Below are positions 1-37,102 of a stretch of DNA of 37,102 nucleotides, in pieces. The notes under the pieces are model-generated. The model worked only from the letters and a program-made list of their open reading frames with translations, had not been told where the DNA came from and did no database searches. The stretch lies in the NCBI RefSeq assembly GCF_009834785.1, contig NZ_WUYX01000031.1, forward strand, positions 1-37,102, read 5' to 3'. The DNA comes from Natronorubrum halalkaliphilum. GTDB lineage: Archaea > Halobacteriota > Halobacteria > Halobacteriales > Natrialbaceae. Position numbers and translations under genes: made by a program. Every line of letters begins with the position of its first letter. Position 1 is the stretch's first letter.

Positions 1-63
1 ACGATGTGGAAAGGCCTCAAGAAACTTCAGACCTGGGTAGAGGGATACGAACTGCGCTCCTGA
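1..63 (+). CDS. C-terminal fragment of an unidentified protein (partial, cut by window edge)
   Basis: Reading frame 1 is open from the first base and ends in TGA at 61-63. It gives about 20 residues beginning T-M-W-K-G-L-K-K-L-Q and ending Y-E-L-R-S. Third positions in this frame are mostly G or C, as in the neighbouring genes, whereas the other open frame (3 to about 89) is poor in third-position G/C. That makes frame 1 the better candidate for the tail of a gene that starts outside the window. No family can be named from so short a piece. Confidence 0.4.
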   Translation, partial: TMWKGLKKLQTWVEGYELRS

Positions 64-150
64 GACTTATGGGTAAGAGACAGGCCTAAAGACGCGGGTA
101 TGCGCTATTTTCTGTATCAGGAAGATGATCGCTTCGGACGACGGGGCCGA

Positions 151-480
151 TTATCGCTCAGGAACGCCGTAATCGACGTGGACGTTCGGGACGCTCGCGG
201 AGTCGGGCGCTGCGACGCCGTTCCAGTCGACGACGTGAACGTTCGTCACTTGGCCGTCGAATCGGAATCGCTGGACGCCGACGTCGATCGTACCCTCCGC
301 GACGCTGCCCGAGACGATGGTCGCTTCCTCGACGGGGTCTTCTGCAACCATTTCGATGTCGCCGTCAACGACGATTTCGAAACTCGAGGGGACCCCTCGA
401 CCGATGATCGTTACGAGGTTTGGGAGCGGTTCAGCTTCAGTCGTGGCAGTTTGGTTCTGTACCGGAGTGTCACGTGCCAT
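151..480 (-). CDS. Hypothetical haloarchaeal protein, 109 aa
   Basis: I do not recognise a characterised family. The start was set at the ATG at 478-480 (MARDTPVQNQ...) rather than an earlier in-frame ATG. The extra N-terminal stretch is rich in Arg, Ser, Ile and Tyr, unlike haloarchaeal proteins, and a TATA-like element sits about 28 nt before the chosen start. The mature part looks like a small all-beta protein, with alternating hydrophobic residues around I-I-G-R-G-V-P-S-S-F-E and a run of acidic residues. No signal peptide or membrane segment is visible. It lies downstream of the ATP-grasp gene on the same strand, but 193 bp away and with its own promoter, so it is probably a separate transcript. 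Confidence 0.65.
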   Translation of the reverse strand: MARDTPVQNQTATTEAEPLPNLVTIIGRGVPSSFEIVVDGDIEMVAEDPVEEATIVSGSVAEGTIDVGVQRFRFDGQVTNVHVVDWNGVAAPDSASVPNVHVDYGVPER

Positions 481-502
481 ACTTTGGTAACCCGAGTATC
501 TC

Positions 503-513
503 GGTATAAGCTT
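503..513 (-). promoter_or_regulatory. TATA-like promoter element
   Basis: On the minus strand the sequence reads AAGCTTATACC, centred about 28 nt before the ATG of the 109-aa protein. That spacing is typical of a leaderless haloarchaeal transcript. Confidence 0.45.
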
Positions 514-673
514 TCTTGTCGAATAAATGGTAGCTATTCGAGAAATACAGCGAGTCGGATACTGACTGACGAGTAACACTCGCCTGTGAACTGACGATTA
601 TTGGATAGCTAAAACGGTCGTGCGTGACCGTCACACGGCAGAGAACGCCAAAATACGTCGCTGTCTCGGCCGC

Positions 674-1876
674 TCAGCGGAGCGTCGAGACCGTGTTCAT
701 GAGGTCGCGAACGAACGGCCCCATATCGTCGCGACTGAGATAGTCGAAGCGGGGCTGGTCGTAGATCGATTTCGCGACGTCGCTCACCGCTTTGGTCATC
801 GATGGCTTCTCGACGAGATCGATATCCTTGGTGAGCACCGAGTGGAGATACAGCAGTTCACCGCGGAGGAGGTGTCCGCCGATCCCCGGCTGGTACTCGT
901 GTTCGATTCGGTCTTTCATGCCGTTTGCCAGCAGCCAGTAGTAGTACGGGAAGTCCGCACCGGTCTGTACCGAAAACGGCAGGGAAGACCAGAAGCGCGG
1001 GTTGACTTCCATGAGTTTGAACTCGCCCGTTTCGTCGTCGCGCAGGAACTCGACCATCGCGAGCCCGTTCCACTCGAGTTCGTCGAGCAACGCCAGGCCG
1101 GATTCCTCGAGGGCCGGAATGTCTACCGATTCCCGGAAGGAACTCGGCCCGCCGGCGTAGCTGTAGCCCCGCCGCTGTCGGTGCTGGAACGTCGCAACCG
1201 GTTCGCCTTCGTCGTAAAGCGCGAAGAACCCGTACTCCTCCGTGGTCGAAACGTACTCCTGGAGCAGCGGGACGTGTTCCATCTCCGTGTGTACGTCCTC
1301 GGTACTCATCGCCCGATCCGACTCGAGATACCGCGTCGAAGGTGGTGCGACGCACGTGTCCGCCGTGTACTCCTCGACGTACTCGTCGCCGAGAATCGTA
1401 TACCGCGGTTTGACGATCCACTCGCGTTCCTGATCGGGCGGCGTCGTGAACAGGGCGGTCTCCGGTGCGCCGACGCCCGCTCGATCCGCAGCCTCGAAGA
1501 GTTGCATCCGATCCTGTGCGCGCGCCAACGTTTCGAACGTCGGCCAGGGCGTACTCACGTGCTCCGCGAACTCGTCTCTGTACTTCGAGAGCACGTAGAT
1601 GTCCGGCTCTCGGACGGGGATAATCGTCCGGACGTCCGGTCGCATTGCCAGCGAGCGTAGCGCGTCCTTGTACGCCACGAGATCGTCGTGTGGCGACGGC
1701 ACGCGCACTGCCTCGTCACAGTACTTCGACCGAAACGCCGGCGTCGAATCGTCGTTCGAGACCACAATCGTTCGGATGCCACGTCGGCCGAGCGATCTCA
1801 CGCAGGCGACGGTACTCGGTGCGGAGATTCCCGGAACAACCACCGACTCGTTTCCGTTCCAGGCGGAAGTGTCCAT
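674..1876 (-). CDS. ATP-grasp family carboxylate-amine ligase
   Basis: This 400-residue protein has the order of an ATP-grasp enzyme. An N-terminal pre-ATP-grasp Rossmann-like part begins VVVPGISAPSTVACVRSLGRRG. A central nucleotide-binding part follows with EWIVKPRY and the adenine-hinge-like LLQEYVS. The C-terminal metal-binding strand is MVEFLRDDETGEFKLMEVNPRFW, whose E and N-P-R are the usual Mg-ATP ligands. Such enzymes join a carboxylate to an amine through an acylphosphate. The substrate cannot be read from sequence, but the surface-glycan context suggests modification of a sugar or lipid acid. It starts 28 bp after the GNAT gene on the same strand, so the two probably form an operon, with an additional weak promoter at 1903-1908. 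Confidence 0.85.
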   Translation of the reverse strand: MDTSAWNGNESVVVPGISAPSTVACVRSLGRRGIRTIVVSNDDSTPAFRSKYCDEAVRVPSPHDDLVAYKDALRSLAMRPDVRTIIPVREPDIYVLSKYRDEFAEHVSTPWPTFETLARAQDRMQLFEAADRAGVGAPETALFTTPPDQEREWIVKPRYTILGDEYVEEYTADTCVAPPSTRYLESDRAMSTEDVHTEMEHVPLLQEYVSTTEEYGFFALYDEGEPVATFQHRQRRGYSYAGGPSSFRESVDIPALEESGLALLDELEWNGLAMVEFLRDDETGEFKLMEVNPRFWSSLPFSVQTGADFPYYYWLLANGMKDRIEHEYQPGIGGHLLRGELLYLHSVLTKDIDLVEKPSMTKAVSDVAKSIYDQPRFDYLSRDDMGPFVRDLMNTVSTLR

Positions 1877-1902
1877 ACATCCACTCTCTTGTGGAATAGA
1901 AA

Positions 1903-1908
1903 TGTTAT
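1903..1908 (-). promoter_or_regulatory. Possible ATAACA promoter element of the ATP-grasp gene
   Basis: On the minus strand ATAACA lies about 32 nt before the start codon and overlaps the end of the GNAT gene. It resembles elements seen before several other glycan genes in this window, but it is short and could be chance. Confidence 0.25.
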
Positions 1909-3149
1909 GTCGTGTCTAAATCGAGTCTCGAGAGGTTCCAGTCGCTCGTACCGCTTTCCTCGAGACCGGTTTTGTCACCGAGATCCCGTGCGAGAAGCGT
2001 TCGAGCGGTCGGTTTGACGAGCGTCGAGAGCGGGAACCGGGTGTCGGGATAGAATCGGTACCGAATCGGCGTCGGTAACGTCTTCCCGAACGCGGTGACG
2101 TAGTTCCGATCCTGGCTATCGGTGAGCGCCGCGACGAGCAGGTGGTTGATCGCCTCCCGTTCGGACTCGATTTTTCGGGGGAGGCTCTCGACGATTCGCA
2201 GGTGGTCGTCGACCCGCGAGAGTACCAGCGCAGCGAGCGGGGTCTCGCCGTCGCGCGTTGCGACGTATGTCGTGTACGTTTGGGTCGGGTTCTCGAACCG
2301 CCACCGGTAGAACTCCGCGGTCCGATTCGTATGGATTCCGTCGGGAACCGACCGTCGATAGACCGTCTCGAGAACGTCCGGTGGTGGCGTTTCGAACCGG
2401 ACGACGGCCATGTCGTCCGGGGACTGGGTGACCAGTCGATCACCGGCCTGGTGTGAGCTCGTGATGACCTTGGCGATGGCGTTTGTCACCCCGCCGCTTT
2501 CGGGTTCGGTGACCGGGTCGTCGTATCCGTGGGGATAATCGTGACGTGGGTTCACGGCGGAGTCGTCGTTGGACCCGTTCGCGCCATCGGAGGTCGTTCT
2601 CGTGTCGGCGCCGCCGGTGGATCCGTCGTCGTTCCCGCCGCCGTTGCCGTCGCCGGACGTCAGCTCCTTTACGCTCCCGACGGGGTCTTGCGGTCGGTAG
2701 TACACCGGGAACGTGCCGATCTCTTTCCAGCCGTGTTTGAGGTTCCCCGGCTTGGACTTCTCGTTCGGGAAGTTAAAACAAAACGTCGGCGCGCGATCGC
2801 TGTACCGCTCGAGGGCCCACTCGTTCATCCGATCGAACAACCCCTGTCCCTGGTAGGACGGATGGACCATCGTATCACAGGGCTGGAATGCGATCCGCTC
2901 GGAGCCGTTGATCCGCATCTCCTGTGCGAAAAACGCTCGACAACCGACGAGTTTACCGTCGATTTCGGCGACGATAATCGGGACGTGATCGACGTAGGGA
3001 TTGTCTTCGTACTTCCACCGAAACCAATCGGTGCTCCGTTCGCGTCCGAACACCGTTTCGTACAGCGACAGCACCGCTGCTCGGTCAGCAGGCTCGAACG
3101 GCCGGATCGTACACGATGAGTGTGTTGACGTCGGTGTTGGCTCTTTCAT
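1905..3149 (-). CDS. GNAT-family N-acetyltransferase with linker-separated second domain
   Basis: Residues 14-150 form a GNAT domain. It opens with IRPFEPADRAAVLSLYETVF and has the acetyl-CoA-binding turn VHPSYQGQGLFDRM (Q-x-x-G-x-G/A type). FCFNFPNEKSKPG follows, as in large haloarchaeal GNAT proteins found in polysaccharide clusters. Residues about 160-205 are a Gly/Asp/Asn/Ser-rich flexible insert. The C-terminal 190 residues, with F-Y-R-W-R-F and Y-V-A-T-R-D-G, look like a second GNAT-like half. At 414 residues it is much longer than a single GNAT domain. It probably transfers an acyl group to an amino sugar or amino acid of a surface glycan, but the acceptor is unknown. The downstream ATP-grasp gene is 28 bp away. 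Upstream, 271 bp separate it from the phosphatase gene. Confidence 0.82.
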   Translation of the reverse strand: MKEPTPTSTHSSCTIRPFEPADRAAVLSLYETVFGRERSTDWFRWKYEDNPYVDHVPIIVAEIDGKLVGCRAFFAQEMRINGSERIAFQPCDTMVHPSYQGQGLFDRMNEWALERYSDRAPTFCFNFPNEKSKPGNLKHGWKEIGTFPVYYRPQDPVGSVKELTSGDGNGGGNDDGSTGGADTRTTSDGANGSNDDSAVNPRHDYPHGYDDPVTEPESGGVTNAIAKVITSSHQAGDRLVTQSPDDMAVVRFETPPPDVLETVYRRSVPDGIHTNRTAEFYRWRFENPTQTYTTYVATRDGETPLAALVLSRVDDHLRIVESLPRKIESEREAINHLLVAALTDSQDRNYVTAFGKTLPTPIRYRFYPDTRFPLSTLVKPTARTLLARDLGDKTGLEESGTSDWNLSRLDLDTT

Positions 3150-3420
3150 GAACGAGGCAGTGCCACGTGGGGGAGTGTGAACGCGACTCCGCGTCGACGT
3201 GACAGTTCTATTTCAGTCCGTGCACCAAAAGATATTGAGCCTGAATACGCCGAATTCAGCCGATAGACGGGACAGATCCGATTTCAGTCACAACTCTATA
3301 TCAGTCTTACTGAGACTCTACTGATGCGGATCTCCGTTCTCGAACGGTCTACTGTCCGACAGTATCAGCGCGTGTCGAAAACAGACCGCAACTCGCACTC
3401 AGCTCCCGGCAGTCTGCCGG

Positions 3421-5013
3421 TTATTCCATGTAGCCGAGTCCTTTGAGTCGATCTTCGACGTCGGTGAAGTCGTCGTCGACGGCCTCGCCGCCCTCGCCTT
3501 TCGAAACGCCGGTCCGTTCGACTTTGGTCGATGCAGGCGTCGCCGCCTCGTCGAACGCATCGAAGAGGACGCGACCGTCGGCGTTTTCGGGGACGGGTTC
3601 GCCGATGCCGTGAAGAAGGGTCGGAGCGATGTCGACGACTCGCGCGCCGCGAAGCGATGCCCCGGGTTCGATCGACGGGCCGCGACAGAGGACGATCCCT
3701 TCGCTTCGGTGACTCGCGGCGTACGTTCCGGTATCACCGGTCGGCTCCCCGGTGAGGGCGTTGCGCGCCTCGTAGACGCCGTTTCCGTTGACGACCAGAT
3801 CGGGTGAGCCGTCGTCGGTCGGGAACAGTTCGTCCCCGTCGGACACGGTAAGCTTCTGTTGACCGTCGTCGTCGGTCACCGATTCGAACAGGTCGGTGAG
3901 TTCGTCCTTGATCGCCGGGATCTGATTCGGATCGACGACGCCGCTGTCGAACCGTTCAGTATCGTTGACGTACAGACAGCCGGCTCCGTGAACGAACGCG
4001 ACGGTCCGATCGTAGTCGACGTCGTAGAGCGCGTGATCGCCGGGGATCTGTTCGGCAACCGAATCGACGAGCGCTCGAGGCAGCGTCGAGACGATCATCT
4101 CCTCGGAGATACCGACCCGCTCGAGGGCGTCCGTGATGCGATCGCGCGAGATGCCGAGGCTCGCGAGTGCGCCGCGAGCGCCGTCGTCTTCCTCCCGGTG
4201 GAGGTAGCCGTCTCGCTCGAGGAAGTGGTTGACGTAGACCAGTTCCTCGATCGGGCCGAAGCCGTGGTCGGAGACGACGTAGAGGTCGGCGTCGTGACGG
4301 TCCGTATACGCCATCACTTCGCCGAGGATCTCGTCGAGTTTCTTGTAGTGGTCGAGGATCCGATCCATGTCCCAGATGAGATGCTGGAACCGGTCCGGGG
4401 CGGTATAGACGAAGAAGAACAGCCGCCAGTCCTCGCCGGCCTCGTCCATCTGGAGTTGCATCAGCTCGCGCCGGTCCGCGAGCATGTCGTCGACGGCCAC
4501 TTCGAACTCGTCGAGGCGGTCGGCGTAGTCGGGGTAGTCGAGGCTGATATCGTAGTCGGGAATTCGGGCCTCGATCTCGTCTTTGAGTTCGGGCGGGTGG
4601 GTGTACTCCCGCTCCGTGGACGGCGTCATCATGCCGGTGACCATCGAGCCGTCGATCTCCGTTGCCGGGTAGGACATCGGGACGTTGCCGACGTGAGCGG
4701 GCGAGACCTGCTCCCAGAGGGTCGGCTGCTGAACGTCCTGGCTGGTGTACATCTCGTGGGAGTACCCCGACGAGAGATTCTGGAATCCGTAGAGGCCGTG
4801 TTTGTCCGGCCAGACGCCCGTCGCAATCGACGGCCACGCGAGTGGCGTCGTCGCGGGTGTCGTACTCTCGAGGGACCCGGATGCGCCGTCCTCGCGAAGT
4901 TGGGCGAAATTCGGGAGTTCGCCCTCCTCGCTCCATTGTTCGATGAGTCTCCACGGTACGCCGTCGAATCCGAGCACAAATGCGCGCTCGGATGTCGGGG
5001 AAGACCTGCTCAT
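3421..5013 (-). CDS. Alkaline phosphatase superfamily protein (type I phosphodiesterase / nucleotide pyrophosphatase-like)
   Basis: The 530-residue protein begins MSRSSPTSER followed by AFVLGFDGVPW, where Asp17 is the first metal ligand. The nucleophile region is S-T-T-P-A-T-T-P-L-A-W-P-S, followed by TGVWPDKHGLYGF. The second metal site is V-V-S-D-H-G-F-G-P, and a late G-T-Y-A-A-S-H-R-S-E-G supplies another His. This set is typical of the phosphodiesterase/pyrophosphatase branch of the superfamily. No signal peptide is visible, so it is probably cytoplasmic. The start at 5011-5013 was preferred to one 59 codons upstream because the superfamily core begins directly after it and the extension is Arg/Ser-rich and unlike the rest. 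The C terminus V-E-D-R-L-K-G-L-G-Y matches that of the second such enzyme at 27468-29093. The natural substrate is unknown; a nucleotide sugar or lipid-linked sugar is plausible from context. Confidence 0.85.
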   Translation of the reverse strand: MSRSSPTSERAFVLGFDGVPWRLIEQWSEEGELPNFAQLREDGASGSLESTTPATTPLAWPSIATGVWPDKHGLYGFQNLSSGYSHEMYTSQDVQQPTLWEQVSPAHVGNVPMSYPATEIDGSMVTGMMTPSTEREYTHPPELKDEIEARIPDYDISLDYPDYADRLDEFEVAVDDMLADRRELMQLQMDEAGEDWRLFFFVYTAPDRFQHLIWDMDRILDHYKKLDEILGEVMAYTDRHDADLYVVSDHGFGPIEELVYVNHFLERDGYLHREEDDGARGALASLGISRDRITDALERVGISEEMIVSTLPRALVDSVAEQIPGDHALYDVDYDRTVAFVHGAGCLYVNDTERFDSGVVDPNQIPAIKDELTDLFESVTDDDGQQKLTVSDGDELFPTDDGSPDLVVNGNGVYEARNALTGEPTGDTGTYAASHRSEGIVLCRGPSIEPGASLRGARVVDIAPTLLHGIGEPVPENADGRVLFDAFDEAATPASTKVERTGVSKGEGGEAVDDDFTDVEDRLKGLGYME

Positions 5014-5067
5014 GATTGTATATTGAGACGTCAGAGACGCCTGCTGTCCTGCAGATAACGGGATGCG

Positions 5068-5078
5068 GGCTTTGTTAT
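5068..5078 (-). promoter_or_regulatory. ATAACAAAGCC element upstream of the phosphatase gene
   Basis: The minus strand reads ATAACAAAGCC, about 55-65 nt before the chosen ATG at 5013. The same 11 bases occur at 6331-6341 before the oxidoreductase gene, and close variants lie before other glycan genes. Confidence 0.4.
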
Positions 5079-5227
5079 GGGGAGATTTCACGGATTCGTC
5101 CGACGATAATTGGCTGATTCGATCGGTGTACCGTAGAACACGACGGCGTCGTGAGAGACTGTGCGAACCGTAATATCGGTGCCCGTACACGCAGGGTTAC
5201 GGAAGTTATCAACCATACAGGCAATCC

Positions 5228-5238
5228 ATAACAAAACC
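5228..5238 (+). promoter_or_regulatory. ATAACAAAACC element upstream of the deacetylase gene
   Basis: The plus strand reads ATAACAAAACC, about 61 nt before the GTG at 5289. It differs from the copy facing the phosphatase by one base. Confidence 0.4.
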
Positions 5239-5288
5239 GTCTGTTGGATAGCAATTCCGTATGAGACGTGTTCAACGGGTACTAGCCG

Positions 5289-6254
5289 GTGGTGGGTTTC
5301 GTGGGTAGCGTCGTTTGCTCGCTCGACGCCGAACTCGGCTGGGGGTTTCACGACCTCGCGGATCCACCTGCCGAACGGGTCGAATCCGGCCGTCGGGGCT
5401 GGAACGTGATGCTCGAGTTGCTCGACGAATTCGACGTCCCCGCGACGTGGGCCGTCGTCGGCCACCTCATGCTCGACTCCTGCGACGGAACGCACGCCGA
5501 CCACCCCGCTCCCGAGGGTTGGTTCGAACGCGAACGTGAGGAGTGGGCCGACCGCGAGGATCTGCGCTTCGGCCGGGAGCTCGTCGAGGGGATTCTCGAG
5601 GCGGACGCCGATCACGAGTTCGCCAGCCACTCGTTTTCACACGTTCTGTTCGGGGACGCGGAGACGGACCACGAACTCGCGACCGCGGAACTCGAGCGCA
5701 GTACCGAGATCGCCGCCGACTGGGGCCAGCGCATCGACTCGTTCGTCTATCCGCGAAACGACGTGGGCCACCGGGACGTGCTGGCCGAGTACGACGTCTC
5801 GGCGTATCGGGGGCAGTCGCCGACCCGCGACGGCGTTCGGGGCGTCTTCGACTCGACGATTCGCGATCGATCGATGGTAGTCGAGCCGACGGTCGACGAG
5901 TACGGACTGGTCAACGTCCCGGCCTCGATGTTCCTCTTCGGGTTCGAGGGTCCGGCACGAACCGTCGCCGAGTCGATCTGGACTGATCCCATGCTCGAAC
6001 TGGCTCGTCGGGGCATCGACCAGGCGGCCCGCTCGGACGGGGTCTTTCACATGTGGCTTCACCCGAACAACCTGACGAGCGAGCGCGATGACCGTCGCAT
6101 GCGCGCGATCCTGTCGTACCTCGAGCGCCGCCGATCGGAGACCGATCTCACCGTCGAAACGATGGCCGACGTCGCCCAACGCGTCCGGCGTTCGCGCGGG
6201 GTCGACGGCGCCTCGAACAGTGCCGACACGCAGGCGAAAGCGACCTGGAACTGA
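5289..6254 (+). CDS. Polysaccharide deacetylase (NodB-like) family protein
   Basis: This is a carbohydrate esterase 4 type protein of about 320 residues. The first catalytic/metal Asp lies in S-V-V-C-S-L-D-A-E-L-G-W-G-F, the paired metal His residues in F-A-S-H-S-F-S-H, and a later motif is Y-P-R-N-D-V-G. The C-terminal M-W-L-H-P-N-N fits the final His motif. Such enzymes remove N- or O-acetyl groups from sugars, here probably from a surface polysaccharide or a lipid-linked precursor. All likely starts are GTG. The longest is at 5289, but GTG at 5301 would give M-G-S-V-V-C-S-L-D and place the conserved core right at the N terminus, which I consider equally likely. No signal peptide is seen, so the protein would act inside the cell or depend on another route. 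Confidence 0.85.
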   Translation: MVGFVGSVVCSLDAELGWGFHDLADPPAERVESGRRGWNVMLELLDEFDVPATWAVVGHLMLDSCDGTHADHPAPEGWFEREREEWADREDLRFGRELVEGILEADADHEFASHSFSHVLFGDAETDHELATAELERSTEIAADWGQRIDSFVYPRNDVGHRDVLAEYDVSAYRGQSPTRDGVRGVFDSTIRDRSMVVEPTVDEYGLVNVPASMFLFGFEGPARTVAESIWTDPMLELARRGIDQAARSDGVFHMWLHPNNLTSERDDRRMRAILSYLERRRSETDLTVETMADVAQRVRRSRGVDGASNSADTQAKATWN

Positions 6255-6330
6255 CCGCCGGCTTCGGCTCGCCGCACGGTCATTGAGAGAAGGTACCTGC
6301 TACTTCCGTCCGCTCGCGGGTATGGCGACG

Positions 6331-6341
6331 ATAACAAAGCC
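6331..6341 (+). promoter_or_regulatory. ATAACAAAGCC promoter element of the oxidoreductase operon
   Basis: ATAACAAAGCC begins 35 nt before the ATG at 6366, which is where a TATA box for a short-leader transcript would lie. It is identical to the minus-strand element at 5068-5078. Confidence 0.45.
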
Positions 6342-6365
6342 TGCTGGTCGCCCGTTTTCGGACAG

Positions 6366-7469
6366 ATGCCACCAACACTTCTGGGCCGGTGGACCGACTC
6401 GAGTGCGCTTTCACTCGGCGTACTCGGCGTCGGCAACATCGGCATGGTACACCTGAAATCGGCACTCGCGATGCCGGACGTCGACGTCGTCGCGGCTGCC
6501 GATGCGGTCCCGGAAAATCGCGACCGGGCCGAACGTGCCGGCGTGTCTCGAACGTACGACGATTACACGACGCTGCTGGACGCCGAAGACCTCGACGCGG
6601 CGGTCGTTGCGCTTCCGCCGTTTCTCCACGCGGACGCCGTCGAGCGGGCGGCCGAGGCCGGCGTCGACGTGTTCGTCGAGAAACCCCTCGCCCGCTCGAC
6701 CGAGGAGGCCGACGAAATGCTCGAGACGGCTCGGGAGGCGGGGATCGCCGTCGGCGTCGATCATACGCTTCGCTACCAGCCCGATATGGCGGGAGTCAAA
6801 GGCGAGTACGAGGACGGAAGCGTCGGACACGTCCCGTACGCTTCGATCACCCGACTCAACGACCACCCGCTTGGCAAGCCGCCCGCCGACGCGGCACCGC
6901 CGGAGTGGCCGATGGACCCCGACGCCGCGGGCGGCGGCTCGCTGGTCGAACTCGGCGTCCACTGTTTCGACGTCCTCGAGTGGCTGTTCGGCGATCTCGA
7001 GGTTCGGGATGCGACGATGGGACAGACGCTCGACATTCCGGCCGAAGACGCCTCGACGGTCCTCCTTCGAGCGCCGGAGACGGAGACGACGATCACGCTC
7101 CACTGTGGCACCTACCAGTGGGAACAACTCCCCGAGGTCAACACGCGACTGCGATTGGAGGGCGTTACGGGGACGATCAGCAACCAGGATCATCTGCCCG
7201 GAAACTTCTACGCGAGCGCGGCCAAGTCCGCGCTGACGAACGTCGCGAGCCGATTTACGAGCGACGAACCGGACGTATTCGGCCCGACGTTCTACCTGCA
7301 GGCCCACTACGACGCGCTCGAGGACTTCTGTGACGCGATTCGCAACGACGAGACGCCGCCGGTCGACGGCGCCGACGGCCGACGGACGATCGAACTCGCC
7401 GAAACCGCGTACGAACTGGCCGCGGAAAGCGAGCGCGACGAACTCGAAGCGCCGGAGGTGATGCCGTGA
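6366..7469 (+). CDS. Gfo/Idh/MocA family NAD(P)-dependent sugar oxidoreductase
   Basis: The 367-residue protein has an N-terminal Rossmann fold (L-G-V-L-G-V-G-N-I-G-M-V-H, residues about 17-29). The family signature is V-F-V-E-K-P-L-A, whose E-K-P supplies the catalytic Lys, and G-V-D-H-T-L-R-Y-Q-P is also present. The C-terminal alpha/beta domain carries G-G-G-S-L-V-E-L-G-V-H-C-F-D, with the expected active-site His. It should oxidise or reduce a hydroxyl on a sugar, often a UDP-sugar in surface-glycan clusters. It is the first gene of a three-gene operon: its TGA overlaps the GTG of the next gene by 4 bp. The start at 6366 is a few residues longer than the core needs but fits the promoter spacing. 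Confidence 0.88.
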   Translation: MPPTLLGRWTDSSALSLGVLGVGNIGMVHLKSALAMPDVDVVAAADAVPENRDRAERAGVSRTYDDYTTLLDAEDLDAAVVALPPFLHADAVERAAEAGVDVFVEKPLARSTEEADEMLETAREAGIAVGVDHTLRYQPDMAGVKGEYEDGSVGHVPYASITRLNDHPLGKPPADAAPPEWPMDPDAAGGGSLVELGVHCFDVLEWLFGDLEVRDATMGQTLDIPAEDASTVLLRAPETETTITLHCGTYQWEQLPEVNTRLRLEGVTGTISNQDHLPGNFYASAAKSALTNVASRFTSDEPDVFGPTFYLQAHYDALEDFCDAIRNDETPPVDGADGRRTIELAETAYELAAESERDELEAPEVMP

Positions 7470-8413
7470 ACGTTCGCGCTACCGGCGTGGACGCCTCCGA
7501 GCGACGAGGGGGCTGGTCCCCCACCGTCGAGACGCGACTGGCGACGCTCGAGTCGCCGGTGCGTTCCGTCCTCGAGCCACACGCCGGGTCGCTGACGGCC
7601 GCCGATCGAATCACGCTCGTTCCCGACGCCCACTACCCGTTCCATCCGTCGTCGGGTATGGTGACCGACCCCGCCGTCGTCGGGTCGATCGCCAGCCACC
7701 TCGCCGGCTGGACGAAGGCGGAGATCGCCGTCGCCGGAGCGAGCGACGACCGCATCGCGTTCGATCGCACGGCCGAGTACCTGGGCTACCCCGACCTGCT
7801 CGAGCGGTTCGACGTCGACCTCGTCGATTTAGCGACGGACTCCCGCCGGGAGACCACCGCGACCGTCGACGATCGAACGGTCACGGTCTCGGTTCCCGAC
7901 CGCCTCGCCGAAAGCACCGTCGTCGTCGTCCCGACGCTGCGGCCGACCGAACACGGGACGGTCGCGGGCGGCATGCGAACCCTCGAGAACGTTGTTCACG
8001 GGGACGGGACCACCGATCCCGATCTGACCGCCGTCGCTGCCACGCGTGCTATCGAACCCGCACTGACCGTCCTCGACGCCGTCACCGCCTACAGCGGGGA
8101 TCCGCTCGCCGCGGACACCCTGTTAACGGGGCCGACGCCGGGCGTCGACGCCGTCGCGTCGTCGCTGCTCGAGTACTCCCTCGAGGAGGACGACGCCTTG
8201 CGATACGCGCTTGGCGACGACGAAACGCCGGTCACGGTCGAGGGCGGTACGGGTGCCGGCAGCGACGTCGATCTCGAGGCCCTTCGGAATCGGCTTCCCG
8301 ACGGCGAGTTGCCGCCGCCGGACGACACCCACCCGGCCGTCTCGGTCGCCTACAGCGTCTACGCCGCGGTGGCCGGCGACGCCGTCCCACCACAACTCGA
8401 GAGTCGACGATGA
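7466..8413 (+). CDS. DUF362-like domain protein
   Basis: The 315-residue protein starts with GTG overlapping the previous stop (GTGA). The pattern resembles DUF362. D-R-I-T-L-V-P-D-A-H-Y-P-F-H-P-S-S-G-M-V-T-D-P is followed by A-E-I-A-V-A-G-A-S-D-D and later T-V-V-V-V-P-T-L-R-P-T-E-H-G-T-V-A-G-G-M-R. That is the order of the family core, in which an acidic or small-molecule pocket follows the loop T-D-P. No cysteine cluster is present, so the ferredoxin-type tail of some family members is missing. Its function is unknown. The tight coupling to a sugar oxidoreductase and an epimerase suggests a role in the same glycan pathway. Family assignment is by pattern only. Confidence 0.7.
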   Translation: MNVRATGVDASERRGGWSPTVETRLATLESPVRSVLEPHAGSLTAADRITLVPDAHYPFHPSSGMVTDPAVVGSIASHLAGWTKAEIAVAGASDDRIAFDRTAEYLGYPDLLERFDVDLVDLATDSRRETTATVDDRTVTVSVPDRLAESTVVVVPTLRPTEHGTVAGGMRTLENVVHGDGTTDPDLTAVAATRAIEPALTVLDAVTAYSGDPLAADTLLTGPTPGVDAVASSLLEYSLEEDDALRYALGDDETPVTVEGGTGAGSDVDLEALRNRLPDGELPPPDDTHPAVSVAYSVYAAVAGDAVPPQLESRR

Positions 8414-9393
8414 CCGGGACGAACGCGAAGACCGCGGCCGTCACCGGGGCAACGGGCTTTCTTGGGACCCACCTCTGTAAGCGCCTGCTCGAGGACGGGT
8501 GGGCGGTCCGCGGACTCAGTCGACCGACCTCGGATCGCGGCGACCTCGAGGGCGAGGCTATCGACTGGTACGTCGGCGACCTCTTCGACGACGAGACGCT
8601 TCGCTCGCTGGTCGACGGGGCCGACGTGGTCTTTCACCTCGCCGGGATCGGTCTCTGGAGCGCCGGCCCGGAGACCGTCGAACGCGTCAACGTCGACGGA
8701 ACCGAGCGCGTACTCGAGGCGTGTCGCGACTGCGAGACCGGGCGACTCGTCTTCACCAGCACGTCCGGGACGCGTCGCCCCTCCGGCGACGCCGAATTCG
8801 CCGACGAGACGGACGTCGCCGAACCGATCGGGGCCTACCAGTCGTCGAAGGCCCAGGCGGAGGATCTGGTCGATCAGTACGCCGAAACGGACGGCGACGC
8901 CGTCACCGTCCACCCGACCTCGATCTTCGGTCCCGGCGACGGGGAGTTCACCGTTCAGTTGCTCTCGATGGGTCTCGAGCCGACCATGCCGGCCTACCTC
9001 CCGGGCGGGCTGAGCATCGTCGGGGTCTCCGACGTCGTCGACGGCCTGCTGCTGGCGGCCGAACGCGGCGAGACCGGCGAGCACTACATCCTCGGCGGCG
9101 AGAACCTCACGTACAATCAGGCGGTCTCGCGGATCGCGCACACCGTCGACGGCTCGCCGGCGCGGATCCGCGTCCCGGCTACGGCGATCCACGCCGCTGG
9201 TCCGGTCGCCGAAGCCGCCAGCGCCGTCGCCGGCGTCCGCATGTTTCCGTTCGACCGCCAGATGGCACAGCTCGCGACCCAGCGGCTGTTTTACACCTCG
9301 AGAAAGGCCGAGTCCCAACTGGGGTACGAGTACCAGCCCATCGAGGCCCACCTGCCGGAGACGATGGAGTGGTATCGGGAGGACGTACGGTAG
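8410..9393 (+). CDS. NAD-dependent epimerase/dehydratase (extended SDR)
   Basis: The 327-residue protein begins with an extended short-chain dehydrogenase fold. A-A-V-T-G-A-T-G-F-L-G-T-H-L is the G-x-x-G-x-x-G nucleotide loop, D-V-V-F-H-L-A-G follows, and S-S-K-A-Q-A-E is in the expected place. The canonical catalytic Y-x-x-x-K appears as Y-Q-S-S-K (G-A-Y-Q-S-S-K-A). V-H-P-T-S-I-F-G-P-G-D matches the substrate-binding loop. It is the third gene of the operon; its ATG overlaps the preceding TGA by 4 bp. It probably epimerises, dehydrates or reduces a nucleotide-activated sugar, but similar SDRs reduce other carbonyls, so the substrate is open. Confidence 0.87.
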   Translation: MTGTNAKTAAVTGATGFLGTHLCKRLLEDGWAVRGLSRPTSDRGDLEGEAIDWYVGDLFDDETLRSLVDGADVVFHLAGIGLWSAGPETVERVNVDGTERVLEACRDCETGRLVFTSTSGTRRPSGDAEFADETDVAEPIGAYQSSKAQAEDLVDQYAETDGDAVTVHPTSIFGPGDGEFTVQLLSMGLEPTMPAYLPGGLSIVGVSDVVDGLLLAAERGETGEHYILGGENLTYNQAVSRIAHTVDGSPARIRVPATAIHAAGPVAEAASAVAGVRMFPFDRQMAQLATQRLFYTSRKAESQLGYEYQPIEAHLPETMEWYREDVR

Positions 9394-9594
9394 TCGTCGG
9401 CTTTCGATTCGTGGCCGGGGATGGAGAGTGTGGGGACTTGCGCACTCGAAAATTCAGATCGTTCTTCACCGAGGCGTTTTCTCCAAATATTCAGAAGGGC
9501 CGCCGGCCAGTCCACGAATCTGCAATCGCTCGAGAGTCTTCAGAAAGCGGTTGGAGGTCAGAGCGCTACGAGTCCCCGAAAGATGTTCGCGGCG

Positions 9595-10575
9595 TTAGTC
9601 GGGAGTAGAGGACTCGAGTTGCGGCGGATCCCGTACACGCTGTTCCGTTTCGCCCGCAACCCGCTCGTAGATCTCGAGCATCTGGTCCGCCGTGCGTTCG
9701 ATACTGACTTCTTCGGCGGCCTCGCGACCGTTCGATCGCTCCCCGCGTTTGAGCACGTCCATCAGGCCGACGATCAGTTCCTCGTCGTCGGTCGCGACTC
9801 GAGAGGGGAAGACGCCGCTCAATCGTTCTCGAACGTCGCCGACGTCGAGGGCGACCACGGGCAGGTTGCAGGCCATCGCCTCCTTCACCGAGTTGGGCGA
9901 CCCCTCGCTGTCGGAGGTCAGAAGGAGGGCGTCCGCGGCGTTCATGTAGTCCGGCACCGCGTCGTGAGCGACGCCCGAGACGGTCCGGAGTTCGACCGGC
10001 CGATCGAGCAAATTATCCGCCGCACTGACCACTCGCTTCGCTCGCGGGTAGTTCTTGACCGTCCGGTCGGGCGAGTACGGGAACAACACCTGATAGGCGT
10101 CGTCGACGTCGTCCCAGCCAACCTTCTCGCGCGCGCGATTCTGAGATTCCGGCCGGAACGTCTCGAGGTCGACGCCGTCGGGGATCACCCGGCAATCCCG
10201 CCCGAGAACCTCGCGCATCTCCTCGGACATGACGACGACTTCCTCACACAGGGGCGCACACGCGCTGCTGATCGGCTTGACGGGTCCGTGTACGTCCGAT
10301 CCCCACAGGGACAGCACCACCGGCGTCCGCAGCTGTGCGAGCGCCATGGGTGCCGTCAGCCCGTAGTGGGCGTGGATCAGGTCGTACCCGTTCGTCGATT
10401 CCGCGAGCACCTTCGGAACCGTCTTGAGGTAGTCGGTCGGCCCGCGGGAGGTATCGGCGGCGACCTCGCCCGAAATCGGCAGCGTGGTAAACGAAACGCC
10501 CCGGCGCTCGAGTTCGGCCATCTGCTGGTTCATGAACGGTGCGTCGGCGTTCGCCGTGAGCGTGAGGACGTGCAT
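9595..10575 (-). CDS. GT4-type glycosyltransferase (GT-B fold)
   Basis: The 326-residue protein starts M-H-V-L-T-L-T-A-N-A-D-A-P-F-M-N-Q-Q. It has an N-terminal acceptor domain with D-L-I-H-A-H-Y-G-L-T-A-P and W-G-S-D-V-H-G. The C-terminal donor domain has R-V-I-P-D-G-V-D-L-E-T-F-R-P and the retaining-type E-x7-E segment E-G-S-P-N-S-V-K-E-A. These are hallmarks of glycosyltransferase family 4. It is somewhat shorter than usual for the family (about 350-400). It would transfer a sugar from a nucleotide-sugar donor during glycan assembly on the cytoplasmic face of the membrane. It converges with the epimerase gene, about 200 bp apart, and has its own promoter. Confidence 0.87.
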   Translation of the reverse strand: MHVLTLTANADAPFMNQQMAELERRGVSFTTLPISGEVAADTSRGPTDYLKTVPKVLAESTNGYDLIHAHYGLTAPMALAQLRTPVVLSLWGSDVHGPVKPISSACAPLCEEVVVMSEEMREVLGRDCRVIPDGVDLETFRPESQNRAREKVGWDDVDDAYQVLFPYSPDRTVKNYPRAKRVVSAADNLLDRPVELRTVSGVAHDAVPDYMNAADALLLTSDSEGSPNSVKEAMACNLPVVALDVGDVRERLSGVFPSRVATDDEELIVGLMDVLKRGERSNGREAAEEVSIERTADQMLEIYERVAGETEQRVRDPPQLESSTPD

Positions 10576-10607
10576 TCCGATTGGCCGAAATCAGCAGTCC
10601 GCAGTGT

Positions 10608-10618
10608 ATTGTTATATG
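10608..10618 (-). promoter_or_regulatory. TATA-like element of the GT4 gene
   Basis: The minus strand reads CATATAACAAT, about 35-40 nt before the ATG at 10573-10575. It combines a TATA box with the ATAACAA core seen before other glycan genes. Confidence 0.45.
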
Positions 10619-10960
10619 GCGAACAGCGACGCTACAGTGCCCTTCAGGCCGAGAATACACATTCTCGAGATCGGAAACGAAAACGCGAGGCGCATCGCGA
10701 TTCGAGTTTTCTTCACGTACTCGTGTACGTCGGTTCGGAATCCAAAAGTAGTCTGTAACGGTGTCTCGGCCATCTGTCCGGCCGATATCGGCTCGCTATT
10801 CGGATGGTAACGAAACGGTATCCGGCCACTGCGCCCGTCGATCGCGGACCTGGATTTCGGTATCTGCTCGATTCGGAGTTCTCTCAGCTGTATTCGGGCG
10901 CTACGCGATCGCGTCGATTCGGCGCGTGACCCCAACGAACCCCGAAATCGAGTAGTTGTG

Positions 10961-10970
10961 GTATTACAAA
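10961..10970 (+). promoter_or_regulatory. TATA-like element (GTATTACAAA) of the DUF354 gene
   Basis: GTATTACAAA begins about 35 nt before the ATG at 10997. It is a one-base variant (ATTACAAAG) of the ATAACAAAG element before the oxidoreductase gene, at the same spacing. Confidence 0.4.
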
Positions 10971-10996
10971 GGGTCGATCTCGGTTACGCTGTACCG

Positions 10997-12106
10997 ATGC
11001 GGATCCTCGTCCTTGCGAACACGCCGGCACACGTTCATCTGTATCGACACGCCGTCGACCGCCTCGAAGACGCGGGACACGACGTGCTCGTCCTGACTCG
11101 AGAGTACGCCTGTACGACGGACCTACTGGATTTCTACGGCATGCCCTATCGAGTGTACGGTGAGCACGGGACCGACCGCTACTCGAAGCTCAAGTTCGCC
11201 CGCGAACTCGGCGGGCAGTTCTTCACGATCGGTCGCGAGGCGCGTCGCTTCGACCCGGACGTCATCTTCGGTCGGGGCCCGTACGCCGCCTACGCGGGCA
11301 CGCTCACGCGAACACCGGTCGTACTCGTCCTCGACGACGAGCCGACTGCGTTCAACCACACGATCTCCCGGCCCTTCGCGAACTGTATTCTCTCGCCCCG
11401 AGTCACCCGCCGCGATCTCGGGGACGATCACTACACGTTCGACGGCTTCAAAGAGTGTGCGTATCTCCACCCCGAGGTGTTCGAGCGGGACGCGAACGTC
11501 CGCGAGTTCCTCGGCGTCGAGCCGGACGAACAGTACATCCTCGTCCGCTTCAATGCCCTCGACGCCTTCCACGACACCGATCTGGAAGGATTCAAGCCCC
11601 ACCAGCGTCGCGACCTGGTCGAACGGCTGAGCGAACACGCGACCGTCTTCGTCTCGGACGAGGGCGACGAGATGGACTTCCGGGACCTGCCCGCCCGTCC
11701 GTACGAGCTTCACCCCGCCCTGATCCACGACGCGATGGCCGAGGCGTCGCTGTTGGTCGCGGACACGGGAACGATGGCCACCGAAGCGGCGCTGTTGGGA
11801 ACGCCCGCGTTCCGGTATCGCGGCACCGACGACCGCGAATACGGGGAGTTCCAGGAACTCGAGCGAGCCGGACTCGCCGAGCAGTTCGACGAGTACGCCG
11901 CGGTTCGCGATCGCTCGCTCGAGATTCTCACGGACGACGACGTACCCGCTCGCTGGCAACAGCGCCGACAGGAGTACGTCAGCGACCTGGTGAACCTGTC
12001 GGATCTGCTGGTCGACGTGGCCGAATCTCGCGGCGCTATCGACCGCCTCAGTTCGTCGACCCGACAGACGTTACAACGCAAACGACCGGAGCAAGCGCAA
12101 CTGTAG
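10997..12106 (+). CDS. DUF354 family GT-B-like protein
   Basis: The 369-residue protein begins M-R-I-L-V-L-A-N-T-P-A-H-V-H-L-Y. It shows the DUF354 pattern: an N-terminal Rossmann-like half with D-V-L-V-L-T-R and D-P-D-V-I-F-G-R-G-P-Y-A-A-Y-A-G, then D-D-E-P-T-A-F-N-H. A C-terminal half has Y-E-L-H-P-A-L-I-H-D-A-M-A-E-A-S-L-L-V-A-D-T-G-T-M-A-T-E-A-A-L-L-G-T-P-A. The second half resembles the nucleotide-sugar side of UDP-GlcNAc 2-epimerases and MurG-like enzymes. It probably acts on a UDP-sugar or lipid-linked sugar, but no member I know of has a settled reaction. The start was moved 13 codons inside the longest frame because the Rossmann strand begins there and promoter spacing fits. Confidence 0.82.
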   Translation: MRILVLANTPAHVHLYRHAVDRLEDAGHDVLVLTREYACTTDLLDFYGMPYRVYGEHGTDRYSKLKFARELGGQFFTIGREARRFDPDVIFGRGPYAAYAGTLTRTPVVLVLDDEPTAFNHTISRPFANCILSPRVTRRDLGDDHYTFDGFKECAYLHPEVFERDANVREFLGVEPDEQYILVRFNALDAFHDTDLEGFKPHQRRDLVERLSEHATVFVSDEGDEMDFRDLPARPYELHPALIHDAMAEASLLVADTGTMATEAALLGTPAFRYRGTDDREYGEFQELERAGLAEQFDEYAAVRDRSLEILTDDDVPARWQQRRQEYVSDLVNLSDLLVDVAESRGAIDRLSSSTRQTLQRKRPEQAQL

Positions 12107-12164
12107 GGCCGGAGGCTCCAGCATCGCCTTCGGTACCGTCTCTGCTGCTCGAGGAGGGCACCAT

Positions 12165-12170
12165 TTTTTC
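12165..12170 (+). terminator. T-tract terminator after the DUF354 gene
   Basis: A run of six T lies 59 nt after the stop codon in a G+C-rich background. Archaeal intrinsic termination often uses such U-tracts. No strong hairpin precedes it. Confidence 0.35.
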
Positions 12171-12261
12171 GAGCGGCCATAGCGAGTTCTGACAGTTCGA
12201 CTGTGAGTCACGACTGCCGGCACTAGCAAGTACGGTTTGTATCCCGCTGTTCGTTGAGGCT

Positions 12262-12267
12262 GGAGGT
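12262..12267 (+). promoter_or_regulatory. Shine-Dalgarno site of the Usp gene
   Basis: GGAGGT lies 5 nt before the ATG at 12273 and matches the 16S rRNA 3' end. It supports this start codon and indicates a leadered transcript. Confidence 0.6.
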
Positions 12268-12272
12268 ACGCA

Positions 12273-12695
12273 ATGTATCAGGATCTGTTGCTCGCGACGG
12301 ACGGGAACGAGGGCGCTCGCCAGGCGACGAAACACGCGATCGGGCTGGCTGATAGTCTCGGTGCAACGGTACACATCGTATCGGTGTCCGAGGAGGGGCC
12401 ACACAGCTCCGAAAAGCGCGACCAGATGCGTTCGGACCCGGAAGACGAGGCCGTTCAGGCGGTCGAGGAGGCCGAACGGGCCGTCTCTCAGGAAGGAATC
12501 GAGACGACGACGACCGTCCGTCACGGCGTCGCCCAGGAGGAGATCGTCGACGTTGCCGAGACGAACGCGATCGATCTGATCGTCATGGGGACCCACGGGC
12601 GGACCGGCCTCGATCATCTGGTCGTCGGCAGCGTCGCCGAAGAGGTGGTTCGGAACGCACCGGTGCCGGTCGTTACGGTCCGAGACCAGACCTAG
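12273..12695 (+). CDS. Universal stress protein (UspA family)
   Basis: The 140-residue single-domain protein begins M-Y-Q-D-L-L-L-A-T-D-G-N-E-G-A. The Asp and following loop are typical of ATP-binding Usp proteins. It ends with G-T-H-G-R-T-G-L-D-H-L-V-V-G-S-V-A-E-E-V-V, which fits the G-x2-G-x9-G-(S/T) nucleotide-binding motif. The closing strand P-V-P-V-V-T-V supports dimerisation as in the family. The length is normal. Usp proteins usually act in the cytoplasm as stress-responsive nucleotide-binding regulators. A good ribosome-binding site fixes the start. It is monocistronic, with about 165 bp before it and 417 bp after it. Confidence 0.92.
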   Translation: MYQDLLLATDGNEGARQATKHAIGLADSLGATVHIVSVSEEGPHSSEKRDQMRSDPEDEAVQAVEEAERAVSQEGIETTTTVRHGVAQEEIVDVAETNAIDLIVMGTHGRTGLDHLVVGSVAEEVVRNAPVPVVTVRDQT

Positions 12696-13112
12696 CAACG
12701 CTCTTCGGCTGCTTTCGACGGTGTTCCCGTTCGGAACATGCCGACGGTGTCGGCCCCTCAGAACGGCCGTTGTCCCGTTTGTCGCGCGGTCGTGTCGCTT
12801 TCGGCGTAATACTGTACTACTCGCGGATACGCGATCGATAATTAACCCTCGTGGCTCGCAACGACCTGCTATCGTGACCGTTCGGGTTGTACTGCCCCTC
12901 GATCGAGTCGCAACTGATCGAGCGGGCTGGCAGCCGGTGTCCTCACCGCGGCTCGAGCAGCCGGGCGACTGGCAGTTGCCACGAGCGGGGGTGACTCGCC
13001 GGCCACCACGACGCGAGGCGACTGACCGGCGATCACGACGATCCCGGGCGGCAGACCCCTCGCCGCGATGCGGACCGCCCGTCCAGCCGTCGCCGACGGA
13101 GGTGACCCATCG
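12696..13112 (+). other. Intergenic region upstream of the Bat regulator, 417 bp
   Basis: No convincing gene is present; the open frame at 12721-13116 encodes an Arg/Pro-rich product unlike haloarchaeal proteins. An A+T-rich ATAATTAAC at about 12838-12846 could be a TATA element giving a leader of roughly 250 nt before the GTG at 13113. The last 20 bp hold a strong Shine-Dalgarno site. Confidence 0.4.
13098..13105 (+). promoter_or_regulatory. Shine-Dalgarno site deciding the Bat regulator start
   Basis: GGAGGTGA, a full match to the archaeal anti-Shine-Dalgarno sequence, ends 7 nt before GTG at 13113. It argues for that GTG over the ATG at 13068. Confidence 0.65.
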
Positions 13113-16100
13113 GTGAGCGACGAACGCGCGACCGTCGTCGGCGACGTTCTTCGGGTGCTCGTCGTCGGCGACTCCCGGACGATCGACGGCGCGATGGACG
13201 CGCTGTCCGCGTCGTTCGAATCGATCTCGCTCGTCAGGGAACGAACCGTCTCGAGCGCCATCGGGCGGCTCGCACAGCTCGATATCCACTGCGTCGTCTG
13301 CCCGCTCGAGGGACCGGGGGGCGATTCGTCGGTCCTCGAGCGGTTCCGGGAGCGAGACGACGAGCTTCCGATCGTCGCCGTGACGGGCGAGCGACCGGTG
13401 AATGAGGCGGCGATCGACACCGCACTCGAGTCGGGAGCGACTGACGTCGTCGACGCCGACGATCCGCGATCGCTCGTCGCCGTCCGGGTCCGAAACGCGG
13501 CCGAACGCTACCGCCTCGTCGCCGAATCGGAACGACGCAGCCGGACGATCCTCGAGCGCTCCGACGCGCTGGTCTGGGTGCTCGATGGAACGGGGATCGT
13601 CGAGTACGCGAGTTCGGCCGTCGAATCGCGAATGGGGTATACGCCGGACGAACTCGAGCGGACGCCGCTAACCCAGCTCGTTCATCCGGACGACCGCGAA
13701 ACGGCTCGAGAGACGGTCTCGACGGTATCGACGGCCGCGGTCGGGACGAGCGAGGACGTTTCCGTGCGGATCGGACACGGCGACGGCGCCTGGCACGTGT
13801 ACGAACTCACCGTCACCAATCGGCTCACGGATCCGCTCGTCGAGGGCGTCGTGGTCACGTTCTCGACCGCGCCCGCCGCTGACACGGACGGCGTTCGGAC
13901 GGCGCTCGATCGGCTCGGACAACCGGTTTTCACGCTCGGTCCGCAGTGGGAGCTTCGCTACGCGAACGCGGCTGCCGACCGCCTCTTCGTCGCGGACGAC
14001 GGGGCTGTCGAGCCCGGAGCGGTCGTCTGGGACCTCCTCGACGATACCGTTCGCGGGACGTTCTCCGAACGGTTTCTCGAGGCTCGGACGACCGATAGCG
14101 CCGTCGAGTTCGAGACGGCGTACCCGGCGCTCGAGACGCGGTTCGCGGTCTCCGTTCGTCCCGGCGAAGACGGGATCACCGTGTCCGCACGCGAGATCGG
14201 TGACGGCGTACCCGGCGCCGCCGACCGGGAGCGGTTCGATCTTCTCGAGTCGATCGTCGACGCGCTCGACGACGGCCTCGCCGTCCTCGAGGGATCGACG
14301 ATTCGGTTCGCCAACACTGCGCTGTTCGACCTGACCGGGGCGGAGACGCTCGTCGGCCGCGAACTGGAGACGGTGTTCGACGACGATCTGACGGCAGCGA
14401 TCCGCGAGCGAGCGGACGCTCCGGTCGTCAGGTGGATGGAACCGGTCTCGGGGACGCTCGTCGCCGGAGACGACTCCTGTCCCGTCGACGTGTTCGTCAC
14501 GCCGCTGTCCGGTGACGATCGAACCCTCTGTGTCGTTCGCGACAGGGATCGGTCGCCGGCCGCCGCGCTGTCGACCGTCCGCGAGACGGTCGCGACGCTC
14601 CGCGACGCCGAAACCCGCCCCGCCGTTCGTCAGTCCGTCGTCGACGCGGCACTCGCCTGTACCGACGCCGATCTCGTCGGCTGGTATCTCGTCGACGAGG
14701 ACGCACTCAGGCCGGCAGCGGTCGCGACGGCCCTCTCGACACCCCCGGTCGAACTGCCGTCGATCGATCGAACAGAAATCGACTTGCTCGAGCGTCTCGA
14801 GACCGGGGGGAAGACGGATTCGGACACCGACACCAGTACTGGAGCCAACACAGACACAGACACAGACACAGACACAGACACAGACACAGACACAGACTCA
14901 GACACCGACGCCGACGCCGACGCTGATGCTGCTGTCGGCCAAGGAACCGTCTTCGACCGATCCGCGCTCGATCCCGCACTCGCTCGGTCCGGCATCCGTG
15001 CGGAACGAGTCCTCGTCGTTCCGGTCGCCGACCACGGCCTCCTGCTCGCGACCAGCACCGAGCCGATGGCGTTCGAGGGGCTCGATCGGACGCCCCTCGA
15101 GGTCGTCGTCGGGGCCGCGTCGACGACGCTCGACGCACTCGAGCGAGGGTCGGCAATTCGGACGTACGAAGCCGATATCGACCGCCTCGAGTCCGTCGTC
15201 GCCCAATGTCGGCGCCTGTGCGAAATCGAGCGGACGCTGCTCGCCGGCGACACCCGCGTCGACATCGAGCAGCGACTCTGTGATGCGCTCGTCTCGCTCG
15301 AGCCCGTCGGAACGGCCGGTTCGATCGAACTGGCCTGGGTCGGCCACGTCGATACCGGTTCCGACCGAGTCGTCCCGAACGCCTGGGCGGGCCGAGACGG
15401 CGAGTTCCTCGACTCGACTGCGGTTTCGCTTTCGACGGCTGCCGATGGTGTACAGCCTCATCCGACGGCGACCGCTGTTGCGAGACGCGAGCCGACGGTG
15501 CTCGATGATATCCCGCGTCATGAGGGGACGCACGACCCCGACCGCGACCAGAAGTGGCGACGTCGCGCGATCGAGCGCGGGTTTCGATCCGTCCTGAGCG
15601 TCCCGCTGGGTACCGACAGTCTGCAGTACGGGACGCTCACCCTCTATGCGGATCAGCCATCGGCGTTCGACGACGCCACGCGACGGGCGTGTACCCATCT
15701 CGCGGCGGTCGCGAGCTACGCGATTGCCGCGGTCGAACGGAAACGCGCGTTGCTCTCCGATCGCATCACCGAACTCGAGATCGTCCTCCGAGACGGCGAC
15801 GAGCCGCTGTCGTCGATCGCCCGTCGGTTGGACCGGAAACTCGACGTCCAGGCCGTCGTTCCCCGTTCGTCGAGCGGGTCGACGGTGTTCTGTACCGCCC
15901 CGGACGTCGGCGAGGACGCGATCGACGCCGCCCTCGAATCGCAGCCGTCGATCGAATCGGGACGGCTCGTCGGCGAGCGCGCGGCGGATTCGGTGCTCGA
16001 ACTCGTCTTCTCCGAATCGACCGTCGCGGAGACGCTCGCGGACCACGGCGGGATCTTGCGGTCGATTACGCCGGTTGACGACCGTGCCCGACTCGTCGTC

Positions 16101-16439
16101 GAACTCTCGAGTACCGTCGACGTTCGGTCGTTCGTCCGCACGATCCGGCGAACCCATCCCGGTACGGAACTGGTTGCCCGTCGCGAACGCGACCGATCCG
16201 CTCGGAACGGCCGCGCGTTCGATGCCGAACTTCGCGGTCGCCTCTCGGAGCGACAGTTTCGAACCCTGGAGACGGCGTACTACGGCGGGTTCTTCGAGTG
16301 GCCCCGCGAGAGCACCGGCGAGGAAATCGCCGACTCGATCGGCGTCTCACAGCCGACGTTCAGCCGCCACCTGCGGGTCGCCCAGCACAAGCTGTTTGAG
16401 TTGCTGTTCGACGAGCGAACCGACAGCAACGAGAACTGA
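13113..16439 (+). CDS. Multi-sensor Bat (bacterio-opsin activator)-type HTH_10 transcriptional regulator
   Basis: The 1108-residue cytoplasmic protein has these domains in order. (1) A receiver-like domain (about 10-115) has V-V-G-D-S, but V-V-C-P-L-E-G where the phospho-acceptor Asp is expected, so it looks non-phosphorylatable. (2) A PAS domain (about 140-260) has G-Y-T-P-D-E-L and H-P-D-D-R. (3, 4) Two more PAS-like domains lie at about 265-365 and 375-480. (5) A GAF-like domain (about 490-680) is split by a Thr-Asp repeat linker near 579-600. (6) A Bat-type GAF domain (about 700-860) has R-S-V-L-S-V-P-L-G. (7) A C-terminal HTH_10 domain (about 1040-1095) has L-S-E-R-Q-F-R-T-L-E-T-A-Y and G-E-E-I-A-D-S-I-G-V-S-Q-P-T-F-S-R-H-L. 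It should sense a small molecule, redox state or light and bind DNA. Its target is unknown; no kinase or opsin gene is nearby. Confidence 0.9.
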   Translation: MSDERATVVGDVLRVLVVGDSRTIDGAMDALSASFESISLVRERTVSSAIGRLAQLDIHCVVCPLEGPGGDSSVLERFRERDDELPIVAVTGERPVNEAAIDTALESGATDVVDADDPRSLVAVRVRNAAERYRLVAESERRSRTILERSDALVWVLDGTGIVEYASSAVESRMGYTPDELERTPLTQLVHPDDRETARETVSTVSTAAVGTSEDVSVRIGHGDGAWHVYELTVTNRLTDPLVEGVVVTFSTAPAADTDGVRTALDRLGQPVFTLGPQWELRYANAAADRLFVADDGAVEPGAVVWDLLDDTVRGTFSERFLEARTTDSAVEFETAYPALETRFAVSVRPGEDGITVSAREIGDGVPGAADRERFDLLESIVDALDDGLAVLEGSTIRFANTALFDLTGAETLVGRELETVFDDDLTAAIRERADAPVVRWMEPVSGTLVAGDDSCPVDVFVTPLSGDDRTLCVVRDRDRSPAAALSTVRETVATLRDAETRPAVRQSVVDAALACTDADLVGWYLVDEDALRPAAVATALSTPPVELPSIDRTEIDLLERLETGGKTDSDTDTSTGANTDTDTDTDTDTDTDTDSDTDADADADAAVGQGTVFDRSALDPALARSGIRAERVLVVPVADHGLLLATSTEPMAFEGLDRTPLEVVVGAASTTLDALERGSAIRTYEADIDRLESVVAQCRRLCEIERTLLAGDTRVDIEQRLCDALVSLEPVGTAGSIELAWVGHVDTGSDRVVPNAWAGRDGEFLDSTAVSLSTAADGVQPHPTATAVARREPTVLDDIPRHEGTHDPDRDQKWRRRAIERGFRSVLSVPLGTDSLQYGTLTLYADQPSAFDDATRRACTHLAAVASYAIAAVERKRALLSDRITELEIVLRDGDEPLSSIARRLDRKLDVQAVVPRSSSGSTVFCTAPDVGEDAIDAALESQPSIESGRLVGERAADSVLELVFSESTVAETLADHGGILRSITPVDDRARLVVELSSTVDVRSFVRTIRRTHPGTELVARRERDRSARNGRAFDAELRGRLSERQFRTLETAYYGGFFEWPRESTGEEIADSIGVSQPTFSRHLRVAQHKLFELLFDERTDSNEN
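14848..14897 (+). repeat. In-frame hexanucleotide tandem repeat (ACACAG, about 8 units)
   Basis: Fifty bases with perfect period 6 lie inside the Bat regulator gene and encode alternating Thr-Asp. Diverged copies (GACTCAGACACC, then GACGCC-type codons) continue to about 14930. Because the unit is 6 bp, copy-number change keeps the reading frame. Confidence 0.9.
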
Positions 16440-16676
16440 ACGGCGCAACTGTCTCGAGTATTTGATGCTTACTACGGGATCCGATCTCGAAATCGACGGT
16501 AATACGCTGTTTCTTTCCGCTATCGACAGTCCGGTGAAACGACGCGTGAATAGGTATAGCCCCTTATTTTCGCCGTCGTTCCGTGTATAGCGTCTACGAT
16601 GATGTAGTCGCAGTCGAATTTGGTTTGCAATGAGCGAGTTCGCGGTAACGAGGAATTACGACGGTCATCCATCCGG
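16440..16676 (+). other. Intergenic region before the small HTH_10 regulator
   Basis: Two A+T-rich candidates for a TATA element occur, GGTATAG at about 16554-16560 and GTGTATAG at about 16582-16589. Neither gives leaderless spacing to the ATG at 16677. No gene is supported. Confidence 0.35.
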
Positions 16677-17390
16677 ATGGCGGATCGACCTGTGAGCATC
16701 GACATTGCGAATTACGACGGCGAACGAACCAGCATCCGATCGCAGGCGGAGGGTGGCATCGTCGCACAGCTTCGTCTCGATAACACCGCTCTCTTCTTGC
16801 AGCCGACCCTGCGTCGGGCACCCGACGTCACCGTCGAACCCGAGTACTGGACGACCATCGGAACGGGCCGAACGCTCGTTTTCTGTACCGTCTACGGCGA
16901 CGACTTCGACGGCTTCGAAGCCGCTCTCGAGACGGACCCGACGGTCGCGGATCCGGTCCTCGCCGATCGCTATCCCGACCGGCGCGTCTATCGGGTCGCC
17001 CTCACCGAGCGAGCGGAGACGTTCATCGCGAAGACGGCCGAGGTCGGCGGTCGCCTGCTCGACCTCTCGAGTTCGCGGGACGGCTGGCTCGTCCAGTTGC
17101 AGTTCCCCAGCCGGGACGATCTCGTCGCGTTCAACGAGTACTGCCGCGAGCGAGACATTTCGGTCACGGTCGACCACCTACGGGTTTCCGACGACGAGGA
17201 CGACGGCGTCGTCGCACTAACCGAGAAACAACAGGAACTGCTCGCCGTCGCCCACGAGGAGGGGTACTTCGACGTTCCGCGAGGCATCTCCCAGGACGAA
17301 CTGGCGGACCGACTCGGCGTTTCGAAGTCGGCGGTTTCCCAGCGGCTTCGTCGAGCGATCGGCGAACTCTGCGCCTCGAAGTTGTGCTGA
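16677..17390 (+). CDS. HTH_10 (bacterio-opsin activator-type) transcriptional regulator
   Basis: The 237-residue protein has an N-terminal ligand- or signal-sensing half. It includes T-T-I-G-T-G-R-T-L-V-F-C-T-V-Y-G-D-D-F and D-G-W-L-V-Q-L-Q-F-P-S-R-D-D-L, common in small haloarchaeal Bat-like regulators. The C-terminal HTH_10 domain (about 180-235) has L-T-E-K-Q-Q-E-L-L, G-Y-F-D-V-P-R-G-I-S, and the recognition segment D-R-L-G-V-S-K-S-A-V-S-Q-R-L-R-R-A. It binds DNA and regulates transcription; the target is unknown. The ATG at 16677 was chosen because earlier starts (TTG at 16620) add a basic stretch out of keeping with the family. GTG at 16692 is an alternative. It lies 237 bp after the large Bat regulator on the same strand and is probably transcribed separately. 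Confidence 0.88.
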   Translation: MADRPVSIDIANYDGERTSIRSQAEGGIVAQLRLDNTALFLQPTLRRAPDVTVEPEYWTTIGTGRTLVFCTVYGDDFDGFEAALETDPTVADPVLADRYPDRRVYRVALTERAETFIAKTAEVGGRLLDLSSSRDGWLVQLQFPSRDDLVAFNEYCRERDISVTVDHLRVSDDEDDGVVALTEKQQELLAVAHEEGYFDVPRGISQDELADRLGVSKSAVSQRLRRAIGELCASKLC

Positions 17391-17653
17391 TCGCGCCGGT
17401 CGGCTGATCGGCGGTATCGATCCGCCTGCTCGACGGTGTCGTACGCCCATGTGGTGAATTTGACTCGAGACGCTCGAGCGACCGGCACCTGCAACAGCAA
17501 TTCTAATTTCCAGTGGATATCTGGTTGTGGGCAAGAGCCACGCTACCGTACGTTCGTCGGGAACAAAAGACGAAATTCGTCGCACCACAGCCGCCCGGAG
17601 CCACAGGAACGCGACGGCCGTCGACGCCGCCTCCGCTGTGGATTTCCGGTAGT

Positions 17654-17845
17654 TTACTCGTCGTCGGCCTCGTCGTCGTCTTTCATCGAGCCGAGCTGGG
17701 AGACCAGCTCGTCGGTCGAGGCGTCGGACTCGAAGGACAGCTGTCCGTCGTGGTCGTGTTCGTGGACGTTGACGGCCTCTACATCCTCGTCGTCGTCGGC
17801 CGTCTGCTGCTGTTGTTCGGATTCGTCGTAGCTACCAAAACCCAT
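17654..17845 (-). CDS. DUF5786 family small acidic protein
   Basis: The 63-residue protein M-G-F-G-S-Y-D-E-S-E-Q-Q-Q-Q-T ends in an Asp/Glu-rich tail. The opening M-G-F-G-S-Y-D-E-S-E-Q and the middle stretch ending D-E-L-V-S-Q-L-G match what I know of haloarchaeal DUF5786 proteins. No function is known. It has no cysteines, membrane segment or signal peptide and is likely mostly disordered with a short amphipathic helix near residues 42-54. It is a stand-alone gene between a convergent HTH_10 gene and the antiporter. Confidence 0.8.
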   Translation of the reverse strand: MGFGSYDESEQQQQTADDDEDVEAVNVHEHDHDGQLSFESDASTDELVSQLGSMKDDDEADDE

Positions 17846-17996
17846 ACACCACAGTTCGGTAGCGACTGGGAAAGGTGTGCCGGTTTTGCCTATTTTCTGT
17901 TATCGTGTTTTCAAACGACGTCTTCCCGTCCGATACTCCCGAACGAGGCCGAATTGGGACTCATAACATTTCTGAACTATTCGGTCATCAGCCGAC

Positions 17997-20057
17997 TCAC
18001 TTCAGCCGCAGATACTGTCGGTCGTACTCGGGTTCGCCCTGGCGCGGGTGAATCGTGATGAACGACTCCGGGGGCATCTCGGCCAACCGCGCCGGCAGGT
18101 CCTCGAGTTCGCTGTGCCAGCCGACGTCACCCCGCCGCGGTGAGATGGTGACGATGAGGTCGTCGTCGTCCGTTTCGGCTTCGAGCGTCGGCAGGACCTG
18201 TCCCCAATCGTCGAGTTCGTCGAACTCGGCCGTAGCGTCCTCTTCGACGAGTTCGAACAGTTGCTCGAACTGGTGGGCCGAGCCGTCGACGACGAGCACG
18301 TTCAGCTCCGCACCCAGGCTCGCGGCGATCCGCTTGACGATGTGGACGGCCTCGTAGAACCCCTCGTGGTGGTCAGCACCGATCGGGACCACGACGAAGA
18401 TCCGTTTGGTGGTGTTGATCGGATGGCCCAGCCGGGAGATCAGGACGGGGAGCGTGGTCCGTTTGAGCACCTGGTCGATGATGCTCCCGAAGATCCGGTG
18501 GCGGAACGTGGAGGTGGCGTCCCAGCCCATGATGATCTGGTTGGCCTCGACCTCGACCGATCCCTGAACGATCCCGGAGGCGACGTTGTGATTGACGCGA
18601 GTTTCGGTCTCGATTGGCGTCTCGGCGGCGCTGCCCGCCGCGGCGAGTTCCTCGAGTTCGTCGTTGGTCTCGGCCACCGTGGCTTCCATCGAGCGGTGGT
18701 CGCTCGGCTGGACGACGGTCATCACGTGGACCGGTTCGGAGCCGCGGTTGCCTTTGATCACGAAGGCGAGTTCGAGGAGTCGCTGTTGCAGTTCGGCGTT
18801 GTGCGACAGCGGCAGCAGGATGTTGGGATCTTTCGCGCTGTCGTCGCCCTCGCCGACGTCGCGCTCGAGGGCGAGGTTCGTCGCGGCTCGTTCGGTCAGC
18901 CACGGGCTCACGAGCGCGGTCACGAGAAGCATTAGCACCACGGCGTTGAGCACTTCGGCGCCGAACAGCCCGGCATCGAACCCGATCAGCGTAATCGCGA
19001 GTGCGGCCGCTGCTTGGCCGACGGAGAGTCCGAAGATGACGTTTCGCTCGCTTACCGTGTAGTCCTGGATCGTTGCGACGAGCCAGGCGGCACTCCCTTT
19101 CGTCACGACCATAACCACGACGATCAGTGCGGTGATCTGCAGGGTTTCGGGGCCGTCCATGATGACGCTCGGATCGACGAGCATTCCGACGTGCAACAGG
19201 AAAAACGGGATGAAGAAGGCGTTCCCGACGAATTCGACCCGATTCATCAGGGTCCCGCCCTGTGGAATCAGCTGGTTCAGGGCGATGCCGGCGACGAACG
19301 CCCCGAGTATGGCGGCGAGATCGAGGAGTTCGGCGAGGCTCGCGGCGGCGAAGATGGCGACCATCACGAACAGGAACTCGAAGTAGCTCTCCTCGCTGAA
19401 GTTCTGGAAGAACCACCGGGAAATCGGCGGGAGCACGAACCAGGCGCTGCCGAACAGGACGACGAGGGAACCGAAGACCTGAGCGAACAGCCAGACGGTG
19501 AGTTCGCCTTCGACGGCGCCGGTGACGATCGCGAGGACAACCAGTGCGAGCGTATCGGTAAAGAGGATCCCGCCGAAGACGGCGGTGACGGCCCGGTTTT
19601 TCGTCACGCCAAGCCGGTTGACGATCGGATAGGCGAGCAGCGTGTGCGAGGCGAACACCGACGAGAGCAGTAGTGAGGCCCAGAGATCGAGTCCGAGGAC
19701 CGTATACGTCGCGGCGGTGCCGACGAGAAACGGGATGAAGAAACTCGCGAGTCCGAACAGGGCGGCGTTCTCCGGCGCCTCTTTGAACCCCCGAATGTCG
19801 AGTTCGAGTCCGACGGTAAACAGCAGATAGATCAGTCCGACTTCCCCGAGCAGTTCGATCGCGTCCGAGTGTTCGACGAGTTCGAGCGCACCCGGACCGA
19901 TAGCCGCCCCGAAAATAACGATTCCGACGATCCCCGGCTGACCGAGCCGTTTGACCAGCAGCGGGCCGACGAGAAAGATCGCCATCGCGACAGTAAAGAC
20001 CAACACCGGCTGATCGAGGGGCACCTCGAGCGCGCTGGCGACGAGTGGGATACTCAT
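17997..20057 (-). CDS. CPA2-family cation:proton antiporter fused to two Usp-like domains
   Basis: In this 686-residue protein, residues 1-390 are a membrane domain of about 12-13 helices of the KefB/NapA (CPA2) type. It has G-Q-P-G-I-V-G-I-V-I-F-G near helix 2, L-L-F-T-V-G-L-E-L-D in the family's conserved G-L-E position, and the unwound ion-binding region A-A-I-L-G-A-F-V-A-G-I-A-L. The region from about 410 to the end carries two universal-stress-like cytosolic domains (first I-L-L-P-L-S-H-N-A, later R-I-F-V-V-V-P-I-G-A-D-H-H-E-G-F). Such fusions are common in archaea. It probably exchanges Na+ or K+ for H+ across the cytoplasmic membrane with nucleotide or stress control by the tail. It is monocistronic. 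Confidence 0.88.
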   Translation of the reverse strand: MSIPLVASALEVPLDQPVLVFTVAMAIFLVGPLLVKRLGQPGIVGIVIFGAAIGPGALELVEHSDAIELLGEVGLIYLLFTVGLELDIRGFKEAPENAALFGLASFFIPFLVGTAATYTVLGLDLWASLLLSSVFASHTLLAYPIVNRLGVTKNRAVTAVFGGILFTDTLALVVLAIVTGAVEGELTVWLFAQVFGSLVVLFGSAWFVLPPISRWFFQNFSEESYFEFLFVMVAIFAAASLAELLDLAAILGAFVAGIALNQLIPQGGTLMNRVEFVGNAFFIPFFLLHVGMLVDPSVIMDGPETLQITALIVVVMVVTKGSAAWLVATIQDYTVSERNVIFGLSVGQAAAALAITLIGFDAGLFGAEVLNAVVLMLLVTALVSPWLTERAATNLALERDVGEGDDSAKDPNILLPLSHNAELQQRLLELAFVIKGNRGSEPVHVMTVVQPSDHRSMEATVAETNDELEELAAAGSAAETPIETETRVNHNVASGIVQGSVEVEANQIIMGWDATSTFRHRIFGSIIDQVLKRTTLPVLISRLGHPINTTKRIFVVVPIGADHHEGFYEAVHIVKRIAASLGAELNVLVVDGSAHQFEQLFELVEEDATAEFDELDDWGQVLPTLEAETDDDDLIVTISPRRGDVGWHSELEDLPARLAEMPPESFITIHPRQGEPEYDRQYLRLK

Positions 20058-20868
20058 CGGTGGTATCAGGAATGGTGGGTGTGCTGGTTACGGAGCGACG
20101 TCTCCGGCGATAGTTCCGGCAAATAATGCTTCTTTCGACGGCTTTCGTCTCGGAACAGCGTAATCATCGCGAAAAAATGGCGGGCCGGGTAATAAAAATA
20201 TCTGATTTGAAACACCGAATGCGGATGCGTGTTCAATTCGGTCCGGACTAGTGAACGTCGCGTGTACACACGGTTGATTTCGCTCAGTTTGGGAGATGGC
20301 TACTCGTATTTGCCCGTCCATTCGGTGCTCCCAGCCGTCGGCTCGCGATCGATTGCAGGTCGGGCGTTCGGGGACTCATCATCGCTGAGCGGCCTCGATT
20401 TCCCCTATCCGTTTGGCTGTCCATATCGGTCGTTTAAGCCAGTTCACACGAACGCCTACCGTGCTGTTTGGTTAACATACTGGCGAATGAGTAGGAAAAT
20501 GGAGAATATATAGCAGTTAAACCGGGTTGGATTGTACGTTTGGCCAATAAAATGGACAGTATCCATCAGTATCGTGTCCCGTACTGTTCGATACCGCAGC
20601 TCGAAAACAGCCCGTTACTCGCGAACTACCCGGTCTAGTAGTCCGTCTATAGTAATGGGTTCGGGAGGGAAGGTCTGTATCATGTCCGTGCATCGTTCGG
20701 CGTCTCGAACAGTCCCCACGGACGAACAACTACCTATGTCACGATTACGACCGTCACGGGCGACCGTTCGACACGTTGATTGCGTCTCTTCGAGGTCGAG
20801 TTCGGAAACTACCACGTCGGTCCGGGAAACGACCGCAACCGGACGAGAGAACGGAGTGTGATTCGCTG
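20058..20868. other. Long region without a supported gene, 811 bp
   Basis: The antiporter and glmS genes diverge from this stretch. It is less G+C-rich than the genes and holds A+T-rich patches that could be promoters, for example ATAATAAAAATATC near 20190-20203 and GAGAATATATAG near 20502-20513. Open frames at 20532-20861 (plus) and 20615-20815 (minus) lack third-position G/C bias and recognisable motifs. I see no RNA gene. Confidence 0.45.
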
Positions 20869-22683
20869 ATGTGTGGAATTATCGGCAGAGTAGGCGATGG
20901 AAACGCGCTCGAACCGCTGTTGACCGGGCTTGAGAACCTCGAGTACCGGGGCTACGATTCGGCCGGCATCGCCGTCCAGAACGGCTCCGGGATCGACGTC
21001 CAGAAACGCTCGGGGAAGGTCGACGAACTGAAAGAATCGATCGGGGACACCCGTCTCGAAGGAGAGGTCGGGATCGGACACACGCGCTGGAGTACGCACG
21101 GTCCACCAACCGACGAGAACGCCCACCCGCATACCGACGGGACGAAAGACGTCGCCGTCGTTCACAACGGGATCATCGAGAACTACGCTGAACTCAAATC
21201 CAGACTCGCCGACTACGGCCACGAGTTCACCAGCGATACCGACACCGAGGTCATTCCCCATCTCATCCAGTTCTATCTCGACGAAGGGATGGACAACGAG
21301 GCGGCGTTCCGTCGCGCCATCGACGAACTCGAGGGCAGCTACGCCGTCACGGCGATGCTCTCGGGCGAACACGTCCTCTACGCTGCTCGGCAGGGATCGC
21401 CGCTCGTCGTCGGCATGGAAGACGGCGAGTACTTCCTCGCGAGCGACGTTCCGGCGTTCCTCGAGTACACCGACAGCGTGGTTTATCTCGAGGACGGCGA
21501 CGTCGTCATCGTCGACGAGGACGGCGTCGAGTTTACCGACCTGGCGGGCGAGCCGATCACCCGGGAGCCGGAAACGGTCGAATGGGATCCGGAGCAGGCC
21601 GGCAAAGGCGAGTACGACCACTTCATGCTCAAGGAGATCAACGAGCAGCCGACCGCGCTCGCGCAGGCGCTCGAGGGTCGAATCGACCCCGATACCGGAC
21701 GAATCGCCCTTTCGGACTTCGAACCGGGCACGTTCGAGGATATCGAGAGCGTCCAGTTCGTCGCTTGCGGAACCTCCTATCACGCCGCACTGTACGGGTC
21801 GCTCGCGCTGAACCAGGCCGGCGTCCAGTCGACCGCCCTCCTCGCCAACGAGTACAGCGTTTCCGCGCCGCCGATCGACGACGACACGCTGGTCGTCGCG
21901 GTGACCCAGAGCGGCGAGACGGCGGACACGTTGAACGCGTTGCGCCACGCTGCCGACGAGGGCGCATCGACGGTCACGGTCACGAACGTCGTCGGGTCGA
22001 CGGCCGCCCGCGAGGCCGACGAGGCCCTGTTCATCCGGGCCGGCCCCGAAATAGGCGTCGCCGCGACCAAGACGTTCTCCTCTCAGGCCGTCATGCTCAC
22101 GCTGCTCGGCCAGCGGATCGCCGCCGACCAGCGCGGTGACCCGTCCGCCGATCGCTCGTCGCTCCTCGCGGAACTGGCCGCGATGCCCGACGCGATCGAG
22201 GACATGCTCGCAGTCTCCGACGCCGAGGCCATCGCCGATCAGTACGCGAACAGCCAGTCCTACTTCTTCATCGGTCGCGGACTCGGATTCTCCGTCGCGC
22301 TCGAGGGGGCCCTGAAGTTCAAGGAAATCACCTACGAGCACGCCGAAGGGTTCGCATCCGGCGAACTCAAACACGGCCCGCTGGCGCTCGTCACGCCCGA
22401 CACTCCCGTCTTCGCCGTCTTCACGGGTGAGGAAGACGAGAAGACGCTGAAAAACGCTGAGGAAGCACAGACTCGCGGCGCGCCCGTGATCGCGGTCTGT
22501 CCGGCGGACCACCGCGCGGTCGAGGTCGCGGACGAACACCTAGAAATTCCCGAGACGGACTCCGACCTCGCGGGGCTACTGGCGAACGTCCAGCTCCAAC
22601 TGGTCTCGTACTACGCGGCCGATCTCCTCGATCGACCGATCGACAAGCCGCGAAACCTGGCCAAGAGCGTCACGGTCGAGTAA
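20869..22683 (+). CDS. glmS: Glutamine--fructose-6-phosphate aminotransferase (isomerizing)
   Basis: The enzyme makes glucosamine-6-phosphate from fructose-6-phosphate and glutamine, the first step to UDP-GlcNAc. The 604-residue protein starts M-C-G-I-I-G-R-V-G; after Met removal the Cys is the N-terminal nucleophile of the glutaminase domain, which fixes the start at 20869. The glutaminase half has E-Y-R-G-Y-D-S-A-G, H-T-R-W-S-T-H-G and H-N-G-I-I-E-N-Y. Two SIS domains follow, with F-V-A-C-G-T-S-Y-H-A-A, V-T-Q-S-G-E-T-A-D-T and F-I-G-R-G-L-G-F. It ends K-P-R-N-L-A-K-S-V-T-V-E, the conserved catalytic tail. The length is normal. No glmS-ribozyme-like leader was recognised. The glmU-type gene is 0.9 kb downstream on the other strand. 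Confidence 0.97.
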   Translation: MCGIIGRVGDGNALEPLLTGLENLEYRGYDSAGIAVQNGSGIDVQKRSGKVDELKESIGDTRLEGEVGIGHTRWSTHGPPTDENAHPHTDGTKDVAVVHNGIIENYAELKSRLADYGHEFTSDTDTEVIPHLIQFYLDEGMDNEAAFRRAIDELEGSYAVTAMLSGEHVLYAARQGSPLVVGMEDGEYFLASDVPAFLEYTDSVVYLEDGDVVIVDEDGVEFTDLAGEPITREPETVEWDPEQAGKGEYDHFMLKEINEQPTALAQALEGRIDPDTGRIALSDFEPGTFEDIESVQFVACGTSYHAALYGSLALNQAGVQSTALLANEYSVSAPPIDDDTLVVAVTQSGETADTLNALRHAADEGASTVTVTNVVGSTAAREADEALFIRAGPEIGVAATKTFSSQAVMLTLLGQRIAADQRGDPSADRSSLLAELAAMPDAIEDMLAVSDAEAIADQYANSQSYFFIGRGLGFSVALEGALKFKEITYEHAEGFASGELKHGPLALVTPDTPVFAVFTGEEDEKTLKNAEEAQTRGAPVIAVCPADHRAVEVADEHLEIPETDSDLAGLLANVQLQLVSYYAADLLDRPIDKPRNLAKSVTVE

Positions 22684-22698
22684 CTCCGGCGCGGGCAG

Positions 22699-22703
22699 TT
22701 TTT
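22699..22703 (+). terminator. T-tract after glmS
   Basis: Five T follow 15 nt after the glmS stop, next to the G+C-rich stretch CCGGCGCGGGC. This is consistent with archaeal U-tract termination but is short. Confidence 0.3.
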
Positions 22704-22771
22704 CGGCGTTCGTTCTCTCCGCCTCATTCAACACGATCGATAATGATATATTTAACAAGATTTGGGAAGGC

Positions 22772-22779
22772 TTTTATAT
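22772..22779 (+). promoter_or_regulatory. TATA box of the HalOD1 gene
   Basis: TTTTATAT is centred 19 nt before the ATG at 22795 and 25 nt before the ATG at 22801. Normal TATA-to-start spacing would put transcription initiation at about 22801, that is a leaderless message. Confidence 0.55.
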
Positions 22780-22794
22780 GTGGTTCTTGGAGAC

Positions 22795-23109
22795 ATGACA
22801 ATGACCAGCACACAAATCAGCCAAAATGAGTCTTCAACTGACGGAATGGTCCGCGCCGATACTGCGTGGGGCCAGGACGCCGAAAACACGCCGGTGTATA
22901 CGGTTACTGCCGCGGTTGCAGACGCGATAGACGCTGATCAGCTGGAATTGCCACCGCTGTACGAGGCAATCGATCCTGACGCACTGAATAGTCTTTTGAC
23001 GTCGGGGGGAGCCCCCTCCGAGTGCCAGGTCAGCTTCCAGTATGCGGGCTGTGCGGTTACGGTACAGGGGACCGGCGAGGTTCGCGTTCGACCGGATCAG
23101 GACGCGTAA
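22795..23109 (+). CDS. HalOD1 output domain protein, 104 aa
   Basis: The protein consists of a short Ser/Thr/Gln-rich N terminus and one HalOD1 domain. The domain has P-V-Y-T-V-T-A-A-V-A-D-A-I, the motif L-P-P-L-Y-E-A-I-D-P-D-A-L-N-S-L, a loop, and two closing strands V-S-F-Q-Y-A-G-C-A-V-T-V. HalOD1 was defined as an output domain of haloarchaeal signalling proteins and often occurs alone. The biochemical role is unknown. Two ATG codons (22795 and 22801) are possible starts; the promoter spacing slightly favours 22801. It lies between glmS and the glmU-type gene but is separately promoted. Confidence 0.85.
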   Translation: MTMTSTQISQNESSTDGMVRADTAWGQDAENTPVYTVTAAVADAIDADQLELPPLYEAIDPDALNSLLTSGGAPSECQVSFQYAGCAVTVQGTGEVRVRPDQDA

Positions 23110-23540
23110 GCCGTTCTTCCGCGGTGCAGTTGACTTCTGCCCGACAGTATGAGCTTGCACGCATACGACGAGTGCTCTCGAGACTGGAGCCGCCGCTCGA
23201 GTCCGGTGAGAACGAGACCGCGTCTGCGGTCGGCGACGACCACGTCGCAGCCTTGAGTACGAGTCATCGAGGCCGCAGGAACCGGGACCACCCCCGTAGA
23301 CCCGGGTCCAGGCGGCGTCGGATAGCGACCCGCACTCGACTGATCGGAATCGTTCTGGAGGGGAACCGTCGAAATCGCGTTGCGTGTGACTGACTCCCTC
23401 CACGTACCTCCCCAATACGCTATGGGATAAACCCTACACTTGACAGCGACGGCCGCTGATATCCGACCGTCGCAGCCGATACCGATTCTCGACCGGGAGA
23501 CGAATTTCCGTAACCGCCCAGACAGAGCTCTTCCATCCGG
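23110..23540. other. Intergenic region, 431 bp
   Basis: The stretch lies between the 3' ends of the HalOD1 gene and the glmU-type gene. Open frames in it are short and Arg-rich. A weak 6-bp inverted repeat (CGACGG/CCGTCG) lies near 23440-23475. I see no gene. Confidence 0.4.
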
Positions 23541-24722
23541 TTAGCGGTCGCGTTCAACGACCTCGCCGGGAGCCGTCGTCGCACCAGTGTCGAGTTTTAG
23601 CCCCGGCGTCAGACTCGTATTGATTCCCGTCTTGACCTCGTCTCCGGCGACGACGCCGAACTTTCGACGATTCGTCGAGACGCGCTCGCCTTTGACCGTG
23701 AACTCGATATTGGCACCGTCGTGACGGAGATTCCCAACGGTCGTGCCGGCGCCGAAGTTGACATCTCGACCCAGAATACTGTCGCCGACGTAGGAGAGGT
23801 GACTGACCGACGCGCCGCGAGAGAGAACGCTGTTTTTCACTTCGACGCCGTTGCCGACCGACGCTCCCTCGCCGATCAGCGTCGCGCCGCGGACGTAGGC
23901 GTTCGGCCCGACCGTCGCACCCGACCGAATCACTACCGGTCCCTCGATCACCGCTCCCGGTTTCACGGTCGCGCCGGCTTCGACGACGACGTCGCCCTCG
24001 AGGTGAGCGTCGCCGCTGACGCGCCCCTCGAGTCGCCGGTCCGCCTCCGAGAGCTTCCACTCGTTGGCCTCGAGCAACTCCCAGGGGCGGCCGACGTCCA
24101 GCCACCGGTCGAGGGTGACGGGCGCGACTGCGAACTGTTCGAGGACGTTCGCGAGCACGTCCGTAATCTCGTGCTCGCCCCGCTCGCTCGGGGGGACCTC
24201 GAGCCACTCGCGGGCTTCCTCGGGGAAGGCGTAGGCACCAGCGTTAGCGAGGTTCGTGGGCGGATCGGTCGGCTTCTCGGTGATGTCGGTGACGGTGCCG
24301 TCGTCGGTACTGAGGACGCCGTAGTTGCGCGGATCGTCGACTTCGACGGCACAGACGGCCGGACGCTGTTCGAACAGCCGGTCGATCGCCGCCGGGTCGT
24401 ACAGGTTGTCGCCGTTCAAGACGGCAAACGGCCCATCGATGTGTTCTCGAGCGGCGTTGACGGCGTCCGCCGTTCCGGTTTGGTCGGTCTGGACGGCATA
24501 CGAGACGGGGGTTCCACGGTACTCGGAACCGAAGTAGTCCTTGACGGTATCGCCTTCGTAGCCGATCACGAGGACGATCTCGTCGGCTCCGGCGACGACG
24601 GCTGTGTCGACGGTGTGGGCAACGAGCGGTCTATCGGCGACGGGTAGCATCGGCTTCGGAAGCGACGCGGAGAGCGGTCTGATCCGCGTTCCTTCACCCG
24701 CCGCGAGAACAACGGCTTTCAT
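23541..24722 (-). CDS. glmU: Archaeal bifunctional sugar-1-phosphate nucleotidylyltransferase/acetyltransferase (GlmU-like)
   Basis: The 393-residue protein starts with the nucleotidyltransferase signature M-K-A-V-V-L-A-A-G-E-G-T-R-I-R-P-L and K-P-M-L-P-V, followed by G-D-N-L-Y metal-binding and I-T-E-K-P. From about residue 235 it is a left-handed beta-helix of hexapeptide repeats (for example G-A-T-V-K-P-G-A-V-I-E-G-P-V-V-I-R-S-G-A). It ends G-V-V-A-G-D-E-V-K-T-G-I-N-T-S-L-T-P-G. This is the archaeal arrangement. It acetylates glucosamine-1-phosphate and then makes UDP-GlcNAc, though some relatives make dTDP-glucose. Proximity to glmS supports the UDP-GlcNAc role. The TATA element is 31 nt before the ATG. 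Confidence 0.9.
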   Translation of the reverse strand: MKAVVLAAGEGTRIRPLSASLPKPMLPVADRPLVAHTVDTAVVAGADEIVLVIGYEGDTVKDYFGSEYRGTPVSYAVQTDQTGTADAVNAAREHIDGPFAVLNGDNLYDPAAIDRLFEQRPAVCAVEVDDPRNYGVLSTDDGTVTDITEKPTDPPTNLANAGAYAFPEEAREWLEVPPSERGEHEITDVLANVLEQFAVAPVTLDRWLDVGRPWELLEANEWKLSEADRRLEGRVSGDAHLEGDVVVEAGATVKPGAVIEGPVVIRSGATVGPNAYVRGATLIGEGASVGNGVEVKNSVLSRGASVSHLSYVGDSILGRDVNFGAGTTVGNLRHDGANIEFTVKGERVSTNRRKFGVVAGDEVKTGINTSLTPGLKLDTGATTAPGEVVERDR

Positions 24723-24748
24723 CGCCGCAGTGTACGTCGATTCGGCGG

Positions 24749-24757
24749 ATAATTATA
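24749..24757 (-). promoter_or_regulatory. TATA box of glmU
   Basis: The minus strand reads TATAATTAT, centred 31 nt before the ATG. This suits a leaderless or very short leader transcript. Confidence 0.6.
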
Positions 24758-25075
24758 CGGAGGATACTCCTGTCAGGCGGTTTTGCGCTCGTTACCGTCA
24801 GAGGCTGGATGGAAACTGCCGCGATACGGTTGCTCCGAGCGGTCGAAGCGTCGACTGTCGGCCAGCAGTTCGGTCGCGATAGAACGGACATTCCGTCGAC
24901 CCTGTACGGCGGCCGTCGAGGCGGGATCTACCCCCAGTAAATCGAACCATTACTGGACAGAAATATTGAATTTCCGCCGAACAGTGATCTAACACTGCTG
25001 TTTTCCGAACGGTCTCTCGAGAGTACCTTTTGGGGAAGACTCTCGAGCGAACTCGCGTAAAACGGATTATGCTGT

Positions 25076-25084
25076 CTATAGTAA
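25076..25084 (+). promoter_or_regulatory. TATA-like element of the DUF7563 gene
   Basis: TCTATAGTA is centred about 32 nt before the ATG at 25112. Confidence 0.45.
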
Positions 25085-25111
25085 ATACTGTTCTGTGGCT
25101 ACGACCTGTTG

Positions 25112-25321
25112 ATGTCGACGGAACCAACTGATGCCAAGTGGACCCCAATGACGTCCGGCCAGCAAACGACTTCCCCACACTGTGTCAACTGTGGAAATCA
25201 GGTCACCCGTCAGTTCTCCCGCGTCTTCGGTGACAATCGCGACGTGGTCCACGCCTGCCCCGACTGTGCAACGTACCGTGAGATGAAGACGTCCGATTTC
25301 ATTCCCGAAGAGAAGCGATAG
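25112..25321 (+). CDS. DUF7563 family zinc-ribbon protein, 69 aa
   Basis: The short protein has two Cys pairs, C24-V-N-C27 and C49-P-D-C52, separated by 21 residues. This is a zinc-ribbon layout. The sequence between them (Q-V-T-R-Q-F-S-R-V-F-G-D-N-R-D-V-V-H-A) matches the haloarchaeal DUF7563 pattern. Function is unknown; small zinc ribbons of this sort may bind nucleic acid or protein. The N-terminal 22 residues are extra compared with typical members. An internal ATG at 25148 would remove part of them, but promoter spacing favours 25112. Confidence 0.75.
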   Translation: MSTEPTDAKWTPMTSGQQTTSPHCVNCGNQVTRQFSRVFGDNRDVVHACPDCATYREMKTSDFIPEEKR

Positions 25322-25463
25322 CGGTTTTCGTCCGGTAGCGCAGTCCGTCAGGTCCTGTACTCAGTACGGTGACTTACCGACCGTTCGTACCGACGTTCTC
25401 TACCGCCCTCAGAGTCTCGTCTGCGGCCGACAGTGCCGATTTCGCACTGCGGTCAACGGGAGT

Positions 25464-25605
25464 GTGCCCTATTCCTCGAAACGTCGATCTAACGGTGTTG
25501 AACTGCCTGTACCGTTGACTCCCCGATCAACTTCGAGCTATCTTGATTCAGCGAGAGAATCCCGGCGTTCAAAACGGGGAGGACGTCATTCCGTCCTTGC
25601 CCCCT
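25464..25605 (+). mobile_element. Possible remnant of an IS200/IS605-type (IS1341-like) element right end
   Basis: The frame from 25464 reads N-G-V-E-L-P-V-P-L-T-P-R and then A-R-E-S-R, which resembles tails of haloarchaeal TnpB-like proteins. It runs into an imperfect hairpin at about 25576-25604: GGGG and AGGACG on the left pair with CGTCCT and CCCC on the right. IS200/IS605-type elements end in subterminal hairpins of this sort. Nothing of the catalytic part of TnpB is seen upstream. The call rests on recollection of typical ends, so confidence is low. Confidence 0.3.
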
Positions 25606-25816
25606 CGAAAACGGATCGTTACAATCGATTGCAGCAGCCTACGGGACGTCTACAGCGTTCGCTCCTCGTCGTTCGGGTCGATTCTCGTCAAAGACGTTCT
25701 TCAATACAACTGTTCTAGACGATTGTTTCGTGAACCGACGTTCAGCCATGTTGGCACGCAATACGCCCTGTACGTCCGTATTAGTATACCCCTATGATTC
25801 TGAACTGTCGTCACTG

Positions 25817-25823
25817 TATATAT
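25817..25823 (+). promoter_or_regulatory. TATA box for the small ORF/winged-helix gene pair
   Basis: TATATAT is centred 31 nt before ATG 25851, the spacing expected for a leaderless transcript that starts at or near that codon. Confidence 0.5.
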
Positions 25824-25850
25824 GACTCACTCCCGTTGGATCGACTGACA

Positions 25851-26009
25851 ATGCCTACGGAGCTACCGTCTCGTCGCCGCCAACCGGATGCGACCGCCGG
25901 TGTGACTGAAGAACGATCACCGCTCGGGCAGATTGCCGGAGCGAACAGCCGCCGCGTCACACGAACAGGCACTGAGACTGAGACCGTCGGCCGCCGACCA
26001 CTGCTATGA
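25851..26009 (+). CDS. Possible small leader ORF, 52 aa, overlapping the winged-helix gene
   Basis: The frame M-P-T-E-L-P-S-R-R-R-Q-P-D begins about 31 nt after a good TATA box. Its TGA overlaps the next ATG (ATGA at 26006-26009), as in translationally coupled genes. The product is Arg/Thr-rich with no recognisable domain. It could be a real small protein, a coupling leader, or an untranslated leader that happens to be open. Confidence 0.35.
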   Translation: MPTELPSRRRQPDATAGVTEERSPLGQIAGANSRRVTRTGTETETVGRRPLL

Positions 26010-26302
26010 GTACTACTGAATCCGAACTCGAGTCCACGTCTGAATCCGAATCCGAATCCGATACGGAAACCGACGAGGCGGAGTCGGTCACGCCTCTCGT
26101 CGACTTACCCCCAAGTTCGAAACTCGTCTACAAGGTCCTCGAGTACGAGGGATCGATGACCCAGGAGGAGATCGCGAACGAATCCCGGCTTTGTCCGCGA
26201 ACCGTCAGATACGCACTCGGTAAACTCGAGGACGAGAAACTGGTCGATAGTCGCGTTTCTCTCACCGACGCCCGCCAGTCGAAGTATTCGGTCGTCGACT
26301 GA
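26006..26302 (+). CDS. Winged-helix (MarR/ArsR-like) DNA-binding protein, 98 aa
   Basis: Residues 1-28 are a Ser/Glu/Thr repeat tail (E-S-E-S-E-S-E-S-D). Residues 35-95 form a winged helix: S-S-K-L-V-Y-K-V-L-E-Y-E-G-S-M-T-Q-E-E-I-A, then recognition helix C-P-R-T-V-R-Y-A-L-G-K-L, then the wing K-L-V-D-S-R-V-S-L-T-D-A-R-Q-S-K-Y. This matches small haloarchaeal MarR-like regulators. It binds DNA; no ligand-binding domain is present. It is probably co-transcribed with the upstream small ORF. Confidence 0.85.
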   Translation: MSTTESELESTSESESESDTETDEAESVTPLVDLPPSSKLVYKVLEYEGSMTQEEIANESRLCPRTVRYALGKLEDEKLVDSRVSLTDARQSKYSVVD

Positions 26303-26451
26303 GACCAAACTGAGTTTGAGTCAGAGACTGAGACTGAGTCGGTCCGCTGGCCCGATGTGCCCTGCGGTTCCAGGCAGTCGCCGATCGACCGAAATCGAAT
26401 TCCTCAATCCGTCTGCGAATCGCGGTCGTGCGCCGATCGCTCGGGTGGTGC

Positions 26452-27465
26452 TCACCGAAGCTTTCGGTACTGATCGATAACCAGATCGAGACCGAACGAT
26501 CCCGATGTGATCTCGTAGTGGGTCTCGAGTCGCGGGTTGAACTTGGCCTTGTATCGGTTGATACTCGGGACGCCAGCGCCGACGAGATCGTACCGTTCGA
26601 TGCCGTCGTGCAGCCCGTCCCGCATGACGTGCCAGTCGAGGAGGTCGTTGATAGGCAGGTCGATGTCCATCTCCGGTTTCACGCCGCCTTGCCACCGGTA
26701 GCGCGTCGTCTCCGACTCGAGAACGAGAATACCGCCGACGAACTCACCGTCGACTCGACAGGTGTAGGGACGAATCGACCCGTCGGGAAGTTGTTCGTGG
26801 GCCGACCGAGCAAATTCCGGACTCAGCTGGAACGACTGGCCCTGGCTCTCATACCGTTTTGCGACCTGATCGACGATCCGTTCGACGTCCTCACCATCGC
26901 CCTCTTCGATCACGTAGGCGTCTTCGTCCGCGTTTCGAACGTTGTTCCGAGCGTCGCTACTGAACCGTTTTAACAGCGTCTCTTCGTCTATCCCCTCGAG
27001 ATCGACGACGTAGGTGTGCCCCGGTTGGACGTCGTACTCGTTCCAGATGAACGGGCGCACGTCGTCGAACTCGGCGGCGACGAACTTCGAGTACAGCGGC
27101 GAAATTTCCTCGTCGATCCACTCGAGAGCTCCTTCGAGGAACCGTTTCGTTCGCCGGTCGGCTTTTCGCTGTTTGAGTTTGTCGACGTTCAAGAGGGACG
27201 GTCCAAGATAACACGACCACGATTGCGGTGCCGGCGAGAACGCACCGGTGATCGGCCCTTTGTTGTACTCAAAGACGGGAAAGAGGCCGACGGCTTCCTG
27301 CCCCTTGAACCCGGTTAGCAGATACGGCGTCGATCCGGTGTCCTCGGCCTGTAACTCCAGCGCCTCGGCTCGGTAGAACGGGTTAGTCCCGTCCGATCGT
27401 TCGACGTAACGATTCCACTCGCCGGCATCGTCTTGCGGGTCAAGTACGGTTACCTCGATACTCAT
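26452..27465 (-). CDS. FemAB-like / GNAT-fold acyltransferase
   Basis: The 337-residue protein has two GNAT-like halves. The N-terminal half has N-P-F-Y-R-A-E-A-L and L-T-G-F-K-G-Q-E-A-V-G-L-F-P-V-F. The middle has S-S-D-A-R-N-N-V-R-N-A, as in FemAB/peptidoglycan-bridge-type enzymes (the F-x-x-x-x-R-x-x-I-R-K-like site). The C-terminal half has G-I-L-V-L-E-S-E-T-T-R-Y-R-W-Q-G and F-N-P-R-L-E-T-H-Y-E. In bacteria FemAB enzymes add amino acids from tRNA to peptidoglycan. Haloarchaea lack peptidoglycan, so this one probably acylates a surface glycan or lipid intermediate. It starts 2 bp after the phosphatase gene and forms an operon with it. Confidence 0.82.
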   Translation of the reverse strand: MSIEVTVLDPQDDAGEWNRYVERSDGTNPFYRAEALELQAEDTGSTPYLLTGFKGQEAVGLFPVFEYNKGPITGAFSPAPQSWSCYLGPSLLNVDKLKQRKADRRTKRFLEGALEWIDEEISPLYSKFVAAEFDDVRPFIWNEYDVQPGHTYVVDLEGIDEETLLKRFSSDARNNVRNADEDAYVIEEGDGEDVERIVDQVAKRYESQGQSFQLSPEFARSAHEQLPDGSIRPYTCRVDGEFVGGILVLESETTRYRWQGGVKPEMDIDLPINDLLDWHVMRDGLHDGIERYDLVGAGVPSINRYKAKFNPRLETHYEITSGSFGLDLVIDQYRKLR

Positions 27466-27467
27466 TG

Positions 27468-29093
27468 TCAGAGATACCCCAGATCGGAAAGCCGATCCTC
27501 GACGGCAGCGTCGTCGGTCGCGCTGATCGGGGCGGGTTCGTAGGCGGGATACTCCGTTTTCGTCCCTTCGTCGATAACCGGGAGCGTGGTGCCGTCCATC
27601 TCGGCGTCGACCGGCACGTCGAACAGCGTACAGATCGTCGGTGCAACGTCGAAGATCGTCGCCCCCTCGAGCGCGACGCTCTCGTCAAAGTCGCTTCCGG
27701 CGGCTGCGACGATGCCGGTCCGTTTGTGGTTCCACGGTTCCATCGGCTCGCCGAACTGTTCGGTTCCGACGTCGGCGGTGATCGCGTTGTTGAAATCGGC
27801 GGGAACGGTCATGATGTCCGGCCCTTCGTCGATGTGTGGCCCATCGAAGTACGTCTCGCGCGGCTCGACCGCGTCGAACATCGGCTCGCCGTCGGGCGTT
27901 CGAACGGCTTCGAGTTTCTCGATGAGTTTCGAGCGGACGTCCTCGTAATCGGACTCGGGAACCCGGCCGTTCGGTTCGCGCCCCTCGAGATTGATTCGGA
28001 CGCCGAGTTCGCTCTTCGACCGCACGTAGGCTTTCGATTCTGGGAAGTCGACCTGCTCGCTCGCCGCCCTGATCATGTCGTTGGGGACGCGACTGCCGAT
28101 CGGCTCTTTGAGCCCGACTGTATCCAACGTCTTCGCGACTCGCTGCGTTGTAATCCCGAATTTCGCGGCGACGTTCATGATTCGCTCGAGGGTGCTCGTC
28201 TCGTGTTCCCCGGCGTTGTCGCCCTCGAGAAGGTCGTTTTCCCAGGCTTTCGACCAGGTGGGCATCCCCTCGCCGCCGCTCTGGACGTCGAGGAGACCCT
28301 GCTCCCGAAAGAACTCGTTGACCCGGAACTCGTGACCGGTTACTTTGCCAATACCGTGATCGCTGACGATCAGGACGTTTTCGGGATCGGTTTCTGCTAT
28401 CGTCTCGGCGATCTGACGGTCGACCTCGCGGTAGACGGCTTCGATCGCTTCCTTGTCTCCCGGTCGTTCGTGGAACACGGAGTCCGTCTGCTGAAACTGG
28501 ACGAATCCGAATTCGGGACTCATTCGACGGCAGAGGTACCGAAACGCCTTTCCGCGTCGTTTGATCGTTTGCTCGTAGCCGTCGATCGAGTGCTCCGGCG
28601 TGTCGGTGCTCTGTGGATAGACGTGGTAGTCCCCGCAGGCCATCTTCACGTCTTCGAGGATGCCGTCGGGATGGCAAGGCGGGTCTTCCGGTGCAGTCAT
28701 TCCCGGTATCAGTGCCCCGTTGAACTCGCGAGGTGGATGGGTTACGGGGACGTTGACGACGACGCTCGAGATCCCGTGTTCGCTCAGCAGTTCCCAGACC
28801 GGTCGTTCTCGAACGTGGGTCGAGTTCACCACGTCCCAGTCGTAGCCGTCGAACGAGAGAAAATCGAAGACGCCGTGTTTTCCGGGATTCTTTCCCGTGT
28901 ACATCGACGGCCAGGCGCTTGCCGTCCACGGCGGAATCTGTGACTCCAGTGGACCACTGGTCCCGGTTTCGAACAGTCGCTGTAACGTGGGTACCTCGTC
29001 GGCCTCGAACAGCGGCTCGAGTACCGACCGACAGCCTGCGTCGAGACCCACAACCAGTAGACGAAGATCATTTTCACCAGTCGAACCGTCCAT
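27468..29093 (-). CDS. Alkaline phosphatase superfamily protein (phosphodiesterase/pyrophosphatase-like), second copy
   Basis: The 541-residue protein shows L-L-V-V-G-L-D-A-G (first metal Asp), the nucleophile region I-P-P-W-T-A-S-A-W-P-S followed by T-G-K-N-P-G-K-H-G-V-F, and V-S-D-H-G-I-G-K (second metal pair). The late N-H-K-R-T-G is the final His region. No signal peptide is seen. It is a distant paralogue of the enzyme at 3421-5013 and shares the C-terminal pattern V-E-D-R-L-S-D-L-G-Y. Such proteins recur in haloarchaeal glycosylation clusters but their substrate is not known to me. It is first in an operon with the FemAB-like gene, with an ATAACAAAACCC element before it. Confidence 0.87.
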   Translation of the reverse strand: MDGSTGENDLRLLVVGLDAGCRSVLEPLFEADEVPTLQRLFETGTSGPLESQIPPWTASAWPSMYTGKNPGKHGVFDFLSFDGYDWDVVNSTHVRERPVWELLSEHGISSVVVNVPVTHPPREFNGALIPGMTAPEDPPCHPDGILEDVKMACGDYHVYPQSTDTPEHSIDGYEQTIKRRGKAFRYLCRRMSPEFGFVQFQQTDSVFHERPGDKEAIEAVYREVDRQIAETIAETDPENVLIVSDHGIGKVTGHEFRVNEFFREQGLLDVQSGGEGMPTWSKAWENDLLEGDNAGEHETSTLERIMNVAAKFGITTQRVAKTLDTVGLKEPIGSRVPNDMIRAASEQVDFPESKAYVRSKSELGVRINLEGREPNGRVPESDYEDVRSKLIEKLEAVRTPDGEPMFDAVEPRETYFDGPHIDEGPDIMTVPADFNNAITADVGTEQFGEPMEPWNHKRTGIVAAAGSDFDESVALEGATIFDVAPTICTLFDVPVDAEMDGTTLPVIDEGTKTEYPAYEPAPISATDDAAVEDRLSDLGYL

Positions 29094-29115
29094 AGTCGGT
29101 ACGGATGTGCTACCC

Positions 29116-29127
29116 GGGTTTTGTTAT
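29116..29127 (-). promoter_or_regulatory. ATAACAAAACCC promoter element of the phosphatase-FemAB operon
   Basis: The minus strand reads ATAACAAAACCC, beginning 34 nt before the ATG, at the normal TATA position. It matches the elements before the deacetylase and oxidoreductase genes. Confidence 0.45.
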
Positions 29128-29325
29128 TCGATTACTGGTTACCTGTAAGGAACGACTGCGTTCTCGACAATGATTCATATGTTGGCCACGCCCGCGTTGT
29201 AAGCAGTAACTGTGTTTGCTATGTGTTCTAGTACCGTACCCATCACTAAGGGGATATTCGTCTACCGCTGAAATGATGGTTGGGAAAAGTATGATGGTGT
29301 ATCACATGGTATCTCTTTTCGAACA

Positions 29326-30444
29326 ATGATCCGCGACGCGCCGTCGCTTTTCGTCTGGTCATTGTCCGAACAGCGATTGTCGAGTTTCGACGCGTTCCTC
29401 GAACACTACGCAACCACCGTCGTCTTCTACGGATCCGGAAAGGCTGCGCTGCGTGATGGGCTGGCCGGCCTCGTCGAGCCCGGACAGAACGTCCTCATCC
29501 CGGCGTATCTCCCCGATGCAGTCGCTGAACCGTTTCACGACCTCGGCCTCGAGGCTCGCTACTACGCCATCCAGGAAAATCTCGCGCCCGACCTCGCCGA
29601 TATCGAGCGACGGATCGACGACGAGACGGCCGCTGTCATGTCGGTCAACTACTTCGGCTTCCCCCAGCCCGGACTCGAGGAGTTCGTGTCGCTCGTCGAC
29701 GAGTACGACTGTTACCACATCGACGACAACGCACACGGCCCGTTCAGTGTCGACAACGGAACGTTACTCGGTACTCGCGGTAGCCTCGGAGTGACGAGCC
29801 TCTGGAAACTGTTACCGATTCCGAACGGAGCGGTTCTCTACTGCAACGACGACGACGTCGTCGATCGACTCGAGCCGTCCTCGTTTGCCGGCGTCTCCGA
29901 TCGAGTCACCGTTTCTGACTGTCACTTCGTCCTTAAATCGGTCCTCGTCGATCTACTCAGCGCGAACCCCACCGTCCGCCGGTCGGTTACCGACCTCGTC
30001 ACCGGTCGAGGTCGAGCGCCCTCGATTCCGAATCCGGCCGACCGATACGAGGCTGACAAAGTGCCGATGTCCAAACTGTCGTCGCACGTCGTCGAAGATG
30101 TGAACCCGAGTGCGATTCGGGACTCGCGCCGATCGAATTACCGCGCGTGGCGACGGATTTTCGACGCTGTGGACGACGTCGAACCGCTCTTCGAGAGCCT
30201 TCCTCGGGGGATCTGTCCGCAGGTATTTCCCGTCCGGACGCCGACGCCACAGCGACTCCTCGCGGAACTCGAACGCTGCGGTGTTACTGGCGGACACACG
30301 TGGCCGCGGCTTTCCAGTACCGTCACCGAAGACCCAGCGTACGAGGTTTCGACGAACCTGGCCCGAGAAGTCGTCGTCCTTCCGGTTCACCAGCATATCG
30401 ATCCGTCCTCGATCGATGCCGTCGGCGACCGACTCCGCTGGTAA
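29326..30444 (+). CDS. DegT/DnrJ/EryC1/StrS-type PLP-dependent protein
   Basis: The 372-residue protein fits the sugar aminotransferase family. G-S-G-K-A-A-L-R-D-G-L (residues 36-46) is the phosphate-binding region. D-D-N-A-H-G-P-F (133-140) supplies the Asp that pairs with the pyridine nitrogen. T-S-L-W-K-L-L-P-I-P-N-G-A-V (158-171) puts Lys161 in the Schiff-base position. Family members usually transfer an amino group to a keto sugar nucleotide, giving an amino sugar for surface glycans. The C-terminal third is more diverged than usual, so another PLP-dependent reaction cannot be excluded. It diverges from the phosphatase operon and converges on the HerA-like gene with a 2-bp gap. Confidence 0.8.
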   Translation: MIRDAPSLFVWSLSEQRLSSFDAFLEHYATTVVFYGSGKAALRDGLAGLVEPGQNVLIPAYLPDAVAEPFHDLGLEARYYAIQENLAPDLADIERRIDDETAAVMSVNYFGFPQPGLEEFVSLVDEYDCYHIDDNAHGPFSVDNGTLLGTRGSLGVTSLWKLLPIPNGAVLYCNDDDVVDRLEPSSFAGVSDRVTVSDCHFVLKSVLVDLLSANPTVRRSVTDLVTGRGRAPSIPNPADRYEADKVPMSKLSSHVVEDVNPSAIRDSRRSNYRAWRRIFDAVDDVEPLFESLPRGICPQVFPVRTPTPQRLLAELERCGVTGGHTWPRLSSTVTEDPAYEVSTNLAREVVVLPVHQHIDPSSIDAVGDRLRW

Positions 30445-30446
30445 CG

Positions 30447-32165
30447 TCACTCGGCCGTTGCCATTGCGTTCAGTTTTGCCAGGATTACGTCATCGAGCGT
30501 GTAGGTTCGTTCGGCCGGCCGGTCGAGAACGCCCGCCGTCCGGAGCTCCGAGAGGAGCCCCTGCACTGCGACCGTCGAGCGCCCGACCCTGTCTGCGACG
30601 GCTTCGGCCTCGAGCGGCCCGTCGCGAGCCAGCGCAACGAGCACTCGACGGGCCGTCGACGCTGTACACTGTGATTGGTCGGCCGCACGCGTGAGGTCCT
30701 CGTCGATCCAGTCGCCTTCGAACAGTTCCTCCGGTTCGCTCCCGCCAGTCGCAGTGGTGATCTCCGTTTGGGACTCGGTCCCCGTCTCATCCGACTCGTC
30801 GGCGACGTTCGTATAGCCGAACTCGACGTCGTTCCCACCAGCCTGAACGATTTCCGTTTCTGTTTCAGTCTCCGTCTCCGTCTCGACCTCGGATTCCGAC
30901 CGCTCGTCTTCCCGTGCCGCTTCGAGTTCGCGAACCCGTGCCCGCAGTCGCTCGTTTTCCTCGCGCAACCGATCTCTCGCTTCCGTCCGCGATTCAAGTT
31001 GCGTCTCGAGCGTCTCGATTCGCTCCTTGCCGTCGGAGAGTTCCGCCTCGAGTTCGTCCCGCTCTTCTTCGAGGTCGACAAGTTCGTCGTGAAGCCGACG
31101 CAGTTCCTCGTCGTTTCCACCGCCCAACTGGGTCTGGACCGACCCCGTCCCCGTCAGCGCGTCCGCCATTTGCTTGGCCGCACTCGAGACGTCACGCGCC
31201 GACTCGAGTTCGTCTTCCAGGGTCTCGATTCGCTTTTCTTTCTTCTCGAGTTCGTTCTCGAGTTCGAGGATTCGATCCTCTTCGCGCTCCTTTCGTTCCG
31301 AAATATCCTGCAGATCACCGACGAGGGCATCCGAGACGGACTTGAGTTCGGGCCGTTCGAAATCGTCCAGCCCCGGCGTCGCTCCGGCGTCGAAGGTTCG
31401 TTTTCGACGGAACTGGATCTTGCGGACGTCGAGTTCGGTCCAATCGGTCTGGACGAACGCCTGCCCGTCGTTGAGATCCGAGACGAGTTCCGAGTACTCC
31501 GTGTCGATGATGCGGCCGACGACCTTGGTGTCGTTGTCCCAGGTGAGGCGGTGCCAGACGAGCCAGTTCGCCTGCGTGATGAAATCCTTCTTGACGTCGG
31601 CCGGTCGCTGGCTGATCCCGAGAATTCCGAGCCCGTGCTTTCGGCCGCGTTTGCTGATCTTGATCAGGAGGTTGCCCGTCTCGCCGACGCCGCCACCCTC
31701 CGGAATGTACTCGTGGACCTCCTCGACGACCAGCAGGAACGGCTTTTTCAGCTTCTTTTCCTTGACGAACAGCTGTCGAGCGATCTTTCGCAGCAGTTCG
31801 TCGGCGACCTCTTCGTCGAGATAGCCCGACACGTCAAGAATCACCGGGACGTTCTCCTCGAGTGCGAGCGAGGCCATCTGTTCGGCGTGTTCCGGCCCGA
31901 TCTGAATGTCACACTCTTCGTCCGCGCCCGCGTGGAGCATCTCGTACTCCTCTTTGAGCCCGTAGTACTCGCCGTCCGTGTCGACGATCAAAAGCGGAAA
32001 GCCCGCCTCGAGTAATTCTTCGGCGATAACCGACGCGGTGTTCGATTTTCCGGAACCGGACTTCCCCGTGACGAATCCGCGACCGGTCAGTAGTTCGACG
32101 ACGGGGAGGGACAGATCCTGTCCGTCGTCCGTTTCGCCGACGAGGATCTCGCGCTGGTCGCTCAC
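30447..32165 (-). CDS. HerA-like (DUF87) ATPase with coiled coil and C-terminal winged helix
   Basis: The 572-residue protein starts at GTG 32163-32165, set by a GAGGTGAT ribosome-binding site 6 nt upstream. Residues 28-280 are a HerA/FtsK-superfamily ATPase: Walker A G-K-S-G-S-G-K-S (34-41), Walker B P-F-L-L-V-V-E-E-V-H, and K-R-G-R-K-H-G-L-G-I-L-G-I-S-Q-R-P-A-D-V. Residues about 285-430 form a coiled coil of heptads, for example I-L-E-L-E-N-E-L-E-K-K. A Glu/Thr repeat follows, then a winged-helix domain (about 500-560) with S-T-V-A-V-Q-G-L-L-S-E-L. HerA-type enzymes are hexameric DNA translocases, classically with the nuclease NurA; no nurA is in the window. The gene diverges from the ParA gene across the palindromic array, so a role in DNA segregation or partition is possible. 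Confidence 0.87.
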   Translation of the reverse strand: MSDQREILVGETDDGQDLSLPVVELLTGRGFVTGKSGSGKSNTASVIAEELLEAGFPLLIVDTDGEYYGLKEEYEMLHAGADEECDIQIGPEHAEQMASLALEENVPVILDVSGYLDEEVADELLRKIARQLFVKEKKLKKPFLLVVEEVHEYIPEGGGVGETGNLLIKISKRGRKHGLGILGISQRPADVKKDFITQANWLVWHRLTWDNDTKVVGRIIDTEYSELVSDLNDGQAFVQTDWTELDVRKIQFRRKRTFDAGATPGLDDFERPELKSVSDALVGDLQDISERKEREEDRILELENELEKKEKRIETLEDELESARDVSSAAKQMADALTGTGSVQTQLGGGNDEELRRLHDELVDLEEERDELEAELSDGKERIETLETQLESRTEARDRLREENERLRARVRELEAAREDERSESEVETETETETETEIVQAGGNDVEFGYTNVADESDETGTESQTEITTATGGSEPEELFEGDWIDEDLTRAADQSQCTASTARRVLVALARDGPLEAEAVADRVGRSTVAVQGLLSELRTAGVLDRPAERTYTLDDVILAKLNAMATAE

Positions 32166-32171
32166 CGACCC

Positions 32172-32179
32172 ATCACCTC
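32172..32179 (-). promoter_or_regulatory. Shine-Dalgarno site of the HerA-like gene
   Basis: The minus strand reads GAGGTGAT, ending 6 nt before the GTG start. It excludes the upstream in-frame ATG codons as main starts. Confidence 0.6.
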
Positions 32180-32196
32180 GTTCGCGTGCGACGTGT

Positions 32197-32205
32197 TCAT
32201 ATATC
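32197..32205 (-). promoter_or_regulatory. TATA box of the HerA-like gene
   Basis: The minus strand reads ATATATGAA, about 36 nt before the GTG. A start about 10-14 nt before the gene would include the Shine-Dalgarno site. Confidence 0.45.
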
Positions 32206-32396
32206 AGTACACTCCCAATACGGGACCTTGAATATTGGCCTCGATGCATGTGTGACCTCGCGTTGCTCGAGTCGGCACAAGGTGAAGACGGTCTAAACTG
32301 TGTACACAGTTCAGACTGTGTGCTGCTGTCGTCTGTAGGGGGTATCGATTCGGGTGCTGCTCTTCGGCCCGTGACCAGTCGACTAGGCACTGTGCA

Positions 32397-32464
32397 CAAC
32401 GTCTACACTGTCCGGACAGTTACAAAACTGCAAGGTTTACACTGTTCACACAGTGTAGACGTTG
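32397..32464. repeat. 15-bp perfect inverted repeat pair
   Basis: CAACGTCTACACTGT at 32397-32411 is the exact reverse complement of 32450-32464. The 38 bp between include the perfect palindrome 32407-32420, which overlaps the left arm, and the dyad 32438-32457. Confidence 0.85.
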
Positions 32465-32533
32465 CGTTCGATTTCTCTAGCATCGGATATACCCGAGTAG
32501 CACTTTCAAACCCTCTACCGGCATTACTCTCCT

Positions 32534-32603
32534 ACACATTCTACACAGTGCACACCGTGTAGCCTCCACTACAATCACACAGTGTGCACTGTGTAGAATG
32601 TGT
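32534..32603. repeat. 20-bp perfect inverted repeat pair
   Basis: ACACATTCTACACAGTGCAC at 32534-32553 is the exact reverse complement of 32584-32603, with 30 bp between. Each arm also takes part in a smaller dyad (32541-32562 and 32577-32594). The pair could form a cruciform or RNA hairpin, or be two oppositely oriented binding sites. Confidence 0.85.
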
Positions 32604-32788
32604 GTGATTTTCCGCTACTGTTAAGTCACTGTATTTGAATTATAGGGCTGTCTCTCGTCGCGTCCAACCGGACAAATCACCGCTTTACATTGTACAATGT
32701 CCACACCGTGCACACGCTTTCGACCGTTCGCACGTCGAGAACCGTTCGAACGGTCCATCGGTTCGTCAACGCCGCAACCGTGTGGGCA

Positions 32789-32823
32789 GTCTACACTGTG
32801 TGGACGGTCTACACCGTGTAGAC
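32789..32823. repeat. Tandem pair of 17-bp dyads on an 18-bp repeat
   Basis: GTCTACAC-T-GTGTGGAC and GTCTACAC-C-GTGTAGAC stand one base apart. The 18-bp period places the two sites nearly two helical turns apart, suited to cooperative binding of a dimeric protein. Confidence 0.8.
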
Positions 32824-33019
32824 TTCCCGGACGGTTTCCGGCGTCTAAACCGCGCCGACTATCGAACAATTCCGTGTCGAAACTATCGAGCGAACGGTCT
32901 CAACAGCGTCCACATTCTACACTGTGTAAACCGCGAAGAACGTGTGGGAGGTACACACATCGGAAACAGCTCACGACGTTCGGACGGTGTTTGCCGTCTC
33001 GAGCCCGGATGCGACGATC

Positions 33020-33025
33020 GAGGTG
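33020..33025 (+). promoter_or_regulatory. Shine-Dalgarno site of the ParA gene
   Basis: GAGGTG lies 6 nt before the ATG at 33032 and supports this start over GTG/ATG codons further upstream inside the array. Confidence 0.55.
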
Positions 33026-33031
33026 TCACAA

Positions 33032-33868
33032 ATGACGACCAACGACCCACGCGCCGTGAGCGTCGCCCTCCAGAAGGGCGGCGTCGGCAAAACGACGCTC
33101 GCGATCAACCTCGCCGAACGACTCGCCAACCGAGACAACGATGTCCTGCTCGTCGACTTAGACCAGCAGGGAAACGCCACCGAAGGCGTCGGCCTGAGCG
33201 ACGCGTACTCCAGTGACGTTCACATCGGTGACGTCCTCGAGGACGGCTCCGGAATCGCACTCGAGGACGTGATCCGTTCGACCGACTCGTTCGACGTCCT
33301 TCCGGCCCACGAGGATCTGGACAGCGTCGAGAACAGCATTCGGAGCGCGACCTTCGGCGAACTGTGGATCAGAAACGAGATCGTCGATCCCGTCCTTGGT
33401 GAGGAGTACGACTACGTCGTCGTCGACTCGCCGCCGAATCTCGGCCCGCTCGCTGACGCCTCGCTCATCTCGACCCAGAACGTCATCGTGCCGCTTCGAA
33501 TGAGCGAACCCAGCGTGAGCGGATTCGAGCGTATGTACACCCAGCAGATCGGCCCGATTCGCAAGGAAATCGACCTCGACATCATGGCGATCGTTCCGAA
33601 CTCGCTGGCCGGCGATAACGAAGAGAAACGGATCATCGGCGACCTCGAGGACTCGCAGTTCGGGGCATTCCTGCCTCGGTTCGCACGAGCGGATCACTTC
33701 GAGGACTCGAACTCGCCCGGACCGGGAATACGAGAGCGGATCGCGTTCAAACGAGCGTGGCGCGAGGGGGTCCCGCTCGCGGCGTACGATCCGGAGAACG
33801 ATATGCTCGAGCGACTCGACGAACTGGCCGCGATCGTCGAACGCGGAGGTGTCGCCGATGCCCGATGA
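33032..33868 (+). CDS. ParA/SegA-type P-loop ATPase
   Basis: The 278-residue protein begins M-T-T-N-D-P-R-A-V-S-V-A-L-Q. The deviant Walker A K-G-G-V-G-K-T-T (residues 15-22) has the signature Lys15, the A' segment is L-L-V-D-L-D-Q-Q-G-N-A-T, and Walker B is Y-V-V-V-D-S-P-P-N. This is a ParA/Soj/SegA-type ATPase, which forms ATP-dependent dimers on DNA and moves plasmid or chromosome centromeres with a site-specific partner. The length is short, without an N-terminal HTH domain, as in type Ib ParA and in SegA. Its stop overlaps the next start by 11 bp, so the pair is one operon. The palindromic array upstream is the candidate centromere and operator. Confidence 0.92.
   Translation: MTTNDPRAVSVALQKGGVGKTTLAINLAERLANRDNDVLLVDLDQQGNATEGVGLSDAYSSDVHIGDVLEDGSGIALEDVIRSTDSFDVLPAHEDLDSVENSIRSATFGELWIRNEIVDPVLGEEYDYVVVDSPPNLGPLADASLISTQNVIVPLRMSEPSVSGFERMYTQQIGPIRKEIDLDIMAIVPNSLAGDNEEKRIIGDLEDSQFGAFLPRFARADHFEDSNSPGPGIRERIAFKRAWREGVPLAAYDPENDMLERLDELAAIVERGGVADAR
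33845..33851 (+). promoter_or_regulatory. Shine-Dalgarno site inside the ParA gene
   Basis: GGAGGTG, within the end of the ParA gene, lies 6 nt before ATG 33858 of the partner protein and selects it over GTG 33849. Confidence 0.6.
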
Positions 33869-34400
33869 TAACCGGTTTGCGGGCCTGAGCGAGGCGGTCG
33901 ACGACGATGGTTCGGCGACCAACGAAGACGACAGCCAGCCTGCCGAGTCGGCGGTGGATGCGGACTCGAGTGGAGAATCGAACCCGAACGCAGCCTCGAA
34001 CTCGGGGTCAACGAAGACCGAGTTCGAATCCGTCGCTGCTGAGACAGACACCGACAGCGTTGTCGACACCGACGCCACCGATATCGATACCGCCGATTCC
34101 GGTGCAGATACAGATTCAGACTCAGACTCCGTCTCTGCCTCCAACTCCAGCTCCGAAACGAGCGATGCTGACGATCCGACCGCCTTCCCGTTCGACGCAG
34201 CGGAGAAAAAGACGGCGTACGTTCGGCCCGAGACGCTCGACGATCTGGAAGACGCGCGCGCGTTAGTCGATGCGCAGCTGCGAACGCAACACGACGTCCG
34301 CGATTTAACCGGCCGCGAGTTCTACGACGCGGTCTTTCGGCTCGCCGCGGCGGATACGGACGGCCTGATCGAGGCGGTGCTCGAGGCCCGCGACGACTGA
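33858..34400 (+). CDS. ParA-partner protein: acidic disordered N terminus, putative ribbon-helix-helix C terminus (SegB-like)
   Basis: The 180-residue protein begins M-P-D-D-N-R-F-A-G-L-S-E-A-V. Residues 15-108 are low-complexity Asp/Ser/Thr (for example D-T-D-S-D-S-D-S-V-S). Residues about 118-178 form a compact domain: K-K-T-A-Y-V-R-P-E-T-L-D-D-L-E-D-A-R-A-L-V-D, then V-R-D-L-T-G-R-E-F-Y-D-A-V-F-R-L-A-A. A short strand followed by two helices is what a ribbon-helix-helix monomer looks like, and it follows the only basic patch. Haloarchaeal plasmid ParA genes are often followed by proteins of this build. The archaeal SegB protein likewise has a flexible N terminus and a ribbon-helix-helix C terminus. 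I infer that it binds the upstream dyads, but this is not shown by the sequence alone. Confidence 0.7.
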   Translation: MPDDNRFAGLSEAVDDDGSATNEDDSQPAESAVDADSSGESNPNAASNSGSTKTEFESVAAETDTDSVVDTDATDIDTADSGADTDSDSDSVSASNSSSETSDADDPTAFPFDAAEKKTAYVRPETLDDLEDARALVDAQLRTQHDVRDLTGREFYDAVFRLAAADTDGLIEAVLEARDD

Positions 34401-34422
34401 CTCGGTGTCGGTTGTAGCGTTG

Positions 34423-36420
34423 CTACTCCGTTGGACCTGTTCGGTCCGGAGCGGTAGTCTCGGTGGCATCGTCGGCCTCCGTGTCGGCGTTGGTGCCCGA
34501 TTCGGTAGCATCGCCATCATCGCTCCCGTCGCCACCGTCGTTACCGTCGCGTTCAACAGTCTGCTCGCGGATCGTCATCCCCTTGCGACCGAGATGTTGG
34601 AGTTGCTTGCGAGCGAAATCCTCCTCTCGAGTGCCGCGTGTCGCCAGCACGTAGACGAGCGCGCCGCCGGCGGGGCGCATCGTCCGTCCGGCCCGCTGCG
34701 TACCCTGACGCCGCGAGCCGCCGAGTCCGGACGCGACGATCGCGAGGTCCGCGGTCGGCAGATCGATCCCCTCGTCGCCCACGCGAGAGACGAGCAACAG
34801 GTCGCGTTCGTTCCGTCGGAAATCCTCGAGCAGCCGTCGCCGCTCGTGATGGGGCGTCTCGCCGCTAAGGAAGGGCACGTCGAGGGCAGCTGCGAGGGCT
34901 CGCCCCTGCTCTAGGTAGTCGACGAAGACGAGCGCCTTCGCGTCGGGGTGGGCCGAAAGGAGGAACCGCACTTCGTCGATCTTGCCCCGGTTTTGGGCGG
35001 CGATCCGATACCGTTCCTGGCCGTCGGCGGAGGCGTAGGCGTTTTGCTGTTCGTCGTCGCCCCACGGCACGTACCGGATCTCGAGTTCGGGTTCGGCGAC
35101 GAACCCATCATCGAACAGCGCTTCCCAGTCGGTGCCGATCGGCGGCCCGACGAGGGTGAAGATCTCTTTCTGGCGGTCGTCTTCTCGGATCGGAGATGCG
35201 GACAAGCCCAGGCGATGCCGGGACTGCAGGTGCGTGCTCCGCCGGTAGACGTCCGAGGGAACGTGCTGGCACTCGTCGAAGACGACCAGCCCCCACTCGC
35301 GGTCGTCAAACAGCGATCGATGACGATCCATCCCCGCGATCTGGTAGGTTGCGATTGTCACGGGCCGGACGTTCTTCTGGCCGCCGTGGTACTGGCCGAT
35401 CTGGTGGGGTTCGAGCGACGTATACTCCGCGATCGTCTCGGCCCACTGCCGTGCGAGGTCGCGACTCGGGACGAGTACGAGCGTCTCGCCGCCGACGTGA
35501 GCCATCGCCCCCATCGCAGCGATCGTTTTCCCGCTTCCCGGCGGGCCGACGAAGACGCCCTCGCCGGACTCGGCGAAGCGATCGACCCAGGTCTGTTGGT
35601 ACCCTCGCAGTTGTACCGTGAACTCGATCGGAAGGTCCTCGCCGGACAGCAGATCCCGGTGATCCTGTACCGGGTAGCCCGCTTCGTAGAGGATCCGCTT
35701 GATCGCAGCCTCCGATCCCTCCTGGACCCAGTCTTCGGTCTCGGAGATGGGGGCGTGGACGTGTTCTTCGTCGAGTTTCTGCCGAGCGACGTTGCCCATG
35801 ATTTCCGGGCTCTGTCCCTCGAGTACCGTGTAGCCGTCCTCGTGGGTGGCGAGTCGGAACTGGTGGGCTCGATCCCACTGGCTCTCGACCCAGTCCTCGA
35901 GTTGGTCCGAGCGCTGGCCCAACGCCTGGCGCATCGTCCGCGCGAGTCCCTCGAACTCGTCGTGGGGTGCTTGCCAGACGTCTTCGGGTCTGACAACGTA
36001 GCGATAGCCGTCCTCGCCGTTGCCGTCCGCGAGGTGGGCGAACTGAGCAAGTTGGGCGCGGGTGAACTGATCCGGCCGGTCGACGATAATTTCTCTGCGT
36101 TTGGGGAAGACGACGACCCGTTCCCGATCGGTCAGATCCTCGAGTTCGCTGGGGTACCAGACCACGGGGTCCGTCTCGACGGAATGCCGTTGCAGGTCGC
36201 CTCGGTCGGCGAGGGCCTCGAGCGCCTCGCTGGCCGTTTCCTGGGGGAGATCGAGGGCTCGAGCGACGGCTGCAGCGGTGAGGACGGGTCGGCCCGCTTT
36301 CTGGGAGGCGTCGTGGAAATCTGCAATCGTCAACGCCTCGGGGTGGTCGTCCGAACCGTCGCCGGTCGCCTGCTCCTGTGGCTCGTCGCCAGTCGCCTGC
36401 GAGGAGGGGTCGTCGGTCAC
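34423..36420 (-). CDS. XPB/Rad25-like DEAD/DEAH superfamily 2 helicase
   Basis: The 665-residue protein starts with a low-complexity tail and a winged-helix-like part (about 30-90). A damage-recognition-like region follows, then helicase domain 1: Walker A G-P-P-G-S-G-K-T (292-299), motif II F-D-E-C-Q-H (381-386), motif III L-S-A-S-P. The XPB hallmark R-E-D occurs in I-R-E-D-D-R (411-416). Helicase domain 2 has S-R-V-G-D-E-G-I-D-L-P and motif VI Q-R-A-G-R-T-M-R-P. XPB-type enzymes open DNA during repair and, in eukaryotes, transcription. Archaeal XPB is often paired with the nuclease Bax1, which is not adjacent here. The tail is Asp/Thr/Gly-rich. It converges with the ParA partner gene, 22 bp apart. 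Confidence 0.92.
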   Translation of the reverse strand: MTDDPSSQATGDEPQEQATGDGSDDHPEALTIADFHDASQKAGRPVLTAAAVARALDLPQETASEALEALADRGDLQRHSVETDPVVWYPSELEDLTDRERVVVFPKRREIIVDRPDQFTRAQLAQFAHLADGNGEDGYRYVVRPEDVWQAPHDEFEGLARTMRQALGQRSDQLEDWVESQWDRAHQFRLATHEDGYTVLEGQSPEIMGNVARQKLDEEHVHAPISETEDWVQEGSEAAIKRILYEAGYPVQDHRDLLSGEDLPIEFTVQLRGYQQTWVDRFAESGEGVFVGPPGSGKTIAAMGAMAHVGGETLVLVPSRDLARQWAETIAEYTSLEPHQIGQYHGGQKNVRPVTIATYQIAGMDRHRSLFDDREWGLVVFDECQHVPSDVYRRSTHLQSRHRLGLSASPIREDDRQKEIFTLVGPPIGTDWEALFDDGFVAEPELEIRYVPWGDDEQQNAYASADGQERYRIAAQNRGKIDEVRFLLSAHPDAKALVFVDYLEQGRALAAALDVPFLSGETPHHERRRLLEDFRRNERDLLLVSRVGDEGIDLPTADLAIVASGLGGSRRQGTQRAGRTMRPAGGALVYVLATRGTREEDFARKQLQHLGRKGMTIREQTVERDGNDGGDGSDDGDATESGTNADTEADDATETTAPDRTGPTE

Positions 36421-36523
36421 TGCCCGGTCGTAGCGGCGGTACGGGTAAACCGATTTCGCTCGAGTTGATGGGTAGTATTTTATCCGAGGGCTAACTCAAG
36501 ACCGCCGGACTACCGCCTAAAAA

Positions 36524-36664
36524 CTAGAAACCGGGCAACAACCAGCTGTAGTAGTCCGTAATAACATCTATCGCTCCGTACGCTACCGCCACGGCCATCG
36601 CTGCACAAATCGCGAGTAAGATCAATCCGAGAGACATGAAATACACGAGCGTCTCAGAGTCCAT
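36524..36664 (-). CDS. Small single-span membrane protein, 46 aa
   Basis: This frame is too short for usual length cut-offs. It begins M-D-S-E-T-L-V-Y-F-M-S-L-G-L and continues with a hydrophobic helix, residues 7-30 (I-L-L-A-I-C-A-A-M-A-V-A-V-A-Y-G). It ends D-V-I-T-D-Y-Y-S-W-L-L-P-G-F. The acidic N terminus, one transmembrane helix and aromatic tail make a coherent membrane peptide. Function is unknown. It lies upstream of and on the same strand as the XPB-like gene, about 100 bp away, so co-transcription is possible. Confidence 0.65.
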   Translation of the reverse strand: MDSETLVYFMSLGLILLAICAAMAVAVAYGAIDVITDYYSWLLPGF

Positions 36665-37102
36665 GATAATCGAACAGAGACGGGTTGGTAAAAAACATGG
36701 TACAATCTATTTCTGAAACGACCTCCGTTTTATCTGCTTCAACTGGAGATTTGCGTGCGGAGGTGGGGGCAGGGCGCTGTAACTTTCTGGGGCTGTCCCT
36801 TTGGGAGCAGTGTGGAGGCAGACAGTTGACTTGCGACCTTGGTCTGAGCTATACTACAGAAGTGAGAATCGAACCGCCACCACACACCACAGCTTCCGTT
36901 GTTTCCGCTGAAACAGTATTTTGGAACCTGACAACCCCACTGCTTCCGCTGTTACTCACAAATCGATTCGCTGTCGTAGGTGTGTACACGCCCTGAAACA
37001 ACCGTTTAGGTATATACACCATCTGTGTCCGGTTAAGGCCATACCTCCGTTTTGAAGGCTTGAGCCACCTGTTTATTCAAGGTGAGGCGTGATCTCTCTG
37101 GT
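36665..37102. other. A+T-richer right end with repeats, possible origin-proximal region
   Basis: No gene is supported; the open frame at 36685-36996 has no family features or third-position bias. The stretch holds CTGAAAC-containing motifs at about 36713, 36908 and 36993. It also holds an 11-bp direct repeat ACCTCCGTTTT (36721-36731 and 37043-37053) and a dyad GTTTCCGCTGAAAC (36901-36914). A TATA-like GGTATATACAC at about 37009-37019 points to a transcript leaving the window. Confidence 0.4.
36901..36955 (-). repeat. Two origin-recognition-box-like repeats
   Basis: On the minus strand, GTTTCAGCGGAAACAACGG (ending near 36896) and AACAGCGGAAGCAGTGGGG (36935-36953) share the core CAGCGGAA(A/G)CA followed by a G-rich patch. 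Haloarchaeal origin recognition boxes have the general form of a TTTCC..GGAAAC dyad followed by a G tract. The resemblance is loose and no cdc6/orc1 gene is in the window. Confidence 0.3.

Follow-up and report, generated by a model that had tools for sequence, protein, structure and literature searches.

A 9-bp repeat array upstream of parA in Natronorubrum and other haloarchaea as a probable replicon partition site

We describe a locus in Natronorubrum halalkaliphilum where a ParA-type ATPase gene and the gene of a small partner protein are preceded by a dense array of short repeats. The locus lies in a stretch of 37,102 nucleotides, hereafter referred to as the window. The parA gene (33032–33868, plus strand) encodes a ParA/Soj-type Walker ATPase of 278 amino acids (Pfam AAA_31, E 2.6e-35, and CbiA), and the parB-like partner gene (33858–34400, plus strand) encodes 180 amino acids. 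These coordinates bear out the 11-bp overlap of the two genes given in the original prediction, as the analysis described below bears out its claim of a cassette in which ParA and a partner are combined with a large array of repeats. The pair is flanked by two neighbors in conserved synteny, namely a divergent HerA-like ATPase gene (30447–32168, minus strand; DUF87/HerA_C), which lies outside the partition pair, and on the other flank an XPB/RAD25-type helicase gene (34423–36420, minus strand; ERCC3_RAD25_C). The divergent intergenic region between the HerA-like gene and parA, 863 bp long, houses the dyads.

Elsewhere in the window, positions 674–30444 look like a surface-polysaccharide or glycosylation cluster, judging from translations only (glycosyltransferase-like, GlmS-/GlmU-like and phosphatase-like products). 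Positions 13068–16439 hold an ORF for a PAS/GAF-like regulator in which Thr-Asp and Ala-Asp dipeptides form a long run, a tract that is probably prone to slippage.

The array extends over positions 32282–32932, upstream of parA, and comprises about 28 copies (scoring above 4 bits) of a near-palindromic 9-bp unit, GTNTANAC-N. The spacings found by a repeat search are in many cases multiples of 9, and a profile scan groups the units in eight short in-phase runs: 1) 32282–32317, four units; 2) 32392–32418, three units, with the 14-mer ACTGTCCGGACAGT found at 32407–32420 by palindrome search; 3) 32435–32461, three units; 4) 32530–32565, four units; 5) 32582–32599, two clear units; 6) 32690–32752, four clear units up to 32734 and GTTCGAAC in phase at 32744–32751, with palindromes at 32687–32700 and 32741–32754; 7) 32780–32824, five units, including GTCTACAC-C-GTGTAGAC, seen also among the two-unit matches; and 8) 32897–32932, four units, the run closest to parA. 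When the unit GTNTANAC is scored as present at no fewer than five of its six fixed bases, the intergenic region contains 13 neighbor pairs at spacing 9 compared to 0.04 expected. Two-unit matches with at most two mismatches number 17 in the window, 16 of them in the array region, compared to 0.54 expected, and three-unit profile matches above 13 bits number 23 compared to a mean of 0.014 in 500 Markov sequences. Outside the array region, the three-unit profile scan of the window yields no match above 11.3 bits. The array as a DNA feature is real and strongly supported, and its nine-base register is a strong signal that the original prediction missed.

That prediction described about ten dyads, divided them into two related classes, and suggested that several proteins might share the array. 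The count is acceptable if imperfect dyads are included; perfect palindromes with arms of 7 or 8 upstream of parA number five (32296–32311, 32407–32420, 32687–32700, 32741–32754 and 32807–32823), among them GTCTACAC-N-GTGTAGAC and three 14-mers of the form AC...GT. Perfect palindromes alone are only mildly unusual, with five of arms at least 6 in that 872-bp bin compared to 0 to 4 in the other bins of the window. Centered on a unit, a dyad has the sequence AC-N-GTNNNNAC-N-GT and corresponds to the predicted 14-mer; centered on the spacer between two units, it has the sequence GTCTACAC-N-GTGTAGAC and corresponds to the predicted 17-mer. Since a single 9-bp unit accounts for both, we dropped the division into two dyad classes, and the idea of several proteins sharing the array goes with it.

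The ParA protein has its Walker motif at the very start and lacks an N-terminal DNA-binding (HTH) extension, and a PDB sequence search with it returns Soj/ParA proteins as top matches. The partner is built from a conserved N-terminal MPDDNRFAGLSEAV, an acidic low-complexity linker and a conserved C-terminal domain (residues ~106–180). It is kept across 14 aligned relatives, in which the N-terminus MPxDNRFAGLSEAV and the C-terminal domain are conserved and the linker is not; partners of different classes (see below) have in common an N-x-F-x-x-L start as well as a Tyr and an Arg that are invariant within a putative strand, which is followed by helices. This arrangement of the C-terminal domain resembles a ribbon-helix-helix (RHH) fold. 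Pfam, NCBIfam and PDB searches with the partner found no relative, searches of viral contigs found none either, and Pfam, PDB-profile and PHROGs searches with the C-terminal domain gave nothing usable. An AlphaFold monomer model of the 78-residue C-terminal domain has moderate confidence (pLDDT 75) and places helices at 22–43, 50–63 and 65–77 after an extended stretch. The putative strand is unformed in this monomer; the RHH ribbon takes shape only in the dimer. Comparison of the domain model by Foldseek and VIA-align found no fold match, and RHH is still compatible with the model; the full-length model (pLDDT 54) is too poor for use. Pfam and NCBIfam find no ParB domain in the partner, which therefore does not classify as an HTH/CTPase ParB. 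The locus does have the features of a type Ib-like ParABS system, namely a ParA that lacks an N-terminal HTH extension and whose gene shares an operon with that of a small partner, and tandem short repeats upstream of parA that are specific to the partner class.

The original prediction assigned the locus to the SegAB type, and the possibility of a genuine archaeal SegAB system whose sites have diverged has to be weighed. As in the SegAB systems of Sulfolobales, the genes of the ATPase and the partner overlap in the same order, the sites lie upstream of the ATPase gene, and the partner has a disordered N-terminus and a small C-terminal domain; SegB likewise has an unstructured N-terminus and an RHH domain at its C-terminus, and the palindromes that it binds lie upstream of segA (PMC12284271). 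However, the SegB site is a 13-bp sequence, TCTAGA-S-TCTAGA, scattered over the chromosome (PMC12284271), and its count in the window is within chance, while three whole genomes contain none at up to one mismatch. Instead of dozens of scattered 13-bp sites, a single replicon here carries one dense and one small 9-bp array. In the PDB sequence search, moreover, seven other ParA/Soj-type sequences rank above 7dut, which we take to be SegA, so that the ParA is nearer to bacterial Soj. We consequently regard a diverged SegAB system as improbable and do not retain the earlier assignment; the cassette probably works like SegAB or type Ib ParABS, yet it should not be filed as SegAB.

The gene order HerA-like, array, parA-partner, XPB is kept in Natronorubrum and several other genera, and so is the overlap of parA and the partner gene. 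When the intergenic regions of the window and of 16 orthologous loci are pooled (17 in total), unit pairs number 211 at lag 9, 143 at 18 and 97 at 27, followed by 63, 52 and 49 at lags 36, 45 and 54, with little between the peaks. The array is present in all 18 genomes that contain a close homologue of the partner (the window's genome and 17 of 17 others) and in none of 29 genomes without one. In the window's own genome the pattern occurs solely before parA and at the site of a second array discussed below. The original prediction named a lack of dyads upstream of orthologous parA genes as evidence against itself; dyads are conserved there, and the array tracks the partner.

The unit sequence depends on the class of the gene pair. 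Besides the cassette of the window (class A), there is a paralogous cassette (class B), whose partner starts with MxNPFDDL and whose parA is ~40% identical; the class B unit has the form CTANNNTAG, with many copies of CCTATTGTA, again in 9-bp phase. With profiles built for each class, the class A upstream regions (18 of 18, L046 included) match A and never B, and the class B upstream regions (11 of 11) match B and never A; most of these same sequences served to train the profiles, so that the missing cross-matches are the informative part. The units remain exclusive even where both classes occur in one genome. Halarchaeum has a third unit related to that of class B, plasmids of Haloferax carry A-like parA-partner pairs with arrays of A-like units beside orc1/cdc6, and PHS1 of Halobacterium salinarum has yet another unit.

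Several individual loci deserve mention. The array of Halostagnicola (L092:7606-9159) is ~1.5 kb long and includes an 18-bp tandem repeat, GCCTACACTCTGTGTACT, equal to two units. L047 (G058:C1) encodes a partner C-terminal domain that is class A-like (61% identical), with no parA match within 16 kb, in a genome with a single array match. A class B pair with its own 9-bp array is found on the 3.35-Mb contig of N. aibiense (L052, G002:C1:737000-752000), a few kb from orc1/cdc6, and is possibly an integrated plasmid. One chromosome without a class A cassette has one 20-bit three-unit match (G034:C1 ~3144312, offset 104312 of L100-L109), perhaps by chance or as a relic.

The generality of the 9-bp register was assessed on a held-out set of 47 additional parA loci from haloarchaea, identified by search with a distant parA. 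Lags that are multiples of 3 are favored in coding DNA as well, and for this reason the periodicity statistic subtracts lags 6, 8, 10, 12 and 15; random windows served as controls. In 37 of the 47 loci, lag 9 ranks first. The 95% level of the controls is exceeded by 35 loci, leaving 12 that do not exceed it, and the 99% level by 27; the difference from random windows (Mann-Whitney p 2.5e-24) is a guide only, since related loci are not independent. Among the exceptions, Halolamina arrays are weak, and L048 has none. We found no account of 9-bp haloarchaeal par arrays in the open-licence literature.

The cassette loci sit on contigs of ~74–270 kb, mostly replicons of 150–270 kb, and plasmid records with the locus exist for N. 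bangense (213,905 bp), N. aibiense (207,310 bp), N. daqingense and Haloterrigena turkmenica. The N. aibiense record is marked linear, but its locus is divided between the two contig ends, which would fit a circular molecule. Relatives that lack the cassette have HerA and XPB on large chromosomal contigs, and the two genes are neighbors in at least eight genomes (G013, G015, G016, G018, G030, G031, G032 and G034), with gaps of 142 to ~1,160 bp between the matches; this frequent adjacency suggests that the replicon carries a captured chromosomal block. Much of one contiguous chromosomal region of ~100 kb is found on the N. aibiense replicon as rearranged blocks, mostly at 50–93% protein identity, while the orc1/cdc6 gene of that replicon, at 117.5 kb, has no match of at least 45% identity in the compared chromosomal stretches. 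Gene content thus indicates a chromosomal block that now forms part of a separate replicon; this replicon has an orc1/cdc6 of its own, and its par cassette lies between XPB and HerA. Alternatively, the cassette may have been lost from the cassette-less chromosomes instead of being gained by the block. The new chromosome formed by fission in Haloferax volcanii similarly places chromosomal genes on a separate orc1-dependent replicon, but it arose by a laboratory recombination event and random partitioning is assumed for it (PMC6063281), in contrast to the dedicated par cassette inside the captured block here.

The second, smaller 9-bp array lies at L063:8532-8567 (G000:C15:22531-22566) and at L069:9570-9632. 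Over its full length, the N. aibiense replicon carries arrays at only two places, before parA and in one five-unit run at ~109,570–109,632. In most genomes examined the second array adjoins the same genes, encoding CobQ, a small protein that we refer to as "MAKD", an MTH865-like protein and a PAS/GAF HTH regulator, and in some it is ~8–10 kb from an orc1/cdc6 gene. A position antipodal to parA on the circle is roughly true in three genomes and fails in G023 and G026, and this idea was dropped. Lying far from parA, the second array is strictly needed by neither a centromere nor an operator and counts against a partition reading; it may act as another centromere, in regulation or in looping.

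The neighborhood of the second array bears on which protein reads the repeats. The "MAKD" gene is within ~2 kb of it in several genomes, and another RHH-like protein of this sort could bind the array; however, the array-bearing G001 and G004 give only a weak partial match to "MAKD", and strong homologues occur in many genomes without arrays. We find binding by such a protein scarcely credible, and for "MAKD" itself the pattern of presence and absence relative to arrays led us to reject a role as the reader. It is also very unlikely that the array is an element of an iteron-type replication origin to which ParA and its partner are linked by position only. The same replicons do carry orc1/cdc6 genes, close to the parA pair in Haloferax, but in Natronorubrum replicons the best-scoring orc1/cdc6 is far from parA (for example, 117 kb in G002:C4), and the unit sequence varies with the parA-partner class.

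A further alternative is that the array serves purely as an operator for the divergent promoters of parA and the HerA-like gene, with the partner as repressor and the centromere elsewhere. The array occupies the whole divergent intergenic region, promoter overlap is expected under autoregulation, and the second array precedes a regulator gene at a site distant from parA. Against this, eight runs in 650 bp, and ~1.5 kb in Halostagnicola, far exceed what an operator needs; the Haloferax and Halobacterium loci keep their arrays despite a different upstream neighbor; and the fully read N. aibiense replicon has no other large array. We consider a purely regulatory role unlikely.

The explanation that we prefer, and judge to be probable by analogy with known systems, is a ParABS-like partition cassette of a secondary replicon of ~200 kb, in which the partner would bind the array as both centromere and operator and ParA would move the replicon. 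We infer partner binding, one dimer per unit, autoregulation and a ParA gradient as its elements. The partner, probably as a symmetric dimer, would bind each near-palindromic 9-bp unit, and adjacent dimers 9 bp apart would pack side by side on runs of three to five units, so that the eight runs within 650 bp could form one large partition complex, the centromere. Since the array also fills the divergent promoter region, repression of the operon by its own partner protein is probable. Carried on a disordered acidic tether, the partner's short conserved N-terminus may reach ParA-ATP on chromosomal DNA and trigger ATP hydrolysis, and the resulting ParA gradient would carry the replicon along. Each parA-partner class would read its own 9-bp unit, which could keep coexisting replicons from interfering.

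Two other known systems come close to this cassette. The delta-omega system of pSM19035 (ParA with an RHH-type ParB and a parS of 7-bp heptads) likewise pairs ParA with a small partner and has contiguous short repeats of fixed period over the par promoters, in several runs per plasmid (PMC9499535), and full ParA activation there requires at least four contiguous 7-bp repeats (PMC9499535). The present system differs in its period of 9 instead of 7, its near-palindromic unit, its archaeal host, an RHH fold that is putative, and a partner with a long acidic linker and the conserved N-terminus MPDDNRFAG. Tandem near-palindromic units are also found in MetJ met-box arrays, where each 8-bp unit binds one RHH dimer; MetJ is a transcription repressor only and has no ATPase partner.

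The array bears on the segregation of the chromosome and megaplasmids in haloarchaea, a largely open question for which random partitioning at high ploidy is a frequent assumption. Haloarchaea are polyploid, so that active partition is not strictly required (PMC6063281). It seems to us an evenly balanced proposition that haloarchaea share a centromere format, consisting of near-palindromic units that precede parA in strict 9-bp register, with one unit per parA-partner class, read by a DNA-binding partner new to current family libraries, and that in Natrialbaceae one such cassette inside a captured chromosome block has produced a stably inherited second chromosome. The mechanism is likely, by analogy, and the general 9-bp pattern is easy to test. 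If the format holds, one could predict the centromeres of most haloarchaeal ParA replicons from their sequence, among them plasmids of Haloferax mediterranei and Halobacterium salinarum, in which the idea is directly testable. The locus would also illustrate how a piece of a chromosome turned into a separate replicon that has a segregation system of its own. In such a system the array probably provides the handle on which replicons are drawn apart when the cell divides.
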